This document shows, piece by piece, positions 1-64,000 of a DNA stretch of 64,000 bases. The stretch spans positions 62,001 through 126,000 of the forward strand of contig NZ_JAFMPY010000005.1 of assembly GCF_017353515.1 (NCBI RefSeq). Direction: 5' to 3'. The translations under genes and the position numbers were made by a program. The stretch's first letter is position 1, and each line of letters starts with the position of its first letter. This DNA is from Jiella sonneratiae. Its GTDB lineage: Bacteria > Pseudomonadota > Alphaproteobacteria > Rhizobiales > Rhizobiaceae. The notes beneath the pieces are model-generated. The model did not search any database. It saw only the letters and a program-made list of their open reading frames with translations, and was not told the origin of the DNA.

Positions 1-1201
<1,201 letters not shown>

Positions 1202-1499
1202 CTTCCGCTCCGGCCTGGATCTTCTTTCCGGGGCTCGCGCCGCTCGCGCCCGCGACGCGGCGGTGGCCCCGCCGAAACCGCAGCTAGGGCGCAGGGCCGC
1301 AAACGGAAATCGGCCCCTTCCGGCCGCCGGCGGGCGAACACCGCTCGCCGCCCCTCAAGTGGGAGCCGCCGCGCCGCCGCGCAGAGACCCGCGCGATGCC
1401 GCCGACCCTGCGGATTTCGGGCTGCGCGGGGCCGCCGCTTCGGCTATGGAAGCGACGGCGGCGACTGGCGCCACCGTTTGTCGGAATATCGAGACGGCC

Positions 1500-2141
1500 A
1501 TGCATGCGATCACGCCCTATCTCGCCTATGCCGCGGCGCTCGGCATCGCCGCCTTCATTCCGGGGCCGGGAGTGGCGGGCCTCGTCGGCCAGTCGCTCGG
1601 CAACGGCCTGCGCGCGGCGCTGTTCTTCCTCGCCGGCATCGCTCTCGGCGACCTCACCTATCTGACCGTCGCGGTGGCGGGCCTCGCGGCGCTGGCGGAG
1701 ATCTTCGCCGAGGCGCTCATCGTCGTGAAGATCCTCGGCGGGGCCTATCTGGTCTATCTCGGCGTCGTCTTCTGGAGGCACCGGGGCGGGCTCGCCGACC
1801 TTCGGGCGGCGAAGACGCGCAGCGCCTCGCGGGCCTTCCTCGCCGGCTACACCATCACCCTCGGCAATCCGAAGACCATCGTCTTCTATCTCGCCCTGCT
1901 GCCGACGGTGCTCGACCTTCACGCCGTCACCTTGGGCCAATGGATGCTGCTCGCGCCGCTGACGGTCCTCGTCCTCTTCGCGGTCCTCTCCCCTTACGCC
2001 TTCGTCGCGGCCCGGGCCCGCAGCCTGATGACCCGGCCCGCGGCGCTGCGCCGGCTGAACCGCGTCGCCGCAGGCATCATCGGCGGCGCCGGCGCGCTGA
2101 TCCTCGGCGAGGCCGCGGTGGCCGCGGCCCGCCGGGTCTGA
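1500..2141 (+). CDS. LysE/RhtB family amino-acid exporter
   Basis: A 213-aa inner-membrane protein of the LysE/RhtB exporter family, which expels amino acids or related metabolites using the proton gradient. It starts MHAITPYLAYAAALGIAAF and carries the family signature FIPGPGVAGLVGQSLGNG in the first membrane segment, followed by about five further hydrophobic segments; 200-215 aa is the usual length. The frame stays open upstream to 1194, but the ATG at 1500 is where the family N-terminus begins. It stands alone, divergent from the DUF255 gene (298 bp between them, nothing evident there) and convergent with acs. The substrate cannot be told from sequence. Confidence 0.88.
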   Translation: MHAITPYLAYAAALGIAAFIPGPGVAGLVGQSLGNGLRAALFFLAGIALGDLTYLTVAVAGLAALAEIFAEALIVVKILGGAYLVYLGVVFWRHRGGLADLRAAKTRSASRAFLAGYTITLGNPKTIVFYLALLPTVLDLHAVTLGQWMLLAPLTVLVLFAVLSPYAFVAARARSLMTRPAALRRLNRVAAGIIGGAGALILGEAAVAAARRV

Positions 2142-2232
2142 CGCCGGCCCGCTCGTCGGGGCGGCGGCCGCCTTGCGGCGCCGCCCGCTTCGATGCCTGC
2201 GTCGATGGCCGATTCGACGGCCGGGGAGCGCC

Positions 2233-4182
<1,950 letters not shown>

Positions 4183-4316
4183 CGTTTCCTCCCGGTCCCT
4201 GCACGTGCCGACTTCGCGGCAATCTCCTCCGGCGGGACCTTAGGGCGAGATCGCGGCAAAGGTCTAGGTGACGCGGCGTTAGACTTTCGCCGCGGCGGGA
4301 CTGACGCCGCGCCGCC

Positions 4317-4715
4317 TCAGCCGGAAAGGCCGATCACCACCGCCATGATGACGAAGACGCCGAGCCAGTGGCCGGCATTGACCAGGGTCAGCTTGCGCGG
4401 CCGCGCTTCGAAGGAGTGGTCGACGACCATCGTCGCGAGGACGAAGCCCGCCCAGACGAGGAGGGCGTTGACGAAGGCGTTGGCGAGGGTGATGCCGCCG
4501 ATATGGGCGGTGAGGCCGGAGAGCATCTCGGCGACGACGAAATAGGCGATGAAGACGACGACGAGCGGGGCGAGCTTCAGCGCCGGCCTGGCGGCATAGC
4601 CCGGCGCCGTCATCCAGCGCCTTTCGAACGTTCTATGCCAGAAGAAGCCGAAGCCGAAGGCGAGGACGGCGGCGATGAGGCAGGGGATCGGATTGGCCGC
4701 GGCGGCGAGGTTCAT
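4317..4715 (-). CDS. DUF1761 domain membrane protein
   Basis: A 132-aa integral membrane protein with four predicted helices. It starts MNLAAAANPIPCLIAAVLAF, then has the DUF1761-like FGFFWHRTFERRWMT segment, a long second helix around LAPLVVVFIAYFVVAEML, and a C-terminal pair containing GHWLGVFVIMAVVIGLSG. The length fits the family (about 130-140 aa). No function is known for the family. It is on the same strand as acsA but separated by 134 bp, so cotranscription is uncertain. Confidence 0.8.
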   Translation of the reverse strand: MNLAAAANPIPCLIAAVLAFGFGFFWHRTFERRWMTAPGYAARPALKLAPLVVVFIAYFVVAEMLSGLTAHIGGITLANAFVNALLVWAGFVLATMVVDHSFEARPRKLTLVNAGHWLGVFVIMAVVIGLSG

Positions 4716-4893
4716 GGAAAGGTCCTGACGAGGGTTGGCGAGAAAGGCTGCGGGCGCCGTTCAAAGCGGCCGCCCTTTTTGAGGCAACGCCGCACCCGCC
4801 GCATCGTTGCCGAATGCCGCGCGGCGGCGAAAAGTCGACAGCCTTGGGTGGCCTTCCCCTCCCCTCGGCCGGCAGCTTCTGCCCGCAGCGCTC

Positions 4894-5958
4894 CTAGTCC
4901 AGGCTCCCGCCATGCGGGCCGCCGAGCGTGTCGTTGACGTAGAGCTCGCGCACGAAAACCATGATGACGGCGATCAGCGGCACGGCGAGCGCGATGCCGA
5001 GCGTGCCGAACAGGACGCCGAAGATCGCCTGGGCGCCGAGCGTCAGAACCGGCGGCAGCGAGCTGGTGTAGCGCTGCGCGACGGGCTGGGCGAGATTGCT
5101 TTCGACGGTCTGGACGAGGACGTAAACGCCGAGGCCGAGCAGCGCCATGGTCACGGATTCCGACAGGCCGACGAGGACGATCGGGATGCCGGCGATGAAG
5201 GGGCCGAGGGTCGGGATGAAGGCGAGCAGACCGGCCTGCAGCGCCAGGAGAAACGCGCTCGGCATGCCGACGACCATCAGGCCGATCCAGGTGACGACGA
5301 AGACGATCGCCATCGAGATGCCGGTGCCGCAGACCCACAGGACCAGCTCCTCGGTCGCGTCGCCGAGGGTCTGGTCGACGCGGGCGCGCTTCGACGGCGG
5401 AAACAGGCTGACGAAGCCGCGGCGGTAGAGCTCCGGCTGGGCGACGAGGAAGATCGCGACGAAGACGATGATGAAGACGTTGCCGAGCGTGCCGAGCACG
5501 GAGAACATCGCCTGCGAGGCCGAGGAGAAAATGCCCGACGGATTGGGAAACAGCGTGTCGAGGCCGATCTGCTTGTCCTGGCCCGAGCCGCCGCCGCCGC
5601 CCTCCTCGATCCCCATGTCCGCCAGGGTCTTGGCCAGCGATTGGAGCTGCTCGCGCAGCTGGTGCCAGAGTTCGTTGAACTGGCTGATCAGCGTCACCCC
5701 GCCATAGAACAGCCCGCCGCCGATCGCGACGAACAGGAAGACGACGACGATCGCGAAGGCCAGTCCCCGCCTGACGCCGAGCCACTGCAGCGGCCGTGCG
5801 AGCGCGGCGATGATCGCGGCCAGCAGCAGGCCCCCGAAGATGAGGAGAAGCGCGCCGGCCGCCGCCCAGGCCAGCGCCACCGTCGCCGTCATGGCGAGGA
5901 CGACCGAGGTGACGATCGTCGCCTTCTTGGTCAGCTCGCTCTCGTTGTCGTCCGTCAC
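4894..5958 (-). CDS. AI-2E family (YdiK/PerM-like) permease
   Basis: A 354-aa inner-membrane protein of the AI-2 exporter superfamily. There are two N-terminal hydrophobic segments, a long soluble loop (residues about 95-150, with a glycine run and LWHQLREQLQSLAKTLADMG), then the typical C-terminal helix bundle ending in GTLGIALAVPLIAVIMVFVREL. Members are variously implicated in AI-2 export, ion or proton antiport, or general permease roles, so the substrate is open. The start MTDDNESELTKKATIVTSV fits the family N-terminus. It is downstream of and co-oriented with the AraC-type gene, 178 bp away. Confidence 0.88.
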   Translation of the reverse strand: MTDDNESELTKKATIVTSVVLAMTATVALAWAAAGALLLIFGGLLLAAIIAALARPLQWLGVRRGLAFAIVVVFLFVAIGGGLFYGGVTLISQFNELWHQLREQLQSLAKTLADMGIEEGGGGGSGQDKQIGLDTLFPNPSGIFSSASQAMFSVLGTLGNVFIIVFVAIFLVAQPELYRRGFVSLFPPSKRARVDQTLGDATEELVLWVCGTGISMAIVFVVTWIGLMVVGMPSAFLLALQAGLLAFIPTLGPFIAGIPIVLVGLSESVTMALLGLGVYVLVQTVESNLAQPVAQRYTSSLPPVLTLGAQAIFGVLFGTLGIALAVPLIAVIMVFVRELYVNDTLGGPHGGSLD

Positions 5959-6136
5959 GCCGCCCCCGGGTCAAGATGGTCCGATGCGCCGGCCCCCGTC
6001 TGCGGCGATATGGCGCCGGCGGGGCGGCCCGACAGGCCGAAAAGCCGGTGGTCGCGACCCGATGCCGGCCGCCGGCCGTCGCGACGAGCGCCGCGGCCCG
6101 GGGGCGTTGCGGGAGCGGCCCGGATCGTCGCCGGGA

Positions 6137-7084
6137 TCAGCTGCGGGAAAGGCCGTCCGCGCCCTGCCGCAGGCGCCGCCAGGCGGCGGGCGTCTCGCCG
6201 GCGATCTGGCGGAACACCCTGGTGAAGTGGGCCTGGTCGGCGAAGCCGAGCTGCGAGGCGACGGCTGCCACCGTCGGCTCGCCCTCGAGCAGCAGCTGCT
6301 TGGCCGCCGCCACCCGATGGGCGAGCTGCCACTGCAGCGGCGTCTGGCCGGTGGTGCGCTTGAAGCGTGCGGTGAACCAGCTCTCCGACAGGCCGACCGT
6401 CGCGGCCATCTCGGCGACGGTGAGGCGGCGGTCGCCCTTCGCCTCGATGCGGGCGGCGAGGCGGCCCATCTGCGCCTTGGTCAGCGGCCCGCCCGCCGTT
6501 TCGGCTTCCTCGGGCTCGGCCGGAAGGTCGAGGAGCGCGGTGACGATGCTTCCGGCCAGGCACTCGGCATGGACGCCGTGCCGGACCGGCTCGCGGAGTT
6601 CCCTGACCAGCAGCTTCGCCAGAGTCTCGATGGCGGCGACGTCTTGCGCCTCGACCGGACGGCGCAGCGCCGCCTGTGCCGCCGAGCCTCCGAGGGCCGG
6701 TGCCAGAAACCGCAGCATCCGGTCGCGGTTGAGATGCAGGTCGAGATGGGAAAAGCGGTGGCCGGCCGCAAACTCGGTCCATAGCGGCATGCCGGCGGGA
6801 ACAAAGGTGACCCGGCGCATCGGGCGAGAGGCCGCGCGCGGCCGGTCCGGCGCGCCGCACGTCCGGATATGCGACGAGACGTCGTTGAAGAAGACGACGA
6901 TGCGCGGGTCCGGCGAGACGTAGTAGCCCCTCGCCCGCTTCTCGCCCTCCGCCGTCCAGAAGACGCCGGCGATCCCGTCGAGATTGCGCCATGTCACCGG
7001 CGCGAGCGGCCGGATGCCCTCGGTCCGGCTGTGCATGGAGTGGGTGAAGCTCAACCTTTCGCACTCCCCGAGCCATGATGCCAC
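6137..7084 (-). CDS. AraC-family transcriptional regulator, probable regulator of the adjacent siderophore receptor
   Basis: A DNA-binding regulator of up to 315 aa. The C-terminal 100 residues hold the double helix-turn-helix: LTVAEMAATVGLSESWFTAR, then VAAVASQLGFADQAHFTRVF and ETPAAWRR. The N-terminal region is a cupin-like sensor specific to this type of regulator. The longest frame begins at a GTG at 7084; an internal ATG at 7036 (Met17) is a plausible alternative, and neither has a clear ribosome-binding site. It is divergent from a TonB-dependent siderophore receptor with 372 bp between start codons. That arrangement is typical for AraC activators of siderophore uptake genes (as with PchR-like proteins). 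The role is inferred from context. Confidence 0.85.
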   Translation of the reverse strand: MASWLGECERLSFTHSMHSRTEGIRPLAPVTWRNLDGIAGVFWTAEGEKRARGYYVSPDPRIVVFFNDVSSHIRTCGAPDRPRAASRPMRRVTFVPAGMPLWTEFAAGHRFSHLDLHLNRDRMLRFLAPALGGSAAQAALRRPVEAQDVAAIETLAKLLVRELREPVRHGVHAECLAGSIVTALLDLPAEPEEAETAGGPLTKAQMGRLAARIEAKGDRRLTVAEMAATVGLSESWFTARFKRTTGQTPLQWQLAHRVAAAKQLLLEGEPTVAAVASQLGFADQAHFTRVFRQIAGETPAAWRRLRQGADGLSRS

Positions 7085-7456
7085 CGACCCTCGTCCCCCT
7101 GTGCGCGGCGACCGGCTCGGATGCCGCCCGTCGGCCTGCGAAGGCGAGCCAAAACATGACTGGCATCATCATCTTTGGCTTGCGAGTCAATGGCGCCGGC
7201 GCGGCGGAGGACCGATGCAACCGCCCTCCACGGCTGCGGGACCGCCCGGCCGACACACTGTGTCCGATCCGCCACAGCATGGTTTGGGTGTGATCGGTGC
7301 GGCGGCGATTCCTTCCAGCCCGTCGGATTCTTCAATACCTGATGAAATCGGTCAAGTTATCGCACGAAAGAGGGCGTGGTTCGGGCACCGTCTCGCGGAC
7401 GGGCGGGGCGGGCCGGGGCGGGCAACGCCGCAATGACGCAGAGAGAGGGGCAGACG
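7085..7456. promoter_or_regulatory. divergent intergenic region between AraC regulator and TonB receptor
   Basis: These 372 bp should contain the promoters of both divergent genes. Two AT-richer patches stand out: 7151-7195 and 7325-7375. The first holds a TGA-N9-TCA pattern at 7157-7171, the minimal form of the rhizobial iron-responsive (RirA) IRO box, but that pattern carries little information and may be chance. No convincing Fur or Irr box was seen. The receptor's Shine-Dalgarno GAGAGGGG is at 7443-7450. Confidence 0.5.
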
Positions 7457-9640
7457 ATGACCGTCGAAAAGGGGCCGGTGGGGCCGTTCCGGAACGCGAG
7501 AAGACCGGTGAACATCGAGGTGCGGGTTCGCGAAGCGCGCTGGCGCACGGTGCTGTGCTGCGGAACGGCGCTCTGCCTCGTCCACCCCGTCGCCGCCCGT
7601 GCCGAGGATGCGGCGGACGACGGCGCGGCGATCGTCCTCGACACCGTCACCATCTCCGGCGAGGGCGCGAGTGCCGTCGGCCCCGACGCGACGATCGTCG
7701 CCACCGACACGGCGGTCGGCACCAAGACCGACACGCCCGTCCTCGACGTGCCGGCGGCGGTCTCGGTGGTGACCGAGAAGGAGATGCGCGAGCGCGACAC
7801 CAACGATCTCGACGAAGTGCTTGCCTACACCGCCGGCGTCTCGACCGACATCTACGGCGCCGACGACCGCTACGACTTCTACCTGATCCGCGGCTTCTAC
7901 CAGACCGGCAACGGCACCTATCGTGACGGCCTGCCGCAGCGGATCTTCGGCTTCACCGGGACGCGGCTCGAACCCTACGCCTTCCAGCGCATCGAGGTGC
8001 TCAAAGGCTCGACCTCGACGCTGTTCGGCCTCAACGCCCCCGGCGGCCTCGTCAACGCCATCACCAAGCGGCCGACCGACTATGCCTTCGGGGAAGTCTA
8101 CACCACCTTCGGCGACGGCCACATCGAGACCGGGACCGACGTCGGCGGCCCGCTGACGGCGACCGGCGACTGGTCCTACCGGATCACCGCCAAGTGGCAG
8201 GACGGCGACAACGGCGCGGACTTCACCCGCGACGACCGGGTCTATCTCGCACCGGCGATCACCTGGAGCCCCGACGCGTCGACCAGCCTGACGCTGCTTG
8301 CCGACTACAACAAGCGCAAGGGCAACACCTCGCACGGCATTCCCCTCGGCTCGGGCCTCGACCCGGACCTGTTCCTCGGCGAGCCGGACTTCAACGCCAT
8401 GGACACCGAGGAGAAGAACGTCGGCTGGCTGTTCAGCCACGATTTCGGCAACGGCCTCGAATTTCGCCAGAGCGCCCGCTATTCGACCTTCGATCTGACC
8501 TACGAATCCGTCTATGGCGGCACCACCGATCCCGCCGATCCGCGCAGCGCCTGGGCCGTCTATGGCGACGACGAGCGCTTCGCCATCGACAACCAGCTGC
8601 AATACGACGCGAGCTTCGGCCGGTTCGACAGCCGCACGCTCGTCGGCCTCGACTACACTCACGACAAGACGAGCGAATACCGCGTCTTCGGGTCGGCGAC
8701 CGGCATCGACCCCTACGATCCCGACTATTGCGGCCTCTCCTGCATCACCCTGCCCCCCGGCTACACGTGGAACAACGAGCAGGCGGCGACCGGCCTCTAC
8801 CTGCAGGAGGAACTGACCCTCGACGATCGCTGGATCCTCACCGCCGGCGGCCGCTTCGACCATGTCGAGACCGACAGCGGCTATCCGGACTACGACCTCG
8901 CCTACGACGCCACCGACGAGGCCTTCACCAAGCGCTTCGGGCTGACCTGGAAGGCGACGCCGCAGATCTCGGTCTACGGCAACTATTCGGAGAGCTTCGA
9001 CCCGCTCGGTGCCGACCGCTCGACCATCGTCGGCGATCCCAAGCCGCAGGAGGGGCGCCAGTACGAGGTCGGGACGAAGTACCGGCCGGACGGCTTCGAC
9101 GGCCTCTTCACCCTGGCGCTGTTCGACATCACCCAGACCAACGTGCCCTATTACGTCACCGCGACCACGCAGGCCCAGGTCGGCAAGGTGCGGGTGCGCG
9201 GCGCCGAGTTCGAGGCGAAGGTGGCGATGACCGACCGCTTCGACCTGACGGCGGCCTATTCCTACTGGGACGCCGAGATCCTCGAGGACGGCCTCGACGG
9301 CAATGCCGGCAAACGGCCGCAGCTCGTGCCCGAACACATCGCTTCGCTCTGGGCCGACTACACGATCCCCGGCGAGGGCGTGATCGGCGACCTGACGCTC
9401 GGGGCGGGCGTGCGCTATTTCGGGCCGACCTATGCCGACAACGCCAACACCATCGACCTCGACGCCCGCACCACCGTCGACGCCGCGCTGACCTACAAGA
9501 TCAACGATAAGGCGACCTTCCAGGTCAACGCCACCAACATCTTCGATGCCCGGCACGTCGCCCAGGTCGATACCTACAACGGCACGGAATACTACAATGA
9601 CGGCCGCACGGTGCGCGGGACGCTGCGCTACAGCTGGTAG
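7457..9640 (+). CDS. TonB-dependent siderophore receptor
   Basis: An outer-membrane active-transport receptor of 727 aa for ferric siderophores. Start chosen at the ATG at 7457 because GAGAGGGG (7443-7450) lies 6 nt before it; the open frame upstream from 7376 lacks this. The N-terminus MTVEKGPVGP is followed by a basic stretch and a hydrophobic segment ending VHPVAARAED, a credible signal peptide. The plug domain follows: DVPAAVSVVTEKEMRERDTN, an LIRGFYQTGNGTYRDGLP segment and VLKGSTSTLFGLNAPGGLVN. The 22-strand barrel ends in the expected terminal aromatic (GTLRYSW). The family is the FhuA/FoxA type; the exact siderophore is not readable from sequence. The gene probably depends on the divergent AraC regulator and on TonB-ExbBD encoded elsewhere. 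Confidence 0.93.
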   Translation: MTVEKGPVGPFRNARRPVNIEVRVREARWRTVLCCGTALCLVHPVAARAEDAADDGAAIVLDTVTISGEGASAVGPDATIVATDTAVGTKTDTPVLDVPAAVSVVTEKEMRERDTNDLDEVLAYTAGVSTDIYGADDRYDFYLIRGFYQTGNGTYRDGLPQRIFGFTGTRLEPYAFQRIEVLKGSTSTLFGLNAPGGLVNAITKRPTDYAFGEVYTTFGDGHIETGTDVGGPLTATGDWSYRITAKWQDGDNGADFTRDDRVYLAPAITWSPDASTSLTLLADYNKRKGNTSHGIPLGSGLDPDLFLGEPDFNAMDTEEKNVGWLFSHDFGNGLEFRQSARYSTFDLTYESVYGGTTDPADPRSAWAVYGDDERFAIDNQLQYDASFGRFDSRTLVGLDYTHDKTSEYRVFGSATGIDPYDPDYCGLSCITLPPGYTWNNEQAATGLYLQEELTLDDRWILTAGGRFDHVETDSGYPDYDLAYDATDEAFTKRFGLTWKATPQISVYGNYSESFDPLGADRSTIVGDPKPQEGRQYEVGTKYRPDGFDGLFTLALFDITQTNVPYYVTATTQAQVGKVRVRGAEFEAKVAMTDRFDLTAAYSYWDAEILEDGLDGNAGKRPQLVPEHIASLWADYTIPGEGVIGDLTLGAGVRYFGPTYADNANTIDLDARTTVDAALTYKINDKATFQVNATNIFDARHVAQVDTYNGTEYYNDGRTVRGTLRYSW

Positions 9641-9679
9641 CGGCCCGGTCGGGCGCCGCGCCGCGCGGCGCCCTCTCCA

Positions 9680-9697
9680 CTATACCAAATCGTATAG
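9680..9697. repeat. perfect inverted repeat, possible operator
   Basis: CTATAC, six spacer bases, then GTATAG: a perfect 6-bp palindrome in an AT-rich island in otherwise about 70 percent GC DNA. It lies 40 bp after the receptor stop and 66 bp before the DedA gene. There is no T-run, so it is not an obvious terminator; it could be an operator for the DedA gene. Confidence 0.45.
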
Positions 9698-9762
9698 CGG
9701 CGGCTGCTACCCTTCGCGCTGCCCGTGCGTTAGCCGGGCGAGATCACCGTCGAAGGCCGCCC

Positions 9763-10422
9763 ATGTCGTCAATCCTCGCCACCGTCTCGTCCTGGATCCT
9801 CGCCGTCATCTCAGGCCTCGGCCTGCCGGGGATCGTGCTTTTGATGGCGCTGGAATCGGCCTGCCTGCCGATCCCTTCGGAGATTGTCATGCCATTCGCC
9901 GGCTATCTCGCCTCGACGGGACGGTTCGATCTCTGGGCGGTGGCGCTCGCCGGGGCGATCGGCTGCAATCTCGGCTCATGGGCGGCCTATGCGGTCGGCG
10001 CGCGGGGCGGCCGCAGGCTGGTCGAGAAGTGGAGCCGCCATTCCATCTTCGGCCCGCGCGAACTGGGTCTGGCGGAGCGGTTCTTCGCCCGCTACGGCCC
10101 CTCGGCCACCTTCATCTCCCGCATGCTGCCGGTGGTGCGCACCTTCATCGCCCTGCCGGCCGGCATGGCGCACATGAACCAGACGAAGTTCCACGTCTAC
10201 ACCTTCGTCGGCTCGTTCATCTGGTGCCTCGGGCTCGCCTGGATCGGCAAGCTCCTCGGCGACCACTGGAACGACAGCCCGGCGCTGAAGACCGCCTTCC
10301 ACGTCGCCGACGTGGTGATCGGCCTCGCCCTCGTCGCCGCGGCAGTGCTCTACTGGCGGCATCGGCGGCGCCAGGCGGCGGAAGCGACGCCGACCGAGGC
10401 CGCTTCCGACCGTCAGCCGTAG
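9763..10422 (+). CDS. DedA family membrane protein
   Basis: A 219-aa inner-membrane protein of the DedA/SNARE-associated family, now linked to flipping of undecaprenyl phosphate and phospholipids and to envelope homeostasis. Family marks include the re-entrant ALESACLPIPSEIVMPFAGY segment, the glycine-rich GCNLGSWAAYAVGARGG stretch and the conserved arginine motif FISRMLPVVRTFIALPAG. The C-terminus is a final helix followed by a short basic-acidic tail. Its 3' end overlaps the 3' end of the convergent yggS gene by 10 nt. Confidence 0.93.
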   Translation: MSSILATVSSWILAVISGLGLPGIVLLMALESACLPIPSEIVMPFAGYLASTGRFDLWAVALAGAIGCNLGSWAAYAVGARGGRRLVEKWSRHSIFGPRELGLAERFFARYGPSATFISRMLPVVRTFIALPAGMAHMNQTKFHVYTFVGSFIWCLGLAWIGKLLGDHWNDSPALKTAFHVADVVIGLALVAAAVLYWRHRRRQAAEATPTEAASDRQP

Positions 10423-11093
10423 TCGCGGGCGCCGAAGATCGCCGAGCCGACGCGCACCGAGGTCGCGCCCATCTCGACGGCGGTCTCGAAGTCGCCGGAC
10501 ATGCCCATGGAGAGCTTTTCGAGACCGGCTTCGCCGGCCAGCTTCTTCAAAAGCGCGAAGTGCGGACCGGGATTTTCGTCCGCCGGCGGGATGCACATCA
10601 GTCCCTCGATCGCAAGGCCGTGCTCGGTTTGGCAGCGCTTCACGAAGGCGACGGCCTCCGTCGGCATGATCCCGGCCTTCTGCGGCTCCTCGCCGGTGTT
10701 GACCTGGACGTAGAGCCGCGGGCTCCTGCCCTGCTTCTCCATCTCCTTGGCCAGCTCCCGCGCGATCTTCTCGCGGTCGACGCTTTCGATCACGTCGAAC
10801 AGCGCCACCGCCTCCGCCGCCTTGTTCGACTGCAGCGGCCCGATCAGGCGCAGCTCGATGTCAGGAAAGCGCTCGCGCAAGGCGGGCCACTTGGCCTTCG
10901 CTTCCTGCACCTTGTTCTCGCCGAACACCCGCTGTCCGGCCTCGATCACCGGCAGGATCGCCTCCTCGCCGTGGGTCTTGGAGACGGCGACGAGGGTAAC
11001 GGCATCCGTTGGCCGGCCAACGCCGGCGGCGGCTTTGGCGATGGCGTCAAGGACGGCTTGGTACTGATCCGCAACGGTGGTTGACGCTTTCAC
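10413..11093 (-). CDS. yggS: YggS/PROSC family pyridoxal-phosphate homeostasis protein
   Basis: A 226-aa cytosolic single-domain PLP-binding protein with the alanine-racemase-like TIM barrel, involved in balancing B6 vitamers and amino/keto acid pools. Lys39 in LVAVSKTHG is the PLP Schiff-base lysine. The family motifs FGENKVQE, LIGPLQSNK, VNTGEEPQKAG and SMGMSGDFETAV are all present. The start is a GTG at 11093 that shares one base with the TAG stop of the upstream DUF1508 protein (TAGTG), so translation is probably coupled to the toxin-antitoxin module upstream. That is an unusual partnership for a housekeeping gene. Confidence 0.94.
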   Translation of the reverse strand: MKASTTVADQYQAVLDAIAKAAAGVGRPTDAVTLVAVSKTHGEEAILPVIEAGQRVFGENKVQEAKAKWPALRERFPDIELRLIGPLQSNKAAEAVALFDVIESVDREKIARELAKEMEKQGRSPRLYVQVNTGEEPQKAGIMPTEAVAFVKRCQTEHGLAIEGLMCIPPADENPGPHFALLKKLAGEAGLEKLSMGMSGDFETAVEMGATSVRVGSAIFGARDYG

Positions 11094-11470
11094 TAATCGA
11101 TCCCAATCGTTCCGGCTTCGGCCATGTGGCGTTTGATCGTCTCGATGCCCCGGTGGGCGTCGGACTTCGTCCGGTAGCTGGTCGTCGAGAAGACGACCTC
11201 GCTGTTGAACATGAAACGGACGCGATACTCGCCGCTCCGGTCCTCGTAGACTTCGAACGTGTAGGAAGCCGGCCCGCTCTGTGGTCGAGGCGAGTTGTCC
11301 GCAGGCGGAGCGGCGTCGTCAGAGGCCCAGAACGAGGCGTCGAACTCGGGAATGTCGCCAAAGTCGATGTCCTCGTCCCGCATCGCATCCAGACGCTTCA
11401 GCTCATCGCGCTCTTCGGGCGAGAGTTCGGGCGGGTCGACGAGGTCAAGTGTCGTTCGGATCAAGGCCAT
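11093..11470 (-). CDS. BrnA-like antitoxin N-terminus fused to a DUF1508 (YegP-like) domain
   Basis: A 125-aa protein immediately downstream of, and overlapping by 26 nt, a BrnT toxin gene. Residues 17-50 (LSPEERDELKRLDAMRDEDI, then DIPEFDASFW) resemble the acidic segment of BrnA antitoxins that precedes their DNA-binding part (typically DEDIDTSDIPE). The ribbon-helix-helix expected after this is absent. Instead, after a proline-rich linker (51-68), residues 69-120 form a DUF1508 domain: FEVYEDRSGEYRVRF, a beta-turn with asparagine, then TKSDAHRGIETIKRH. The genetic position says antitoxin; the DUF1508 domain has no established function. Start chosen at the ATG at 11470, which gives the full acidic segment. 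The fusion is visible in the sequence; toxin neutralisation is inferred. Confidence 0.78.
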   Translation of the reverse strand: MALIRTTLDLVDPPELSPEERDELKRLDAMRDEDIDFGDIPEFDASFWASDDAAPPADNSPRPQSGPASYTFEVYEDRSGEYRVRFMFNSEVVFSTTSYRTKSDAHRGIETIKRHMAEAGTIGID

Positions 11471-11732
11471 GTCGGCTTCTCTCACGGGAACTGGCGATGC
11501 GGGCGGAAATGATGCGGATCGCGTCGCCGCGCAAGGTATAGACGACGACGACGAGCCGGCCATCGATGAAGCCCGTCGTGACGAAGCGATCTTCGCCGTA
11601 GTCCTTGCGGACGTCGCGTCGGGTGACACGCCCCTGGTCCAGAAACACCCGGCGGGCAAGTCGGAAGCTCATGCGATGCTTGGCCCGGTTGCGAGCGTCC
11701 TTGTCGTCGTCCCACTCGAAATCCGAGACCAT
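11445..11732 (-). CDS. brnT: BrnT family type II toxin (DUF497 RNase)
   Basis: A 95-aa BrnT-type ribonuclease toxin with a RelE-like fold, expected to cleave cellular RNA and arrest translation. It begins MVSDFEWDDDKDARNRAKHR, the diagnostic DUF497 N-terminus (W-D-x-x-K-x-x-x-N-x-x-K-H). The strands RFVTTGFIDGRLVVVVYT and the IRIISARIAS motif near the C-terminus fit the family. The antitoxin-like gene starts inside its 3' end. A possible promoter (TTGCTG, 17 bp, TACCTT) has its -10 at 11739-11744, only a few bases from the ATG, so the message could be almost leaderless. GC is lower than in neighbouring leuS. Confidence 0.88.
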   Translation of the reverse strand: MVSDFEWDDDKDARNRAKHRMSFRLARRVFLDQGRVTRRDVRKDYGEDRFVTTGFIDGRLVVVVYTLRGDAIRIISARIASSRERSRHGLDPNDT

Positions 11733-11924
11733 GCGGACAAGGTAGCGACGACGCGAGGATCCAGCAAGGAGATCGGGCCGATAGTTCGTCGCGTGGCTCC
11801 CGGCATGACGACGACGATGCGACCGGCAGGGGACCTCCAGTTGACGCCCTCGTGGAAGCCGTGTTGAACGGCGAGCGATTTGAACGGCTGCCTCCCAGGC
11901 CCCACAGCGGCAATCATCCCGACC

Positions 11925-14543
11925 ATGACCACCGAACGCTACAATCCCCGCACCGCCGAGCCGAAATGGCAGACCGCCTGGGCCGATGCGCGGCTCTTCG
12001 AGACGAGGACCGACGCTGCGGGCGAGAAATACTACGTCCTCGAGATGTTCCCCTATCCGTCGGGGCGCATCCACATGGGCCACGTGCGGAACTACGCGCT
12101 CGGCGACGTGATCGCCCGCTACAAGCGGGCCAGGGGCTTCAACGTTCTCCACCCCATGGGCTGGGACGCCTTCGGCATGCCGGCCGAGAACGCCGCGATG
12201 CAGAACAGGGTGCATCCGGCGAAATGGACCTACGAGAACATCGACACGATGCGCAAGCAGCTCAAATCGATGGGTCTGTCGCTCGACTGGTCCAGAGAAT
12301 TCGCCACCTGCGACGTCGAATACTACCACCGCCAGCAGATGCTCTTCCTCGACATGCTGGAGAAGGGTCTCGCCTATCGCAAGAAGTCGAAGGTGAACTG
12401 GGATCCCGTCGACATGACGGTGCTCGCCAACGAGCAGGTGATCGACGGCAAGGGCTGGCGCTCGGGCGCCGAGGTGGAGAGCCGCGAACTCGTCCAGTGG
12501 TTCTTCAAGATCACCGACTTCGCCGACGATCTCGCGAGCGCCCTCGACCGGCTGCCGCAATGGCCGGAGAAGGTCCGGCTGATGCAGCGCAACTGGATCG
12601 GCCGCTCGGAAGGGCTGATGCTGCGCTGGGCGCTGGCCCCCGAGACGGCGCCCGCAAACGAGCGCGAGGTGACGGTGTTCACCACCCGGCCGGACACGCT
12701 CTACGGCGCTTCCTTCATCGCCGTCGCGCCCGACCATCCGCTGGCGCAGAAGGCGGCCGAAGGCGACGAGGCGCTGAAGGCCTTCATCGCCGAGACGCGG
12801 CATGGCGGCATCTCGGCGGAAGCGATCGAGACCGCCGAGAAGAAGGGCTATCGTACGTCGATCGAGGCGGTGCATCCGCTCGACGCGACCTGGCGGGTGC
12901 CGGTCTATGTCGCGAATTTCGTGCTGATGGAATACGGCACCGGCGCCGTCTTCGGCTGCCCGGCCCACGACCAGCGCGACCTCGACTTCGCCCGCAAATA
13001 CGGGCTTCCCGTCAAGCCGGTGGTGCTGCCGCCGCACGAGGACCCGGTGGCCTTCTCGGTCGGCGACGAGGCCTATACCGACGATGGCACGATCTACAAT
13101 TCAAAGTTTCTCGACGGCAAGACGCCGGCGGAAGCCTTCGAGGCGGTCGCCGCGAAGCTCGAAGCCACGGAGCTGTTCGGCAAGCCCCAGGCGGCGCGCA
13201 AGGTGAACTACCGCCTGCGCGACTGGGGCGTCTCGCGCCAGCGCTACTGGGGCTGCCCGATCCCGGTGCTCCATTGCGACGCCTGCGGCGTCGTGCCGGA
13301 ACGGCGCGAGAACCTGCCCGTCAGGCTGCCCGACGACATCGACTTCGAAAAGCCCGGCAACCCGCTCGACCGGCATCCGACCTGGCGCAGCGCGACCTGC
13401 CCGCAATGCGGCGGCGAGGCTTCACGTGAAACCGACACGATGGATACCTTCGTCGATTCCTCCTGGTACTTCGTGCGCTTCACCGCCCCGCGGGCCGAGG
13501 AACCGACCGATCCGCAGGCGGCGAACGCCTGGATGCCGGTCGACCAGTATATCGGCGGCATCGAGCACGCGATCCTGCATCTGCTCTATTCCCGCTTCTT
13601 CGTCAGGGCGATGCGCGAATGCGGGCATCTCGACCTCGACGAGCCGTTCAAGGGCCTGTTCACGCAGGGCATGGTCGTCCACGAGACCTATCGCGACGGC
13701 CGCGAATGGGTGGCGCCTGCCGACGTCCGGATCGTCGAGGCCGACGGCCGGCGCGTCGCCACCCGCATCTCCACCGATGCGCCGCTTCAGATCGGCGGCA
13801 TCGAAAAGATGTCGAAGTCGAAGAAGAACGTCGTCGATCCCGACGACATCATCGCCTCCTACGGCGCCGACACCGCCCGCTGGTTCGTCCTGTCGGACTC
13901 CCCGCCCGACCGCGACGTGATCTGGTCGGAGGCCGGCGTCGAGGGCGCCCACCGGTTCGTGCAGCGGCTGTGGCGGCTGTTCACCGAGACGGCGCCGAAG
14001 CTCGGCCCGGCCGCGGACGGCGCCGCCGAAGCGACCGGAGGCCCGGCGCTCGACATCCGCAAGGCGGTGCACCGCACCGTCGCCGGCGTCTCCGACGACA
14101 TCGAGCGGCTCGCCTTCAACAAGGCGATCGCCCGGGTGCACGAGCTGGTCAACCAGCTCGCGGCAGCCTTCGGCAGGCTCGATCCGGCCGATGCCGGGGC
14201 GCGCGCCGCGGCCCGCGAGGCGCTGTCGATGCTCGCCCGCATCGTCGCGCCGATGATGCCGCATCTTGCCGAGAGCCTCTGGGAGGTGATCGGCGAGGCC
14301 GGGCTCGCCGCCGCGGCGCCCTGGCCGGCCGTCGATGCGAGCCTCCTCGCCGACGATCAGGTCACACTGCCCGTCCAGATCAACGGCAAGAAGCGCGGCG
14401 ACTTGACCGTCCCGGTCGACGCCGGCAAAGCTGAGATCGAGAGGGCGGTGCTGGCGCTCGACTTCGTGAGCGCGGCGCTTGCCGGCCAGGCGCCGAAACG
14501 CCTGGTGGTGGTGCCGGGGAGAATCGTCAATGTCGTTGTCTGA
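11925..14543 (+). CDS. leuS: leucyl-tRNA synthetase
   Basis: An 872-aa class Ia aminoacyl-tRNA synthetase that charges tRNA-Leu. The HIGH-type signature HMGH (residues 50-53) follows MFPYPSGRI, and the KMSKS loop ([10 protein letters not shown]) is present. The editing CP1 insertion ([12 protein letters not shown]) and zinc-knuckle-like [11 protein letters not shown] and CPQCGG pairs are also seen. The frame is open from 11880, but the family N-terminus [15 protein letters not shown] starts at 11925. A near-parS site (13418-13433) lies within it. The stop overlaps the start of lptE by 14 nt. Confidence 0.97.
13418..13433. promoter_or_regulatory. parS-like ParB-binding site inside leuS
   Basis: GGCTTCACGTGAAACC matches the parS consensus at 13 of 16 positions with an intact TTCACGTGAA core. 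It is read in leuS as EASRETD. Confidence 0.55.
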
Positions 14544-15111
14544 CCGCGCCGGGCGCGCGCCGCGCGCAAGGCTGGGCGCCCCGGTGCCGCGCCGTGGCCA
14601 CCTCGCTGCGGCGATCCTCGTGTCGATCCTCGCCGGCTGCACCGCCGGCCCGCTCTACGGCACCAACGGCGTCGGCGGAACCGACATCGGCGGCGAGGCG
14701 GCCCGGCTGCCTTATGCCGGCCGCATCCTCATCACCGAGGCCGACACCCGCACCGACCAGCTGGTGCGCAACGAGCTGTCGTTCCGGCTGAACCGCGGCC
14801 GGCCCGTCGCCGCGCCGCTCTACGAGCTGCAGCTTTCGGTCTCGGGAAAGGCGCGCGGCACCATCGTCGGCAGCGAGGGCGTGTCGCGCTCGGTGATCTA
14901 CGTCGAGACCGCGACCTACAAGCTCGTCCGGCTCGGCGACCATGCCGTCGTCACCTCCGGCGAACGCTCGGCGACTGTTCCCTACGACCAGACGATCCAG
15001 CTCTACCAGAGCCAGCGCTCGCTGAAGAACGCCCGCGAGGAGGCGAGCCGCCAGCTCGCCGGCCAGGTCGAGCTGGCGGTGGCGAGCGCCCTGTCGCGCA
15101 GCGGCGGCTGA
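14530..15111 (+). CDS. lptE: LPS assembly lipoprotein LptE
   Basis: A 193-aa outer-membrane lipoprotein that partners the LptD barrel in delivering lipopolysaccharide to the cell surface. The signal peptide has a basic start (residues 6-24), a hydrophobic core (AAAILVSI) and the lipobox LAGC with Cys37 as the lipidation site. The mature part shows the DUF/LptE pattern [11 protein letters not shown] and a long C-terminal helix ([20 protein letters not shown]). It overlaps leuS by 14 nt, an arrangement conserved in rhizobia. holA, which usually follows, is not present here. The identification rests largely on position plus lipobox and length. Confidence 0.85.
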
Positions 15112-15301
15112 CGCCGACGCCGCGCCGTCGCGGCGGCCGCCCCGGGCGGCGCCCGCCGGCGTCCGCATGTCATCGCAGCGTCGAAGGGCGACGCAGCGCC
15201 CGCCCGCTGCGCCGAACGCACCCAGGCATTCGACGCGGCGCCCAGAGGTCTCGCAGAAACCCGGATCCGGCACCGGGCCTCGTGTCCGATGCCTCTCGCC
15301 G

Positions 15302-15700
15302 TCAGTCGGCCGCGTAGTCCTCGTCCGAGACCTGTTCCAGCCAGTCCACCGGGCTGCCGTCCTGGCGCTCCTGGACGGCGATGTGGGTCATTCCGGTCGT
15401 TGCCGTCGCCCCGTGCCAGTGCCGTTCGCCGGGTCCGAACCAGACGACGTCGCCGGGGCGGATAATCTCCTTGGCGCCCCCCTCGCGGCGCACCCAGCCG
15501 CAGCCCTCGGTGACGATCAGCGTCTGGCCGAGCGGATGGGTGTGCCACGCCGTGCGGGCGCCGGGCTCGAAGGTGACGCGGGCCATCGCCACACGGGCGG
15601 GCTCCGGCGCGCTGTAGAGCGGGTCGAGGCGGACCCGGCCGGTGAAATAGTCCGCCGGGCCCTCGCCCGAGGGCGTCTCGCCGATGCGTTTGATTTCCAT
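15302..15700 (-). CDS. cupin-domain protein
   Basis: A 132-aa single-domain cupin. The metal-binding motif 1 is [20 protein letters not shown] (His53, His55 and a downstream glutamate) and motif 2 is [20 protein letters not shown]. Proteins of this COG1917 type bind a divalent metal and may act as small dioxygenases, isomerases or decarboxylases; no substrate is evident. The start ATG at 15700 is preceded by GGAG within GAAGGAGCATCGACC. It is convergent with lptE and alone on its strand. Confidence 0.85.
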
Positions 15701-15962
15701 GGTCGATGCTCCTTCGCTCCGCCGCCCGGTCCCTCGAGGGACGCGTGAGGGACGCGTGGGGGACGCCGTCGCGGCTCGAGTGTCTGCGCATCGCGCTTTC
15801 CCGAAAATCGATCGCGATCTTCGGGCCGATGCTTTCGGAAAGTCCGGCGACGATGGTGGTGCGCAGGCTTCGGCCGGCAAGGCGCTCGTTGCGCAGCCGG
15901 CGAGCGGCCGCGGCGGGGGAGAGCATCGCCTGAAGGCAGGCGCAGAGCAGGGCGATTGGCCT
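15701..15962. other. non-coding stretch with a short tandem repeat
   Basis: No convincing gene. Near 15734-15765 the unit GGGACGCGT(G) is repeated in tandem two to three times. At about 15800-15826 CCCGAA and TTCGGG flank an ATCGATCGCGATC core and form an imperfect inverted repeat. Neither is followed by a T-run. Confidence 0.4.
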
Positions 15963-16086
15963 GATCTCCCCCCTTGTGGGGGAGATGCCGGCAGGCAGAG
16001 GGGGGTATCATGGCGCCGGACCTTTGAACGATGGCGCCGCACCCCCCTCTGGGTTGCCACCCATCTCCCCCGCAAGTGGGGAGATC
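15963..16086. repeat. long inverted repeat (rhizobial intergenic palindromic element type)
   Basis: Two arms of about 45 bp in opposite orientation (15963-16006 and 16041-16086) are separated by 34 bp. Each reads GATCTCCCC..CTTG.GGGGGAGAT, then a variable middle, then CAGAGGGGGGT. The arms differ at several positions, so they have diverged. This CTCCCCC..GGGGGAGAT plus CAGAGGGGGGT arrangement resembles intergenic repeats scattered through many rhizobial genomes. It lies 150 bp upstream of the dehydratase gene. The folded RNA would be very stable. Confidence 0.75.
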
Positions 16087-16235
16087 GAAGCGTTGCCGAC
16101 GGCGCTTGCAGTCGAGCGATCGCCCTGCCGTGCGCCCGGCGCGCATTGACCCGGAAGGTCCGCGCGCCTTACCTCGGCGGGACGGATCGACTCGCGCCGG
16201 GCGCGGCCGCTCCGGTCGGCCGGGAGGACCGCGAC

Positions 16236-17978
16236 ATGACCGAGACCAGACGACGCCCGCTCGCCGAGCTGCGCTCGCAGCGCTGGTACGCCTCGAACGA
16301 CATCCGTGGCTTCGCCCATCGCCAGCGCTCGCAGCAGATGGGCCTGAGGCGCGAGGAGTTCCTCGGAAAGCCGGTGATCGCCATCCTCAATACCTGGTCG
16401 GAGATGAGCCCCTGCCACGCGCATCTGCGCGACCGCGCCGAGGCGGTGAAGCGCGGCGTCTGGCAGGGCGGCGGCTATCCGGTCGAGCTTCCGGTGCTCT
16501 CGGTCGGCGAGGTCATGGTGAAGCCGACGACGATGCTCTACCGCAACTTCCTCGCCATGGAGGCGGAGGAGGTGCTGCGCTCGCACCCGATCGACGGCGC
16601 GGTGTTGCTCGGCGGCTGCGACAAGTCCACCCCCGCCCTTCTGATGGGCGCGATTTCGATGGACATCCCGGCGATCTTCTGCCCGGCCGGGCCGATGTCG
16701 ACGGGCAGGTGGCGGGGGGTGACCACGGGCGCCGGCACCCACACCAAGAAATACTGGGACGAACTGCGCGCCGGGCGCATCAGCGATGCCGACTGGGTGG
16801 ATCTCGAAAGCCGCATGACCCGCTCGATCGGCACCTGCAACACCATGGGCACCGCCTCGACCATGACGTCGATCGCCGACGCCATGGGAATGTCGCTCAC
16901 CGGCGCCTCGTCGATTCCCGCCGCGGACTCCGCCCATCCGCGCATGGCGTCCGCCTGCGGCACGCGCATCGTCGAGATGGTCTGGGAAGACCTCAAGCCC
17001 TCCGACCTCTTGACGCGCCAGAGCTTCGACAACGGGCTCGCCGTCTACATGGCGCTCGGCGGCTCGACCAATGCGGCGATCCACCTGATCGCCATGGCCG
17101 GGCGGGCGGGCATTCCCCTGACCCTTTCCGACATGGCGGCCGCAGCGGCGAAGATCCCGGTGCTCGCCGACCTCTTTCCCTCCGGTGGGCACCTGATGGA
17201 GGATTTCTGGTTCGCCGGCGGCCTGCCGGCGCTGATGCGCAAGCTGACGCCGCACCTCGCGCTCGATGCCCGCACCGTCGAGGGCCGCACGCTGGGCGAG
17301 GCGATCGCCGGCGCCGACTGCTATGCCGACGACGTCATCCGCGACCTCGACGACCCGGTGGTGCCGCTGGAGCGCGGCCGCACGCTGCAGCTCCTGACCG
17401 GCAATCTCGCCCCCGACGGGGCGGTGATGAAGTCCTCGGCCGCCAGCGACCGTCTCCTGAAGCACCGCGGCCGTGCCGTCGTCTTCGACGAACCCGAGGC
17501 GATGCGGCGGGGGATCGACGATCCGGCGCTCGGCATCGACGCCGACACCGTGCTCGTCCTGCGCAATGGCGGGCCGGTCGGCGCGCCGGGCATGCCGGAA
17601 TGGGGCAACCTGCCGATCCCCAAGGCGCTACTGAAGCAGGGCGTCACCGACATGGTGCGGATTTCCGACGCCCGGATGAGCGGCACCCATTACGGCACCT
17701 GCATCCTCCACGTCGCGCCGGAGGCGGCGGTCGGCGGCCCGCTGGCGCTGCTTCGGACCGGCGACGTCGTCAGCCTCGACGTTGCGGCCGGCCGGCTCGA
17801 CATGGAGGTGGACGCCGCCGAGATCGCCCGCCGGCGCGCCGCCTGGCGGCCGCCGCCGCAGCGCTACGAGCGCTCCTTCGCGGCCCTATACCAGCGCCAC
17901 GTCTCGCAGGCCGACCGCGGCTGCGACTTCGACTTCCTCGAAGGCACGAGCGCCGTGCCCGAGCCCGAGATCTTCTGA
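16236..17978 (+). CDS. IlvD/Edd family sugar-acid dehydratase (L-arabinonate-type)
   Basis: A 580-aa iron-sulfur dehydratase. Cysteines for the cluster are seen in SPCHAHLRD, GGCDKSTPA and GTCNTMGTASTM, and the C-terminal active-site region is SDARMSGTHYGTCILHVAPE. Start chosen at 16236, preceded by GGGAGG (16222-16227). The sugar-acid branch of the family (about 570-600 aa, N-terminus with LRSQRWYASNDIRGFAHR) is indicated rather than dihydroxy-acid dehydratase IlvD, and the neighbours agree: an HpcH aldolase 12 bp downstream and a mutarotase after that. It would turn an aldonate into a 2-keto-3-deoxy-aldonate. Which sugar (arabinonate, fuconate, xylonate) is unresolved. Confidence 0.9.
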   Translation: MTETRRRPLAELRSQRWYASNDIRGFAHRQRSQQMGLRREEFLGKPVIAILNTWSEMSPCHAHLRDRAEAVKRGVWQGGGYPVELPVLSVGEVMVKPTTMLYRNFLAMEAEEVLRSHPIDGAVLLGGCDKSTPALLMGAISMDIPAIFCPAGPMSTGRWRGVTTGAGTHTKKYWDELRAGRISDADWVDLESRMTRSIGTCNTMGTASTMTSIADAMGMSLTGASSIPAADSAHPRMASACGTRIVEMVWEDLKPSDLLTRQSFDNGLAVYMALGGSTNAAIHLIAMAGRAGIPLTLSDMAAAAAKIPVLADLFPSGGHLMEDFWFAGGLPALMRKLTPHLALDARTVEGRTLGEAIAGADCYADDVIRDLDDPVVPLERGRTLQLLTGNLAPDGAVMKSSAASDRLLKHRGRAVVFDEPEAMRRGIDDPALGIDADTVLVLRNGGPVGAPGMPEWGNLPIPKALLKQGVTDMVRISDARMSGTHYGTCILHVAPEAAVGGPLALLRTGDVVSLDVAAGRLDMEVDAAEIARRRAAWRPPPQRYERSFAALYQRHVSQADRGCDFDFLEGTSAVPEPEIF

Positions 17979-17990
17979 AGGACGGCAGAG

Positions 17991-18818
17991 ATGAGCGACA
18001 ACCCCTTCAAGCGCTGGTTCGCCGCCGGCAACACACGGCCGACGCCGCTCGGCACCTGGCTGATGGCGGCGGCGCCCGCCACCGCCGAGGCCCTCGGCCA
18101 TGCCGGCTTCGATTTCCTGGTGGTCGACGCCGAGCACGTGCCGATCGACACCGCCGATCTCGCTCATATCCTGAGGGCCGTCGCCGCGACGCCGGCCGCC
18201 CCGCTGGTGCGCCTCGCCTGGAACGACCAGGTTCTGGTCAAGAAGGCGCTCGACGCCGGGGCCGAGACGATCATGATCCCCTTCGTCGAGACCGCCGAGG
18301 AAGCGCGGCGCGCCGTTGCCTTCGCGAAATATCCGCCCATGGGCGTCAGGGGCGTCGCCGCCGTCCACCGCGCCTCGCGCTTCGGCGCCGACGCGGCCTA
18401 TCTGAAGACCGCCAACGACCGCACCTGCGTGATCCTGCAGCTCGAGACGCCCGGCGCGATCGAACGTCTCGCCGAGATCGCGGCGGTTCCGGGGGTCGAC
18501 GCGCTGTTCGTCGGGCCGGGCGACCTCGCCGCCGCGATGGGCCATATCGGCGACATCGGCCATCAGGACGTGCAGGCGGCGATCGAAGCTGCGGCGCGCA
18601 TGGCGAAGGACGCCGGCAAGCCGGTCGGCATCGTCGGCGGCAATCCGGAGATGGTCGGCCGGTTCCGCGCCTATGGCTACGACTTCTGCGCCGTCGCCTC
18701 CGACGTCGCGATGATGACCGGCCGGGCGCGCGACTGGCTGGCGACCCTGCGCCAGGACGGCGCCGCGACGGTCGGCGCCGGCCCCGGCGATGCGGCGACC
18801 GAGGGGCCGGGCTACTGA
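17991..18818 (+). CDS. HpcH/HpaI family aldolase
   Basis: A 275-aa class II (metal-dependent) aldolase, expected to split a 2-keto-3-deoxy sugar acid into pyruvate or a related keto acid and an aldehyde. Family motifs are VVDAEHVPIDTADLAHILRA, the metal-ligand glutamate in ILQLETPGA, the aspartate in LFVGPGDLAAAMG, and the helical MIPFVETAEEA. It follows the dehydratase by 12 bp and precedes the mutarotase by 2 bp, so it is in one operon. The C-terminal 20 residues are glycine-rich and not conserved in the family. Confidence 0.9.
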   Translation: MSDNPFKRWFAAGNTRPTPLGTWLMAAAPATAEALGHAGFDFLVVDAEHVPIDTADLAHILRAVAATPAAPLVRLAWNDQVLVKKALDAGAETIMIPFVETAEEARRAVAFAKYPPMGVRGVAAVHRASRFGADAAYLKTANDRTCVILQLETPGAIERLAEIAAVPGVDALFVGPGDLAAAMGHIGDIGHQDVQAAIEAAARMAKDAGKPVGIVGGNPEMVGRFRAYGYDFCAVASDVAMMTGRARDWLATLRQDGAATVGAGPGDAATEGPGY

Positions 18819-18820
18819 CG

Positions 18821-19780
18821 ATGGCGGCGGCGAGCAATCCGTCCGTTCTCGTGGAGCTTGCCGCCGGCGATCTGGCCGTCCGCATCGCGCCGGCGGTCGG
18901 CGGCGCCATCGCCGGCTTTTCCCGGGCCGGCGTGCCGCTCCTGCGGGAGACGCCGGCCGCGGCGCTCGCCGACCGGCGGGCGGGGCTCTGCGGCTCCTAT
19001 GCGATGATCCCCTATTCCAACCGCATCGCCGATGCGTCCTTCCGCTTCGGCGGCGAGGCCTTCCGCCTGGCGCGCAATTTCGGCGACAGCCCGCACAGCC
19101 TCCACGGCAACGGCTGGCAGCGCGCCTGGGAGGTCGCCGCCGCAAGAGCCGATTTCGTGACGCTGACGCTCGACCACGATCCCGCCGAGAGCCCGGCCCG
19201 GGCCGCGGAATGGCCGTTTGCCTATCGCGGCGAACAGCATTTTTCCCTCGGCCTGGCGACGCTCTCCGTGACCCTCGTCGTCGAGAACCGCGACGGGCGG
19301 CCGATGCCCGCGGGCTTCGGCCTCCACCCCTATTTCGACCGGGCGGGAGCGCATCTCAGCTTTGCCGCCGAGAGGGTCTGGCAGAGCGACGCGCGACTGC
19401 TGCCGACCGGACGCAGCGCCGTTCCTGTCGGCTGGGACTGTCGCGCACTGCGCCCCGTGGACGACGTTTCGGCGGTCGACCACTGCTTCGAAGGCTGGGG
19501 CGGGACGGCCGAGATCGTCTATCCGGAGCGTAACATACTGATCAGTATTTCCGCCGATCCGGTGTTTTCGAAGCTCGTCGTGTTCCGGGCCGACGAGCGG
19601 AGCTTCTTTGCCGTCGAGCCGGTGAGCCATATGGTCGACGCGGTGAACCGCGGCGACACCGCGGACAACGGCCTGAAGACCCTGGCGCCGGGAGAGCGGC
19701 TTTGCGGGACGATCCGCTTCACCGTCGCGGATGCGCCGGAAGGCCCCGCCATGGCAGGGAGCACAGGCGGCAACCGCTGA
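18821..19780 (+). CDS. aldose 1-epimerase family (mutarotase-like) protein
   Basis: A 319-aa galactose mutarotase-like protein that would interconvert alpha and beta anomers of an aldose before oxidation. Visible family features: GSYAMIPYSNRIADASFRFGG (the N-R pair that binds the sugar), SPHSLHGNGWQRAW (His), and FGLHPYFDR (second His). The catalytic glutamate is expected near the C-terminal AVEPVSHMVDAVN segment. Start ATG at 18821 comes 2 bp after the aldolase stop. It is the last gene of the plus-strand sugar operon and faces the aldo/keto reductase 3' end 59 bp away. Confidence 0.88.
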   Translation: MAAASNPSVLVELAAGDLAVRIAPAVGGAIAGFSRAGVPLLRETPAAALADRRAGLCGSYAMIPYSNRIADASFRFGGEAFRLARNFGDSPHSLHGNGWQRAWEVAAARADFVTLTLDHDPAESPARAAEWPFAYRGEQHFSLGLATLSVTLVVENRDGRPMPAGFGLHPYFDRAGAHLSFAAERVWQSDARLLPTGRSAVPVGWDCRALRPVDDVSAVDHCFEGWGGTAEIVYPERNILISISADPVFSKLVVFRADERSFFAVEPVSHMVDAVNRGDTADNGLKTLAPGERLCGTIRFTVADAPEGPAMAGSTGGNR

Positions 19781-19838
19781 GCGTCGCGGCAAAAAATCCT
19801 CCGTCCGGCAAGTTCCGTGCGCCAGTTGCGGCGCCGTC

Positions 19839-20801
19839 TCAGCCGGGCCGGTACTGGCGGTTCGCCTCCGGGTCGTCGGTCGCAAAGGGCAGATCGGCCA
19901 GCGCCTGCCACAGGGCGTCGGGAAGCGTGGCGCCCGCCCATTCCAGGGTCTCTGCGACCCGCTCGGGCCTGGAGACGCCGACGATGGTCGAGGCGACGCG
20001 CGGATCGCGCATCGAGAACTGCAGCGCCGCCGCGCCCGGCGCGACGCCGAGCCGCGACGCGGCCTGTTCGACCCGGCGCACCGGCTCGAGTTCCGCCTCG
20101 CCGGCTTCCTGATAGGTGACCTTGCGCGTCACCGCGCTGCCCTTGGCGAGGACGCCGCCGGCATAGGGTGCGGCGTTGAGGATCGCGATGCCCTTCTCAT
20201 GCGCGTAGTCGAACATCGGCGCGGCCGAGCGGTTGAGAAGGGTGAAGCGGTTGTGGGAGATCAGCGCGTCGAAGGGCCGCTCGCGCAGCAGCGGAAACAT
20301 CAGGTCGAGCCGGCCCATGGCGAGGCCGACGGCCTGGACCAGCCCCTCCTCCTTCAGCCGGAACAACGCGTCGAAGGCGCCGCCCTCGCGGGTGATTTCG
20401 GAAAGGTCGGACGCATATTCTGGATCGTGGAGATGCAGCATCGGGATGCGGTCGAGGCCGAGCGCCGTCAGGCTCTCCTCGAAGGAGCGGCGGACCCGGT
20501 CCGCGTCGAAGCGCCCCGTCTCGAAGTCGCGGTCGAGCTTGGTCGACAGGACGAAGCCCTCCGGCAGGCCGCCGCGCTCGCGGATGACGCGGCCGATCCG
20601 TTCCTCGCTGCGCCCGAAACCGTAGATCCGGGACGTGTCGAGGAAGTTCGCCGGACCGTCGAGGATCGCGTTGACGGTGGCGAGCGCCCGCTCCTCGTCG
20701 ACCGCGTAGCCGTAGGTTTCCGGCATGTCGCCGAGGGCCGAGGTGCCGAAGCAGATCTCGGTGACCGAAAGTCCCGTGGCGCCGATCGATGTGCGTTTCA
20801 T
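19839..20801 (-). CDS. aldo/keto reductase, D-threo-aldose (L-fucose) 1-dehydrogenase type
   Basis: A 320-aa TIM-barrel NAD(P)-dependent oxidoreductase. The catalytic tetrad is recognisable: Asp in NFLDTSRIYGFGRSEERIG together with its Tyr, Lys in VLSTKLDRD, and His in MLHLHDPEY. The N-terminus MKRTSIGATGLSVTEICFGT is typical of the family. The overall pattern, including GVLAKGSAVTRKVTYQEA and the STIVGVSRPERV cofactor site, is closest to aldose 1-dehydrogenases that oxidise L-fucose or other aldoses to lactones. The adjacent lactonase gene, 15 bp upstream on the same strand, supports this. Confidence 0.88.
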   Translation of the reverse strand: MKRTSIGATGLSVTEICFGTSALGDMPETYGYAVDEERALATVNAILDGPANFLDTSRIYGFGRSEERIGRVIRERGGLPEGFVLSTKLDRDFETGRFDADRVRRSFEESLTALGLDRIPMLHLHDPEYASDLSEITREGGAFDALFRLKEEGLVQAVGLAMGRLDLMFPLLRERPFDALISHNRFTLLNRSAAPMFDYAHEKGIAILNAAPYAGGVLAKGSAVTRKVTYQEAGEAELEPVRRVEQAASRLGVAPGAAALQFSMRDPRVASTIVGVSRPERVAETLEWAGATLPDALWQALADLPFATDDPEANRQYRPG

Positions 20802-20816
20802 GCCCGTCGAACCTCC

Positions 20817-21656
20817 TCAGGTCAGGCGATAGAACTGGCGCGCCGTGCCACCGAAGACCAGGGCCCTGTCCGCCTCTGAAAGGTGGGCGGCGAGCGAGAC
20901 GGCCGTCCGGTGCCAGTCGGCGTAGTCGCAGCGCAGGCGGCATACCGGCCAGTCCGAGCCCCACATCACCCGCTCGGGCCCGAACACCTCCAGCACATGC
21001 GCCGAATAATAGGCGAGGTCTTCCCGCCGGAAATCGGATCTCGCCTCGGTGACCAGGCCGGAGAGCTTGCAGAAGGCGCCGGTTCCGCTCGCCAGACGCG
21101 CGATGCCGCGCGCCCATTCGTCGAAGGATTCCGGGCTCTCGTCGGCGATCGTCGGCTTCAGGCAGTGATCGATGACGACCCGCATCGAAGGATAGCGCTC
21201 GAAAAGCGCCGAGAAGTTCTCGGCATGGCGGGGAAAGCCGAGCGCGTCGAAGGAAAGGTCGAGGTCGCAGATGGCGCGGAACGCCCAGTCGAGCTCGGGG
21301 CGCAGCATCCAGCCGTCGTCGGGAAGGTCCTGGATCATCGGCCGCACGCCGAGGAATTTCGGATGCGCCGCGAAGCGCCGCAGCGTCTCGATCTCCTCCG
21401 GCCGTTCGAAGTCGATCCAGCCGACGACGCCGGCGACGCGCTCGCTCGCATCCGCGATGCCGAGGAGATACTCGGTCTCCCGGCTCGTCGGCGCGGCCTG
21501 CACGAGAACCGTGCGCGAGACCCCCGCGGCATCGAGCGCCGGGGCGAGGTCGGCGGGAAGATAGGGCCGCGACAGCACCGGGTCGCCCGGCGGCATCCAG
21601 CCGTAGTCGCCGCGTGCCGGATGCCAGAAATGCTGATGGGCGTCGATCGTTTCCAA
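20817..21656 (-). CDS. amidohydrolase 2 family sugar lactonase (L-fuconolactonase / L-rhamnonolactonase type)
   Basis: A 279-aa TIM-barrel hydrolase of COG3618. It begins METIDAHQHFWHPARGDYGW with the paired metal-binding HxH. Further sites are VIDHCLKP (His), FCKLSGLVTEAR, and the C-terminal VMWGSDWPVCRL with the catalytic aspartate. It would hydrolyse the lactone made by the neighbouring aldose dehydrogenase. It lies between the HpcH/HpaI aldolase upstream and the reductase downstream, all on the minus strand. Confidence 0.9.
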   Translation of the reverse strand: METIDAHQHFWHPARGDYGWMPPGDPVLSRPYLPADLAPALDAAGVSRTVLVQAAPTSRETEYLLGIADASERVAGVVGWIDFERPEEIETLRRFAAHPKFLGVRPMIQDLPDDGWMLRPELDWAFRAICDLDLSFDALGFPRHAENFSALFERYPSMRVVIDHCLKPTIADESPESFDEWARGIARLASGTGAFCKLSGLVTEARSDFRREDLAYYSAHVLEVFGPERVMWGSDWPVCRLRCDYADWHRTAVSLAAHLSEADRALVFGGTARQFYRLT

Positions 21657-21877
21657 GCCCCGCCCCCTCGTTTCCCCCGGATGCGGGCCGTTCTCGATCC
21701 GGCCCGTAGCGTGTCGCCGCTTGCGCCTCGAAAGCCATGCGGCGACCGGCCGGACTGTCGCCGGCCCTTGTCTTCTAGCCGTCGGATCCGCGGCCGTGCA
21801 ACCCTTCCGTCACGGCCTTCCGGCGCGGCGTCTGGCGGGCCTCGCCGCCCGCTTCGCCGTCCCCGCCCCTTCCCGGA

Positions 21878-22684
21878 TCAGCCGGGTTCGTTGGCGGCGG
21901 GCGTCGCGGCCCGGTCGACGAGGTCGCGCCAGCGCTGCACCGAGGCGGCCGCCGCCAGCGCCAGGAGCCGCGAGTCGCCGGAAACGGTGGTGAGGTCGAA
22001 GCCCCAGCCGATCGCCTGGGCGGCATAGTCCGGCGAGCCGCAATGCAGCCCCGCCCGCTTGCCGTTCGCCCTGGCGACGGCGGCGATGCGGCGGATGCTC
22101 TCGACGAGCCCTTCGTCCTCGGGATCGAAGCCGGGGACGAGCGCGCCGTCGCTGGTGCCGAGGGCGAGATCGGCCGGCCCGACATAGAGCCCGTCGATCC
22201 CCGGCGTCGCGGCGATCGCCTCGACGTTCTGCAGCCCCTCCTTGGTCTCGATCATCGCGAGGGCGAGCACCGCGTCGTTGGCCGAGACGCCGTAACCCGG
22301 ATGCGCGAAGGCGGCGCGCGTCGGGCCGAAGCTGCGCGTTCCCTTTGGCGGATAGCGCATGAAGCTCGCAAACTCCGCCGCTTCCTCGGCATTGTTGATC
22401 ATCGGGCAGATGATGCCCATCGCCCCGGCATCGAGCGCCTTCATGACGATGCCCGGCTCGCGCCACGGCACCCGGACGATCGGCGTCACCGGCAAGGCGC
22501 GCATCGCCTGCAGCATCGGCAGCATCGCCGCATAGTCCAGCGCGCCGTGCTGGAGGTCGATGGTGATGGTGTCGTAGCCCTGGCCCGCCATGATCTCGGC
22601 GGTGAAGGGGCTGCCGATCGACAGCCAGCCGTTCACCGCCGGGCGGCCGGCCTCCCAGAGCTTTCTCAGGCGGTTCTCGACCAT
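21878..22684 (-). CDS. HpcH/HpaI family aldolase (second copy in the cluster)
   Basis: A 268-aa metal-dependent aldolase, clearly diverged from the one at 17991-18818. Motifs: GYDTITIDLQHGALDYAAML, VPWREPGIVMKALDAGAMGI, the metal ligand glutamate in LAMIETKEGLQN, and the aspartate in LYVGPADLALGTS. It starts MVENRLRKLWEAGRPAVNGW. It is separated from the lactonase by 222 bp of apparently empty DNA but on the same strand, so it may be the first gene of the minus-strand arm. Two aldolases with different sequences suggest the cluster handles two related sugars or two steps. Confidence 0.9.
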   Translation of the reverse strand: MVENRLRKLWEAGRPAVNGWLSIGSPFTAEIMAGQGYDTITIDLQHGALDYAAMLPMLQAMRALPVTPIVRVPWREPGIVMKALDAGAMGIICPMINNAEEAAEFASFMRYPPKGTRSFGPTRAAFAHPGYGVSANDAVLALAMIETKEGLQNVEAIAATPGIDGLYVGPADLALGTSDGALVPGFDPEDEGLVESIRRIAAVARANGKRAGLHCGSPDYAAQAIGWGFDLTTVSGDSRLLALAAAASVQRWRDLVDRAATPAANEPG

Positions 22685-23097
22685 GTGACCCTTACTCCCT
22701 CTCGGCCGCTCGGCCTTGCTGCCGCGGCAAATTTCCGCCGGGTTCCCGGCACCTTGCCGGCGGGGCCCGACCCCGGCCCTTCATCCCCGGGCCATCCGCA
22801 GACCCGCGTCCACCCGTTCCGGTGCAGGGACGACGCACGAACGGACGCCGGACGATCGGCGATCCCTTGCGCAGGCGAGATAGGGCTCCGGCGCGCGTCG
22901 TCCGCTCCCCCCCATTCCGATTGCCGACCTCGCGCCCGCGGTCGTCGGACGCGGAGCCTGCCCCGCGTCGACGGCGGCTTCGCGACGATTTCGCGAGCGA
23001 CTGTTCATGCCGGAGCCGTTCGCGGCAGACCGTTCACCGGTTCTTACGATCGCCGTGTTCAACTCGAGCCGGAACGACGAAGCCTCCGGAGCTTTCG
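22685..23097. other. divergent non-coding region
   Basis: 413 bp between the second aldolase and the HD-GYP gene. It should hold both promoters, but no clear -35/-10 pair, operator or terminator was recognised. The HD-GYP ribosome-binding site GGAG is at 23088-23091. Confidence 0.4.
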
Positions 23098-24492
23098 ATG
23101 GACGTTGACAAGGTGGCGGAGCCGGGAACGGCGGAAAACCGCGGCTCGCTGCGGCTCGCGGAAATCCTCGCCGCGCTTTCGCGGGCGCTTGACATCACCG
23201 AGGGTCAGCCGCCCGGCCACTGCATCCGCGTCTGCTACATCGGCATCCACGTCGCCCGGGCGATCGGCCTCGACGCCGCGGCGACCGGCGACCTCTACTA
23301 CACGCTGCTCCTCAAGGATCTCGGCTGCTCGTCCAACGCCGCGCGGATCTGCGAACTCTATCTGACCGACGACATCGGCTTCAAGAAGAGCTTCAAGGAG
23401 ATCGACGACAGCCTCGCCCACGTGCTGCGCTTCATCCTGCAGCAGACGGGGCTGAAAGCCGGGCTGGCCGAACGCTTCCGTGCCCTCGTGAACATCTTCC
23501 GCAATGGCGGGGAGATCGCCCAGGAGCTGATCCTGACCCGCTGCCGCCGCGGCGCGGCGATCGCCCGCAGGATGCGCTTCGGGGAGGCGGTCGCCGCCGG
23601 GATCCACAGCCTCGACGAGCATTTCGACGGCAGCGGCAAGCCGGACGGTCTCGCGGGCGAGGCGGTGCCGCTGTTCTCGCGGATCGCGCTCCTGTCCCAG
23701 GTCGCCGACGTGTTCCTGAGGGTCGGCGGGCCGGCGGCGGCCCTCGCCGAGGTCAGGGCCCGCTCCGGCAGCTGGTTCGATCCGCACCTCGTCGCCGCCT
23801 TCGAACGGCTCGCCGCCGATGACGACTTCCTGGCGGCGCTGTCGCACCCCGAACTGGGCGAGATGGTGCTCGCCCTCGAACCCGCCCAGCAGCGGCGGGC
23901 CGCCGACGAGGACTATCTCGACGACATCGCCTCGGCCTTTGCCGAGGTGATCGATTCCAAGAGCCCCTATACCAGCGGCCATTCCGACCGCGTGGCGCTG
24001 TTCACCGACATGATCGCCGAGGCGATGGGCCATTCGCCGGAGCACCGCCGCCGGCTGAAGCGCGCGGCGCTGCTCCACGACATCGGCAAGCTCGGCATCT
24101 CCAACCAGATCCTCGACAAGCCGGGCCGGCTCGACGATGCGGAATTCGCCGAGATCCGGCGCCATCCGGTGCATTCCGAGGCGATCCTGTCGGAGATCTC
24201 GGCTTTCTCGGATCTGGCGAGGATCGGCGCCCAGCATCACGAGCGCCTCGACGGCAAGGGTTATCCGAACGGCCTTACGGCCGGAGAGATCGGCCTCGAC
24301 ACGCGGATCGTCACCGTCGCCGACATCTTCGACGCTCTCACCGCCGAGCGCCCCTACCGGCCGGCGATGCCGCTCTCGAAGGCGCTGGCGATCCTCGACG
24401 CCGATACCGGCACGGCGGTCGACGGCGCCTGCGTGGCGGCGCTGCGACTGGCGCTGGCGCGGCTCGAGGCCGAGCGGCCGGTCGCGGCCTGA
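23098..24492 (+). CDS. tandem HD-GYP phosphodiesterase-like protein with degenerate first module
   Basis: A 464-aa cytosolic protein with no membrane segment. The C-terminal half is a complete HD-GYP domain: YTSGHSDRVALF, His327-Asp328 in LLHDIGKLGI, His380-His381 and the GYP triplet in HHERLDGKGYPNGL. It is expected to hydrolyse cyclic di-GMP. Residues 40-200 look like a decayed copy of the same fold: LLKDLGCS has Lys73-Asp74 where HD is expected, and HFDGSGKPDGL has GKP in place of GYP. The first half is probably regulatory. Start ATG at 23098 with GGAG 6 nt before. It is a single gene, convergent with lpd. Confidence 0.9.
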   Translation: MDVDKVAEPGTAENRGSLRLAEILAALSRALDITEGQPPGHCIRVCYIGIHVARAIGLDAAATGDLYYTLLLKDLGCSSNAARICELYLTDDIGFKKSFKEIDDSLAHVLRFILQQTGLKAGLAERFRALVNIFRNGGEIAQELILTRCRRGAAIARRMRFGEAVAAGIHSLDEHFDGSGKPDGLAGEAVPLFSRIALLSQVADVFLRVGGPAAALAEVRARSGSWFDPHLVAAFERLAADDDFLAALSHPELGEMVLALEPAQQRRAADEDYLDDIASAFAEVIDSKSPYTSGHSDRVALFTDMIAEAMGHSPEHRRRLKRAALLHDIGKLGISNQILDKPGRLDDAEFAEIRRHPVHSEAILSEISAFSDLARIGAQHHERLDGKGYPNGLTAGEIGLDTRIVTVADIFDALTAERPYRPAMPLSKALAILDADTGTAVDGACVAALRLALARLEAERPVAA

Positions 24493-24534
24493 CGCGGCCA
24501 CGCCGGCGCCGCCGAGGGGCCGCCGTCAGGATCC

Positions 24535-25944
24535 TCAGATGTGGATCGGCTTGGCGAAGGCGGCGAAGGCCGCCTCGCGCACCGCCTCCGACAGCGTCGG
24601 ATGGGCATGCGAGGTGCGGGCGAGGTCTTCCGAGGCGCCGCCGAACTCCATGAGAAGCGCGGCTTCGGCGATCATGTCGCCGGCATCGGCGCCGAGGATA
24701 TGGACGCCGAGGACGCGGTCGGTCTTCTTGTCGGCGAGCACCTTCACGAAGCCGTCGGTCTTGAGCATCGCCCGCGCCCGGCCGTTCGCCATGAAGGGGA
24801 ACTTGCCGACGCTGTACTCGACGCCGGCCTTCTTCAGCTCCTCCTCGGTCCTGCCGACCGAGGCGACCTCCGGCGCGGTGTAGACCACCGACGGGATCGC
24901 CTCGTAGTTCACGTGCCCGGCCTGGCCGGCGAGGATCTCGGCGAGCGCCACGCCCTCGTCCTCGGCCTTGTGGGCGAGCATCGCGCCCTTCACCACGTCG
25001 CCGATGGCGTAGATGCCGTCGACGCTGGTCTTGAAGTGGCCGTCGATCTCGACCCGGCCGCGCTCGTCGCGCCTGACCCCCGCCTCGTCGAGCCCGAGCC
25101 CGTCGGTATGGGGCCTGCGGCCGGTGGCGACGAGAACGACGTCGGCCTCGACCGTCTCGGCCTCGCCGCCCTTCACCGGCTCGAAGGTGACTTTCGCCCC
25201 GGCATCGCTCTTTTCGACGCCGGTCACCTTGGCGCCGAGCTTGAACTCCAGGCCCTGCTTGACGAGCAGCTTCTGGAAGGCGGTCGAGATTTCCTGATCC
25301 ATGGGCCCGAGGATCTTGTCGAGGAATTCGACGACCGTCACCTTTGCGCCGAGCCGCGCCCAGACCGAGCCGAGTTCGAGGCCGATGACGCCGCCGCCCA
25401 CGACGACCATCCGTTCGGGAACCTTGGGCAATGCGATGGCCTCGTCGGAGGAAACGATGGTCGCCGCGTCGAAGGAAAGTTCGACGCCCGGAATGCCGGC
25501 GACCTCGGAGCCGGTGGCGATGCAGATCGCCTTGGTGGAAAGCGTCTCGGTCGAGCCGTCGTCCTTCGTCACCTCGACCGCGCCGGCCGCCTTGATCCTG
25601 CCGGTGCCGATGATGCCGGTGATCTTGTTCTTCTTGAACAGATAGGCGATGCCGTCGACATTCGCCTTCACCGTCTTGTCCTTGTGGGACATCATCTTTG
25701 CAAGGTTCAGCTTCGGCTCGACCTCGATGCCCATCTCGGCGAAGGAATGGCCGGCCTCGGCGAAGGCTTCCGACGCGTAGAGCAGCGCCTTGGAGGGGAT
25801 GCAGCCGACATTCAGGCAGGTGCCGCCATAGGTCTTGCGCTTCTCGACGCAGGCGACCTTGAGGCCGAGCTGCGCCGCCTTGATGGCGCAGACATAGCCG
25901 CCGGGTCCGGAGCCGATGACGACGAGATCGTAGGTGTCAGCCAT
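24535..25944 (-). CDS. lpd: dihydrolipoyl dehydrogenase (E3)
   Basis: A 469-aa FAD flavoprotein that reoxidises the lipoyl groups of 2-oxo acid dehydrogenase complexes using NAD+. It starts MADTYDLVVIGSGPGGYVCA (FAD fold) and has the redox disulfide motif GGTCLNVGCIPSKALL, the NAD-binding VVGGGVIGLELGSVWARLG and the C-terminal active-site HAHPTLSEAV. The frame is open to 26037, but the family N-terminus and GGAG-like spacing favour 25944. It closes the minus-strand block with sucA and sucB, so it most likely serves the 2-oxoglutarate complex. Confidence 0.97.
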   Translation of the reverse strand: MADTYDLVVIGSGPGGYVCAIKAAQLGLKVACVEKRKTYGGTCLNVGCIPSKALLYASEAFAEAGHSFAEMGIEVEPKLNLAKMMSHKDKTVKANVDGIAYLFKKNKITGIIGTGRIKAAGAVEVTKDDGSTETLSTKAICIATGSEVAGIPGVELSFDAATIVSSDEAIALPKVPERMVVVGGGVIGLELGSVWARLGAKVTVVEFLDKILGPMDQEISTAFQKLLVKQGLEFKLGAKVTGVEKSDAGAKVTFEPVKGGEAETVEADVVLVATGRRPHTDGLGLDEAGVRRDERGRVEIDGHFKTSVDGIYAIGDVVKGAMLAHKAEDEGVALAEILAGQAGHVNYEAIPSVVYTAPEVASVGRTEEELKKAGVEYSVGKFPFMANGRARAMLKTDGFVKVLADKKTDRVLGVHILGADAGDMIAEAALLMEFGGASEDLARTSHAHPTLSEAVREAAFAAFAKPIHI

Positions 25945-26082
25945 GGGGAGAGATCTTCCAGTCTGTTTGCAAAGCGGGAGCCGTGAATGGCGCTGCGGGC
26001 GCGGGCCCTGTTTCCTTCGCCGCCGGGCGCGTTGCAACCCCCGTCCGGCCGCAGCGCGGCCGGGGCGATGGCGGAGCGGCGG

Positions 26083-26640
26083 TCAATCGCCGCCATCCGG
26101 GCAGTCGCCCGAGGTCTCGTCGAACTTGGTGCGGGCCGGCCGCAGCGTCGCCTTGGAGATCTGCAGCGGCAGGAAGGGCGGCGTCGCCTGGTTGGCCGGC
26201 TGCACCAGGCGGGTGACGTAGCAGCCCGAAAACACCCGCACCGCGCCGTCGGTGCCCGTCGCCTCGATCACCGTCGGCACCGCGGTGTAGATCGAGCCGG
26301 CGGCGCCGTCGCTGGTCGGTTCGCCGAGCTTCAGGCGCACGCCGGCGGTGGTCTCGTAGCCCTTCTCGAAGGCCGGAAAGTCGGGCCGGCCGGAATCGTC
26401 GGCGAAATAGCTCCAGGCCCTCAGATATTCGTGCCGGTCGATGGCGTTGTAGAGCGAGCGGATCAGCGCCTCTGCGTTCGAGCGGTCGTCGGTATAGTCG
26501 TCCGGGGCCGGCGCTTCGGCCTGCCCTGCCCCTGCCGCGGCCGGCTGCAGCGCCTCGTCGAGCGCCAGGGCCGGCGGGCTGGCGCCCGCGCCGGCGGCGG
26601 CGATGCCGCCGATCAGGAGGGCGAGGCGGATGGTCTTCAT
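26083..26640 (-). CDS. exported protein of unknown function
   Basis: A 185-aa protein with a clear signal peptide (MKTIRLALLIGGIAAAGAGA, cleavage probably after ALA near residue 27). A short alanine/proline linker follows, then a domain with SLYNAIDRHEYLRAWSYF reminiscent of NTF2-like folds, which supports only a guess. Two cysteines (in FSGCYVTRL and SGDCPDGGD) could form a disulfide in the periplasm. Its start overlaps the SDR stop by 4 nt (ATGA), so it is in the same transcript. Similar proteins appear to be limited to rhizobial relatives, but that was not searched. Confidence 0.7.
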   Translation of the reverse strand: MKTIRLALLIGGIAAAGAGASPPALALDEALQPAAAGAGQAEAPAPDDYTDDRSNAEALIRSLYNAIDRHEYLRAWSYFADDSGRPDFPAFEKGYETTAGVRLKLGEPTSDGAAGSIYTAVPTVIEATGTDGAVRVFSGCYVTRLVQPANQATPPFLPLQISKATLRPARTKFDETSGDCPDGGD

Positions 26641-27416
26641 GGCAGGATGGCCCTTGCACCGGACACGTCGAGAATGGCGCCGGTGGAATATGAGGCCTCG
26701 TTCGAGGCAAGGAAGAGGATCGCCCGCGCGACTTCCTCGGGCGTGCCGGCGCGCCGGAGCGGCAGGCTGGCGGCGATTTCGGCGACCCGGCCCGGCTCGC
26801 CGCCGGAGGCGTGGATGTCGGTCTCGATGATGCCCGGCCGGACGGCGGTGACGGAAATCCCCTCTTCGGCGACTTCTTTGGCGAGGCCGACGGTGAAGGT
26901 GTCGATCGCTCCCTTGGTCGCGGCGTAGTCGACCCGCGAGCCGCCGGCACCGAGCTTGGCGGCCGCCGAGGAGAGGTTGACGATCGCCCCGCCGGCGCCG
27001 CCGCGCTTCGTCGACATGCGCTTCACCGCCTCGCGGGCGCAGAGGAAGGAGCCGACGACGTTGACGGCGAAGATGCGCGTCAGCCGCTCGGCGCTCATCC
27101 CGGCGACCGGCGCGACGGCGTCGACGATGCCGGCATTGTTGACGAGGACGGCGAGCCTGCCGAGCCGGTCGGCCGCCTCGAACAGTGCGGCGACCTCCGC
27201 CTCGACGCCGACGTCGGCCCTCACCGCGACCGCCTGCCCCCCGGCGCGCTCTATTTCCGCGACGACCGCGTCAGCCGCCTCGCGGTTCGCGGCGTAGTTC
27301 ACGACGACGGCATAGCCCGCCTTTGCGCCGAGACGCGCGGTCGCCGCGCCTATGCCGCGCGATCCGCCGGTGACGATCATGACGCGTGGGGATGATGCTT
27401 CGCTGGCTTCGGACAC
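26637..27416 (-). CDS. SDR family NAD(P)-dependent oxidoreductase
   Basis: A 259-aa short-chain dehydrogenase. The nucleotide motif TGGSRGIG (residues 16-23), the NNAG motif, the serine in NLSSAAAKLG and the YAATK catalytic pair are all intact. The PGIIETDIHASGG loop resembles glucose/ribitol dehydrogenase-like enzymes of the FabG type; many such enzymes reduce sugars or carbonyl aldehydes. The substrate is unknown. It is placed between the pentapeptide protein and the exported protein, overlapping the latter. Confidence 0.88.
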   Translation of the reverse strand: MSEASEASSPRVMIVTGGSRGIGAATARLGAKAGYAVVVNYAANREAADAVVAEIERAGGQAVAVRADVGVEAEVAALFEAADRLGRLAVLVNNAGIVDAVAPVAGMSAERLTRIFAVNVVGSFLCAREAVKRMSTKRGGAGGAIVNLSSAAAKLGAGGSRVDYAATKGAIDTFTVGLAKEVAEEGISVTAVRPGIIETDIHASGGEPGRVAEIAASLPLRRAGTPEEVARAILFLASNEASYSTGAILDVSGARAILP

Positions 27417-27450
27417 CGGCAGAAATCCAGTTTTCGAGTGGGGACCGGGC

Positions 27451-27756
27451 TCAGTCGGCCGGCGCGAGGGTCAGCCGCGAGCGGTCGATGTAATCCGGCA
27501 GCCGGGTGGTCTCATCGATCACGGCGCTCTGCAGCTGCGCGACGGTGAGGTTTTTGGCGCCGGTGAGGTCGGCGCCGCGGAGGATCGTCCCGTCCAGCCG
27601 GGCTTCGGTGAAATCGGCGCCGACGAAGCTCGCATGGCTGACGTCGGTGCCGGAAATATCGGCTCCCGTCAGGTCGGCGCCACGCCAGTCGGTGCGGCGG
27701 AGAAAGACGTTTCTCAGCCGCAGTCGCGGCATGTCGCGATCGCGTAGGCTCGACAT
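27451..27756 (-). CDS. pentapeptide-repeat protein
   Basis: A 101-aa protein with about seven A(D/N)LxX-type pentapeptide repeats (GADLTGADISGTDVSHASFV, GADFTEARLDGTILRGADLT) forming a short right-handed beta-helix, then a C-terminal tail. The ATG at 27756 overlaps the TGA of the upstream gene (TGATG). In many proteins of this type, a leader with QLGxxKLEVRLxxIYxLxxI precedes the pentapeptides in one chain. Here that leader is the separate upstream gene. A function in protein-protein contact is likely; nothing more can be said. Confidence 0.8.
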   Translation of the reverse strand: MSSLRDRDMPRLRLRNVFLRRTDWRGADLTGADISGTDVSHASFVGADFTEARLDGTILRGADLTGAKNLTVAQLQSAVIDETTRLPDYIDRSRLTLAPAD

Positions 27757-28154
27757 CAAGGCTCTCCGGTCTTCAACAGAAGCGCGTCCAGGATAGCACG
27801 GACGTCGGTCGGCGGTTCGTTCTCACCGTAACCGTCAGCCTCCCTGGCTTCGAGATGGTTTTGCAGCAGTTCGAAAATCGGCTCCGCGAGGTCGGGAAAG
27901 TCCCGGCCGATCTCGCGGAGAATGTAGATCGCCGCGAGGCGAACTTCCAATTTCCCGTCGCCGAGCTGGCCGGCAGCGCGGTTGAACAGCTCCATGACGT
28001 GCGCCCGGCGGGCGAGCGTCGCCTGAAAGGCCACCGATCCCGCCTGCGTCGTTTCGGGCCCGAGCTTCTTCCAGGCAAGCCAGGCGCCGACGGCGGCAGC
28101 CGCCGCCAGCGCGAGATTTCGCAGGATCTCCGACAGGTCGACGAGCGTCTCCAT
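27756..28154 (-). CDS. membrane-anchored leader protein of a split pentapeptide-repeat pair
   Basis: A 132-aa protein with one N-terminal membrane helix (LRNLALAAAAAVGAWLAWKK) and a helical cytosolic part containing LFNRAAGQLGDGKLEVRLAA, followed by IYILREIGRDFP. That motif usually sits directly in front of pentapeptide repeats in single-chain membrane proteins. Its TGA stop shares one base with the ATG of the pentapeptide gene, so the two chains should be made in step and probably assemble. A recent frameshift or nonsense split is possible, but the TGATG junction looks functional. It is cotranscribed after sucB (24 bp). Confidence 0.75.
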   Translation of the reverse strand: METLVDLSEILRNLALAAAAAVGAWLAWKKLGPETTQAGSVAFQATLARRAHVMELFNRAAGQLGDGKLEVRLAAIYILREIGRDFPDLAEPIFELLQNHLEAREADGYGENEPPTDVRAILDALLLKTGEP

Positions 28155-28178
28155 GGCCGGAGACTACCCGTCCGGCAA

Positions 28179-29792
28179 TCAGAGATCGAGGACCAGACGC
28201 TCGGGATCCTCCAGGCTGTCCTTGACGCGCACCAAGAAGGTGACGGCCTCCTTGCCGTCGACGATCCGGTGATCGTAGGAGAGCGCCAGATACATCATCG
28301 GCCGGATCACCACCTGGCCGCCGATCGCCATCGGGCGCTCCTGGATCTTGTGCATGCCGAGGATGCCCGACTGCGGCGCATTGATGATCGGCGTCGACAT
28401 CAGCGAGCCGTAGACGCCGCCATTGGTGATGGTGAAGGTGCCGCCCTGCATGTCGGACATCGACAGCTTGCCGTCGCGCGCCGCGCGGGCGAGCCGGCCG
28501 AGCTCCTTCTCCACCTCGGCGATCGACATCTGGTCGGCATCGCGGATCACCGGGACGACGAGGCCCTTGTCGGTGCCGACGGCCATGCCGACGTGGCAGA
28601 AGTTCTTGTAGACGATCTCGTTGCCGTCGATCTCGGCGTTCACCGCCGGGATCTCCTTCAGCGCGTGACAGACGGCCTTCGTGAAGAAGCCCATGAAGCC
28701 GAGCTTCACGCCGTGCTTCTTCTCGAAGAGATCCTTGTATTTCGTGCGGATCGCCATCACCGCGGTCATGTCCACCTCGTTGAAGGTGGTGAGCATCGCG
28801 GCGGTGTCCTGGGCGTCCTTGAGGCGCCGCGCGATGGTCTGGCGCAGGCGGGTCATCTTGACCCGCTCCTCGCGGCCGGCGTCGTCCGGTGCCGACGGGG
28901 CCCGGGCGACCTTCTCCGGCTTTTCCTGCGGCGCCGAGGGGGCGCCGCGCGCGATCGCCGCGAGGACGTCGCCCTTCAGCACCTGGCCCTCTTTGCCGGA
29001 GCCTTCGACGCCGGCGGCCGCGATGCCCTTTTCGGCCATCATCTTGGCGGCGGAGGGAGCCGGGGGCCGGCCCTCCTCCGCCTCGGCCTTGCGGCGCGGC
29101 GCCTCGTCGGTGCCACCGCCGGCCGCGCTGGAGCCGGAGGCCGCGGCGCCGGAGCCGGCCGCGGCGCCTTCCTCGATCTTCAGGAGCAGGGCGCCGACCT
29201 TGACCTCGTCGCCCTGGCTGACGACGAGCTCGCGGATGACGCCGGCCACCGGCGAGGGGATCTCCTGCGCCGCCTTGTCGGTCTCGAGCTCGAGCAGCGC
29301 CTCGTCGACCGCCACGCTGTCGCCGACCTTCTTGAAGATCGCGCCGACCGTCGCCTCGGTGACGGATTCGCCGGCCGCCGGGACGTTGACCGCGACGAGC
29401 TTGCCGGAAGACGCCGCCGCGCCGTTCGCGCCGGCCTTCTTGTCTCCGGTGCCGCCGCCGCCGTAATCGGCCGCCGTGTCGGCCGCCTGATCGCTCTTCG
29501 CCGCCTTGCCCTTCGGCTTGGCGGTGGCGGCTGTGGTGCCGCCGGCCTTGCCCTCGCCCTCGCCGATCGTGCCGATCAGCGCGCCGACCCCGACGGTCTC
29601 GCCTTCCTTCACGACGATCTCCTCCAGAATGCCGGCGGCGGGCGCCGGCACCTCGACGGTCACCTTGTCGGTCTCGAGTTCGGCGATCGTCTCGTCCTGC
29701 TCCACCCGGTCGCCCGGCTTCTTGAACCACTGGCCGATGGTCGCCTCGGTCACGGATTCGCCAAGTGTCGGAACTTTGATTTCGGTCGCCAT
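28179..29792 (-). CDS. sucB: 2-oxoglutarate dehydrogenase E2, dihydrolipoyl succinyltransferase with two lipoyl domains
   Basis: A 537-aa core subunit of the 2-oxoglutarate dehydrogenase complex. Unusually, it has two lipoyl domains: residues 1-80 with lipoyl-Lys43 in [10 protein letters not shown], and residues 130-207 with Lys172 in [10 protein letters not shown]. They are joined by Ala/Gly/Lys-rich linkers. A peripheral subunit-binding domain (about 243-285, [11 protein letters not shown]) and the catalytic acyltransferase domain with [13 protein letters not shown] (His508, Asp512) follow. Most E2o proteins have one lipoyl domain and about 400-420 aa. It lies downstream of sucA with a YciI gene between, all co-oriented. 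Confidence 0.96.
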
Positions 29793-29818
29793 TGCTGGCC
29801 GTCTCCTTGAGAAACTGA

Positions 29819-30142
29819 TCAGATTTCGGTCGGGCCGGCAGGGGGCAGACCCCGTGTCGCGGCCGGCATCAAGAGGCTCTTATAGGAAAATCCGGCCTCG
29901 GCCCGGATCACCGGATCGCCGTCGAGGATCGCCTTCAGCCCGGCCTCGTCCGGAGCCTCGATGACGGCGAGGCCCCAGAAGCCGGCGGGATCGGCCACCG
30001 GCCCGAAGACCGCGACCGAGCCGTCGCGGGCCTTCTCGCCGAGATAGGCGGCGTGGCGTGCCATCAGCGCGCGCTCGGTCTCGCTCATGTCGAGAGCGAA
30101 GCTCGGCCGCGGCGCATCGAGCCGGCAGAAATAGTACGCCAT
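29819..30142 (-). CDS. YciI-like protein
   Basis: A 107-aa protein of the YciI/dimeric alpha-beta barrel family: [20 protein letters not shown] at the start, the histidine in [10 protein letters not shown], the [15 protein letters not shown] core and [14 protein letters not shown]. Such proteins are small, probably dimeric, and related to muconolactone isomerase-like folds; catalytic roles are mostly unproven. It sits between sucA (25 bp) and sucB (27 bp), which are more often adjacent. It may be co-expressed with the complex. Confidence 0.85.
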
Positions 30143-30166
30143 CGCCCGTCCCTCACCCTTTCCGGC

Positions 30167-33151
<2,985 letters not shown>

Positions 33152-33326
33152 GGTCGTTAAGCTCGCGGCGCGCGTCCGGCGCCGCCTCCTGTCGGATTGC
33201 ATTCGTCCGGTCGGGCGAATCCCGTTGCCGGTTACAGACGCCGCGGTCCTTTGCCCGCGAATGCGGCCTTGCCGAGGCTGATAGCCGGCAAAGCCTTCGG
33301 TTCCGTTTCGCCGCGGCGCCGGGCGG

Positions 33327-34247
<921 letters not shown>

Positions 34248-34265
34248 GGCTACAGCCTTTGCAGT

Positions 34266-34685
34266 TTACGCGAGAAAGTCTTCGATGAAGGGGTTGCAGA
34301 CCCGGACAGATCCGTAGCTCTGCCCATGATTGAGGTCTTCCGTGTAGACGAGGTCGAGCCCGGCCCGCGCGGCGGCGGTCAGGATTAGGGCGTCCCAATG
34401 CGAGATATCGTAGCGATGCGCCACCTGAAGCGCGTCGATGACGTCCGACGGCGACATTGTCACCACGTCGTCGCCCTGCAGCGCGATCACCCATGCGAGC
34501 GCAGCGTCGGCCCCGTAGGCCAGTTTCTTCCGCAGGACGCCGTAGAGCTCCATCATCACCTGCGTCGAGGTGACGATCTGCCGGATCTGCATCAGCTGTC
34601 GCGCCTTGTCGCGCTTGGCGACGTCGGAAGCGAGGGTGTCGGCGGCATAGACGATGATGTTCGTGTCAAAGAAGGCCGCGTTCAC
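34266..34685 (-). CDS. PIN-domain toxin (VapC-like RNase)
   Basis: A 139-aa PIN-domain ribonuclease. Four acidic active-site residues are recognisable: Asp7 in FFDTNIIVYA, Glu46 in MMELYGVL, Asp98 in HWDALILTAA and Asp117 in YTEDLNHG. The start is a GTG (34685) inside the end of the antitoxin gene, giving a 20-nt overlap. It is expected to be a toxin that cleaves a tRNA or other RNA when free of its antitoxin; the target is unknown. It lies 18 bp upstream of sucD on the same strand, so read-through would express sucD. Confidence 0.88.
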   Translation of the reverse strand: MNAAFFDTNIIVYAADTLASDVAKRDKARQLMQIRQIVTSTQVMMELYGVLRKKLAYGADAALAWVIALQGDDVVTMSPSDVIDALQVAHRYDISHWDALILTAAARAGLDLVYTEDLNHGQSYGSVRVCNPFIEDFLA

Positions 34686-34950
34686 GCATGACCTCTTCGT
34701 AGAAAAGCTCCCGGTCGAACAGCGGCTGCTTGTCGCCGAGGCGTCGGGAACGCCGTTCGGCGTTGTCGTCGGCAGCCTCGAACAGGCGGCCCCACGCTTC
34801 GGCGCGGTTCGCCTGGGTGGCTTCGCGCTTGACCTCGTGCACGAAGAAATCCCGCACCATGGCGTTGACGCTGGTCCGCCGCATCGCGGCGAGGACGCGC
34901 ATCTTGTCGAGGAGATCCTCGTCGATGGCGAGGGTGATGTTCTTGGCCAT
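34666..34950 (-). CDS. ribbon-helix-helix antitoxin (VapB-like)
   Basis: A 94-aa antitoxin. The N-terminus MAKNITLAIDEDLLDKMRVL followed by MRRTSVNAMVRDFF is a MetJ/Arc-type ribbon-helix-helix that would dimerise and bind DNA. The C-terminal acidic/hydrophobic part (KQPLFDRELFYEEVMRERGL) would wrap the PIN toxin. The ATG at 34950 was chosen over an in-frame start 14 codons upstream because the fold begins there. It is preceded by a near-perfect 31-bp palindrome (34973-35003) placed as expected for autoregulation. Confidence 0.87.
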   Translation of the reverse strand: MAKNITLAIDEDLLDKMRVLAAMRRTSVNAMVRDFFVHEVKREATQANRAEAWGRLFEAADDNAERRSRRLGDKQPLFDRELFYEEVMRERGLL

Positions 34951-34972
34951 GGCGTTTCGCCGATCAGCGTCC

Positions 34973-35003
34973 ACACGGGTTATGTGGAGCACATATCCCG
35001 TGT
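34973..35003. promoter_or_regulatory. palindromic operator of the toxin-antitoxin operon
   Basis: Arms ACACGGGTTATGTG and CACATATCCCGTGT flank a GAG centre and pair at 13 of 14 positions. It lies 22 bp upstream of the antitoxin ATG and overlaps the -10 of the promoter predicted below. That placement suggests repression by the VapB-VapC complex. Confidence 0.8.
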
Positions 35004-35018
35004 CCTATGGCAGTTCAA
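34990..35018 (-). promoter_or_regulatory. predicted promoter of the vapBC-like operon
   Basis: On the minus strand TTGAAC (35013-35018) and TATGTG (34990-34995) are separated by exactly 17 bp, a good housekeeping-sigma match. It sits over the stop codon of the upstream STM3941-like gene and is overlapped by the 31-bp palindrome. Confidence 0.65.
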
Positions 35019-35656
35019 GTGTTTTTGGTCTGGCACGGACCCAGCGCCTGCCAATATGCTTCGACAGCCGCGGTCAGATGATCGTGAGAAATTCGAAGGT
35101 CTGCACTCGTGACGCAAAGGCCCTTCGCGCCCAACATCGTGTTTGGCCACTTTGACACCCACGCGATGAGCGACAGGGGCAGACGACGTTCAATGTCGTC
35201 CTCCACTTTCAAGATCAGAAACTTTGAGCTTCTGTATGACCAGGTCCTGTGGGAGCGAATGGCGCCCCAGGGGATGACAGCTGCGGATATACGTCGGTCT
35301 TTGATTCCCTCTGGAGACAGCACCACGACTGGACCGACCCAAGTCATCCGCCAGAAATAGACGCATGCACCAAGAGCGAAAAACAGAACCCCGAGCCAGA
35401 GCCCCCAGTACTTGAAGTCCTCTGACGGTGGCTCGCTCCAGTTCAAAATCAGCGCCAATGATCCGAGGGAGAAGGCCGCGCTGCCTATCCCGAAGAGAAG
35501 CAATCTCGTCGGCGACTGCTCAATCTCGATGATGCGGGAGGTGTCGAACCCAGCCGCCGCCCTGCCCTCTTCCAAACCGAAACCTTTCCGAACCTCCTCG
35601 GACGCACATCCGCAAGCCGAGGGTTTCATCGAGCGGGCCATGGATTGCGACGCCAC
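35015..35656 (-). CDS. STM3941-like membrane protein, lower GC than neighbours
   Basis: A protein of up to 213 aa. Two membrane helices (around [20 protein letters not shown] and [19 protein letters not shown]) are followed by a PH-like soluble part with [13 protein letters not shown] and [13 protein letters not shown]. These are features of the uncharacterised STM3941 family. The frame begins at a GTG (35656); the true start may be downstream, for example the ATG at 35629 or a TTG closer to the first helix, since the first 40 residues look unrelated to the family. Base composition is clearly less GC-rich than the surrounding core genes, pointing to recent acquisition together with the TA pair. 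Confidence 0.7.
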
Positions 35657-35668
35657 CGTCTTCCTGTC

Positions 35669-36289
35669 TCACCCCGCCGGCTTCGCCCCGGCCTTCCTGC
35701 CGAGCTCGGTCGGCTCGGCGCGGCCCATCGTCAGCACGAAGCGCGTGCCGCCCGCCGGGATCGCGGTCATGGTGACGATCTCGCCCTTGTCGTCGACGAA
35801 GCTCCACAGCCCCGAGCCCTTGTCGGCCATGTCCATCACCCCGCCGCCGCCGGCGACCCCGTCGATCTCGTTCAGCACCTTGGTCCCGAGATCGGCGGGC
35901 TTGGTGGCGAAAACCATCTGGCAGCTCGACGCGACGACGTGGGGAAACTCCACGCGGTTGACGACGAGAAAGGTTCCGTCGTCGCCCTTGGTGGCGGTGA
36001 AGGCGCCGGCTGCGGGCATGGAAGCGGCGTCCTTTTCCTTGCCGCCCGCCGGCTCGACCGTCTTCCAGCCCTTGTCGGCGGCGATCTTGGCGGCCGCGTC
36101 GACGTCGACCATGCCGGTCGAGCAGATCTTGAGATAGTCGGCGATGGTCGTCGAGGCATCCTCAGGCGGCGTCAGCGGCAGCTTCGGGCCGGCGGCGAGC
36201 GCCTCGGCCGCCAGAGAGAGCGAAAATCCCAGTGCCAGGACGGCGCGGGAAACACCCCGCGCCGCGGCGATCGATCCCAGGTCGGTCAT
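35669..36289 (-). CDS. exported protein of unknown function next to sucC
   Basis: A 206-aa protein with an N-terminal signal peptide ([20 protein letters not shown], cleavage after ALA near residue 33). The mature part starts [20 protein letters not shown], has two cysteines (KICSTGM and ASSCQMVF) and alternating strand-like segments ending [19 protein letters not shown]. No family was recognised with confidence. GC content matches the core genome, so it probably belongs to the ancestral operon with sucC, 29 bp upstream of it. Confidence 0.7.
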
Positions 36290-36318
36290 GCGGTTCCTCC
36301 CGAAAACGCGTGCTGCGG

Positions 36319-37512
<1,194 letters not shown>

Positions 37513-37562
37513 GGAAACTGTCCGGCCTCTCGCTTGAGCCTCGATGGCGGAGATCAATGGAA

Positions 37563-37590
37563 GAAGGCCGGGTCTTGAGCCCCGGCCTTC
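37563..37590 (-). terminator. hairpin between mdh and sucC, possible attenuator
   Basis: On the minus strand GAAGGCCGGG, an 8-nt loop, then CCCGGCCTTC form a perfect 10-bp stem, followed by TTCCATT. The T-run is short, so partial termination or 3'-end protection of the mdh message is more likely than full termination. Confidence 0.55.
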
Positions 37591-37597
37591 GAGAATG

Positions 37598-38939
<1,342 letters not shown>

Positions 38940-39347
38940 TCAGCGGCCGCGCCGTGCGGCCTGCGCCGCCCGCTGCCGGGCTTCCGCGGCGGCGCTGACC
39001 TCCTCGAGCTCGCCGAGCAGGCGCCCGACCTCCTCGCGATCTAGGAGCCGGATCGTCTCCGCCAAGCGGTTGGCGAGGCGCGTCGCCTCGGGGGAGAGGC
39101 CGGCCGTCTCGACGACGACCTTCGGATGCGACAGTTCGGCGAGCCGTTCGAGTTCCTCGGCATCGTCCCAGATGACGTTGAGAAAGCCGATGATCCGCTG
39201 CAGCATCGCCCAGGTCGGGCGGCCCCGACGGCCATGTTCGAGGGCGGAGAGATAGGCCGAGGAGACGCCGAGCGCCCGGGCCATCTCCTGCTGGGTGACG
39301 CCGCGCTCGTGCCGCAGCGCCCGCACCTTTTCGCCGAAGGGGGTCAT
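38940..39347 (-). CDS. XRE-family helix-turn-helix protein
   Basis: A 135-aa cytosolic DNA-binding protein. The XRE helix-turn-helix is at residues 1-60: MTPFGEKVRALRHERGVTQQ, then GVSSAYLSALEHGRRGRP and the IIGFLNVIWDDAEELERLAE linker. The C-terminus (REEVGRLLGELEEVSAAAEA) is helical and could form a coiled coil. It is last in the Tim44-mltA-Smr-HTH operon; its ATG overlaps the Smr stop by 4 nt. This order is conserved in rhizobia. Confidence 0.9.
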   Translation of the reverse strand: MTPFGEKVRALRHERGVTQQEMARALGVSSAYLSALEHGRRGRPTWAMLQRIIGFLNVIWDDAEELERLAELSHPKVVVETAGLSPEATRLANRLAETIRLLDREEVGRLLGELEEVSAAAEARQRAAQAARRGR

Positions 39348-39907
39348 CGTGCCGACGACCCGAGGCGCCTGACGCGGACATAGAGCGCGCCCTCGCCGCC
39401 ATGGTGGCGCTCGGCGCTCTCGAAGCCAGAGACCAGCGGCCGGAACTGCGGGCCCGCGAACCATTGCGGCACCACGCGCCGCAGCACCCCGCGCGGGCCG
39501 CCGGAAAGCCCGCGGCCGGTGATGACGAGGACGTGCCGCAGCCCCATCGCCTGGGCCTGGGCGAGAAAGCGCGCCAGCGCCGCATGGGCGTTGGTCTGGG
39601 TCATTTCGTGAAGGTCGATCCGCGCCTCGATGGCGATCCGTCCCTTGGCGATCTTGCGGCGGGTCGGGCGTTCGATCGGGTGCTGGGCGGCAAGAGCCGG
39701 CCGTTTCGCCGGCGCGGGCGGCAGGCCCGAAGCCGCGGCCGGCACGGCGGTGGGGCTCGGCTGCGGAGGCGCAGGCGGGGCGGCCGCCGCCTCGACCGCC
39801 TCCGGGAGCTTGGGGTGCTTGCGGCCGGCGAGCGGGACGGCCTGGCGGGCGACGCTCGCCCAAAGCCGCCGGTCCTCCTCGCTCAGGGTGCGGCGGCGCC
39901 GCGTCAC
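39344..39907 (-). CDS. Smr/MutS2 C-terminal domain protein
   Basis: A 187-aa protein with a C-terminal Smr domain: IDLHEMTQTNAHAALARFLA, VLVITGRGLSGGPRGVLRRV, and HGGEGALYVRVRR. The Smr fold is found in nucleases that act on DNA or on stalled-ribosome mRNA. The DLH and GRG motifs are both present. The N-terminal half is basic and proline/alanine-rich. The start is a GTG (39907) overlapping the mltA stop (GTGA). The role here is unknown. Confidence 0.9.
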   Translation of the reverse strand: MTRRRRTLSEEDRRLWASVARQAVPLAGRKHPKLPEAVEAAAAPPAPPQPSPTAVPAAASGLPPAPAKRPALAAQHPIERPTRRKIAKGRIAIEARIDLHEMTQTNAHAALARFLAQAQAMGLRHVLVITGRGLSGGPRGVLRRVVPQWFAGPQFRPLVSGFESAERHHGGEGALYVRVRRLGSSAR

Positions 39908-41001
39908 GACGCGAGCTCTGCCGCGAGATCGGGCGGTGCGAAGAGGAAGAAGTCGGCCTTGTGGCGGAGCGTGCCGGCGATCGTGCCGGCCGCGTCGCCC
40001 GTGCCGACGAAGATGTCGGCCCGTGCCGGCCCGAGGATCGCCGAGCCGGTGTCCTGGGCGATCATCGTCCGTCGGAAGGCCCGTCCCCCGATCGACAGGT
40101 CGTCGGAGGCGATGAAATAGGGAATGCCGTAGGTCGAGAGCAGCCTGTCGACGGCGATCGAGGCAAGCGGCGTCAGCGGCACCTTGGCGGCGCCGAGCGG
40201 TCCGAGGTTGGGGTCTTCCACCGGCATCTCGGCGAAGAAGATGAAAGACCGGTTGCGGGCGAGCACCTCGTCCACCCGGTCCGGATGCGCCGCGAACCAC
40301 GCCTTGATCCCGGCCATGTCGGCTTCAGCGAGGGTGAGTTCGCCTTCGGAAACGAGGCTGCGGCCGACCGCCGTGAAGGGGTGGCCGCTCTTTGCCGCAT
40401 AGCCGACGCGCATTTCCCGCCCGTCGCGGAGGACGAGGCGGGCCGAGCCCTGCACGTGGATGAAGAAGGCCTCGACACGGTCTTCCAGCCAGGCGATCTC
40501 CAGCCCGCGGCCGTTCAGCGCCCCGGCCTCGATCGCGCCGCGGTCGTAATATTCGCCGATCATCCCGCAGGACAGTCGGCGGCCGAAGCGGAAGTCGGGA
40601 TCGAGGCCGGGCGGCCGGTTGACGTCGTCGAGCGCGACGAGATCGTCCGGCCGGCGGTAGAGCGGATAGCGGAACCGCGCGTCCGGTGTCGCCGAGGCGG
40701 CGACCACCGGCTCGTAATAGCCGGTGAGGAAGCCTGCCCCGCCCTCCGGAACGATCGCGAGCGGGGTGAAATGCGCCTCGAAGAAGCGCCTTGCGGCCGA
40801 GACGTCGACGTTCTCGCCGAGGTCGAGTGCGGCTTTGGCGGCGCGGTGAAAGCTCTCGGCCCGAAACCCCAGCGTGCCGGTGGCGAAGGCCCCCGCGAGA
40901 AGCCGCGGCGCGCTCAACCGGAACGCCGCCAAGGCGGCGCGGTGGTCGCCTGCGGCGAAGCCGGCGAGATCGTCGAAGCTGCGCCGAAGCAAGGTCGCCA
41001 T
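39904..41001 (-). CDS. mltA: MltA-type membrane-bound lytic murein transglycosylase
   Basis: A 365-aa peptidoglycan lytic transglycosylase of the MltA (3D-domain) type. Residues about 85-240 hold the MltA specific domain (AGFLTGYYEPVVAASATPDA, SCGMIGEYYDRG). The catalytic region follows in DTGSAILGPARADIFVGTGD with the key aspartates. No lipobox or convincing signal peptide is visible at the chosen start, so how it reaches the periplasm is unclear; the start might be misplaced. It is cotranscribed with the Tim44-like gene (18 bp). Confidence 0.92.
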   Translation of the reverse strand: MATLLRRSFDDLAGFAAGDHRAALAAFRLSAPRLLAGAFATGTLGFRAESFHRAAKAALDLGENVDVSAARRFFEAHFTPLAIVPEGGAGFLTGYYEPVVAASATPDARFRYPLYRRPDDLVALDDVNRPPGLDPDFRFGRRLSCGMIGEYYDRGAIEAGALNGRGLEIAWLEDRVEAFFIHVQGSARLVLRDGREMRVGYAAKSGHPFTAVGRSLVSEGELTLAEADMAGIKAWFAAHPDRVDEVLARNRSFIFFAEMPVEDPNLGPLGAAKVPLTPLASIAVDRLLSTYGIPYFIASDDLSIGGRAFRRTMIAQDTGSAILGPARADIFVGTGDAAGTIAGTLRHKADFFLFAPPDLAAELAS

Positions 41002-41019
41002 CGTCCGCCCGCCGAACGC

Positions 41020-41727
41020 TCAGGCTTCGTCGGATTCGGTTCCGACGAGTTTCCAGTTCGGATCGCGCGACCGGATGTCGCGGGCGAACGACCAGATGTC
41101 GCGCACCTCCACGACGGCTTCCGGATCGCCGTCCACCAACTCGCCGTTCGGGCCGAGTGTCGCGCTGATCAACTGCGAGACGAAGCGCACGGTGATCTGG
41201 GCCTCGCGGTCCTTCATCTCCGCGGCGACGATCTTGGCGTCGTCGATGCCGACGAAGGAGGAACTCATCTTTTGGCCGGCTGCCTCGCGCTCGGTGATCG
41301 CCCGCTCGAAGTCGGCGTAGACGTCGGGGGAGAGCAGGCCCTTGAGCACGCGCTTGTCGCCGTCGGCAAAGCCGTTGACGATCATCTCGTAGGCGATCTT
41401 CGCCCCGTCGAGGAATTCCGCCGGGTCGAATTCGGGATCGGCGTCGCGGATTTTGCGCAGTTCGCCGTTGAGCGGGCTGCCCGGCGTCGCGATCTTGTCG
41501 ATCTTCTCGTAGAGCACCCGCGCCGGCACGCCGTCGCTCTCCTCGACCCGCCGGCTCGGCAGCGTCACGACGTTGCCGTTCGAGGCGGCCTCCTCGCGCG
41601 GCGTCTCGCTGCGCGAATAGGGGTCGAAGGGCGGCCGCTCGCTGCCGGTCCGTCGCCCGAGCACGTTGCGCAGCTGAAACAGGACGATCGCCGCAAGTAC
41701 AATGAAGAAAATCGTCCCAAAACTCAT
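41020..41727 (-). CDS. Tim44/TimA-like membrane protein
   Basis: A 235-aa protein with one N-terminal membrane helix (SFGTIFFIVLAAIVLFQLRN), a polar linker, then a Tim44-like domain (residues about 85-225) with FDPAEFLDGAKIAYEMIVNG and LKGLLSPDVYADFERAI. Bacterial TimA proteins are inner-membrane relatives of the mitochondrial import motor subunit Tim44. The position beside mltA and divergent from fxsA, with secB nearby, is the classic rhizobial arrangement. It is the first gene of a four-gene operon. Confidence 0.93.
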   Translation of the reverse strand: MSFGTIFFIVLAAIVLFQLRNVLGRRTGSERPPFDPYSRSETPREEAASNGNVVTLPSRRVEESDGVPARVLYEKIDKIATPGSPLNGELRKIRDADPEFDPAEFLDGAKIAYEMIVNGFADGDKRVLKGLLSPDVYADFERAITEREAAGQKMSSSFVGIDDAKIVAAEMKDREAQITVRFVSQLISATLGPNGELVDGDPEAVVEVRDIWSFARDIRSRDPNWKLVGTESDEA

Positions 41728-41766
41728 CGTGCGCCGTCACCTCGTGCCGCCTGCCTGAATTGCCCT

Positions 41767-41795
41767 CATATAGAGACGACGGCCGGCGCATTCAA
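41767..41795 (-). promoter_or_regulatory. predicted promoter of the timA-mltA-Smr-HTH operon
   Basis: On the minus strand TTGAAT (41790-41795) and TATATG (41767-41772) are separated by 17 bp, placing transcription start about 30 bp before the Tim44-like ATG. One of the best housekeeping-sigma matches in the window. Confidence 0.7.
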
Positions 41796-41844
41796 ATCAT
41801 TGCTCCCGCACCCTATCTGTCGTCTCGGGAACGCCTGCACCCAT

Positions 41845-41908
41845 GCCGACCGATGCCGGCCGAAATGCCGGATCTCTGCCGACCGAGGCCGGCCAAGGCC
41901 GGATATGC
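41845..41908. repeat. imperfect tandem repeat of about 32 bp
   Basis: Two adjacent copies begin GCCGACCGATGCCGGCCGAA and GCCGACCGAGGCCGGCCAAG and both run on into GCCGGAT. They lie in the leader between the divergent Tim44-like and fxsA genes. Confidence 0.5.
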
Positions 41909-41959
41909 CGCCGAAGCCACGGCAAGGCGATCCCCGAAGCCCAGCCAGGAACGACCACA

Positions 41960-42505
41960 ATGCCATTCGCCGTCATCCCGTTTCTCCTCCTGATCATCCC
42001 CGTCCTGGAGATCGCCGTCTTCATCGTCGTCGGCAATCTCATCGGGCTGTGGCCGACGCTCGCTCTCGTGGTGCTGACGGCGCTGATCGGCTCGATCCTC
42101 CTGAAGCGCCAGGGGCTGGGGACGCTGCGGCGCATCCAGGCCGAGACCAATGCCGGGCGCGTGCCGGGCCGGGAACTGGTCGACGGCGCGATGATCATGG
42201 CGGCCGGCATCCTGCTTCTGACGCCGGGCCTCGTCACCGACACGCTCGGCTTCCTGCTGTTCGTGCCGCAGATCCGGTCTCAGATCCGTCGTTTCCTGGG
42301 GAACCGGGTGGTCGTCATGGCCCGCGGCGGCGCCTCCGGCGGCTTTGCCCGCAGCGGACCCGCCGACGCCGGCGACGGGCAGCGTCGCCGCGCGCCGGAC
42401 GTCGTCGATCTTTCCGGCGAAGACTATCACCGCCGTCCCGACCCCTCCTCGCCCTGGCACGGCGACGACGAGGAAGGGCGCCCGTCCGGCCGCACGCTGC
42501 ACTGA
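41960..42505 (+). CDS. fxsA: FxsA family membrane protein
   Basis: A 181-aa inner-membrane protein of the FxsA family (in E. coli it relieves phage T7 exclusion by F plasmid; its normal role is not known). Hydrophobic segments are PFLLLIIPVLEIAVFIVV, LIGLWPTLALVVLTALIGSI and IMAAGILLLTPGLVTDTLGF, with the characteristic RELVDGAMI segment between. The polar C-terminal tail (about 70 residues, many D, R, P) is long for the family. Start ATG at 41960 follows AGGA with suitable spacing. Confidence 0.92.
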   Translation: MPFAVIPFLLLIIPVLEIAVFIVVGNLIGLWPTLALVVLTALIGSILLKRQGLGTLRRIQAETNAGRVPGRELVDGAMIMAAGILLLTPGLVTDTLGFLLFVPQIRSQIRRFLGNRVVVMARGGASGGFARSGPADAGDGQRRRAPDVVDLSGEDYHRRPDPSSPWHGDDEEGRPSGRTLH

Positions 42506-42780
42506 ACCCGCTCTCAAAGAGGCCGGCCTGCTCCCCAAGAGGCCGGCCTTCTGCCAAGCCCGGCTCGCCCCGAGCGTGCTTCCGAGAGCCCGGGCCCGCT
42601 CCGCGAGCGGCACGGGGCGGCTGGCGATGCCCTGCCCGACCCGACCCTTCCTCGATTTTTTCGTTGTCTTTCGCTTTCCCTCCGGGCAAATGATCTCGTG
42701 CCGATGGTTCCGTTGGGGAAGGACCGGCATTTGCCGCGGCGATATAGGGCGCTGCGTGCTCGAAGAGGGGTAGGGACATC
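42506..42780. repeat. short direct repeat in the fxsA to DM9 gap
   Basis: AAGAGGCCGGCCT occurs at 42517-42529 and 42537-42549 (20-bp period) directly after fxsA. The rest of this gap, including a T-rich patch at 42655-42680, shows no gene and no clear promoter. Confidence 0.4.
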
Positions 42781-43791
42781 GTGCGTGACAGTCTGAAGGC
42801 GTGGCTCGCCGGGCTTGCGCTGTTTCTCGTGCCGGGCGCCGCAGGCGCTCAGGAGATCGCCAATATCGGCCAGGGGGGCCGCAGCTTCCATTACGGCGAC
42901 GTGCGCGGCTGGGAGATCAGCGCCACCCAGCAGGGACGGCGCTTCCTCTCCTGCCATGCGTCGGTCGACCGCGACGGCAACGGCGACGACGTGCGGATCG
43001 GCTACGGCTCCGGCCAGTGGCAGATCGCGGTTCCGGTCCGGGCGCAGCCGGACTGGTACGGCCAGCTCGACATCGACGGCCACGCCACGGGGGCGAGCGG
43101 CACCGCCGATCGTGGCTGGACCTTCGCCTGGATCGGCCTCGGCGAACTCGACGCGATGCGGGCCGGCCATACGGCGATCCTCTCGGTCGGCAAATACGAC
43201 ATCGACTTCTCGCTCTCCGGCGTCACCGCCGCGACGCTGATGGTCGAGGAATGCGTGCAGCAGCGCGGCGAGGCGCCCGGCGGCGGTCGCTACGACCCGG
43301 CGCCGGTGGTCGCGCCGAACCCGCCCGCGCAGGACTATGGCGGCCGGCAGGCGAAGCGCGGCCCCGCCCTCGACTGGATCGACCAGGCCGGCGGCCGCGT
43401 CGACCGCCGCGCGGTGCCGGCCGGCAACGAGGCGAACGGCGAGCCGCTCTTCGTCTGCAACGCCGTCTTCAACAACGGCATCCACCCCGGCAAGCTCAGG
43501 CCCGGCTTCGGCGGCTGCGTGATCGGCTATGGCGGCCGGGAATATACCGTCGGCCAGTACGGGACGCTGCTCGGCCGCGGCGACTGGCTGCAGGGCATTC
43601 CCGTCGACCGGCTCGATTCCATCGGGGTGAATGCCGGGCGCGAGGCGAATGGCAGCCTGCTCTACGTCTGCCGGGCGCGTTTCAACAACGGCGTCCATCC
43701 CGGCAAGATCGGCGCGTCGACGGGCGGCTGCAACATCACCTATGGGGGCGTCGAGCACACGCTCTACGACTATCAGGTCCTGAGCGAGTAG
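42781..43791 (+). CDS. secreted DM9-repeat (DUF3421) protein
   Basis: A 336-aa exported protein. Signal peptide MRDSLKAWLAGLALFLVPGA with cleavage after AGA near residue 23. The first part of the mature protein (about 24-160) is a beta-rich domain with DVRGWEISATQQGRRFLSCH and WTFAWIGLGELDAMR, resembling invasion-associated IalB-like proteins. After a proline-rich linker come two DM9 repeats starting at residues 214 and 285: AGNEANGEPLFVCNAVFNNG and AGREANGSLLYVCRARFNNG, each ending HPGK..GGC..YGG. DM9 proteins in insects and molluscs can act as mannose-binding lectins. The start is a GTG at 42781 preceded by GGGTAGGGA. Confidence 0.88.
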   Translation: MRDSLKAWLAGLALFLVPGAAGAQEIANIGQGGRSFHYGDVRGWEISATQQGRRFLSCHASVDRDGNGDDVRIGYGSGQWQIAVPVRAQPDWYGQLDIDGHATGASGTADRGWTFAWIGLGELDAMRAGHTAILSVGKYDIDFSLSGVTAATLMVEECVQQRGEAPGGGRYDPAPVVAPNPPAQDYGGRQAKRGPALDWIDQAGGRVDRRAVPAGNEANGEPLFVCNAVFNNGIHPGKLRPGFGGCVIGYGGREYTVGQYGTLLGRGDWLQGIPVDRLDSIGVNAGREANGSLLYVCRARFNNGVHPGKIGASTGGCNITYGGVEHTLYDYQVLSE

Positions 43792-44113
43792 CCTTCCGGA
43801 CGGTTCCTCGGCCGGCCTTGCGCCGCCGCCGGGAAGGCGGCGTCGCGGGCCGCGTCGAAGGGATGCAGAATTGATATGGAGGCCGCGCCGGCTCGGCGCG
43901 GCACTGGCCTGTCGAAGCCACTGCCGCATCGCGGCGAGCGGCACAAAGGGCGGCTTGTCGTGCCCGAAACCCCGCCTTGTGATCGGAAGTCCTGCGTGTT
44001 AGCTCGGCGCCAGCAGATTTTCCGCCGGGCTGCGGTCCTTTAAGACCCGTCCGGCCCTCTCCGGGCGGCGCCGCGCGCCGTTCCCGGCACGGAACCGACA
44101 AGAAAGGTCAGGC
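43792..44113. other. non-coding region before secB
   Basis: 322 bp with no gene. A perfect GC hairpin GCCGCGCC/GGCGCGGC at 43882-43902 lacks a T-run. A weak promoter-like pair for secB (TTGTGA, 17 bp, TAGCTC) lies near 43977-44005. Confidence 0.4.
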
Positions 44114-44623
44114 ATGTCACAGACCAGCGACGTCAACGGCAGCAACGGCACCTCCAGCAACGAGGGCGCGACGCCGCCGAGCCTCAACATCCTCACGCAG
44201 TACATCAAGGACCTCTCCTTCGAGAGCCCGAACGCCCCCGCGATCCTGCGCAGCCAGGCGCGCGGCCCGGCGATCAACATCGGCGTCAATGTCGGCGCCA
44301 ACCAGATCGAGGGCAGCCAGAGCGAATTCGACGTGCGCCTGACGCTGAACGCCAAGGCCGGCGAAGGCGCCGAGATGCTGTTCGCCGTCGAACTGGAATA
44401 TGGCGGCGTCTTCCGGCTGGCGAACTTCCCGCAGGAGCACCTTTTGCCGCTGCTCTTCATCGAATGTCCGCGGCTGCTCTTTCCCTTCGCGCGGCAGGTC
44501 GTCGCCGACGTCACCCGCAATGGCGGCTTCCCGCCGCTGATGATCGACCCGATCGACTTCGCCAAGCTTTTCCAGCAGCGCATGGCCGAAGAGCGCGCCC
44601 GCCAGCAGGTGCAGACCGCCTGA
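44114..44623 (+). CDS. secB: protein-export chaperone SecB
   Basis: A 169-aa cytosolic tetrameric chaperone that keeps secretory preproteins unfolded and hands them to SecA. The family core is [32 protein letters not shown], then [20 protein letters not shown] followed by [20 protein letters not shown]. The start ATG at 44114 follows GAAAGG. The acidic/serine-rich first 20 residues are variable in the family. A rho-independent terminator follows at 44675. Confidence 0.97.
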
Positions 44624-44674
44624 GGCCACGGATTGCGCCCCTTCGCGGCGCGACGGCGATTTCCCATGACACTG

Positions 44675-44703
44675 CCGGTGCGAGCGATCGCGCCGGTTTT
44701 TTT
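44675..44703 (+). terminator. rho-independent terminator of secB
   Basis: CCGGTGCGA, loop GCGA, TCGCGCCGG (nine pairs including one G-U) followed directly by seven T residues. This is the clearest plus-strand terminator in the window. Confidence 0.88.
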
Positions 44704-44820
44704 GCGTGGTGTTTCGTGAGGGTCGCAGGGTGAGGTCGCCTGGACCGAAGACCGCGCAGCGTCGACGGCCGCGGGCGCCGACCAGCCGTGCCGGCCGGTC
44801 TGCGCCCTCCGGCGGCCCGA

Positions 44821-45558
44821 TCAGCCGGCGGCTTCGGCTTCGGCTTTGACGGGGCGCGGCAGATAGCGCCACCAGACGGCCTCCTCGCCGAGGCTTTCGA
44901 CGAAGGCGAGATGCCGCGCCGCCTCGTCCGCGGTGAGGCGCGGCGGCAGCGGCGCGGGTCGCCGGGCGAGGCTTCCGGCACCGGCCGGTCCGCCGCGCTC
45001 CGCCCCGGCCGCGGCATCGGCGCCGAAGACCAGGCCCAGCGCCGCCTGCCGGCCGCCGATCAGCTCGATATAGACGTCGGCGAGAAGCTGCGAGTCGAGC
45101 AGCGCGCCGTGCTTGTCGCGCCGCGAGGTGTCGATCGAGAAGCGCGAACACAAGGCGTCGAGGGTCGCCGGCGCCATCGGGAACTTGCGACGCGCCATGG
45201 CGAGCGTGTCGACCACCCGCTCCGGCCCGATCGGCTCCCGGCCGAGGCGCTCAAGCTCGGCATTCAGGAAGCGCATGTCGAAATTGGCGTTGTGGGCGAT
45301 CAGCCGGCCCTCGGCGAAGAAGCCGAGGAAATCGTCGAGGACCTCGGCGAAGACCGGCTTGTCGGCGAGGAACTCGTCGGAGATGCCGTGGACGTCGAAG
45401 GCGGCGGGATCGACCTTGCGCCCTTCCGGGCGGATGTAGACGTGGAATTCGCGGCCGGTCGGGATGTGGTTCCAGAGTTCGACGCCGCCGATCTCGATCA
45501 CCCGCTCGACCGCCGGGTCGAGGCCCGTCGTTTCGGTGTCGAAGACGATCTCGCGCAT
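44821..45558 (-). CDS. dnaQ: DNA polymerase III epsilon subunit (proofreading exonuclease)
   Basis: A 245-aa DEDDh 3'-5' exonuclease that proofreads for the replicative polymerase. Motifs: FDTETTGLDP (Asp7, Glu9), HNANFDMRFLNAEL (aspartate) and RRDKHGALLDSQLLA (His and Asp). The C-terminal region after about residue 180 is alanine/proline-rich and then helical, which would contact the alpha subunit. It is convergent with secB, which is the common rhizobial neighbour; coaE, often upstream of dnaQ, is not here. Ribosome-binding GGGAG precedes the ATG at 45558. Confidence 0.95.
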   Translation of the reverse strand: MREIVFDTETTGLDPAVERVIEIGGVELWNHIPTGREFHVYIRPEGRKVDPAAFDVHGISDEFLADKPVFAEVLDDFLGFFAEGRLIAHNANFDMRFLNAELERLGREPIGPERVVDTLAMARRKFPMAPATLDALCSRFSIDTSRRDKHGALLDSQLLADVYIELIGGRQAALGLVFGADAAAGAERGGPAGAGSLARRPAPLPPRLTADEAARHLAFVESLGEEAVWWRYLPRPVKAEAEAAG

Positions 45559-45783
45559 GGTTCAGGCTCCCGCTCGCCCCTCCGTCGCAAAACCTTTGGG
45601 CGGTGGCAAGCGTCGCCCGGCGGGTTGCCCCGCAATTCCACAGGCGAGCGGTTTCGGTTAGTATGGGGCGATGGGATGCTCGGCGAATGCGGACACGCCC
45701 CGCATGACGGAGGCAGCCCCCGGCGTCCGGTGTATCGAAGCCGTCGGGATGCGCTCGGGACCGCCGGTCGAACGGAGGCTCAA

Positions 45784-46344
45784 ATGAACCTGCAGGCACC
45801 AGCCGTCCGCACGGTCGAGGACTTTCTGCGCTGGAACGAGGGGCGCGAAGGCCGCTACGAATTCGTCCACGGAAGGATCACCGGGATGATGACCGGCGGC
45901 ACCAGGCATCATGCGCAACTCATGTTGGAACTGGCTCTTCTCCTCAAGACTGCGCTTGCTTCAGGCGACTACATCGTTACGGCGGCCGATTACGCGGTGC
46001 GCACGCCGTTCGGGGTGCGTTATCCGGACGTCCTTGTCGAGCCTTCGGGCGCAAACACTGGCGACAGTCTCGCCACAGACCGCGCGCTGTTCGTCGCGGA
46101 AATTCTCTCACCCTCCTCCCTCGCCACCGACTTCGGCGAGAAGGCCGAGGAATACACCGCGATCGACGGCCTTGCGCATTATCTCGTGCTCTCCCAGGAC
46201 GAGCCGCGGGTCTGGCTGTGGTCGCGGGGCGGGGACGGGGCGTTCGGCAAGCCGGAGATGATCGCCGGGAGCGCTGAGACCATCGAGCTGGCAGGCCTCG
46301 GTGTTTCCATTGCCCTTGCCGAAATCTACCGCGGAATTGCATAA
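45784..46344 (+). CDS. Uma2 family endonuclease
   Basis: A 186-aa PD-(D/E)XK nuclease-fold protein of the Uma2 (DUF820) family. Features: [35 protein letters not shown] with the metal-binding aspartate, [17 protein letters not shown], a [20 protein letters not shown] segment and VWLWSRG. The biological role of Uma2 proteins, which are abundant in cyanobacteria and present in scattered bacteria, is unknown. ATG at 45784 follows CGGAGG by 6 nt. It sits alone between dnaQ and hisF, in place of the hisBHA genes expected in rhizobia. A second member is at 59675-60241. Confidence 0.88.
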
Positions 46345-46399
46345 GCCTCGAGCGAGCGGTCGTCCTTCGAAGCGACCGGCCGGATCACGAGAAATCGAC

Positions 46400-47209
46400 A
46401 TGACCCTCAAGGCCCGCATCATTCCCTGCCTCGACGTCAAGGACGGCCGCGTCGTCAAGGGCGTCAACTTCGAAGGCCTGCGCGACGCCGGCGACCCGGT
46501 CGAGGCCGCCAAGGCTTACGACGCGGCCGGCGCCGACGAGCTCTGCTTCCTCGACATCACCGCCTCCTCCGACGAACGCGAGACGATCTTCGACGTCGTG
46601 GCGCGCACCGCCGAGCACTGTTTCATGCCGGTGACCGTCGGCGGCGGCGTCAGGACGGTGAAGGACGTGCGGCGGCTGCTCCTCGCCGGCGCCGACAAGG
46701 TCTCGATCAACACCGCGGCGGTGAAGAATCCGGACTTCGTCAAGGAAGCCGCCGACAAGTTCGGCGACCAGTGCGTCGTCGTCGCCATCGACGCCCGGCG
46801 CGTCGCCGATGCCGCGCCGCGCTGGGAGATCTTCACCCATGGCGGGCGCCAGGCCACCGGCATCGACGCCGTCGACTTCGCCCGCAGGGTGGTCGAAAAC
46901 GGCGCCGGCGAGATCCTCCTCACCTCGATGGACCGCGACGGCACCAAGGCGGGCTTCGACCTCGAGCTGACCCGGGCCGTCGCCGACGCCGTCCACGTGC
47001 CGGTGATCGCGTCCGGCGGCGTCGGCACGCTCGACCATCTGGTCGAGGGCGTGCGTGACGGCCATGCCGGGGCCGTACTCGCCGCCTCGATCTTCCATTT
47101 CGGCACCCACAGCATCGCCGAGGCCAAGGCCCACATGGCCGCCGCCGGGATTGCCGTGCGGCTCGACGCGGCCGGCACCGGTGCGGGCGGGCTCGACATG
47201 CCGCGCTGA
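46400..47209 (+). CDS. hisF: imidazole glycerol phosphate synthase cyclase subunit
   Basis: A 269-aa TIM-barrel enzyme that with HisH makes imidazole glycerol phosphate and AICAR in histidine synthesis. Catalytic residues are Asp12 in [15 protein letters not shown] and the aspartate in [11 protein letters not shown]. Phosphate-binding loops GGGVRT and [11 protein letters not shown] are intact. Start at 46400 (MTLKARIIP), although the frame is open upstream. It begins a hisF-hisE-coaA run; hisH and hisA are not adjacent as they are in many rhizobia. Confidence 0.97.
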
Positions 47210-47248
47210 GGCTGGCATTTGCCCCCGGATGTGCGAAAAAGGGCAGCC

Positions 47249-47581
47249 ATGACCGACTTCACCCTCGAGGATCTCGAAACCATCGTCGCCGCGCGCGCCG
47301 GCTCCGGCGATCCCGCCTCCTACACCGCCAGGCTGAAGGAGAAGGGCGTCGCCCATGCCGCCAAGAAGTTCGGCGAGGAGGCGGTCGAGACGGTGATCGC
47401 CGCCCTCGACGAGACCGACGGCCGTCTCGCCTCCGAGGCGGCGGATCTGCTCTACCACCTCCTGGTCCTCATGCATCTGCGGCACGTGCCGCTCTCCGGC
47501 GTGATGGCCGAGCTCGCCCGCCGCACGGCGCAGACCGGGCTCGAGGAGAAGGCGGCGCGGCCGGGCGGGGCGGCCGACTGA
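47249..47581 (+). CDS. hisE: phosphoribosyl-ATP pyrophosphatase
   Basis: A 110-aa MazG-like enzyme that removes pyrophosphate from phosphoribosyl-ATP, the second step of histidine synthesis. It has [39 protein letters not shown] (the acidic metal-binding helix) and [20 protein letters not shown]. It starts at the ATG 47249 with GGGCAGCC before it. It lies 39 bp after hisF and 1 bp before coaA. Confidence 0.96.
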
Positions 47582-47582
47582 C

Positions 47583-48542
47583 ATGGACCAGCTCGCGCCG
47601 GCGAAATATTCGCCCTACCGGGTCTTCTCCTCCGCCGAATGGGCACGGTTCCGGGCCGACGCCCCGCTGACGCTCTCCGAGGACGAGGTCGGGCGGCTGC
47701 GCTCGCTCGGCGATCCGATCGACCTCGACGAGGTGGCGCGGATCTATCTCGCGGTCTCGCGGCTGATCTACTCCCATGTCGAGGCGATGCAGCTGTTGTT
47801 CCGCCAGCGCCAGCGCTTCCTGTTCGGCGACCAGCCGGGGCGCAAGACGCCGTTCATCATCGGCATCGCCGGCTCCGTCGCCGTCGGCAAGTCGACCACG
47901 GCCCGCATCCTGAAGGAACTCCTCGCCCGCTGGCCGTCCTCGCCGAAGGTCGATCTCGTCACCACCGACGGCTTCCTCTATCCGAACGCCGTGCTCGAGG
48001 CGGGCGGCCTGATGCGGCGCAAGGGCTTTCCCGAGAGCTACGACGTCGGCAAGATCCTGCGCTTCCTCTCCGACATCAAGGCCGGGCGCCCGAAGGTCGA
48101 GGCGCCTGTCTATTCGCACTTCGTCTACGACGTCATGCCGGGCCGGAAGATCACCGTCGACCGGCCGGACATCCTGATCTTCGAGGGGCTCAATGTCCTG
48201 CAGGTGCGCGAGATGCCGAAGGACGGCAAGGCGATCCCCTTCGTCTCGGACTTCTTCGACGTGTCGATCTACATGGATGCCGACGAGGCCGACATCCACC
48301 GCTGGTACATCGACCGCTTCATGCGGCTGCGCGAGACCGCCTTCCGGGAGGAAGGCTCGTTCTTCCACCGCTATTCCAAGGTTTCCGACGCGGAGGCGCT
48401 GGCGATCGCCGGGGACCTGTGGGTGGAGATCAACGCCAAGAACCTCCACGAGAACATCCTGCCGACCCGGCCGCGCGCCGATCTGATCCTCAGAAAGGGT
48501 GCCGACCATCTGATCGAGCAGGTGGCGCTGCGCAAGCTGTGA
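47583..48542 (+). CDS. coaA: pantothenate kinase type I
   Basis: A 319-aa P-loop kinase that phosphorylates pantothenate, the committed step of coenzyme A synthesis; the family is usually feedback-inhibited by CoA. Walker A is [17 protein letters not shown]. Other motifs are [44 protein letters not shown] and [11 protein letters not shown]. Length about 315 is normal. It follows hisE by one base, so it belongs to the same operon. Confidence 0.97.
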
Positions 48543-48886
48543 ACGGCCTCGCCGCGGCGCGAACGCGGGCCGGCGGCGCGGCAGGGTCTTGCGCCAGCCC
48601 GCCCCTGAACCGCCGCCTTCGCGCGATTTCGTCGGCCCGGTCGGCCGGGTCGGCCCGGTCGCCTCTGTCGTCCAGGCTGCGTGGCGGCGGCCGCGCCCGG
48701 CGGCATCGGCTCACATAACCAAGATTTCACGAGCGAACGACGCCGGAGGGCGTAAGGATGAGGCCCGGGAGCATCGCTTGCGGCGGCGGCACGCCTCGCG
48801 CGGTGCTCCGGCCGTTTTCTCGTCGACGCATCAGGCCCGCGGCTTGCCGCCGGCGATCGTTTCTCTCGCAGGGACGCCTCCTACCG
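48543..48886. other. non-coding region before bacA
   Basis: 344 bp without a gene. A low-complexity stretch at about 48631-48662 repeats GTCGGCCCGGTCGGCC. No promoter or terminator was recognised with confidence. Confidence 0.35.
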
Positions 48887-50143
48887 ATGTTCGTGTCGTT
48901 CTTTCCCAAGCCGAAACTCTTCTTCGCCTCGGCGCTCGCCTGGACGGCCGTCGCCGTCCTCCTCTGGTACGGCGCCGGCGAGGCGCTCGGAGCCGCCGTC
49001 GGCCTGCCGCCGCTGCCGCCGGACGCCGAGCCGGTCATCGGCATCTCGGTGTTCTGGACGGCGCCCTATCTCTGGTTCTACGTCTATTTCGCCGCCTTCA
49101 CCCTGGCCTTCTATCTGTTCTGGCGGCTCTACGCCCCGCATCCCTGGCTGAACTGGTCGCTGCTCGGCTCGGCCTTCATCCTCTTCACCATCTACTTCCA
49201 GGTGCAGATCGACGTCGCGGTGAACGCCTGGTACAATCCGTTCTACGACCTGTTGCAGGCGGCGCTGACCAAGACGCGCCCGGTGACGCTGGCGGAATTC
49301 TTCGGCGAACAGTGGACCTTCGCCGGGCTCGCCCTCGTCGGCATCACCACCGCCGTGCTCGTCGCCTTCTTCGTCTCCCACTACGTGTTCCGCTGGCGCA
49401 CGGCGATGAACGACTACTACATGTCGCACTGGCCGAAGCTGCGCCTGATCGAGGGCGCCTCGCAGCGCGTCCAGGAAGACACGATGCGCTTTGCGACGAC
49501 GACCGAGGATCTCGGCACCAGCTTCGTCCAGTCGGTGATGACGCTGATCGCGTTCCTGCCGGTGCTGCTGGCCCTTTCCGTCCACGTCACCGAGCTGCCG
49601 CTCGTCGGCAAGATCCCCTATTCGCTGGTGCTCGCCTCGCTCCTCTGGGCGGCCTTCGGCACCGTGCTGCTCGCCCTCGTCGGCATCAAGCTGCCGGGGC
49701 TCGAATTCAAGAACCAGCGGGTCGAAGCGGCCTATCGCAAGGAGCTCGTCTACGGCGAGGACGACCCGCGCCGCGCCCAGCCGCCGACGGTCCGGGGCCT
49801 CTTCGCCAATGTCCGCCGCAACTACTTCCGGCTCTATTTCCACTACGCCTATTTCAACGTCGCCCGTTACGGCTATCTGCAGGCCGACGTGATCTTCCCG
49901 ACGCTGCTGCTCGGCCCGACTATCGTCGCCGGAGCGATCACCTTCGGCCTGTGGCGGCAGATCACCAACGCCTTCGAGCAGGTGCGCACCTCGTTCCAGT
50001 ATCTGATCAATTCCTGGACGACGGTGGTCGAGCTGATGTCGATCTACAAGCGCCTCAGGGCCTTCGAGGCGCAGATCTTCGACGAGCCGCTGCCGGAGAT
50101 CGACCAGCGCTGGCTTGCAGGCCGGGAAAGCCCGGCCGAGTGA
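48887..50143 (+). CDS. bacA: BacA/SbmA family peptide transporter
   Basis: A 418-aa proton-driven inner-membrane transporter of the SbmA/BacA family, which imports antimicrobial peptides, including plant NCR peptides in nodule bacteria, and affects very-long-chain fatty acid content of lipid A in rhizobia and Brucella. The start [20 protein letters not shown] at 48887 was preferred over the open upstream frame. Typical segments: [72 protein letters not shown] and [20 protein letters not shown]. About seven membrane helices are visible. Confidence 0.94.
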
Positions 50144-50217
50144 GCCTGCCGCCGGCCCGCTGACACGGATCCGTCTCGCCGCGGCCCCTCACGCGCCTCG
50201 CCTCGTTCCGGCTGCCC

Positions 50218-50832
50218 TCACGCCGGCTTCGTCACGCGCCGCAAAGTGAGGTTGATGCGCCCGCCGTTCTTGAGGAGTGTCGAGCTCTGCGGATAGATCC
50301 GGTCGACGCCGTGATAGGCGAGCCGCGAGGCGCCGCCGAGGACGAAGACGTCGCCCGAGGCGAGGCGGATCGAGGCCGTCGGCCCGCCCCGCTCGGTTCC
50401 GCCGATCCGGAAGCGGCAGTCGTCGCCGAGCGAGACCGAGACGACGGGCGCGCCGAGATCGGCTTCGTCCCTGTCCTGATGCAGCCCCATCCGCGCGGCC
50501 TCGTCGTAGAAGTTGACGAGGCAGGCTTCCGGCGGATGCGGATAGTCGGCGACGCTCTGCCAGAGCGTCAGCAGCGGCGCCGGGATCGGCGGCCAGGGCC
50601 TGCCGGTGGCCGGATGCTGCGGCTGGTAGCGGTAGCCCGCCTTGTCGGCGACCCAGCCGAGCGGCCCGCAATTCGTCATCCGCACCGAGAACGGACGGCC
50701 CCAGCGCGGCATCACCGGCGTATAGAGCGGCGCCTGTTCGAGGACGGCCCGGATCGCGTCGACGAGGGCCTCCTGCGCCGCCCGGTCGAAATGGCCCGGC
50801 AGATGCCGGGCGCCGTCCGGCAGCCCTGTCAC
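50218..50832 (-). CDS. alkB: AlkB-family alpha-ketoglutarate-dependent dioxygenase
   Basis: A 204-aa iron(II)/2-oxoglutarate dioxygenase that removes alkyl groups from damaged bases in DNA or RNA. The iron ligands are in MGLHQDRDEAD (H-x-D) and ASRLAYHGVDRI (His); the 2-oxoglutarate arginine is in GGRINLTLRRV. The substrate-binding LVNFYDEAARMG segment is also present. The start is a GTG (50832) overlapping the stop of the upstream LuxR-type gene (GTGA), so expression should be coupled to that regulator. Confidence 0.93.
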   Translation of the reverse strand: MTGLPDGARHLPGHFDRAAQEALVDAIRAVLEQAPLYTPVMPRWGRPFSVRMTNCGPLGWVADKAGYRYQPQHPATGRPWPPIPAPLLTLWQSVADYPHPPEACLVNFYDEAARMGLHQDRDEADLGAPVVSVSLGDDCRFRIGGTERGGPTASIRLASGDVFVLGGASRLAYHGVDRIYPQSSTLLKNGGRINLTLRRVTKPA

Positions 50833-51539
50833 GACAGATAGCCGAGCTGGGCGGCCATGGCGACGGCGTGGGTGCGGTTGGCGGCGTTCATCTTGCGCTG
50901 CGCCGAGGTCAGATATTGCGAGACGGTGTATTCCGACAGGGACAGGATCGTCCCGATCTCGTTGGAGGTCTTGCCGAGCATGGCGAGCTTCAGGCAGTCG
51001 CGTTCGCGCCCCGACAGGGGATTGTTGCGCTGGTTCTCCTCGAAGCGGATCGCCGCGAGCATCGCGAAATAGACGATGGCGAAGCGGTGGAGCTCGGAAA
51101 CCGCCCCGGCCGAAAGGTCCGGCGCGCGGCCGGCGAGAGACAGGGCGCCGTTGAACGAGGTCATCGCATGCACCGGCAAGAGGACGCCGGAGAGATAGCC
51201 CTCGGCGAGGAGGAAGCGGGCGGCCGGCGTCGGATCGGGTTCGTCGGAACCGTAGAGCGTCTCGATGTCCCAGACGAAGGGCATCGGATCGGTCCGCAGC
51301 GTGCCGAGGACGATCTTGAAGCGGTGGAGGCCGTTGAGCTCGTAGCCCTTGGCGAAGCCCGGCGACCAGTTGGCATGGATGACGCGGGTGGCGAGCCCCT
51401 CGTCGTCGGTGGACGGCAGCGAGAAGACCGCGGCGTGGCTGAAGCCGTAACGCGCGGCGACCCCGTCCAGCGCCGCGACGAGACATTCCTCCCGCCAGGG
51501 CTCCTCGATCGCCGAAAGCACCTCGGTCGCCGCCGTCAC
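50829..51539 (-). CDS. LuxR-type regulator with autoinducer-binding domain and altered ligand pocket
   Basis: A 236-aa regulator. The N-terminal half (about 15-150) is an autoinducer-binding domain. The C-terminal 65 residues are the GerE helix-turn-helix (PLSGRERDCLKLAMLGKTSN, then EIGTILSLSEYTVSQYLTSA). Aligning the pocket by the PFVWD motif (Trp90, Asp91) puts Phe62 and Lys75 where canonical AHL receptors have Trp and the amide-binding Asp, while Tyr66 and Trp90 are kept. No LuxI synthase is in the window. The start is a GTG at 51539; the frame extends upstream, so the N-terminus is tentative. It is coupled to alkB. Confidence 0.85.
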   Translation of the reverse strand: MTAATEVLSAIEEPWREECLVAALDGVAARYGFSHAAVFSLPSTDDEGLATRVIHANWSPGFAKGYELNGLHRFKIVLGTLRTDPMPFVWDIETLYGSDEPDPTPAARFLLAEGYLSGVLLPVHAMTSFNGALSLAGRAPDLSAGAVSELHRFAIVYFAMLAAIRFEENQRNNPLSGRERDCLKLAMLGKTSNEIGTILSLSEYTVSQYLTSAQRKMNAANRTHAVAMAAQLGYLS

Positions 51540-52285
51540 GTCAAATCCCCGCCCGCCGTTTCGAGATGTCGTCCGAACCGTTCCCGGATCGGTCCTTCGG
51601 CCCGTTCCGCCTTTCGCCGCGATGCCGGCAGCCGCGCCCTGTCGCCGATCGGCGCCGGGCAGCCGGTCCGGCGACGACGTTCCGCCCGGCTGGACGGGCA
51701 TTCGGCCGTTCCTGCCCGCTGCCGCGCGGGACGCAAGCCTGGATCCATGATCGCGAAACGGTCCGAGCGCGCCATTCTGCACCAATCCGTCACGGCCGGC
51801 ACCATGCGCTCTTTGGGAGAAATCATTCCTCCCTCCGGCGCGCAGGGCGGCGGCGGGGGCGGCGCCGCTCCGTCCCCTTCGTCCGCATCCCGGCGCTTGC
51901 CGCAAGGCCGCCGCAACCGCCGAATCGCCGCCTCAGTTTGACTGCATTTCCGCCGGCTTTTGAAGCCCCGAATGAGCCCTTGCCGGCTTGGCGGCGCCGA
52001 GGCTGGCACAAGCGGGGGGGCGATCCCATCTAGACCCAGACGCACGAAGGACGGAGGCGCCGGGCACCCCGCCTGTTCGAAAACCGCCGCAAGAGCAGGC
52101 AGGCCGCGCATCCCGCGGCCGCCCCGCCGGCCGGAAAGCGGGCGGGCGGCAGCGGCGAAACCTGCGCCATGTGTGACAGACTGACGCTCCCCTTTGCCGG
52201 CCGCCCTGCGGGACGGCCGCCGTCATCCGCCGGAGGGGGCCATTTCCCGGGCCGGCTCGGCCCTGACAGAGAAAAAGTGACGTTC
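51540..52285. other. 746-bp region before hslU with no gene
   Basis: The largest gene-free stretch. In many rhizobia hslV lies upstream of hslU, but no trace of it was found on either strand. The DNA is GC-rich and includes AT-richer spots near 51820 and 51940-51965. No sigma-32-type promoter was recognised. The LuxR and hslU promoters should both be here. Confidence 0.5.
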
Positions 52286-53593
52286 ATGACCGATTTTTCA
52301 CCCCGCGAGATCGTTTCCGAGCTCGATCGGCACATCATCGGCCAGAAGGATGCCAAGCGGGCGGTCGCCGTCGCGCTGCGCAACCGCTGGCGCCGTCAGC
52401 AGCTCGACGGATCGCTGCGCGAGGAGGTGATGCCGAAGAACATCCTGATGATCGGACCGACCGGCGTCGGCAAGACCGAGATCTCGCGCCGGCTGGCGCG
52501 GCTCGCCGGGGCGCCCTTCATCAAGGTCGAGGCGACCAAGTTCACCGAGGTCGGCTATGTCGGCCGCGACGTCGAGCAGATCATCCGCGATCTCGTCGAG
52601 ATCGGCATCGGCCTCGTGCGCGAGAGAAAGCGCGAGGAGGTGAAGGCCAGGGCGCATCAGGGCGCCGAAGACCGGGTGCTCGACGCGCTGGTCGGCAAGT
52701 CGGCCTCGCCGGCGACCCGCGACAGCTTCCGCAAGCGCCTGCGTTCCGGCGAGCTCGACGACAAGGAGATCGACGTCGAGGTCGCCGACACCGCCAACCC
52801 GCTGGGCGGCATGGAGATCCCCGGCATGCCCGGCGCCAATATCGGCGTCCTCAACCTCTCCGACATGATCGGCAAGATGGGCGGGCGGCGCACCAAGCAG
52901 CGCCGCACCACCGTGCGGGACTCCTACGAGCTTCTGATCGGCGAGGAGTCCGACAAACTGCTCGACCAGGAGCAGCTGGTGCGCGAGGCGGTGGAGGCGG
53001 TCGAAAACAACGGCATCGTCTTCCTCGACGAGATCGACAAGGTGGCGAACAAGGACGGCTATGGCGGCGCGGGCGTCTCCCGCGAGGGCGTGCAGCGCGA
53101 CCTGCTGCCGCTGGTCGAGGGGACGACGGTGGCGACCAAGCACGGGCCGGTGAAGACCGACCACATCCTGTTCATCGCCTCCGGCGCCTTCCACGTCTCC
53201 AAGCCCTCCGACCTTTTGCCGGAGCTGCAGGGGCGGCTGCCGATCCGCGTCGAGCTGAGGGCCCTCACCAAGGACGACTTCCGCCGCATCCTGACGGAGA
53301 CCGAGGCGTCGCTGATCAAGCAGTACGTGGCGCTGATGAGGACCGAGAGCGTCGACCTCGAGATCACCGACGACGCCATCGACGCCATCGCCGACACCGC
53401 GGTGTCGCTCAACGGCTCGGTCGAGAACATCGGCGCCCGGCGCCTGCAGACGGTGATGGAGCGGGTGCTCGACGACATCTCCTTCGAGGCGCCGGACAAG
53501 GCCGGCGAGCGCTACGTCGTCGACGCCGCCTATGTCCACAAGGCGCTCGACGGCATCGCCGGCAATGTCGACCTGTCGCGCTACATCCTCTGA
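52286..53593 (+). CDS. hslU: ATP-dependent protease ATPase subunit HslU
   Basis: A 435-aa AAA+ unfoldase that feeds proteins into the HslV peptidase. It starts [20 protein letters not shown]. Walker A is [15 protein letters not shown], Walker B is [12 protein letters not shown], the substrate pore motif GYVG is in [11 protein letters not shown], and the C-terminal tail [14 protein letters not shown] that activates HslV is intact. The frame is open upstream to 52169 but the family begins at 52286. A stable GC hairpin follows the stop (53617-53645). Its partner hslV is not adjacent. Confidence 0.97.
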
Positions 53594-53616
53594 GGCTCGG
53601 GGCTTTTTGGTCGACG

Positions 53617-53645
53617 CGCCGGGCCGGCTCTCCGCCGGCCCGGCG
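53617..53645. repeat. strong hairpin after hslU
   Basis: CGCCGGGCCGGC and GCCGGCCCGGCG pair perfectly (12 bp) around the loop TCTCC, 24 bp after the hslU stop. The following bases are GTCCCCTT rather than a T-run, so it may protect the 3' end instead of terminating. Confidence 0.55.
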
Positions 53646-53851
53646 GTCCCCTTCGGCATCTTCTCGGGCTTCAGTAAGCCGGCTTATTGAGTGACTCCTG
53701 CCTGTCCTGGTGAGGCTCGCGAAGCCGCCCTTCGCCGGTGGCGGCGGCGCAAGCGCCCATGGCGCTCGCCTTGAGGCGATTAGCCCCCGATCCGGCCGCC
53801 CGCATTGCGCCCGCCACCGCGCGGCGATAAGCCGGGCCCCGTGTCCGACAT

Positions 53852-53867
53852 GGTTTCACGTGAAAAC
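53852..53867. promoter_or_regulatory. parS-like ParB-binding site in the cfa leader
   Basis: GGTTTCACGTGAAAAC, 13 of 16 to the consensus with an intact TTCACGTGAA core. It directly precedes the cfa ribosome-binding site GGAG, so ParB binding could influence cfa. This is the only one of the six sites outside a coding sequence under the start chosen here. Confidence 0.6.
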
Positions 53868-53879
53868 GGAGTGCGTTGC

Positions 53880-55151
53880 ATGGCCAGTGGTGAAGACAGG
53901 CTGGCGGAGATCGTGCGCCATGTGTTCGCCGCCTTCGAGCCGAAGATCGCCGTCAGGCTGTGGAACGGCGAATGGCTCGGACCGGCGGGCGGGCCGGTGC
54001 TCGTACTCAACGACCCGGCCGCCATCGCGCGCCTCGTCACCAGCCCGAACATCGCGACGGCCGTCGGCCTGTGGATGGCCCGGGCGATCGACGTCGAGCA
54101 CGGCACGATCTTCGATCTCGCCGCGGCGCGGCCGGACATCCGCACCAAGGCGGCGATGAAGCGCATCGACAAGCTGAAGATCGCCGGCGCCCTGCCCGCG
54201 CTCTACGCCCTGTCGCGCCGCTCCAGGGCGAGCGGCCCGGCGGCGGGCGAGGACGCCTCGGCCAGCGGCTCGTCGAAGGCCGCGATCCAGTTCCACTACG
54301 ACGTCTCGAACGACTTCTACCGGCTCTTCCTCGACAGCCGGATGCTCTATTCCTGCGGCTATTTCGACGGCTGGCACGACGACATCGACAAGGCGCAGGC
54401 GGACAAGCTGGACATGATCTGCCGCAAGCTCCGCCTGAAGGCCGGCGAGCGCTTTCTCGACATCGGCTGCGGCTGGGGCGCGCTGTTGATCCACGCGGCG
54501 GAACATTACGGCGTCAGCGGCCACGGCGTCACGCTCAGCCAGGCCCAGTACGATCTCGCCCGCGAGCGGATCGCCGAGAAAGGGCTCGCCGATCGCGTCA
54601 CCGTCGAGTTGAAGCCCTTCGAGGAGCTTTCCGGCCAGTTCGACAAGGTGGCCTCGATCGGCATGTTCGAACATGTCGGCTGGGAAAAGCACGACGCCTA
54701 TTTCACGGCGGTCCGCAAGCTGCTCAGGCCGAACGGCCTCTATCTCCACCACGCCATCACCCGGCCGGCCAAGGAGACCGACGCGAAGTTTCGCAAAGGC
54801 ACGAAGGAATATGCGGCGATCATCCGCTACATCTTTCCCGGGGCCGAGCTCGACCATGTCGGCCATTCGGCGCAGTTTCTGGAAAAGCACCGCTTCGAGG
54901 TGCACGACGTCGAGAACTGGCGCGAACACTATGCCCGCACCTGCCGGCTCTGGCACGACCGGCTCCTCGCCCGCATGGACGAGGCGGCGGCGATCGCCGG
55001 CGAGGAGCGCGCCCGGCTGTGGCTGCTCTATCTCGCCGGCGTGTCCCTCGGTTTCGAGCGCGGCGGCCTTCTGATCTACCAGACGCTCGCCTCGAAGCGC
55101 TCCAAGGGCCCGAGCGGCCTGCCGCCGACGCGCCGCGATCTCTATTCCTGA
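53880..55151 (+). CDS. cfa: cyclopropane-fatty-acyl-phospholipid synthase family methyltransferase
   Basis: A 423-aa SAM-dependent enzyme that converts cis-unsaturated acyl chains of membrane phospholipids into cyclopropane rings. Motifs are IQFHYDVSNDFYRLFLDSRM, SCGYFDGWHDDIDKAQADKL, the SAM-binding FLDIGCGWGALLIHAAEHYG and YLHHAITRPAKETD. The start MASGEDRLAEIVRHVFAAFE at 53880 is preceded by GGAG with 8-nt spacing. An alternative start at 53850 would place the parS site within the gene. It is a single gene. Confidence 0.94.
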   Translation: MASGEDRLAEIVRHVFAAFEPKIAVRLWNGEWLGPAGGPVLVLNDPAAIARLVTSPNIATAVGLWMARAIDVEHGTIFDLAAARPDIRTKAAMKRIDKLKIAGALPALYALSRRSRASGPAAGEDASASGSSKAAIQFHYDVSNDFYRLFLDSRMLYSCGYFDGWHDDIDKAQADKLDMICRKLRLKAGERFLDIGCGWGALLIHAAEHYGVSGHGVTLSQAQYDLARERIAEKGLADRVTVELKPFEELSGQFDKVASIGMFEHVGWEKHDAYFTAVRKLLRPNGLYLHHAITRPAKETDAKFRKGTKEYAAIIRYIFPGAELDHVGHSAQFLEKHRFEVHDVENWREHYARTCRLWHDRLLARMDEAAAIAGEERARLWLLYLAGVSLGFERGGLLIYQTLASKRSKGPSGLPPTRRDLYS

Positions 55152-55329
55152 GGCGGCCGGCCCGGCGGGACGGATGGCGTGCGCGCGGCGCGGCGGGCGG
55201 CGGGCTTACGTCGCCGCAAGTGCCGACGCGGGACGGCGCGATGCCCCCGCGATGCACCACAATGTCGGGGCCCATGGCGGCGCGACGGCGGGAAGGCTAT
55301 GAACGAAACGCCCCCGGGAGCCCTCCACC

Positions 55330-56163
55330 ATGCCTTTCAGCCCCTCTGTCGCTTCCTTCCTGTGCCAGGCCTGCGGAACCGAGTTTCCGCCCGCCGCCTC
55401 GCCGCCTCCGGCCTGTCCGGTCTGCGAAGACGAGCGCCAGTTCGTGCCGCCGGGCGGCCAACGCTGGACGAGCTTCGCCGCCCTTTCCGCCGGCCATCGG
55501 ACCGTCGTCGCCTATGACGGCGCGCTTCTCGGCTTCGGCATGACGCCGCATTTCGCGATCGGCCAGCGTGCCCTGCTGCTGCGCACGCCGGCGGGCAACG
55601 TCCTGTGGGACATGATCCCGCTGATCGACCGGGCGACGGTCGATCTCGTCGAAGGTCTCGGCGGCCTCGCCGCGATCGCCATCTCGCATCCGCACTATTA
55701 TTCGACCATGGCGCGATGGGCGGAGGCCTTCGGCGTGAAGGTGCATCTTCATGCGAGCGACGAGGCGTGGGTGATGCGGCCGGGCGGGCATGTGAAGGCC
55801 TGGGACGGCGAGCGGCTGGAGCTTCTGCCCGGCGTCACGCTGCTGCGCTGCGGCGGGCATTTCGCCGGCGGCGCGGTGCTGCATGCGGCGGAGAGCCTCG
55901 TGCCGGGCGGCGCGATCCTTGCCGGCGACATCCTGCAGGTGACGCCCGGCTGCGACGGCGTCGGCTTCATGCGCAGCTATCCGAACTTCATCCCGCTCGG
56001 GGCCTCCGCGGTGCGCCGGATCGCCGCGGCGCTCGACGGCTTCACCTTCGAGGCGATCTACGGTGCCTTCTGGGGCCGCGTCGTCGAGCGCGGCGGGCCC
56101 GCGGTTCTCGAGCGGTCGGTGGCGCGGCATGTCGGATGGCTCGAGCGGACGGCCGACATCTGA
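55330..56163 (+). CDS. MBL-fold hydrolase with N-terminal zinc ribbon
   Basis: A 277-aa protein. An N-terminal four-cysteine zinc ribbon (Cys12, Cys15, Cys29, Cys32 in CQACG and CPVCED) is followed by a metallo-beta-lactamase fold. The active-site loop is SHPHYYSTMARW, an H-P-H-Y-Y variant in which the aspartate and last histidine of HxHxDH are not conserved. The metal-ligand region LPGGAILAGDILQVTPGC is present. Related proteins have been annotated as hydrolases without known substrate. It may have lost one metal site. Confidence 0.85.
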   Translation: MPFSPSVASFLCQACGTEFPPAASPPPACPVCEDERQFVPPGGQRWTSFAALSAGHRTVVAYDGALLGFGMTPHFAIGQRALLLRTPAGNVLWDMIPLIDRATVDLVEGLGGLAAIAISHPHYYSTMARWAEAFGVKVHLHASDEAWVMRPGGHVKAWDGERLELLPGVTLLRCGGHFAGGAVLHAAESLVPGGAILAGDILQVTPGCDGVGFMRSYPNFIPLGASAVRRIAAALDGFTFEAIYGAFWGRVVERGGPAVLERSVARHVGWLERTADI

Positions 56164-56207
56164 GCGCGGCCCGGCGCCGGCCCCTGCCCTTGCCCCGGAC
56201 AATCAAA

Positions 56208-56236
56208 AGGCCGCTTTCCCTTGCAGGAAAGCGGCC
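56208..56236 (-). terminator. rho-independent terminator of the 25-aa ORF transcript
   Basis: On the minus strand GGCCGCTTTCC, loop TGCAAG, GGAAAGCGGCC (11 perfect pairs) followed by TTTTGATT. It lies 60 bp after the stop of the small ORF, on that strand. Confidence 0.88.
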
Positions 56237-56295
56237 CCGTGATAGGCGTCAGCCGGCGGTCCTCAGCGACCGCTTGCAGGCGTCATCTGAAATTC

Positions 56296-56373
56296 TCAGG
56301 CGAAGCGAAGAGGCTGCTCCGTCGAACCACCGAGAATCATGGACCCAGCCGGCTTCAGACAATCACTCGACAT
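56296..56373 (-). CDS. 25-aa small ORF with exceptionally strong Shine-Dalgarno
   Basis: A 25-codon ORF beginning MSSDCLKPAGSMILGGSTEQ and ending PLRFA. The region just before the ATG (56375-56389 read on the other strand) is the complement of the last 15 bases of bacterial 16S rRNA, with GGAGG 7 nt before the ATG. Together with a promoter (56411-56439) and a terminator (56208-56236) it forms a compact unit of about 200 nt. No signal peptide or membrane helix is present. The peptide has one cysteine and a central SMILGGST stretch. The family is not recognised. It could be a small protein, a leader peptide or a dual-function small RNA. Confidence 0.75.
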   Translation of the reverse strand: MSSDCLKPAGSMILGGSTEQPLRFA

Positions 56374-56374
56374 C

Positions 56375-56389
56375 GGATCACCTCCTTTC
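56375..56389 (-). promoter_or_regulatory. extended Shine-Dalgarno
   Basis: The minus strand reads GAAAGGAGGTGATCC, fully complementary to the 3' end of 16S rRNA over 15 nt. Ordinary genes in this window show 4-6 nt matches. Confidence 0.85.
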
Positions 56390-56410
56390 GCTTCGTTGAA
56401 CACGAGAGAG

Positions 56411-56439
56411 AGTATGGGGCCCGGATTCGGGCAGCGCAA
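56411..56439 (-). promoter_or_regulatory. predicted promoter of the small ORF
   Basis: TTGCGC (56434-56439) and CATACT (56411-56416) on the minus strand, spaced 17 bp, put the transcription start about 30 nt before the ATG. Confidence 0.6.
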
Positions 56440-56669
56440 GTGGCTGCCGCAATTTTCGTCAGCTTCGGGCAATGTTCCGCCCACGCCTAGGGCCCCGCGA
56501 CAACGGCCCGAACCTTCGGCAGGTCTTTCCGACGCGGTTTCAGGCGGTCGCCCGGCATCCACGGGCTCGGTGCCGCGGCGCTTTCTCGGACCGATCATAG
56601 GCGGCCGAGGTCGCCGGCGGGCCTCGGGCCCCGGCGGAGAGGCGTCCTCAAGCCGGCCTGTCGGGAGAG

Positions 56670-57683
56670 TCAGGCCGCGTCGAGGCTTTCGCCGGGAGAC
56701 AGGGTGCGGAATCGCTCCGGCGCAATCCCCCGCGCGTCGAGCGCCTCGCGAAGCCTTGCCGGCGGCTCGCCGAAGGGCTCGTCGGTGAGCTGCACGGTGC
56801 CCCAGTGGATGGCGACGGCCTGCGCGGCGCCGAGATCGGCAAAGACTGCGGCCGCCTCTTCCGGGTCCATGTGCTGCGGCTGCATGAACCAGCGCGGCGC
56901 ATAGGCTCCGATCGGGATCAGCGCGAGGTCGGGCGCCCCGAAGCCGGCCCGCACCTTGCGGAAGATCGCGCCGTCGCCGAAGCCGCTGTCGCCGACGAAA
57001 TAGACCGTGGAGCCGCCGGCGCGCAGCACGAAGCCGCACCACAGGCGCATCCGCGTGTCGGAGATCCGGCGCCGCGACCAGTGCTGTGCCGGCACGAGAT
57101 CGACCGTGGCGCCCCCTGCTCCGTTGGACCGGCGCCGACGATCCAGCGGGAAGCTGTCGCCCCAGTCGCCGGCCACGACGTCGATGCCGGGGACCGCGCG
57201 CTGCAAAAGCACGTCGTTGCCGAGGGCGGTGACCACCCGCGGACGATCCCGCTTCATAAGCCGGCTTAGCGTTGCGATGTCGCAGTGGTCGTAATGGTCG
57301 TGCGACAGCAGCACCACGTCGATCGGCGGCAGGTCGTCGAAGCGGATGCCGGGTTCGCTGACGCGCTTCGGCCCGGCGAAGCCGACCGGGCTCATGCGGG
57401 GCGAAAATACCGGATCGGTCAGGACGTTCAGCCCGGCCACCTGGATCAGCACCGTCGCATGGCCGACCATCGTCGCGCGGAGGCCGTCGACGCGGGGAGC
57501 CGGCACGGCGGGCGTCACCGGAACCGCCGCCGGCCAGCGGGCGCGCTCGCCCGAGAACTGCCATTTGAGGAGGTCGGCGAAACGCCGGTCGACCCGCCCC
57601 TGGCCGGGATTGTGGAACCTCGTCCCGTCGAAATGGTCGGAGACGGGACCGGAATAGAAGCGATTTTTCGGCATGGCGCCCAT
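56670..57683 (-). CDS. MBL-fold hydrolase (UlaG / NAPE-PLD-like)
   Basis: A 337-aa metallo-beta-lactamase superfamily enzyme. The complete motif SHDHYDHCD (HxHxDH), the LVPAQHWSRR histidine, the VYFVGDSGFGD aspartate and the C-terminal HWGT are present. It is of the kind related to L-ascorbate-6-phosphate lactonase and N-acylphosphatidylethanolamine phospholipase D. The start was placed at 57683 (MGAMPKNRFYSGPVSDHFDG); the frame runs up to 57779 and an ATG three codons further in is also possible. It is divergent from mnmE. Substrate unknown. Confidence 0.87.
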   Translation of the reverse strand: MGAMPKNRFYSGPVSDHFDGTRFHNPGQGRVDRRFADLLKWQFSGERARWPAAVPVTPAVPAPRVDGLRATMVGHATVLIQVAGLNVLTDPVFSPRMSPVGFAGPKRVSEPGIRFDDLPPIDVVLLSHDHYDHCDIATLSRLMKRDRPRVVTALGNDVLLQRAVPGIDVVAGDWGDSFPLDRRRRSNGAGGATVDLVPAQHWSRRRISDTRMRLWCGFVLRAGGSTVYFVGDSGFGDGAIFRKVRAGFGAPDLALIPIGAYAPRWFMQPQHMDPEEAAAVFADLGAAQAVAIHWGTVQLTDEPFGEPPARLREALDARGIAPERFRTLSPGESLDAA

Positions 57684-57829
57684 ATCGGTCTCGCCGCGCG
57701 GTTTGAAAAGGCTGGCGGAGCGCCGATCATCTCCCGGTGCGGGACGGCGACGTTCTCGGGCGGTCGCGATTTCGGCCATGATGGCTTACATGTCGGAGGA
57801 GGACCCGTCACCGACCGAAAGCCGCCGGA

Positions 57830-59278
57830 ATGCATTCCGACACCATCGCCGCTCTTTCCTCCGGCGCCCTGCCCTCCGGCGTCGCCGTCGTACGCGTCTC
57901 CGGCCCCGATGCCGGCGCGGCGCTGGAGCGGCTCTGCGGCCGCCGTCCGCCGGAACGCCGTGCGAGCCTCTGCACCTTCCGCGACGCTGCCGGCACCGTC
58001 ATCGACCGGGGCATCGCGCTGTTCTTCGTGGGCCCTGCCACGGCGACGGGCGAGGACGTCGCCGAATTCCATCTCCATGGCGGCAAGGCCGTCGTCGCGG
58101 CCTGCCTCGAGGCGATCACCGCGGAAGTCGGGACCCGCCTCGCCGAGGCCGGCGAGTTCACCCGCCGGGCCTTCGAGAACGGGCGCATCGACCTCACCGA
58201 GGCGGAAGGCCTCGCCGATCTGATCGCCGCCGAGACCGAGGGTCAGCACAGGGCTGCGATTCTCCAGGCCGGCGGCGCGCTGCGGGCGCTCTACGAGGGC
58301 TGGATGCAGCGGCTGACGGCGGCACGGGCGCGGCTCGAAGCCTCCTTCGACTTTTCCGACGAGGGCGACGTCGGCGAGGACGTCGCGGACGGCGTCTCGC
58401 GGGAGGCCGCCGCGATCGTCGCGGAACTCCGCGCGCATCTTTCCCGTGCCGACCGCGGCGAGATCCTGCGCTCCGGCTTCAAGGTGGCGATCGTCGGCGC
58501 GCCGAATGCCGGCAAGTCGAGCCTTCTCAACGCCCTCGCCGACCGCGAGGTGGCGATCGTCACGGAGGTTCCGGGAACCACCCGCGACGTCATCGAGGCG
58601 ACGCTCGATCTCGATGGCATACCGGTGCGTTTTTCGGACACGGCGGGCATCCGCGAGACCGCCGACAAGGTCGAGGCGATCGGCGTGGAGCGGGCGCGCG
58701 AGGTGATGGCCAGGGCCGACCTCGTCCTTGCCCTCGTCGACACCCAGCAGGGCCACGGTCCCCTCGCCCGCTTCTCCGAGCTTTTGTCTCACGTGAAACA
58801 TCCGATGATGCTGGCTGCCGACGCCTCGCTCGAAGACCTCGCCGGCGGCTCGGCCAAGGGCCGGCGCCGCATCTTCACCGTCCGCACCAAGGCCGACCGG
58901 CCGGCCCCGACCGGCCTCGTCGCGCGGCTCGGCAACGAGTGGCGCGACTTCCGCTTCGACTTTGCGGTGTCGGCGAAGACCGGCGAGGGCCTCGACGCGC
59001 TGACGGCCCGGATCGCCGAACTTGCGGCCGCTGCCGCCGGCCTGGACGGGCCGGAGGGCGGACGCGACGCCGCGGTCCCTCTGCGGTCGCGCCAGCGCGC
59101 GCTTCTTTCCGAGACGCTGCGGATCCTCGACGAATTCGTCGGCAATTCGACTTTGCCGCCGGAGGTCGGCGCCGAAACCCTCCGCCATGCGTCCGACACG
59201 CTCGGCCGGCTGACCGGCAAAGTGGGGGTCGAGGACCTGCTCGACGTGATCTTTTCCGAATTCTGCATCGGCAAGTGA
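57830..59278 (+). CDS. mnmE: tRNA modification GTPase MnmE
   Basis: A 482-aa GTPase that with MnmG installs the carboxymethylaminomethyl group at U34 of several tRNAs. The N-terminal tetrahydrofolate-binding domain starts HSDTIAALSSGALPSGVAVV. The G domain has GAPNAGKSSLLNAL, VPGTTRDVIEATLDLDGIPV and DTAGIRETADKVEAIGVERA. The C-terminus FCIGK carries the catalytic cysteine. A near-perfect parS site lies at 58785-58800. mnmG, usually next, is 1.7 kb away. Confidence 0.97.
   Translation: MHSDTIAALSSGALPSGVAVVRVSGPDAGAALERLCGRRPPERRASLCTFRDAAGTVIDRGIALFFVGPATATGEDVAEFHLHGGKAVVAACLEAITAEVGTRLAEAGEFTRRAFENGRIDLTEAEGLADLIAAETEGQHRAAILQAGGALRALYEGWMQRLTAARARLEASFDFSDEGDVGEDVADGVSREAAAIVAELRAHLSRADRGEILRSGFKVAIVGAPNAGKSSLLNALADREVAIVTEVPGTTRDVIEATLDLDGIPVRFSDTAGIRETADKVEAIGVERAREVMARADLVLALVDTQQGHGPLARFSELLSHVKHPMMLAADASLEDLAGGSAKGRRRIFTVRTKADRPAPTGLVARLGNEWRDFRFDFAVSAKTGEGLDALTARIAELAAAAAGLDGPEGGRDAAVPLRSRQRALLSETLRILDEFVGNSTLPPEVGAETLRHASDTLGRLTGKVGVEDLLDVIFSEFCIGK
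58785..58800. promoter_or_regulatory. parS site inside mnmE (best match)
   Basis: TGTCTCACGTGAAACA differs from the consensus at one base out of 16. It encodes the LSHVKHP segment of MnmE and is 5 kb from parA. Confidence 0.8.
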
Positions 59279-59287
59279 GGCTCTGCG

Positions 59288-59368
59288 ATGGACGGCATCG
59301 TCATCCGCGCCGCCGGCGCGGGCGACCTCGAAGGGCTGAACGCCCTTGTCCAATTCTATTCGCGGGCT
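59288..59368 (+). pseudogene. possible remnant of a GNAT acetyltransferase gene
   Basis: An ATG with GAGG before it opens MDGIVIRAAGAGDLEGLNAL, like the N-terminus of GNAT family acetyltransferases, but the similarity ends after about 26 codons and no acetyl-CoA motif follows. It lies 9 bp after mnmE. It may be the stump left when the adjacent accessory segment arrived. Confidence 0.4.
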
Positions 59369-59567
59369 CCGGCCGGCCATACGCATCGCAGGCGCCCGCC
59401 TTGCCTTGCGTCCCGGCCGGCGAGTGGGCCCACCCCGACATTGATGATATGGTGTGGAATCCGCCGAGCCGATTTTCGGGATCGAACCGCCAGCACGGTG
59501 CATGGTCCTGCAGATTTTCGGAATTTGACATTCGAGGCGATGCGGGGCCCGGTCGGGAGTGATACGG

Positions 59568-59637
59568 TTTCCGGCAGATCACTTCGTGATGCCGGAAACA
59601 AAGACGCTCTTTCGCCGCGCGGGCTCGATACGAGCCC
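59568..59637. repeat. two hairpins, REP-like element
   Basis: TTTCCGGC, AG, ATCAC, loop TTC, GTGAT, GCCGGAAA (59568-59598) forms a long stem with a two-base bulge. A second perfect hairpin GGGCTCG, ATA, CGAGCCC follows at 59621-59637. The rest of 59369-59674 contains no gene. The sequence looks like a dispersed intergenic repeat, though no second copy occurs in the window. Confidence 0.6.
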
Positions 59638-59674
59638 CGCTCTGACCGAGCGGATCTCGTATCAGACGTCGAAT

Positions 59675-60241
59675 TCAATCCACGAGCGCCAGGCGGTCGT
59701 AGATCTCCCGCATCGGCAGGTCGATCACGACGGCGGTGAGCACGACGCTGCGGTCGAGGCCCAGAATTTCGTCCGCCGTCCAGTCGCCGCCGTCCTGCCG
59801 CGACCAGATCAGCACCTGCGGGCGGGCCGCCTCGACGACGACGATATGGCGCATCGTGGATACGCGTTTGTATTCATCGACCTTGCGCAGCCGGTCGAAG
59901 TCCCGCGTCGACGGCGACAGCACCTCGAAGACGACGACCGGCTCGGCGGCGAGGTAGCCGTCCGGATCGAAACTGCCGCCGTCGATCCCCGCATCGGGCC
60001 GGCGGATCTGGCCGGGAAGAGTTTCGACCGCTCCATCGCCGGTGAACGGCCGGCACGGCTTGCCGAGCAGCCGCATGCCGAGACGCAGAAGAAGGTTCGC
60101 GACGATCACATCGTGGCGGTTCGATGCACCGGTCATCATCCGGGCGGGAAAACCGTTGACGAGTTCGTAGCGCTCGTCATGGCTTGCCTGCCAGGCGAAG
60201 AACTCCGCGATCGTCCAGGGCTGGATGTCGAGAAGGCTCAT
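59675..60241 (-). CDS. Uma2 family endonuclease (second copy)
   Basis: A 188-aa PD-(D/E)XK-fold protein, the second Uma2 member in the window and only distantly similar to the one at 45784. Motifs: FAWQASHDERYELVNGFPAR, the metal-binding QIRRPDAGIDGGS, PVVVFEVLSPSTRDFDRLRK, DEYKRVSTMRHIVVV and VLIWSRQDGGDW. It starts MSLLDIQPWTIAEFF at 60241. It is antisense to the surrounding mnm genes and divergent from an HTH gene, forming part of the inserted segment between mnmE and mnmG. Confidence 0.87.
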   Translation of the reverse strand: MSLLDIQPWTIAEFFAWQASHDERYELVNGFPARMMTGASNRHDVIVANLLLRLGMRLLGKPCRPFTGDGAVETLPGQIRRPDAGIDGGSFDPDGYLAAEPVVVFEVLSPSTRDFDRLRKVDEYKRVSTMRHIVVVEAARPQVLIWSRQDGGDWTADEILGLDRSVVLTAVVIDLPMREIYDRLALVD

Positions 60242-60271
60242 AGCGCATCCCGCGACGTTGCAACGGAAAAT

Positions 60272-60299
60272 AGAACATCAACGCGCGTTCTGCTATGAT
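60272..60299 (+). promoter_or_regulatory. promoter-like region with inverted repeat before the HTH gene
   Basis: AGAAC and GTTCT (60272-60276 and 60287-60291) form an inverted repeat just before a TATGAT -10-like hexamer (60294-60299). The spacing would suit an operator for the HTH protein. The -35 is not clear. Confidence 0.45.
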
Positions 60300-60313
60300 A
60301 ATGTCGGATCAAG

Positions 60314-60793
60314 ATGCGGTGTCGTGGAATTTCGATGCGTGGACCGGGCTCTCGAGGGGGTATTTCAAAATCGACTTTCTATCGCGCGTGGCGGGATGAT
60401 CAGCTACGTCGCTTCCAGCGTCCGGTCGTGCCGCAGGTACCCTCGACTGCACGCCCTTTTCACGATCTAAACGTTGCGCCCAGGCCTATTTCCCCGTTGC
60501 GGGCAGCACGCGAGTTGCGTGAACTCACCCCGAGCGAGCTCGGGCGAATGATCGGCGTGTCCGGCCTTCACATTTTGCAGTTCGAAAATGGAACGCGCCG
60601 CCTAAGGAGTTCGGACTCTCAAGCACTTGCAGGAGTTCTGAATGCCAAGTGGCTGATCGTGGAAGAACCAGCAATTTCCGTCCCGAAAAGTGATCAGCTA
60701 GCCGTGGTACGTCGGCGGATATTGCGGTTGGTGCAAAGTCGGGCGGCCGTTGGACGCCCTTCATCAGTCGAAATGATAGACGGGGAGGTGTGA
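60314..60793 (+). CDS. XRE-type helix-turn-helix protein in low-GC insert
   Basis: Up to 159 aa. The recognisable part is an XRE helix-turn-helix at about residues 60-120: PLRAARELRELTPSELGRMI, GVSGLHILQFENGTRR, then an acidic/arginine-rich tail. The first 55 residues are not conserved in look, and the start (ATG 60314, or a later codon) is uncertain. Base composition is clearly lower in GC than in mnmE and mnmG. The stop overlaps the next small gene by 4 nt (GTGA). It may regulate the divergent Uma2 gene or its own operon. Confidence 0.65.
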   Translation: MRCRGISMRGPGSRGGISKSTFYRAWRDDQLRRFQRPVVPQVPSTARPFHDLNVAPRPISPLRAARELRELTPSELGRMIGVSGLHILQFENGTRRLRSSDSQALAGVLNAKWLIVEEPAISVPKSDQLAVVRRRILRLVQSRAAVGRPSSVEMIDGEV

Positions 60794-61002
60794 AGAAGGA
60801 GCGGCATTTCGAAGGCCGCAAGACTGGCAACCATAGACTGACGACGCGCGGCGTTGTTCGAATGGCTGCATTCTTCTATAGGACCGCGTCAGGAAAGCGA
60901 TGGACGGCGAAATTCTGGCCTAATTATGCCTCTGCATGTCAGTTCGTCCGAGGCGAATATAGTGGCGCAACAATTTCATTTGGGATCGATCCCCAACCAT
61001 GA
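60790..61002 (+). CDS. 70-aa protein of unknown function linking the HTH gene to mnmG
   Basis: A 70-aa basic protein beginning [20 protein letters not shown], with an aromatic-rich core ([20 protein letters not shown]). The GTG start overlaps the HTH stop and its TGA stop overlaps the mnmG ATG (ATGA), so all three cistrons are tied together. An internal ATG (60862) could give a 46-aa protein. No family recognised. Composition is lower in GC than mnmG. The 4-nt overlaps on both sides are the main evidence that it is translated. Confidence 0.6.
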
Positions 61003-62891
61003 CCGACCGACATGTCAACCCCTTCTCGCTCGCATGCGACGTCGTCGTCGTGGGCGGCGGCCATGCCGGCTGCGAGGCGGCGAGCGCGGCGGCGCGGGCA
61101 GGCGCCGAGACCCTGCTCGTCACCCACCGCTTCGACACGATCGGCGCGATGAGCTGCAACCCGGCGATCGGCGGCATCGGCAAGGGCCACCTCGTGCGCG
61201 AGATCGATGCGCTCGGCGGGCTGATGGGTCGCGCCGCCGACCGGGGCGGCATCCAGTTCCGCATGCTCAACCGCCGCAAGGGGCCGGCCGTCTGGGGCCC
61301 GCGCACCCAGGCCGACCGCAAGCTCTACCGCGCGGCGATGCAGGGCCTTATCCGCGAGACGCCGGGCCTGACGGTCGTCGAGGGCGACGTCTTCGACCTG
61401 TCGCTCGACGCGGCCGGCAGCGTCTGCGGCGTCGTCTTCGCCGACGGCCGCAGCATCGCCTGCCGCGCCGTGGTGCTGACCACCGGCACCTTTCTCGGCG
61501 GGCTCATCCATATCGGCGTGCGGCAGATCCCGGCGGGCCGCATGGGCGAGGACCCCTCGATCGGGCTTTCCGGCACGCTCGCCCGCCTCGGCCTCGCGCT
61601 CGGCCGGCTGAAGACCGGAACGCCGGCCCGCCTCGACGGGACGACGATCGACTGGGCGAGCCTCGACCGCCAGAAGCCGGACGAGGATCCGCTGCCGTTC
61701 TCGTTCATGACGGATCGCATCGACAATCCGCAGATCGACTGCGGCATCACCCGCACGACGCCGGAAACCCACCGGATCATCCGCGACAATCTTTCCCGCT
61801 CGGCGCTCTATTCCGGCCGGATCGAGGGCGTCGGCCCCCGCTACTGCCCGTCGATCGAAGACAAGATCGTCAAGTTCGGCGATCGCGACGGCCACCAGAT
61901 CTTCCTCGAGCCGGAAGGCCTCGACGACGACACCGTCTATCCGAACGGCCTGTCCACCTCGCTGCCCGAGGACGTGCAGGACGCCTTCCTGCGCTCGATT
62001 CCCGGGCTGGAAAGGGTGTCGATCCTGAAGCCCGGCTATGCCATCGAATACGATCACGTCGATCCGCGCGAGCTCGACCGCTCGCTCGCCGTCCGCAAGG
62101 CGCCGGGCCTGTTTCTCGCCGGCCAGATCAACGGCACCACCGGCTATGAGGAGGCGGCGGCCCAGGGGCTCGTCGCCGGGCTGAACGCCGCCCGGCTCGC
62201 CGGCGGCGCCGCCCCGGTCGTCATCGGCCGAAGCGAGGCCTATGTCGGGGTGATGATCGACGACCTCACCCGCACCGGCGTCACCGAGCCCTATCGCATG
62301 TTCACCTCGCGGGCCGAATTCCGCCTGTCGCTCAGGGCCGACAATGCCGACCGCCGGCTCACCCCGCTGGCGATCGCGCTCGGCATCGCCGACCCCTCGC
62401 GCCGGCAGCGCTTCGAGGAAGGCGAGGCGGCCTTCTGCGCGGCCCGGACCGCGCTGGAAGCGGCGCGTGTGACGCCGGCCGAGGCCGCGCGCCACGGCAT
62501 TGCCGTCAATCAGGACGGCCGCCGGCGGAGCGCCTGGCAGCTGCTCGCCCAGGGGGCGATCACCCGGGACGAGCTTGCCGGGCTCTGGCCGGAGCTTGCC
62601 GCCATCGATGCGCCGACCTTCGGCCGGCTCGCCATCGAGGCGGCCTACGACGTCTATCTCGACCGCCAGAAGAAGGATCAGGACCGGCTGCGCCAGGACG
62701 AGGCGCGGCGGATTCCGGCGGGTCTCGACTATGCCGCGATCCCGGGCCTTTCCAACGAGTTGCGGCAGAAGCTGACCGCCCGCCGGCCGCAGAGCGTCGC
62801 CGAGGCGGAGCGCATCGACGGCATGACGCCGGCGGCGCTGGCTCTGCTGCTGGTGGCGCTGCGCCGCGGAAGCCTCGCCGATGCGGCGTGA
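60999..62891 (+). CDS. mnmG: tRNA uridine 5-carboxymethylaminomethyl modification enzyme MnmG
   Basis: A 630-aa FAD protein partnering MnmE in wobble-uridine modification. The FAD motif [20 protein letters not shown], the [20 protein letters not shown] segment, the KTGTPARL and [15 protein letters not shown] regions, and [19 protein letters not shown] are all present; the C-terminal helical domain is complete. It has little recognisable Shine-Dalgarno and starts within the stop of the 70-aa gene, so translation is probably coupled. rsmG follows. Confidence 0.97.
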
Positions 62892-62900
62892 GGACCGGTG

Positions 62901-63788
62901 ATGGCGCAGCGTGACGGCGGCGGCCGACGCAGCGGCGGCGCGGGTGCGGCCGGGGGCAGCGCACGACGCGGCAGTGCGCAGCGCGGCAGCGTCCGACCGG
63001 GGTCCGGGCCCGATTTGAAGCGCAGCGCCGCCGCGGCGCCGCAGACCGGGGCAAGCGCAGGTGAAGGACCGCCGGGGAGGGGACCGCCGGGGAGGGGGAC
63101 AACCTGGTCGCCGAGGCCGGGCGGGGCCTTAAAGGCGCTGGACCATGCGGCGATCGCCGCGCAGCAGGCCGAGGGGCGCGCCTGGTTCGTCGACGAGTTC
63201 GCGGTTTCACGTGAAACGCTGGCGCGTCTCGATACATATGTCGCCCTCCTCACCGAATGGCAACAGTGCATGAACCTCGTCGCGCCCTCGACGCTCGGCG
63301 ACGTCTGGCGGCGCCACGTCGCCGATTCGCTCGGGCTCGAAGCCCTGCTTCCGGCTGCCGGGTCGATCGTCGATCTCGGCTCGGGCGGCGGGTTGCCGGC
63401 CCTCGTCGTTGCCGCCTGCCGGCCGGAGACGCCGGTAGAAATGATCGAATCGAGCCAGAAGAAATGCGCCTTCCTCGCTGCCTCGGCGGCGGCGATGCGG
63501 GTCGAGGCGCGGCCGCATCCGCTCCGCATCGAAAACGCCGGCGCCGTCGTCGCCGGTGCCGGGATCGTCACGGCCCGGGCGCTCGCGTCGCTCGACACGC
63601 TGCTGCGGCTCGTCGCGCCGCGGGTTTCACGTGAAACGCGGTGCTTTTTCCAGAAGGGCCGCACTCATGAACAGGAAATTGCCGAAGCGGCTGCCCATTG
63701 GCGATTCACCATGATAATTCATGCTTCCAGGCTCGAAGCTGATTCGGTCGTCTTGGAAATCGCCGACATCGCGCCCCGGGCGAGCTGA
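62901..63788 (+). CDS. rsmG: 16S rRNA (guanine-N7) methyltransferase RsmG with N-terminal extension
   Basis: A 295-aa SAM-dependent enzyme that methylates G527 of 16S rRNA. The catalytic domain starts near residue 87 (QQAEGRAWFVDEFAV). It includes NLVAPSTLGDVWRRHVADSL and the SAM motif IVDLGSGGGLPALVVAA. Family members are about 210 aa; here some 85 extra residues, rich in Gly, Ala, Arg and Pro, precede the domain and include a 15-bp tandem repeat at 63066-63095. The start could lie further in. Two parS sites are embedded (VSRET in both places). It is 9 bp downstream of mnmG, and parA follows. Confidence 0.92.
   Translation: MAQRDGGGRRSGGAGAAGGSARRGSAQRGSVRPGSGPDLKRSAAAAPQTGASAGEGPPGRGPPGRGTTWSPRPGGALKALDHAAIAAQQAEGRAWFVDEFAVSRETLARLDTYVALLTEWQQCMNLVAPSTLGDVWRRHVADSLGLEALLPAAGSIVDLGSGGGLPALVVAACRPETPVEMIESSQKKCAFLAASAAAMRVEARPHPLRIENAGAVVAGAGIVTARALASLDTLLRLVAPRVSRETRCFFQKGRTHEQEIAEAAAHWRFTMIIHASRLEADSVVLEIADIAPRAS
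63066..63095 (+). repeat. 15-bp tandem repeat in the rsmG 5' region
   Basis: GGACCGCCGGGGAGG is repeated twice in direct tandem, encoding GPPGRGPPGRG in the N-terminal extension of RsmG. It keeps the frame. Confidence 0.7.
63203..63218. promoter_or_regulatory. parS site inside rsmG (1)
   Basis: GGTTTCACGTGAAACG, 14 of 16 to the parS consensus with the twelve-base TTTCACGTGAAA intact. About 700 bp from parA. Confidence 0.8.
63623..63638. promoter_or_regulatory. parS site inside rsmG (2)
   Basis: GGTTTCACGTGAAACG, identical to the first rsmG site, 420 bp further on and 250 bp before parA. Confidence 0.8.
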
Positions 63789-63891
63789 CGGGGCGCCGGG
63801 AGCCGGCGGCGGAAGGGCGGCTTCGCGCCGTCGACGCGGCGGCGAAACCGGCAGGCGGAAGGCCCGAACCGACGCCGAAACGTTGGAAGAC

Positions 63892-64000
<109 letters not shown>

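Follow-up and report, generated by a model that had tools for sequence, protein, structure and literature searches.

What is a 25-codon open reading frame (ORF) doing behind a ribosome site that is complementary to the last 15 bases of 16S rRNA? The question is raised by a unit of about 200 nt on the minus strand of the window, a 64,000-nt stretch of the Jiella sonneratiae genome. The original prediction described a promoter, a leader, the ribosome site, the ORF and a terminator hairpin, and it named three candidate identities: a highly expressed small protein, a dual-function small RNA, and an RNA that pairs with the anti-Shine-Dalgarno sequence of the ribosome. The observation is more general than could be seen at that stage, and a related small RNA (sRNA) family is known that is, as far as we found, uncharacterised.

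The unit was confirmed on the minus strand with all of its described parts (Table 1). The two hexamers of the proposed promoter are present at the claimed spacing of 17 nt. They match the sigma-70 consensus weakly, and a sigma-70 scan of positions 55000-57500 called no promoter. Its conservation makes the block 5' of the -35 hexamer a candidate regulator site. A single G separates the Shine-Dalgarno element from the ATG, and in relatives the motif CAAC is common ~10 nt 5' of the site. The claimed ORF and terminator were both found where expected. From the TGA to the terminator there are 57 nt with a small hairpin within them, and the terminator stem has 14 pairs if G-T is allowed. The next gene (55330-56163) lies on the plus strand and is convergent to the unit.

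Table 1. Parts of the unit, in coordinates of the window
Feature	Position	Strand	Sequence and remarks
Conserved block upstream of -35	56442..56463	-	GCTGACGAAAATTGCGGCAGCC / GCTGACGAAAATTNCGGCAG; alike in 9/10 aligned genus sequences, L003 differs
-35-like hexamer	56434..56439	-	TTGCGC; CTTG kept in 10/10 genus sequences
-10-like hexamer	56411..56416	-	CATACT; identical across 10 genus sequences
Short leader	56390..56404	-	ends GTTCAACGAAGC; transcription start assumed
15-nt Shine-Dalgarno element	56375..56389	-	GAAAGGAGGTGATCC; exact complement of the 16S rRNA 3' tail of the same genome
25-codon ORF and stop (TGA)	56296..56373	-	MSSDCLKPAGSMILGGSTEQPLRFA; intact and of equal length in 10/10 genus genomes
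P1 helix, possible 5' strand	56358..56366	-	GTGATTGTC; codons 3-6; mean pair probability 0.80 in the window unit
P1 helix, possible 3' strand	56239..56250	-	GACGCCTATCAC; directly 5' of the terminator
ORF end	56300..56320	-	GGAGCAGCCTCTTCGCTTCGC; predicted to be able to pair with leader and Shine-Dalgarno element
Intrinsic terminator hairpin	56207..56238	-	G+C-rich; TTTT after it, T run to ~56203

How exact is the match to the ribosome? In the same assembly the 16S gene has CTGGATCACCTCCTTTCT at its 3' end, and therefore GAAAGGAGGTGATCC is its exact 15-nt complement, which bears out the predicted complementarity against the genome's own rRNA. This 15-mer occurs twice in the 5.15-Mb genome, at the window site and on the antisense strand of the 16S gene. 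By simple arithmetic a given 15-mer is expected ~0.01 times in 5.15 Mb, so the window site does not appear by chance. The complementarity also exceeds that of the other genes here, as had been claimed: the remaining ORF starts of the window reached at most 8 consecutive matches in a comparison that covered the 22 nt upstream of 1,668 candidate starts (ORFs of at least 80 codons), many of which are not real genes. The predicted duplex with the 16S tail amounts to -29.5 kcal/mol for the 15-mer and -32.2 kcal/mol for a 17-mer, vs -8.7 kcal/mol for GGAGG alone. Pairing thus continues past GGAGG toward the start codon over 15 contiguous bases, and in many relatives the match reaches 16-17 bases (CCA or CCAG before TG) if their 16S tails are identical. 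The element complements nearly all of what we take to be the single-stranded 3' tail of 16S rRNA. As a property of the RNA, the proposed pairing with the anti-Shine-Dalgarno sequence is supported by this exact complement.

The unit is conserved throughout the genus. A search of 41 genomes with the peptide found it in all 10 genus members, including the window's own genome, at an E-value of 2.3e-5 or better; the remaining matches had E-values above 0.2 and were chance-like. In the alignment of the ten sequences the -10 hexamer, the site, the start, the ORF length, the stop and the terminator are kept, and the peptides are 72-92% identical to that of the window. Relatives lacking both the ORF and the ribosome site would have spoken against the original prediction. 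Both were found in 10/10 genus genomes, one of them with a single change (GGGGG replaces GGAGG). Furthermore, the unit stands out as a conserved island with 80-90% identity over 261-283 bp. Flanks that are common to the window copy have 68-76% identity, save one 351-bp piece at 86%, and three genus members share no flank with the window copy in the 3-kb loci compared.

Pattern scans extended the range well beyond the genus. They yielded 264 distinct stretches, nearly all alphaproteobacterial, and most of these share one layout: RTG follows the site after 2 nt and opens a short ORF, usually of 14, 18 or 20-27 codons, with a terminator behind it. The pattern GAAAGGAGGTGATC followed by 2 nt and RTG was found in 48 of 289 genomes of the class and in 70 of 150 genomes of the order, nearly always as a single copy, vs none of the same genomes for a reversed control pattern. 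A few of its matches stand before longer ORFs. A stricter pattern, run against the genomes of 84,980 species, returned at least 119 stretches; of the 80 titles among the matches listed, 3 say only Proteobacteria, and the others name what we take to be alphaproteobacterial groups. A shorter pattern in a sample of the phylum matched 31 of 51 alphaproteobacterial genomes and 6 of 149 other genomes, and the matches include two loci (L238, L289) that are not family-like units. Three loci (L069, L186, L300) place a perfect site before ORFs of 56-59 aa whose products begin like a signal peptide and continue with AE(C/G), and these represent a different kind of gene. Loci of the Rhodobacteraceae type (L113, L125, L139, L155 and others) carry TTTGACA-ANACACAAAATCTGTGGCA, or a near version of it, in the promoter region, together with a CACA...TGTG inverted repeat. 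Across 195 loci, each cluster of shared neighbours belonged to one clade, or almost entirely to one. Some of the neighbours are on the wrong strand because they were chosen mechanically as the longest open frames.

The phylum sample also gave six matches outside the Alphaproteobacteria: a longer gene follows the site in five of them, and the sixth (L294) resembles a family unit and is called a look-alike here. A second look-alike (L307) was found in another genome of the same family, among 59 searched, and consists of TAAGGAGGTGATCAT, ATGTCG, an 18-codon ORF and a terminator. The 16S gene of that genome reads CCTCCTTACTATT, and therefore its TAAGG fits its own tail. Both look-alikes carry TAAGG, which fits the tail CCTCCTTA (the tail was read in one of the two genomes). 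It seems from these sequences that the first bases of the element follow the 16S tail of the host, with GAAAGG in alphaproteobacteria and TAAGG in the two look-alikes of the other class. The two also share TAAGGAGGTGATC, 18-codon ORFs with a common AMSEGR, and a terminator that starts with CGGAAAGCCGC. Their class is probably Gammaproteobacteria, and the exact pattern is present in 2 of 229 genomes of that class. A third match in it (L305) has TAAGGAGGTGATCCCATG, an 11-codon ORF and a terminator. The two look-alikes gave no match to the Rfam family RF01867 in E-value mode.

RF01867 is the family of the Caulobacter sRNA CC2171, and by covariance-model score the window unit is a distant relative of this RNA. 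In E-value mode the window stretch matched the model over its full length (1-159) with 34.8 bits and an E-value of ~5e-6. The curated gathering cut-off of the family is 75 bits, and a scan of the window at Rfam gathering thresholds found nothing; the unit is therefore described here as a relative of CC2171 and not filed as an Rfam member. (A mir-648 match in the window, with 15.6 bits where the cut-off is 84, was taken to be fortuitous.) The RF01867 consensus starts with CAACAAUCGAAAGGAGGUGAUCCAGUGUCUCAU, a 16S-complementary element as in the window, which is followed by GUG (GUGUC), and both the 5' element GAAAGGAGGUGAUCC and the start-like triplet of CC2171 are present in the window unit. 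The structure line of the family draws a long-range helix to the bases 5' of the terminator, for which the window unit has complementary strands, and a terminator is present in both. The middle part aligns poorly in the Rfam alignment, and the window unit differs from CC2171 in its peptide, its middle part and its P1 bases. The family is typed as an sRNA, and its listing names no ORF. According to the accessible part of the Rfam 15 report, CC2171 has gained one additional covarying pair (PMC11701678), and a Mesorhizobium huakuii RNA annotated as RF01867 (MH_s33) is given a sequenced product of 215 nt in the portion available of PMC5596092.

Among the 289 genomes of the class, 69 matched RF01867 at E<=0.01 and 9 exceeded the cut-off; some of the weakest matches cover no more than the terminator. 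Two of the 14 control genomes matched (Caulobacter vibrioides and, unexpectedly, Deinobacterium chartae), one of them above the cut-off. A gathering-level scan of 17 named loci placed 4 above the cut-off (Methylobacterium, Bosea, Roseiarcus and Falsiroseomonas). Loci of Sphingomonas, Novosphingobium, Mesorhizobium, Psychromarinibacter, Bradyrhizobium and Hyphomonadaceae scored 33.8-49.1 bits in E-value mode, and the tested loci of these six groups are missed by the 75-bit gathering score. A match to the Whalefall-1 RNA above its cut-off was seen in Inquilinus limosus (L170, 7753-7804). Landt 2008 is said to be the founding paper on Caulobacter sRNAs. In the open-licence papers searched, we found no description of 16S complementarity or of an ORF in CC2171.

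Is the ORF translated? Taken together, comparison gives good evidence for the start, moderate evidence for the stop and indirect evidence for translation. For most units the search pattern itself required both site and start, which overstates how constant these are. The genus search and the covariance-model matches support the site independently of the pattern. The latter were not chosen by their start, and ATG or GTG stands at a constant place in 30 of 30 fetched loci, of which 25 have the exact GGAGGTGATC and 5 have GGTGGTC. A search for the 16S tails of the alphaproteobacteria with the GGTGGTC variant gave no match in those assemblies. Further evidence comes from a start-free pattern, which bars C at one base to avoid the 16S antisense: in the class, R-T occupies the start place in 49 of 54 matches, where chance would give about 1 in 6. 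As for the exceptions, one (G223) has its ATG one base closer, two read CCATT and possibly start with TTG, and two that read CCAGG (G123, G238) may be rRNA.

The stop was examined clade by clade. In the Rhodobacteraceae type a stop stands at the clade's usual codon in 21 of 21 units, with all three stop codons in use, vs 3.8 non-stops expected if the columns varied independently. The Sphingomonadales have it in 35 of 38 units, with 5.2 non-stops expected and 3 seen, which by itself is little evidence because it is hardly better than independence. The counts in the window's genus (10/10) and in the Mesorhizobium type (11/11) come from sequences too uniform to tell, and the Bradyrhizobium count (12/12) does not enter because that group was picked by its last residues. 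The members of a group are related, and the stop counts are therefore not independent.

A kept reading frame does not make a kept peptide. When seven groups were summed, the variable columns fell on codon positions 1, 2 and 3 in a ratio of 81/82/81, so purifying selection at the codon level on the peptide was not seen in these groups. An earlier count on six groups agrees. The five tighter groups gave 40/38/38, and the other two are broad and nearly saturated. This test is not conclusive because RNA pairing of the codons could also fix third positions. Between clades the peptides usually share only their first two residues (M/V-S), and even this was partly demanded by the stricter search pattern. 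Pfam and NCBIfam searches with the peptide returned no match up to an E-value of 1. Apart from the reservation about paired codons, the pattern is unlike the evolution of a conserved protein.

If not the peptide, what do the codons keep? In several clades a helix that we call P1 joins codons 3-6 to the stretch directly 5' of the terminator (for example CATTGTC/GACAATG, CATGGTT/GACCATG and AGTGAGA/TCTCACG), where the RF01867 consensus also has a helix. P1 was evaluated on 242 units, the 264 stretches less 6 with an ORF above 40 aa, 6 that run off the translated stretch and 10 with no recognised terminator. Across 129 distinct 5' strands, pairing with the unit's own 3' strand averaged -8.82 kcal/mol vs -6.52 kcal/mol with permuted 3' strands (z -10.5); control windows deeper in the ORF gave z values of -2.0 to -0.1. 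More direct evidence came from an anchored column test on 141 of the 242 units (101 distinct), in which the anchor itself fixes +7 and +9. Columns +8, +10, +11 and +12 paired in 87, 83, 75 and 84 distinct units vs 71, 44, 60 and 47 expected, a level reached in 0 of 1000 shuffles at each column, and +13 paired in 60 vs 45 expected (1 of 1000 shuffles). Permutation within groups equalled the native pairing in 0, 1 and 0 of 500 trials in three large groups. Four other groups gave no significance: the Mesorhizobium type (6 distinct strands), the Sphingomonadales (3), the Rhodobacteraceae (15) and Bradyrhizobium (6). RNAalifold, run on alignments of whole clades, found no cross-clade structure because the middle part does not align between clades.

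P1 is not the only fold, and its strength varies. In the Rhodobacteraceae it is weak (15/21 and 9/21 better than cross-clade pairing). The Rhodobacteraceae and Bradyrhizobium groups instead have a predicted hairpin across the start codon, with an unpaired probability of the start codon of 0.03 and 0.00 vs 0.48 and 0.31 with shuffled downstream sequence. Among eight groups of 10 units each, a strongly masked start was predicted only in these two. All 10 members of the window's genus have GTGAT and ATCAC at the positions of the P1 strands, and neither varies. The predicted probability of the helix is 0.76-0.94 in four of them (0.80 in the window), 0.39 in one and at most 0.10 in five. In this genus the leader together with the site could also pair with the last part of the ORF, at a predicted -22.2 to -28.7 kcal/mol vs -17.0 to -19.7 kcal/mol for shuffles, significantly (p<=0.05) in 8 of the 10 members; P1 would exclude this pairing or form a knot with it. 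Fixed masking of the Shine-Dalgarno element was not upheld as a class-wide rule: taken alone, the element showed a modest enrichment, with p<=0.05 in 36 of the 189 units used (out of 195) and a mean z of -0.94, and it reached p<=0.05 in 1 of 33 Sphingomonadales units and 0 of 9 of the window's genus. In units of the VSH type (e.g. L023, L024, L026) the ORF holds TGGATCNTCGCCTCY, which resembles the 16S tail and is able to pair with the Shine-Dalgarno element. The predicted accessibility of the site fell below the shuffled-downstream level in only one of the eight groups (Rhodobacteraceae), which counts against the idea that folding restricts initiation.

What, then, is the unit? On balance we lean towards a free-standing structured RNA gene of ~200 nt, a distant relative of CC2171, with ribosome engagement as its conserved function. 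The likely partner is the ribosome, because the one long stretch of sequence that the units keep is complementary to the tail of the ribosome itself. Comparison of the sequences shows a 16S-complementary element, a set start position, an ORF length typical of each clade, covariation of P1 in several clades and a lack of codon-level constraint. From these features we infer that docking and passage of a ribosome would be the functional event. The folds, P1 in several clades and the pairing of leader and site with the ORF end in the genus, may restrict docking and would thereby restrict initiation; the very strong pairing with the tail would allow docking of a free 30S subunit, which would open the RNA. 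With the start codon 1-2 bases past the element, translation of a few codons would unfold the RNA, and the ribosome would leave at the stop codon, at the position typical of the clade. The output would lie in the conformation or stability of the RNA or in the occupancy of ribosomes, and not in the peptide. A bolder version is possible but for now speculative: the unit may represent a new class of ribosome-directed RNA in Alphaproteobacteria, in which an antisense of nearly the entire single-stranded 16S tail captures or senses free 30S subunits, and the tiny translated track serves only to release the ribosome and reset the fold.

Other readings account for parts of these data. The unit might be an ordinary base-pairing sRNA that the ribosome stabilises: a 30S subunit bound to the strong Shine-Dalgarno element would protect the 5' end against RNase, much as in the STAB-SD element of Bacillus cryIIIA, while the 3' part acts on target mRNAs. 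The 5' placement of the element, the strong terminator, the sRNA-like size and the relation to an Rfam sRNA all suit such an RNA, but a mere stabiliser has no need of the kept start spacing and clade-typical ORF length, and reading units of several clades brought out no common seed outside the ribosome site; we regard this reading as rather unlikely. An intact ORF in 10/10 genus genomes, the peptide identity within the genus (72-92%) and a perfect ribosome site that suggests strong initiation are what one would expect if the 25-residue peptide were the product and acted in the cell. Against this, third positions show no excess of variation (although RNA pairing could hide one), the peptides of different clades are little alike, and the protein families searched gave no match. 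The highly expressed small protein of the original prediction is thus disfavoured and, in our judgement, improbable. Its suggestion of a dual-function small RNA survives in part: the relation to an Rfam sRNA, the covarying structure in the wider group and the kept start speak for the RNA side, and a functional peptide is unsupported.

The order of short ORF, stems and intrinsic terminator also recalls a leader-peptide attenuator, in which the movement of the ribosome on the ORF controls termination before a downstream gene. This arrangement is very improbable here, since the next gene is convergent and no co-directional gene lies directly past the terminator; moreover, the neighbour clusters of the 195 loci hardly cross clade borders, and P1 abuts the terminator stem without overlapping it.

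Known systems resemble single aspects of the preferred reading, a ribosome-engaging RNA gene. The STAB-SD of Bacillus cry mRNAs (cryIIIA) is a strong purine Shine-Dalgarno-like element near the 5' end that is thought to bind the 30S subunit. The window unit is like it in its strong 5' Shine-Dalgarno element and unlike it in its start codon and micro-ORF; to our knowledge, no conserved start codon and micro-ORF follow a STAB-SD. In extended Shine-Dalgarno starts of Staphylococcus aureus, pairing reaches the 16S tail bases proximal to the start codon (PMC13009471, in the part accessible). As far as that part goes, these are ordinary mRNAs with two pairs beyond the canonical helix, whereas the window has 15 contiguous pairs in a ~200-nt RNA with a tiny ORF. 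The available text on rnTrpL/peTrpL of Sinorhizobium meliloti describes a small RNA with a translated 14-aa ORF that is a dual-function attenuator (PMC10117765). The likeness is that of a small RNA with a tiny ORF in an alphaproteobacterium; rnTrpL, as presented there, is leaderless and derived from the trp attenuator, whereas the window unit combines a leader with a perfect Shine-Dalgarno element and is not followed by an operon. The SisA-D sRNAs of Caulobacter use an anti-Shine-Dalgarno motif against mRNAs, according to the accessible sections of PMC12559287. They are alphaproteobacterial and, like the window RNA, involve Shine-Dalgarno pairing, but the window RNA carries the sense element instead. 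A widespread translated track without constraint on its peptide was not found in print among the open-licence papers searched.

In Caulobacter, 75.4% of protein-coding genes are without Shine-Dalgarno sites, by the figure given in the part of PMC4117421 available. If the preferred reading is true, an RNA that is filed as the sRNA of one genus would be widespread, translated and ribosome-facing in bacteria where many mRNAs lack a Shine-Dalgarno sequence. It would also offer a natural probe of the consequences of pairing almost all of the 16S tail beside a start codon, and of whether such an RNA serves cells to sense or tune their free ribosomes. It would also carry a warning, namely that conservation of a small ORF for its translation does not imply conservation of the peptide it encodes.
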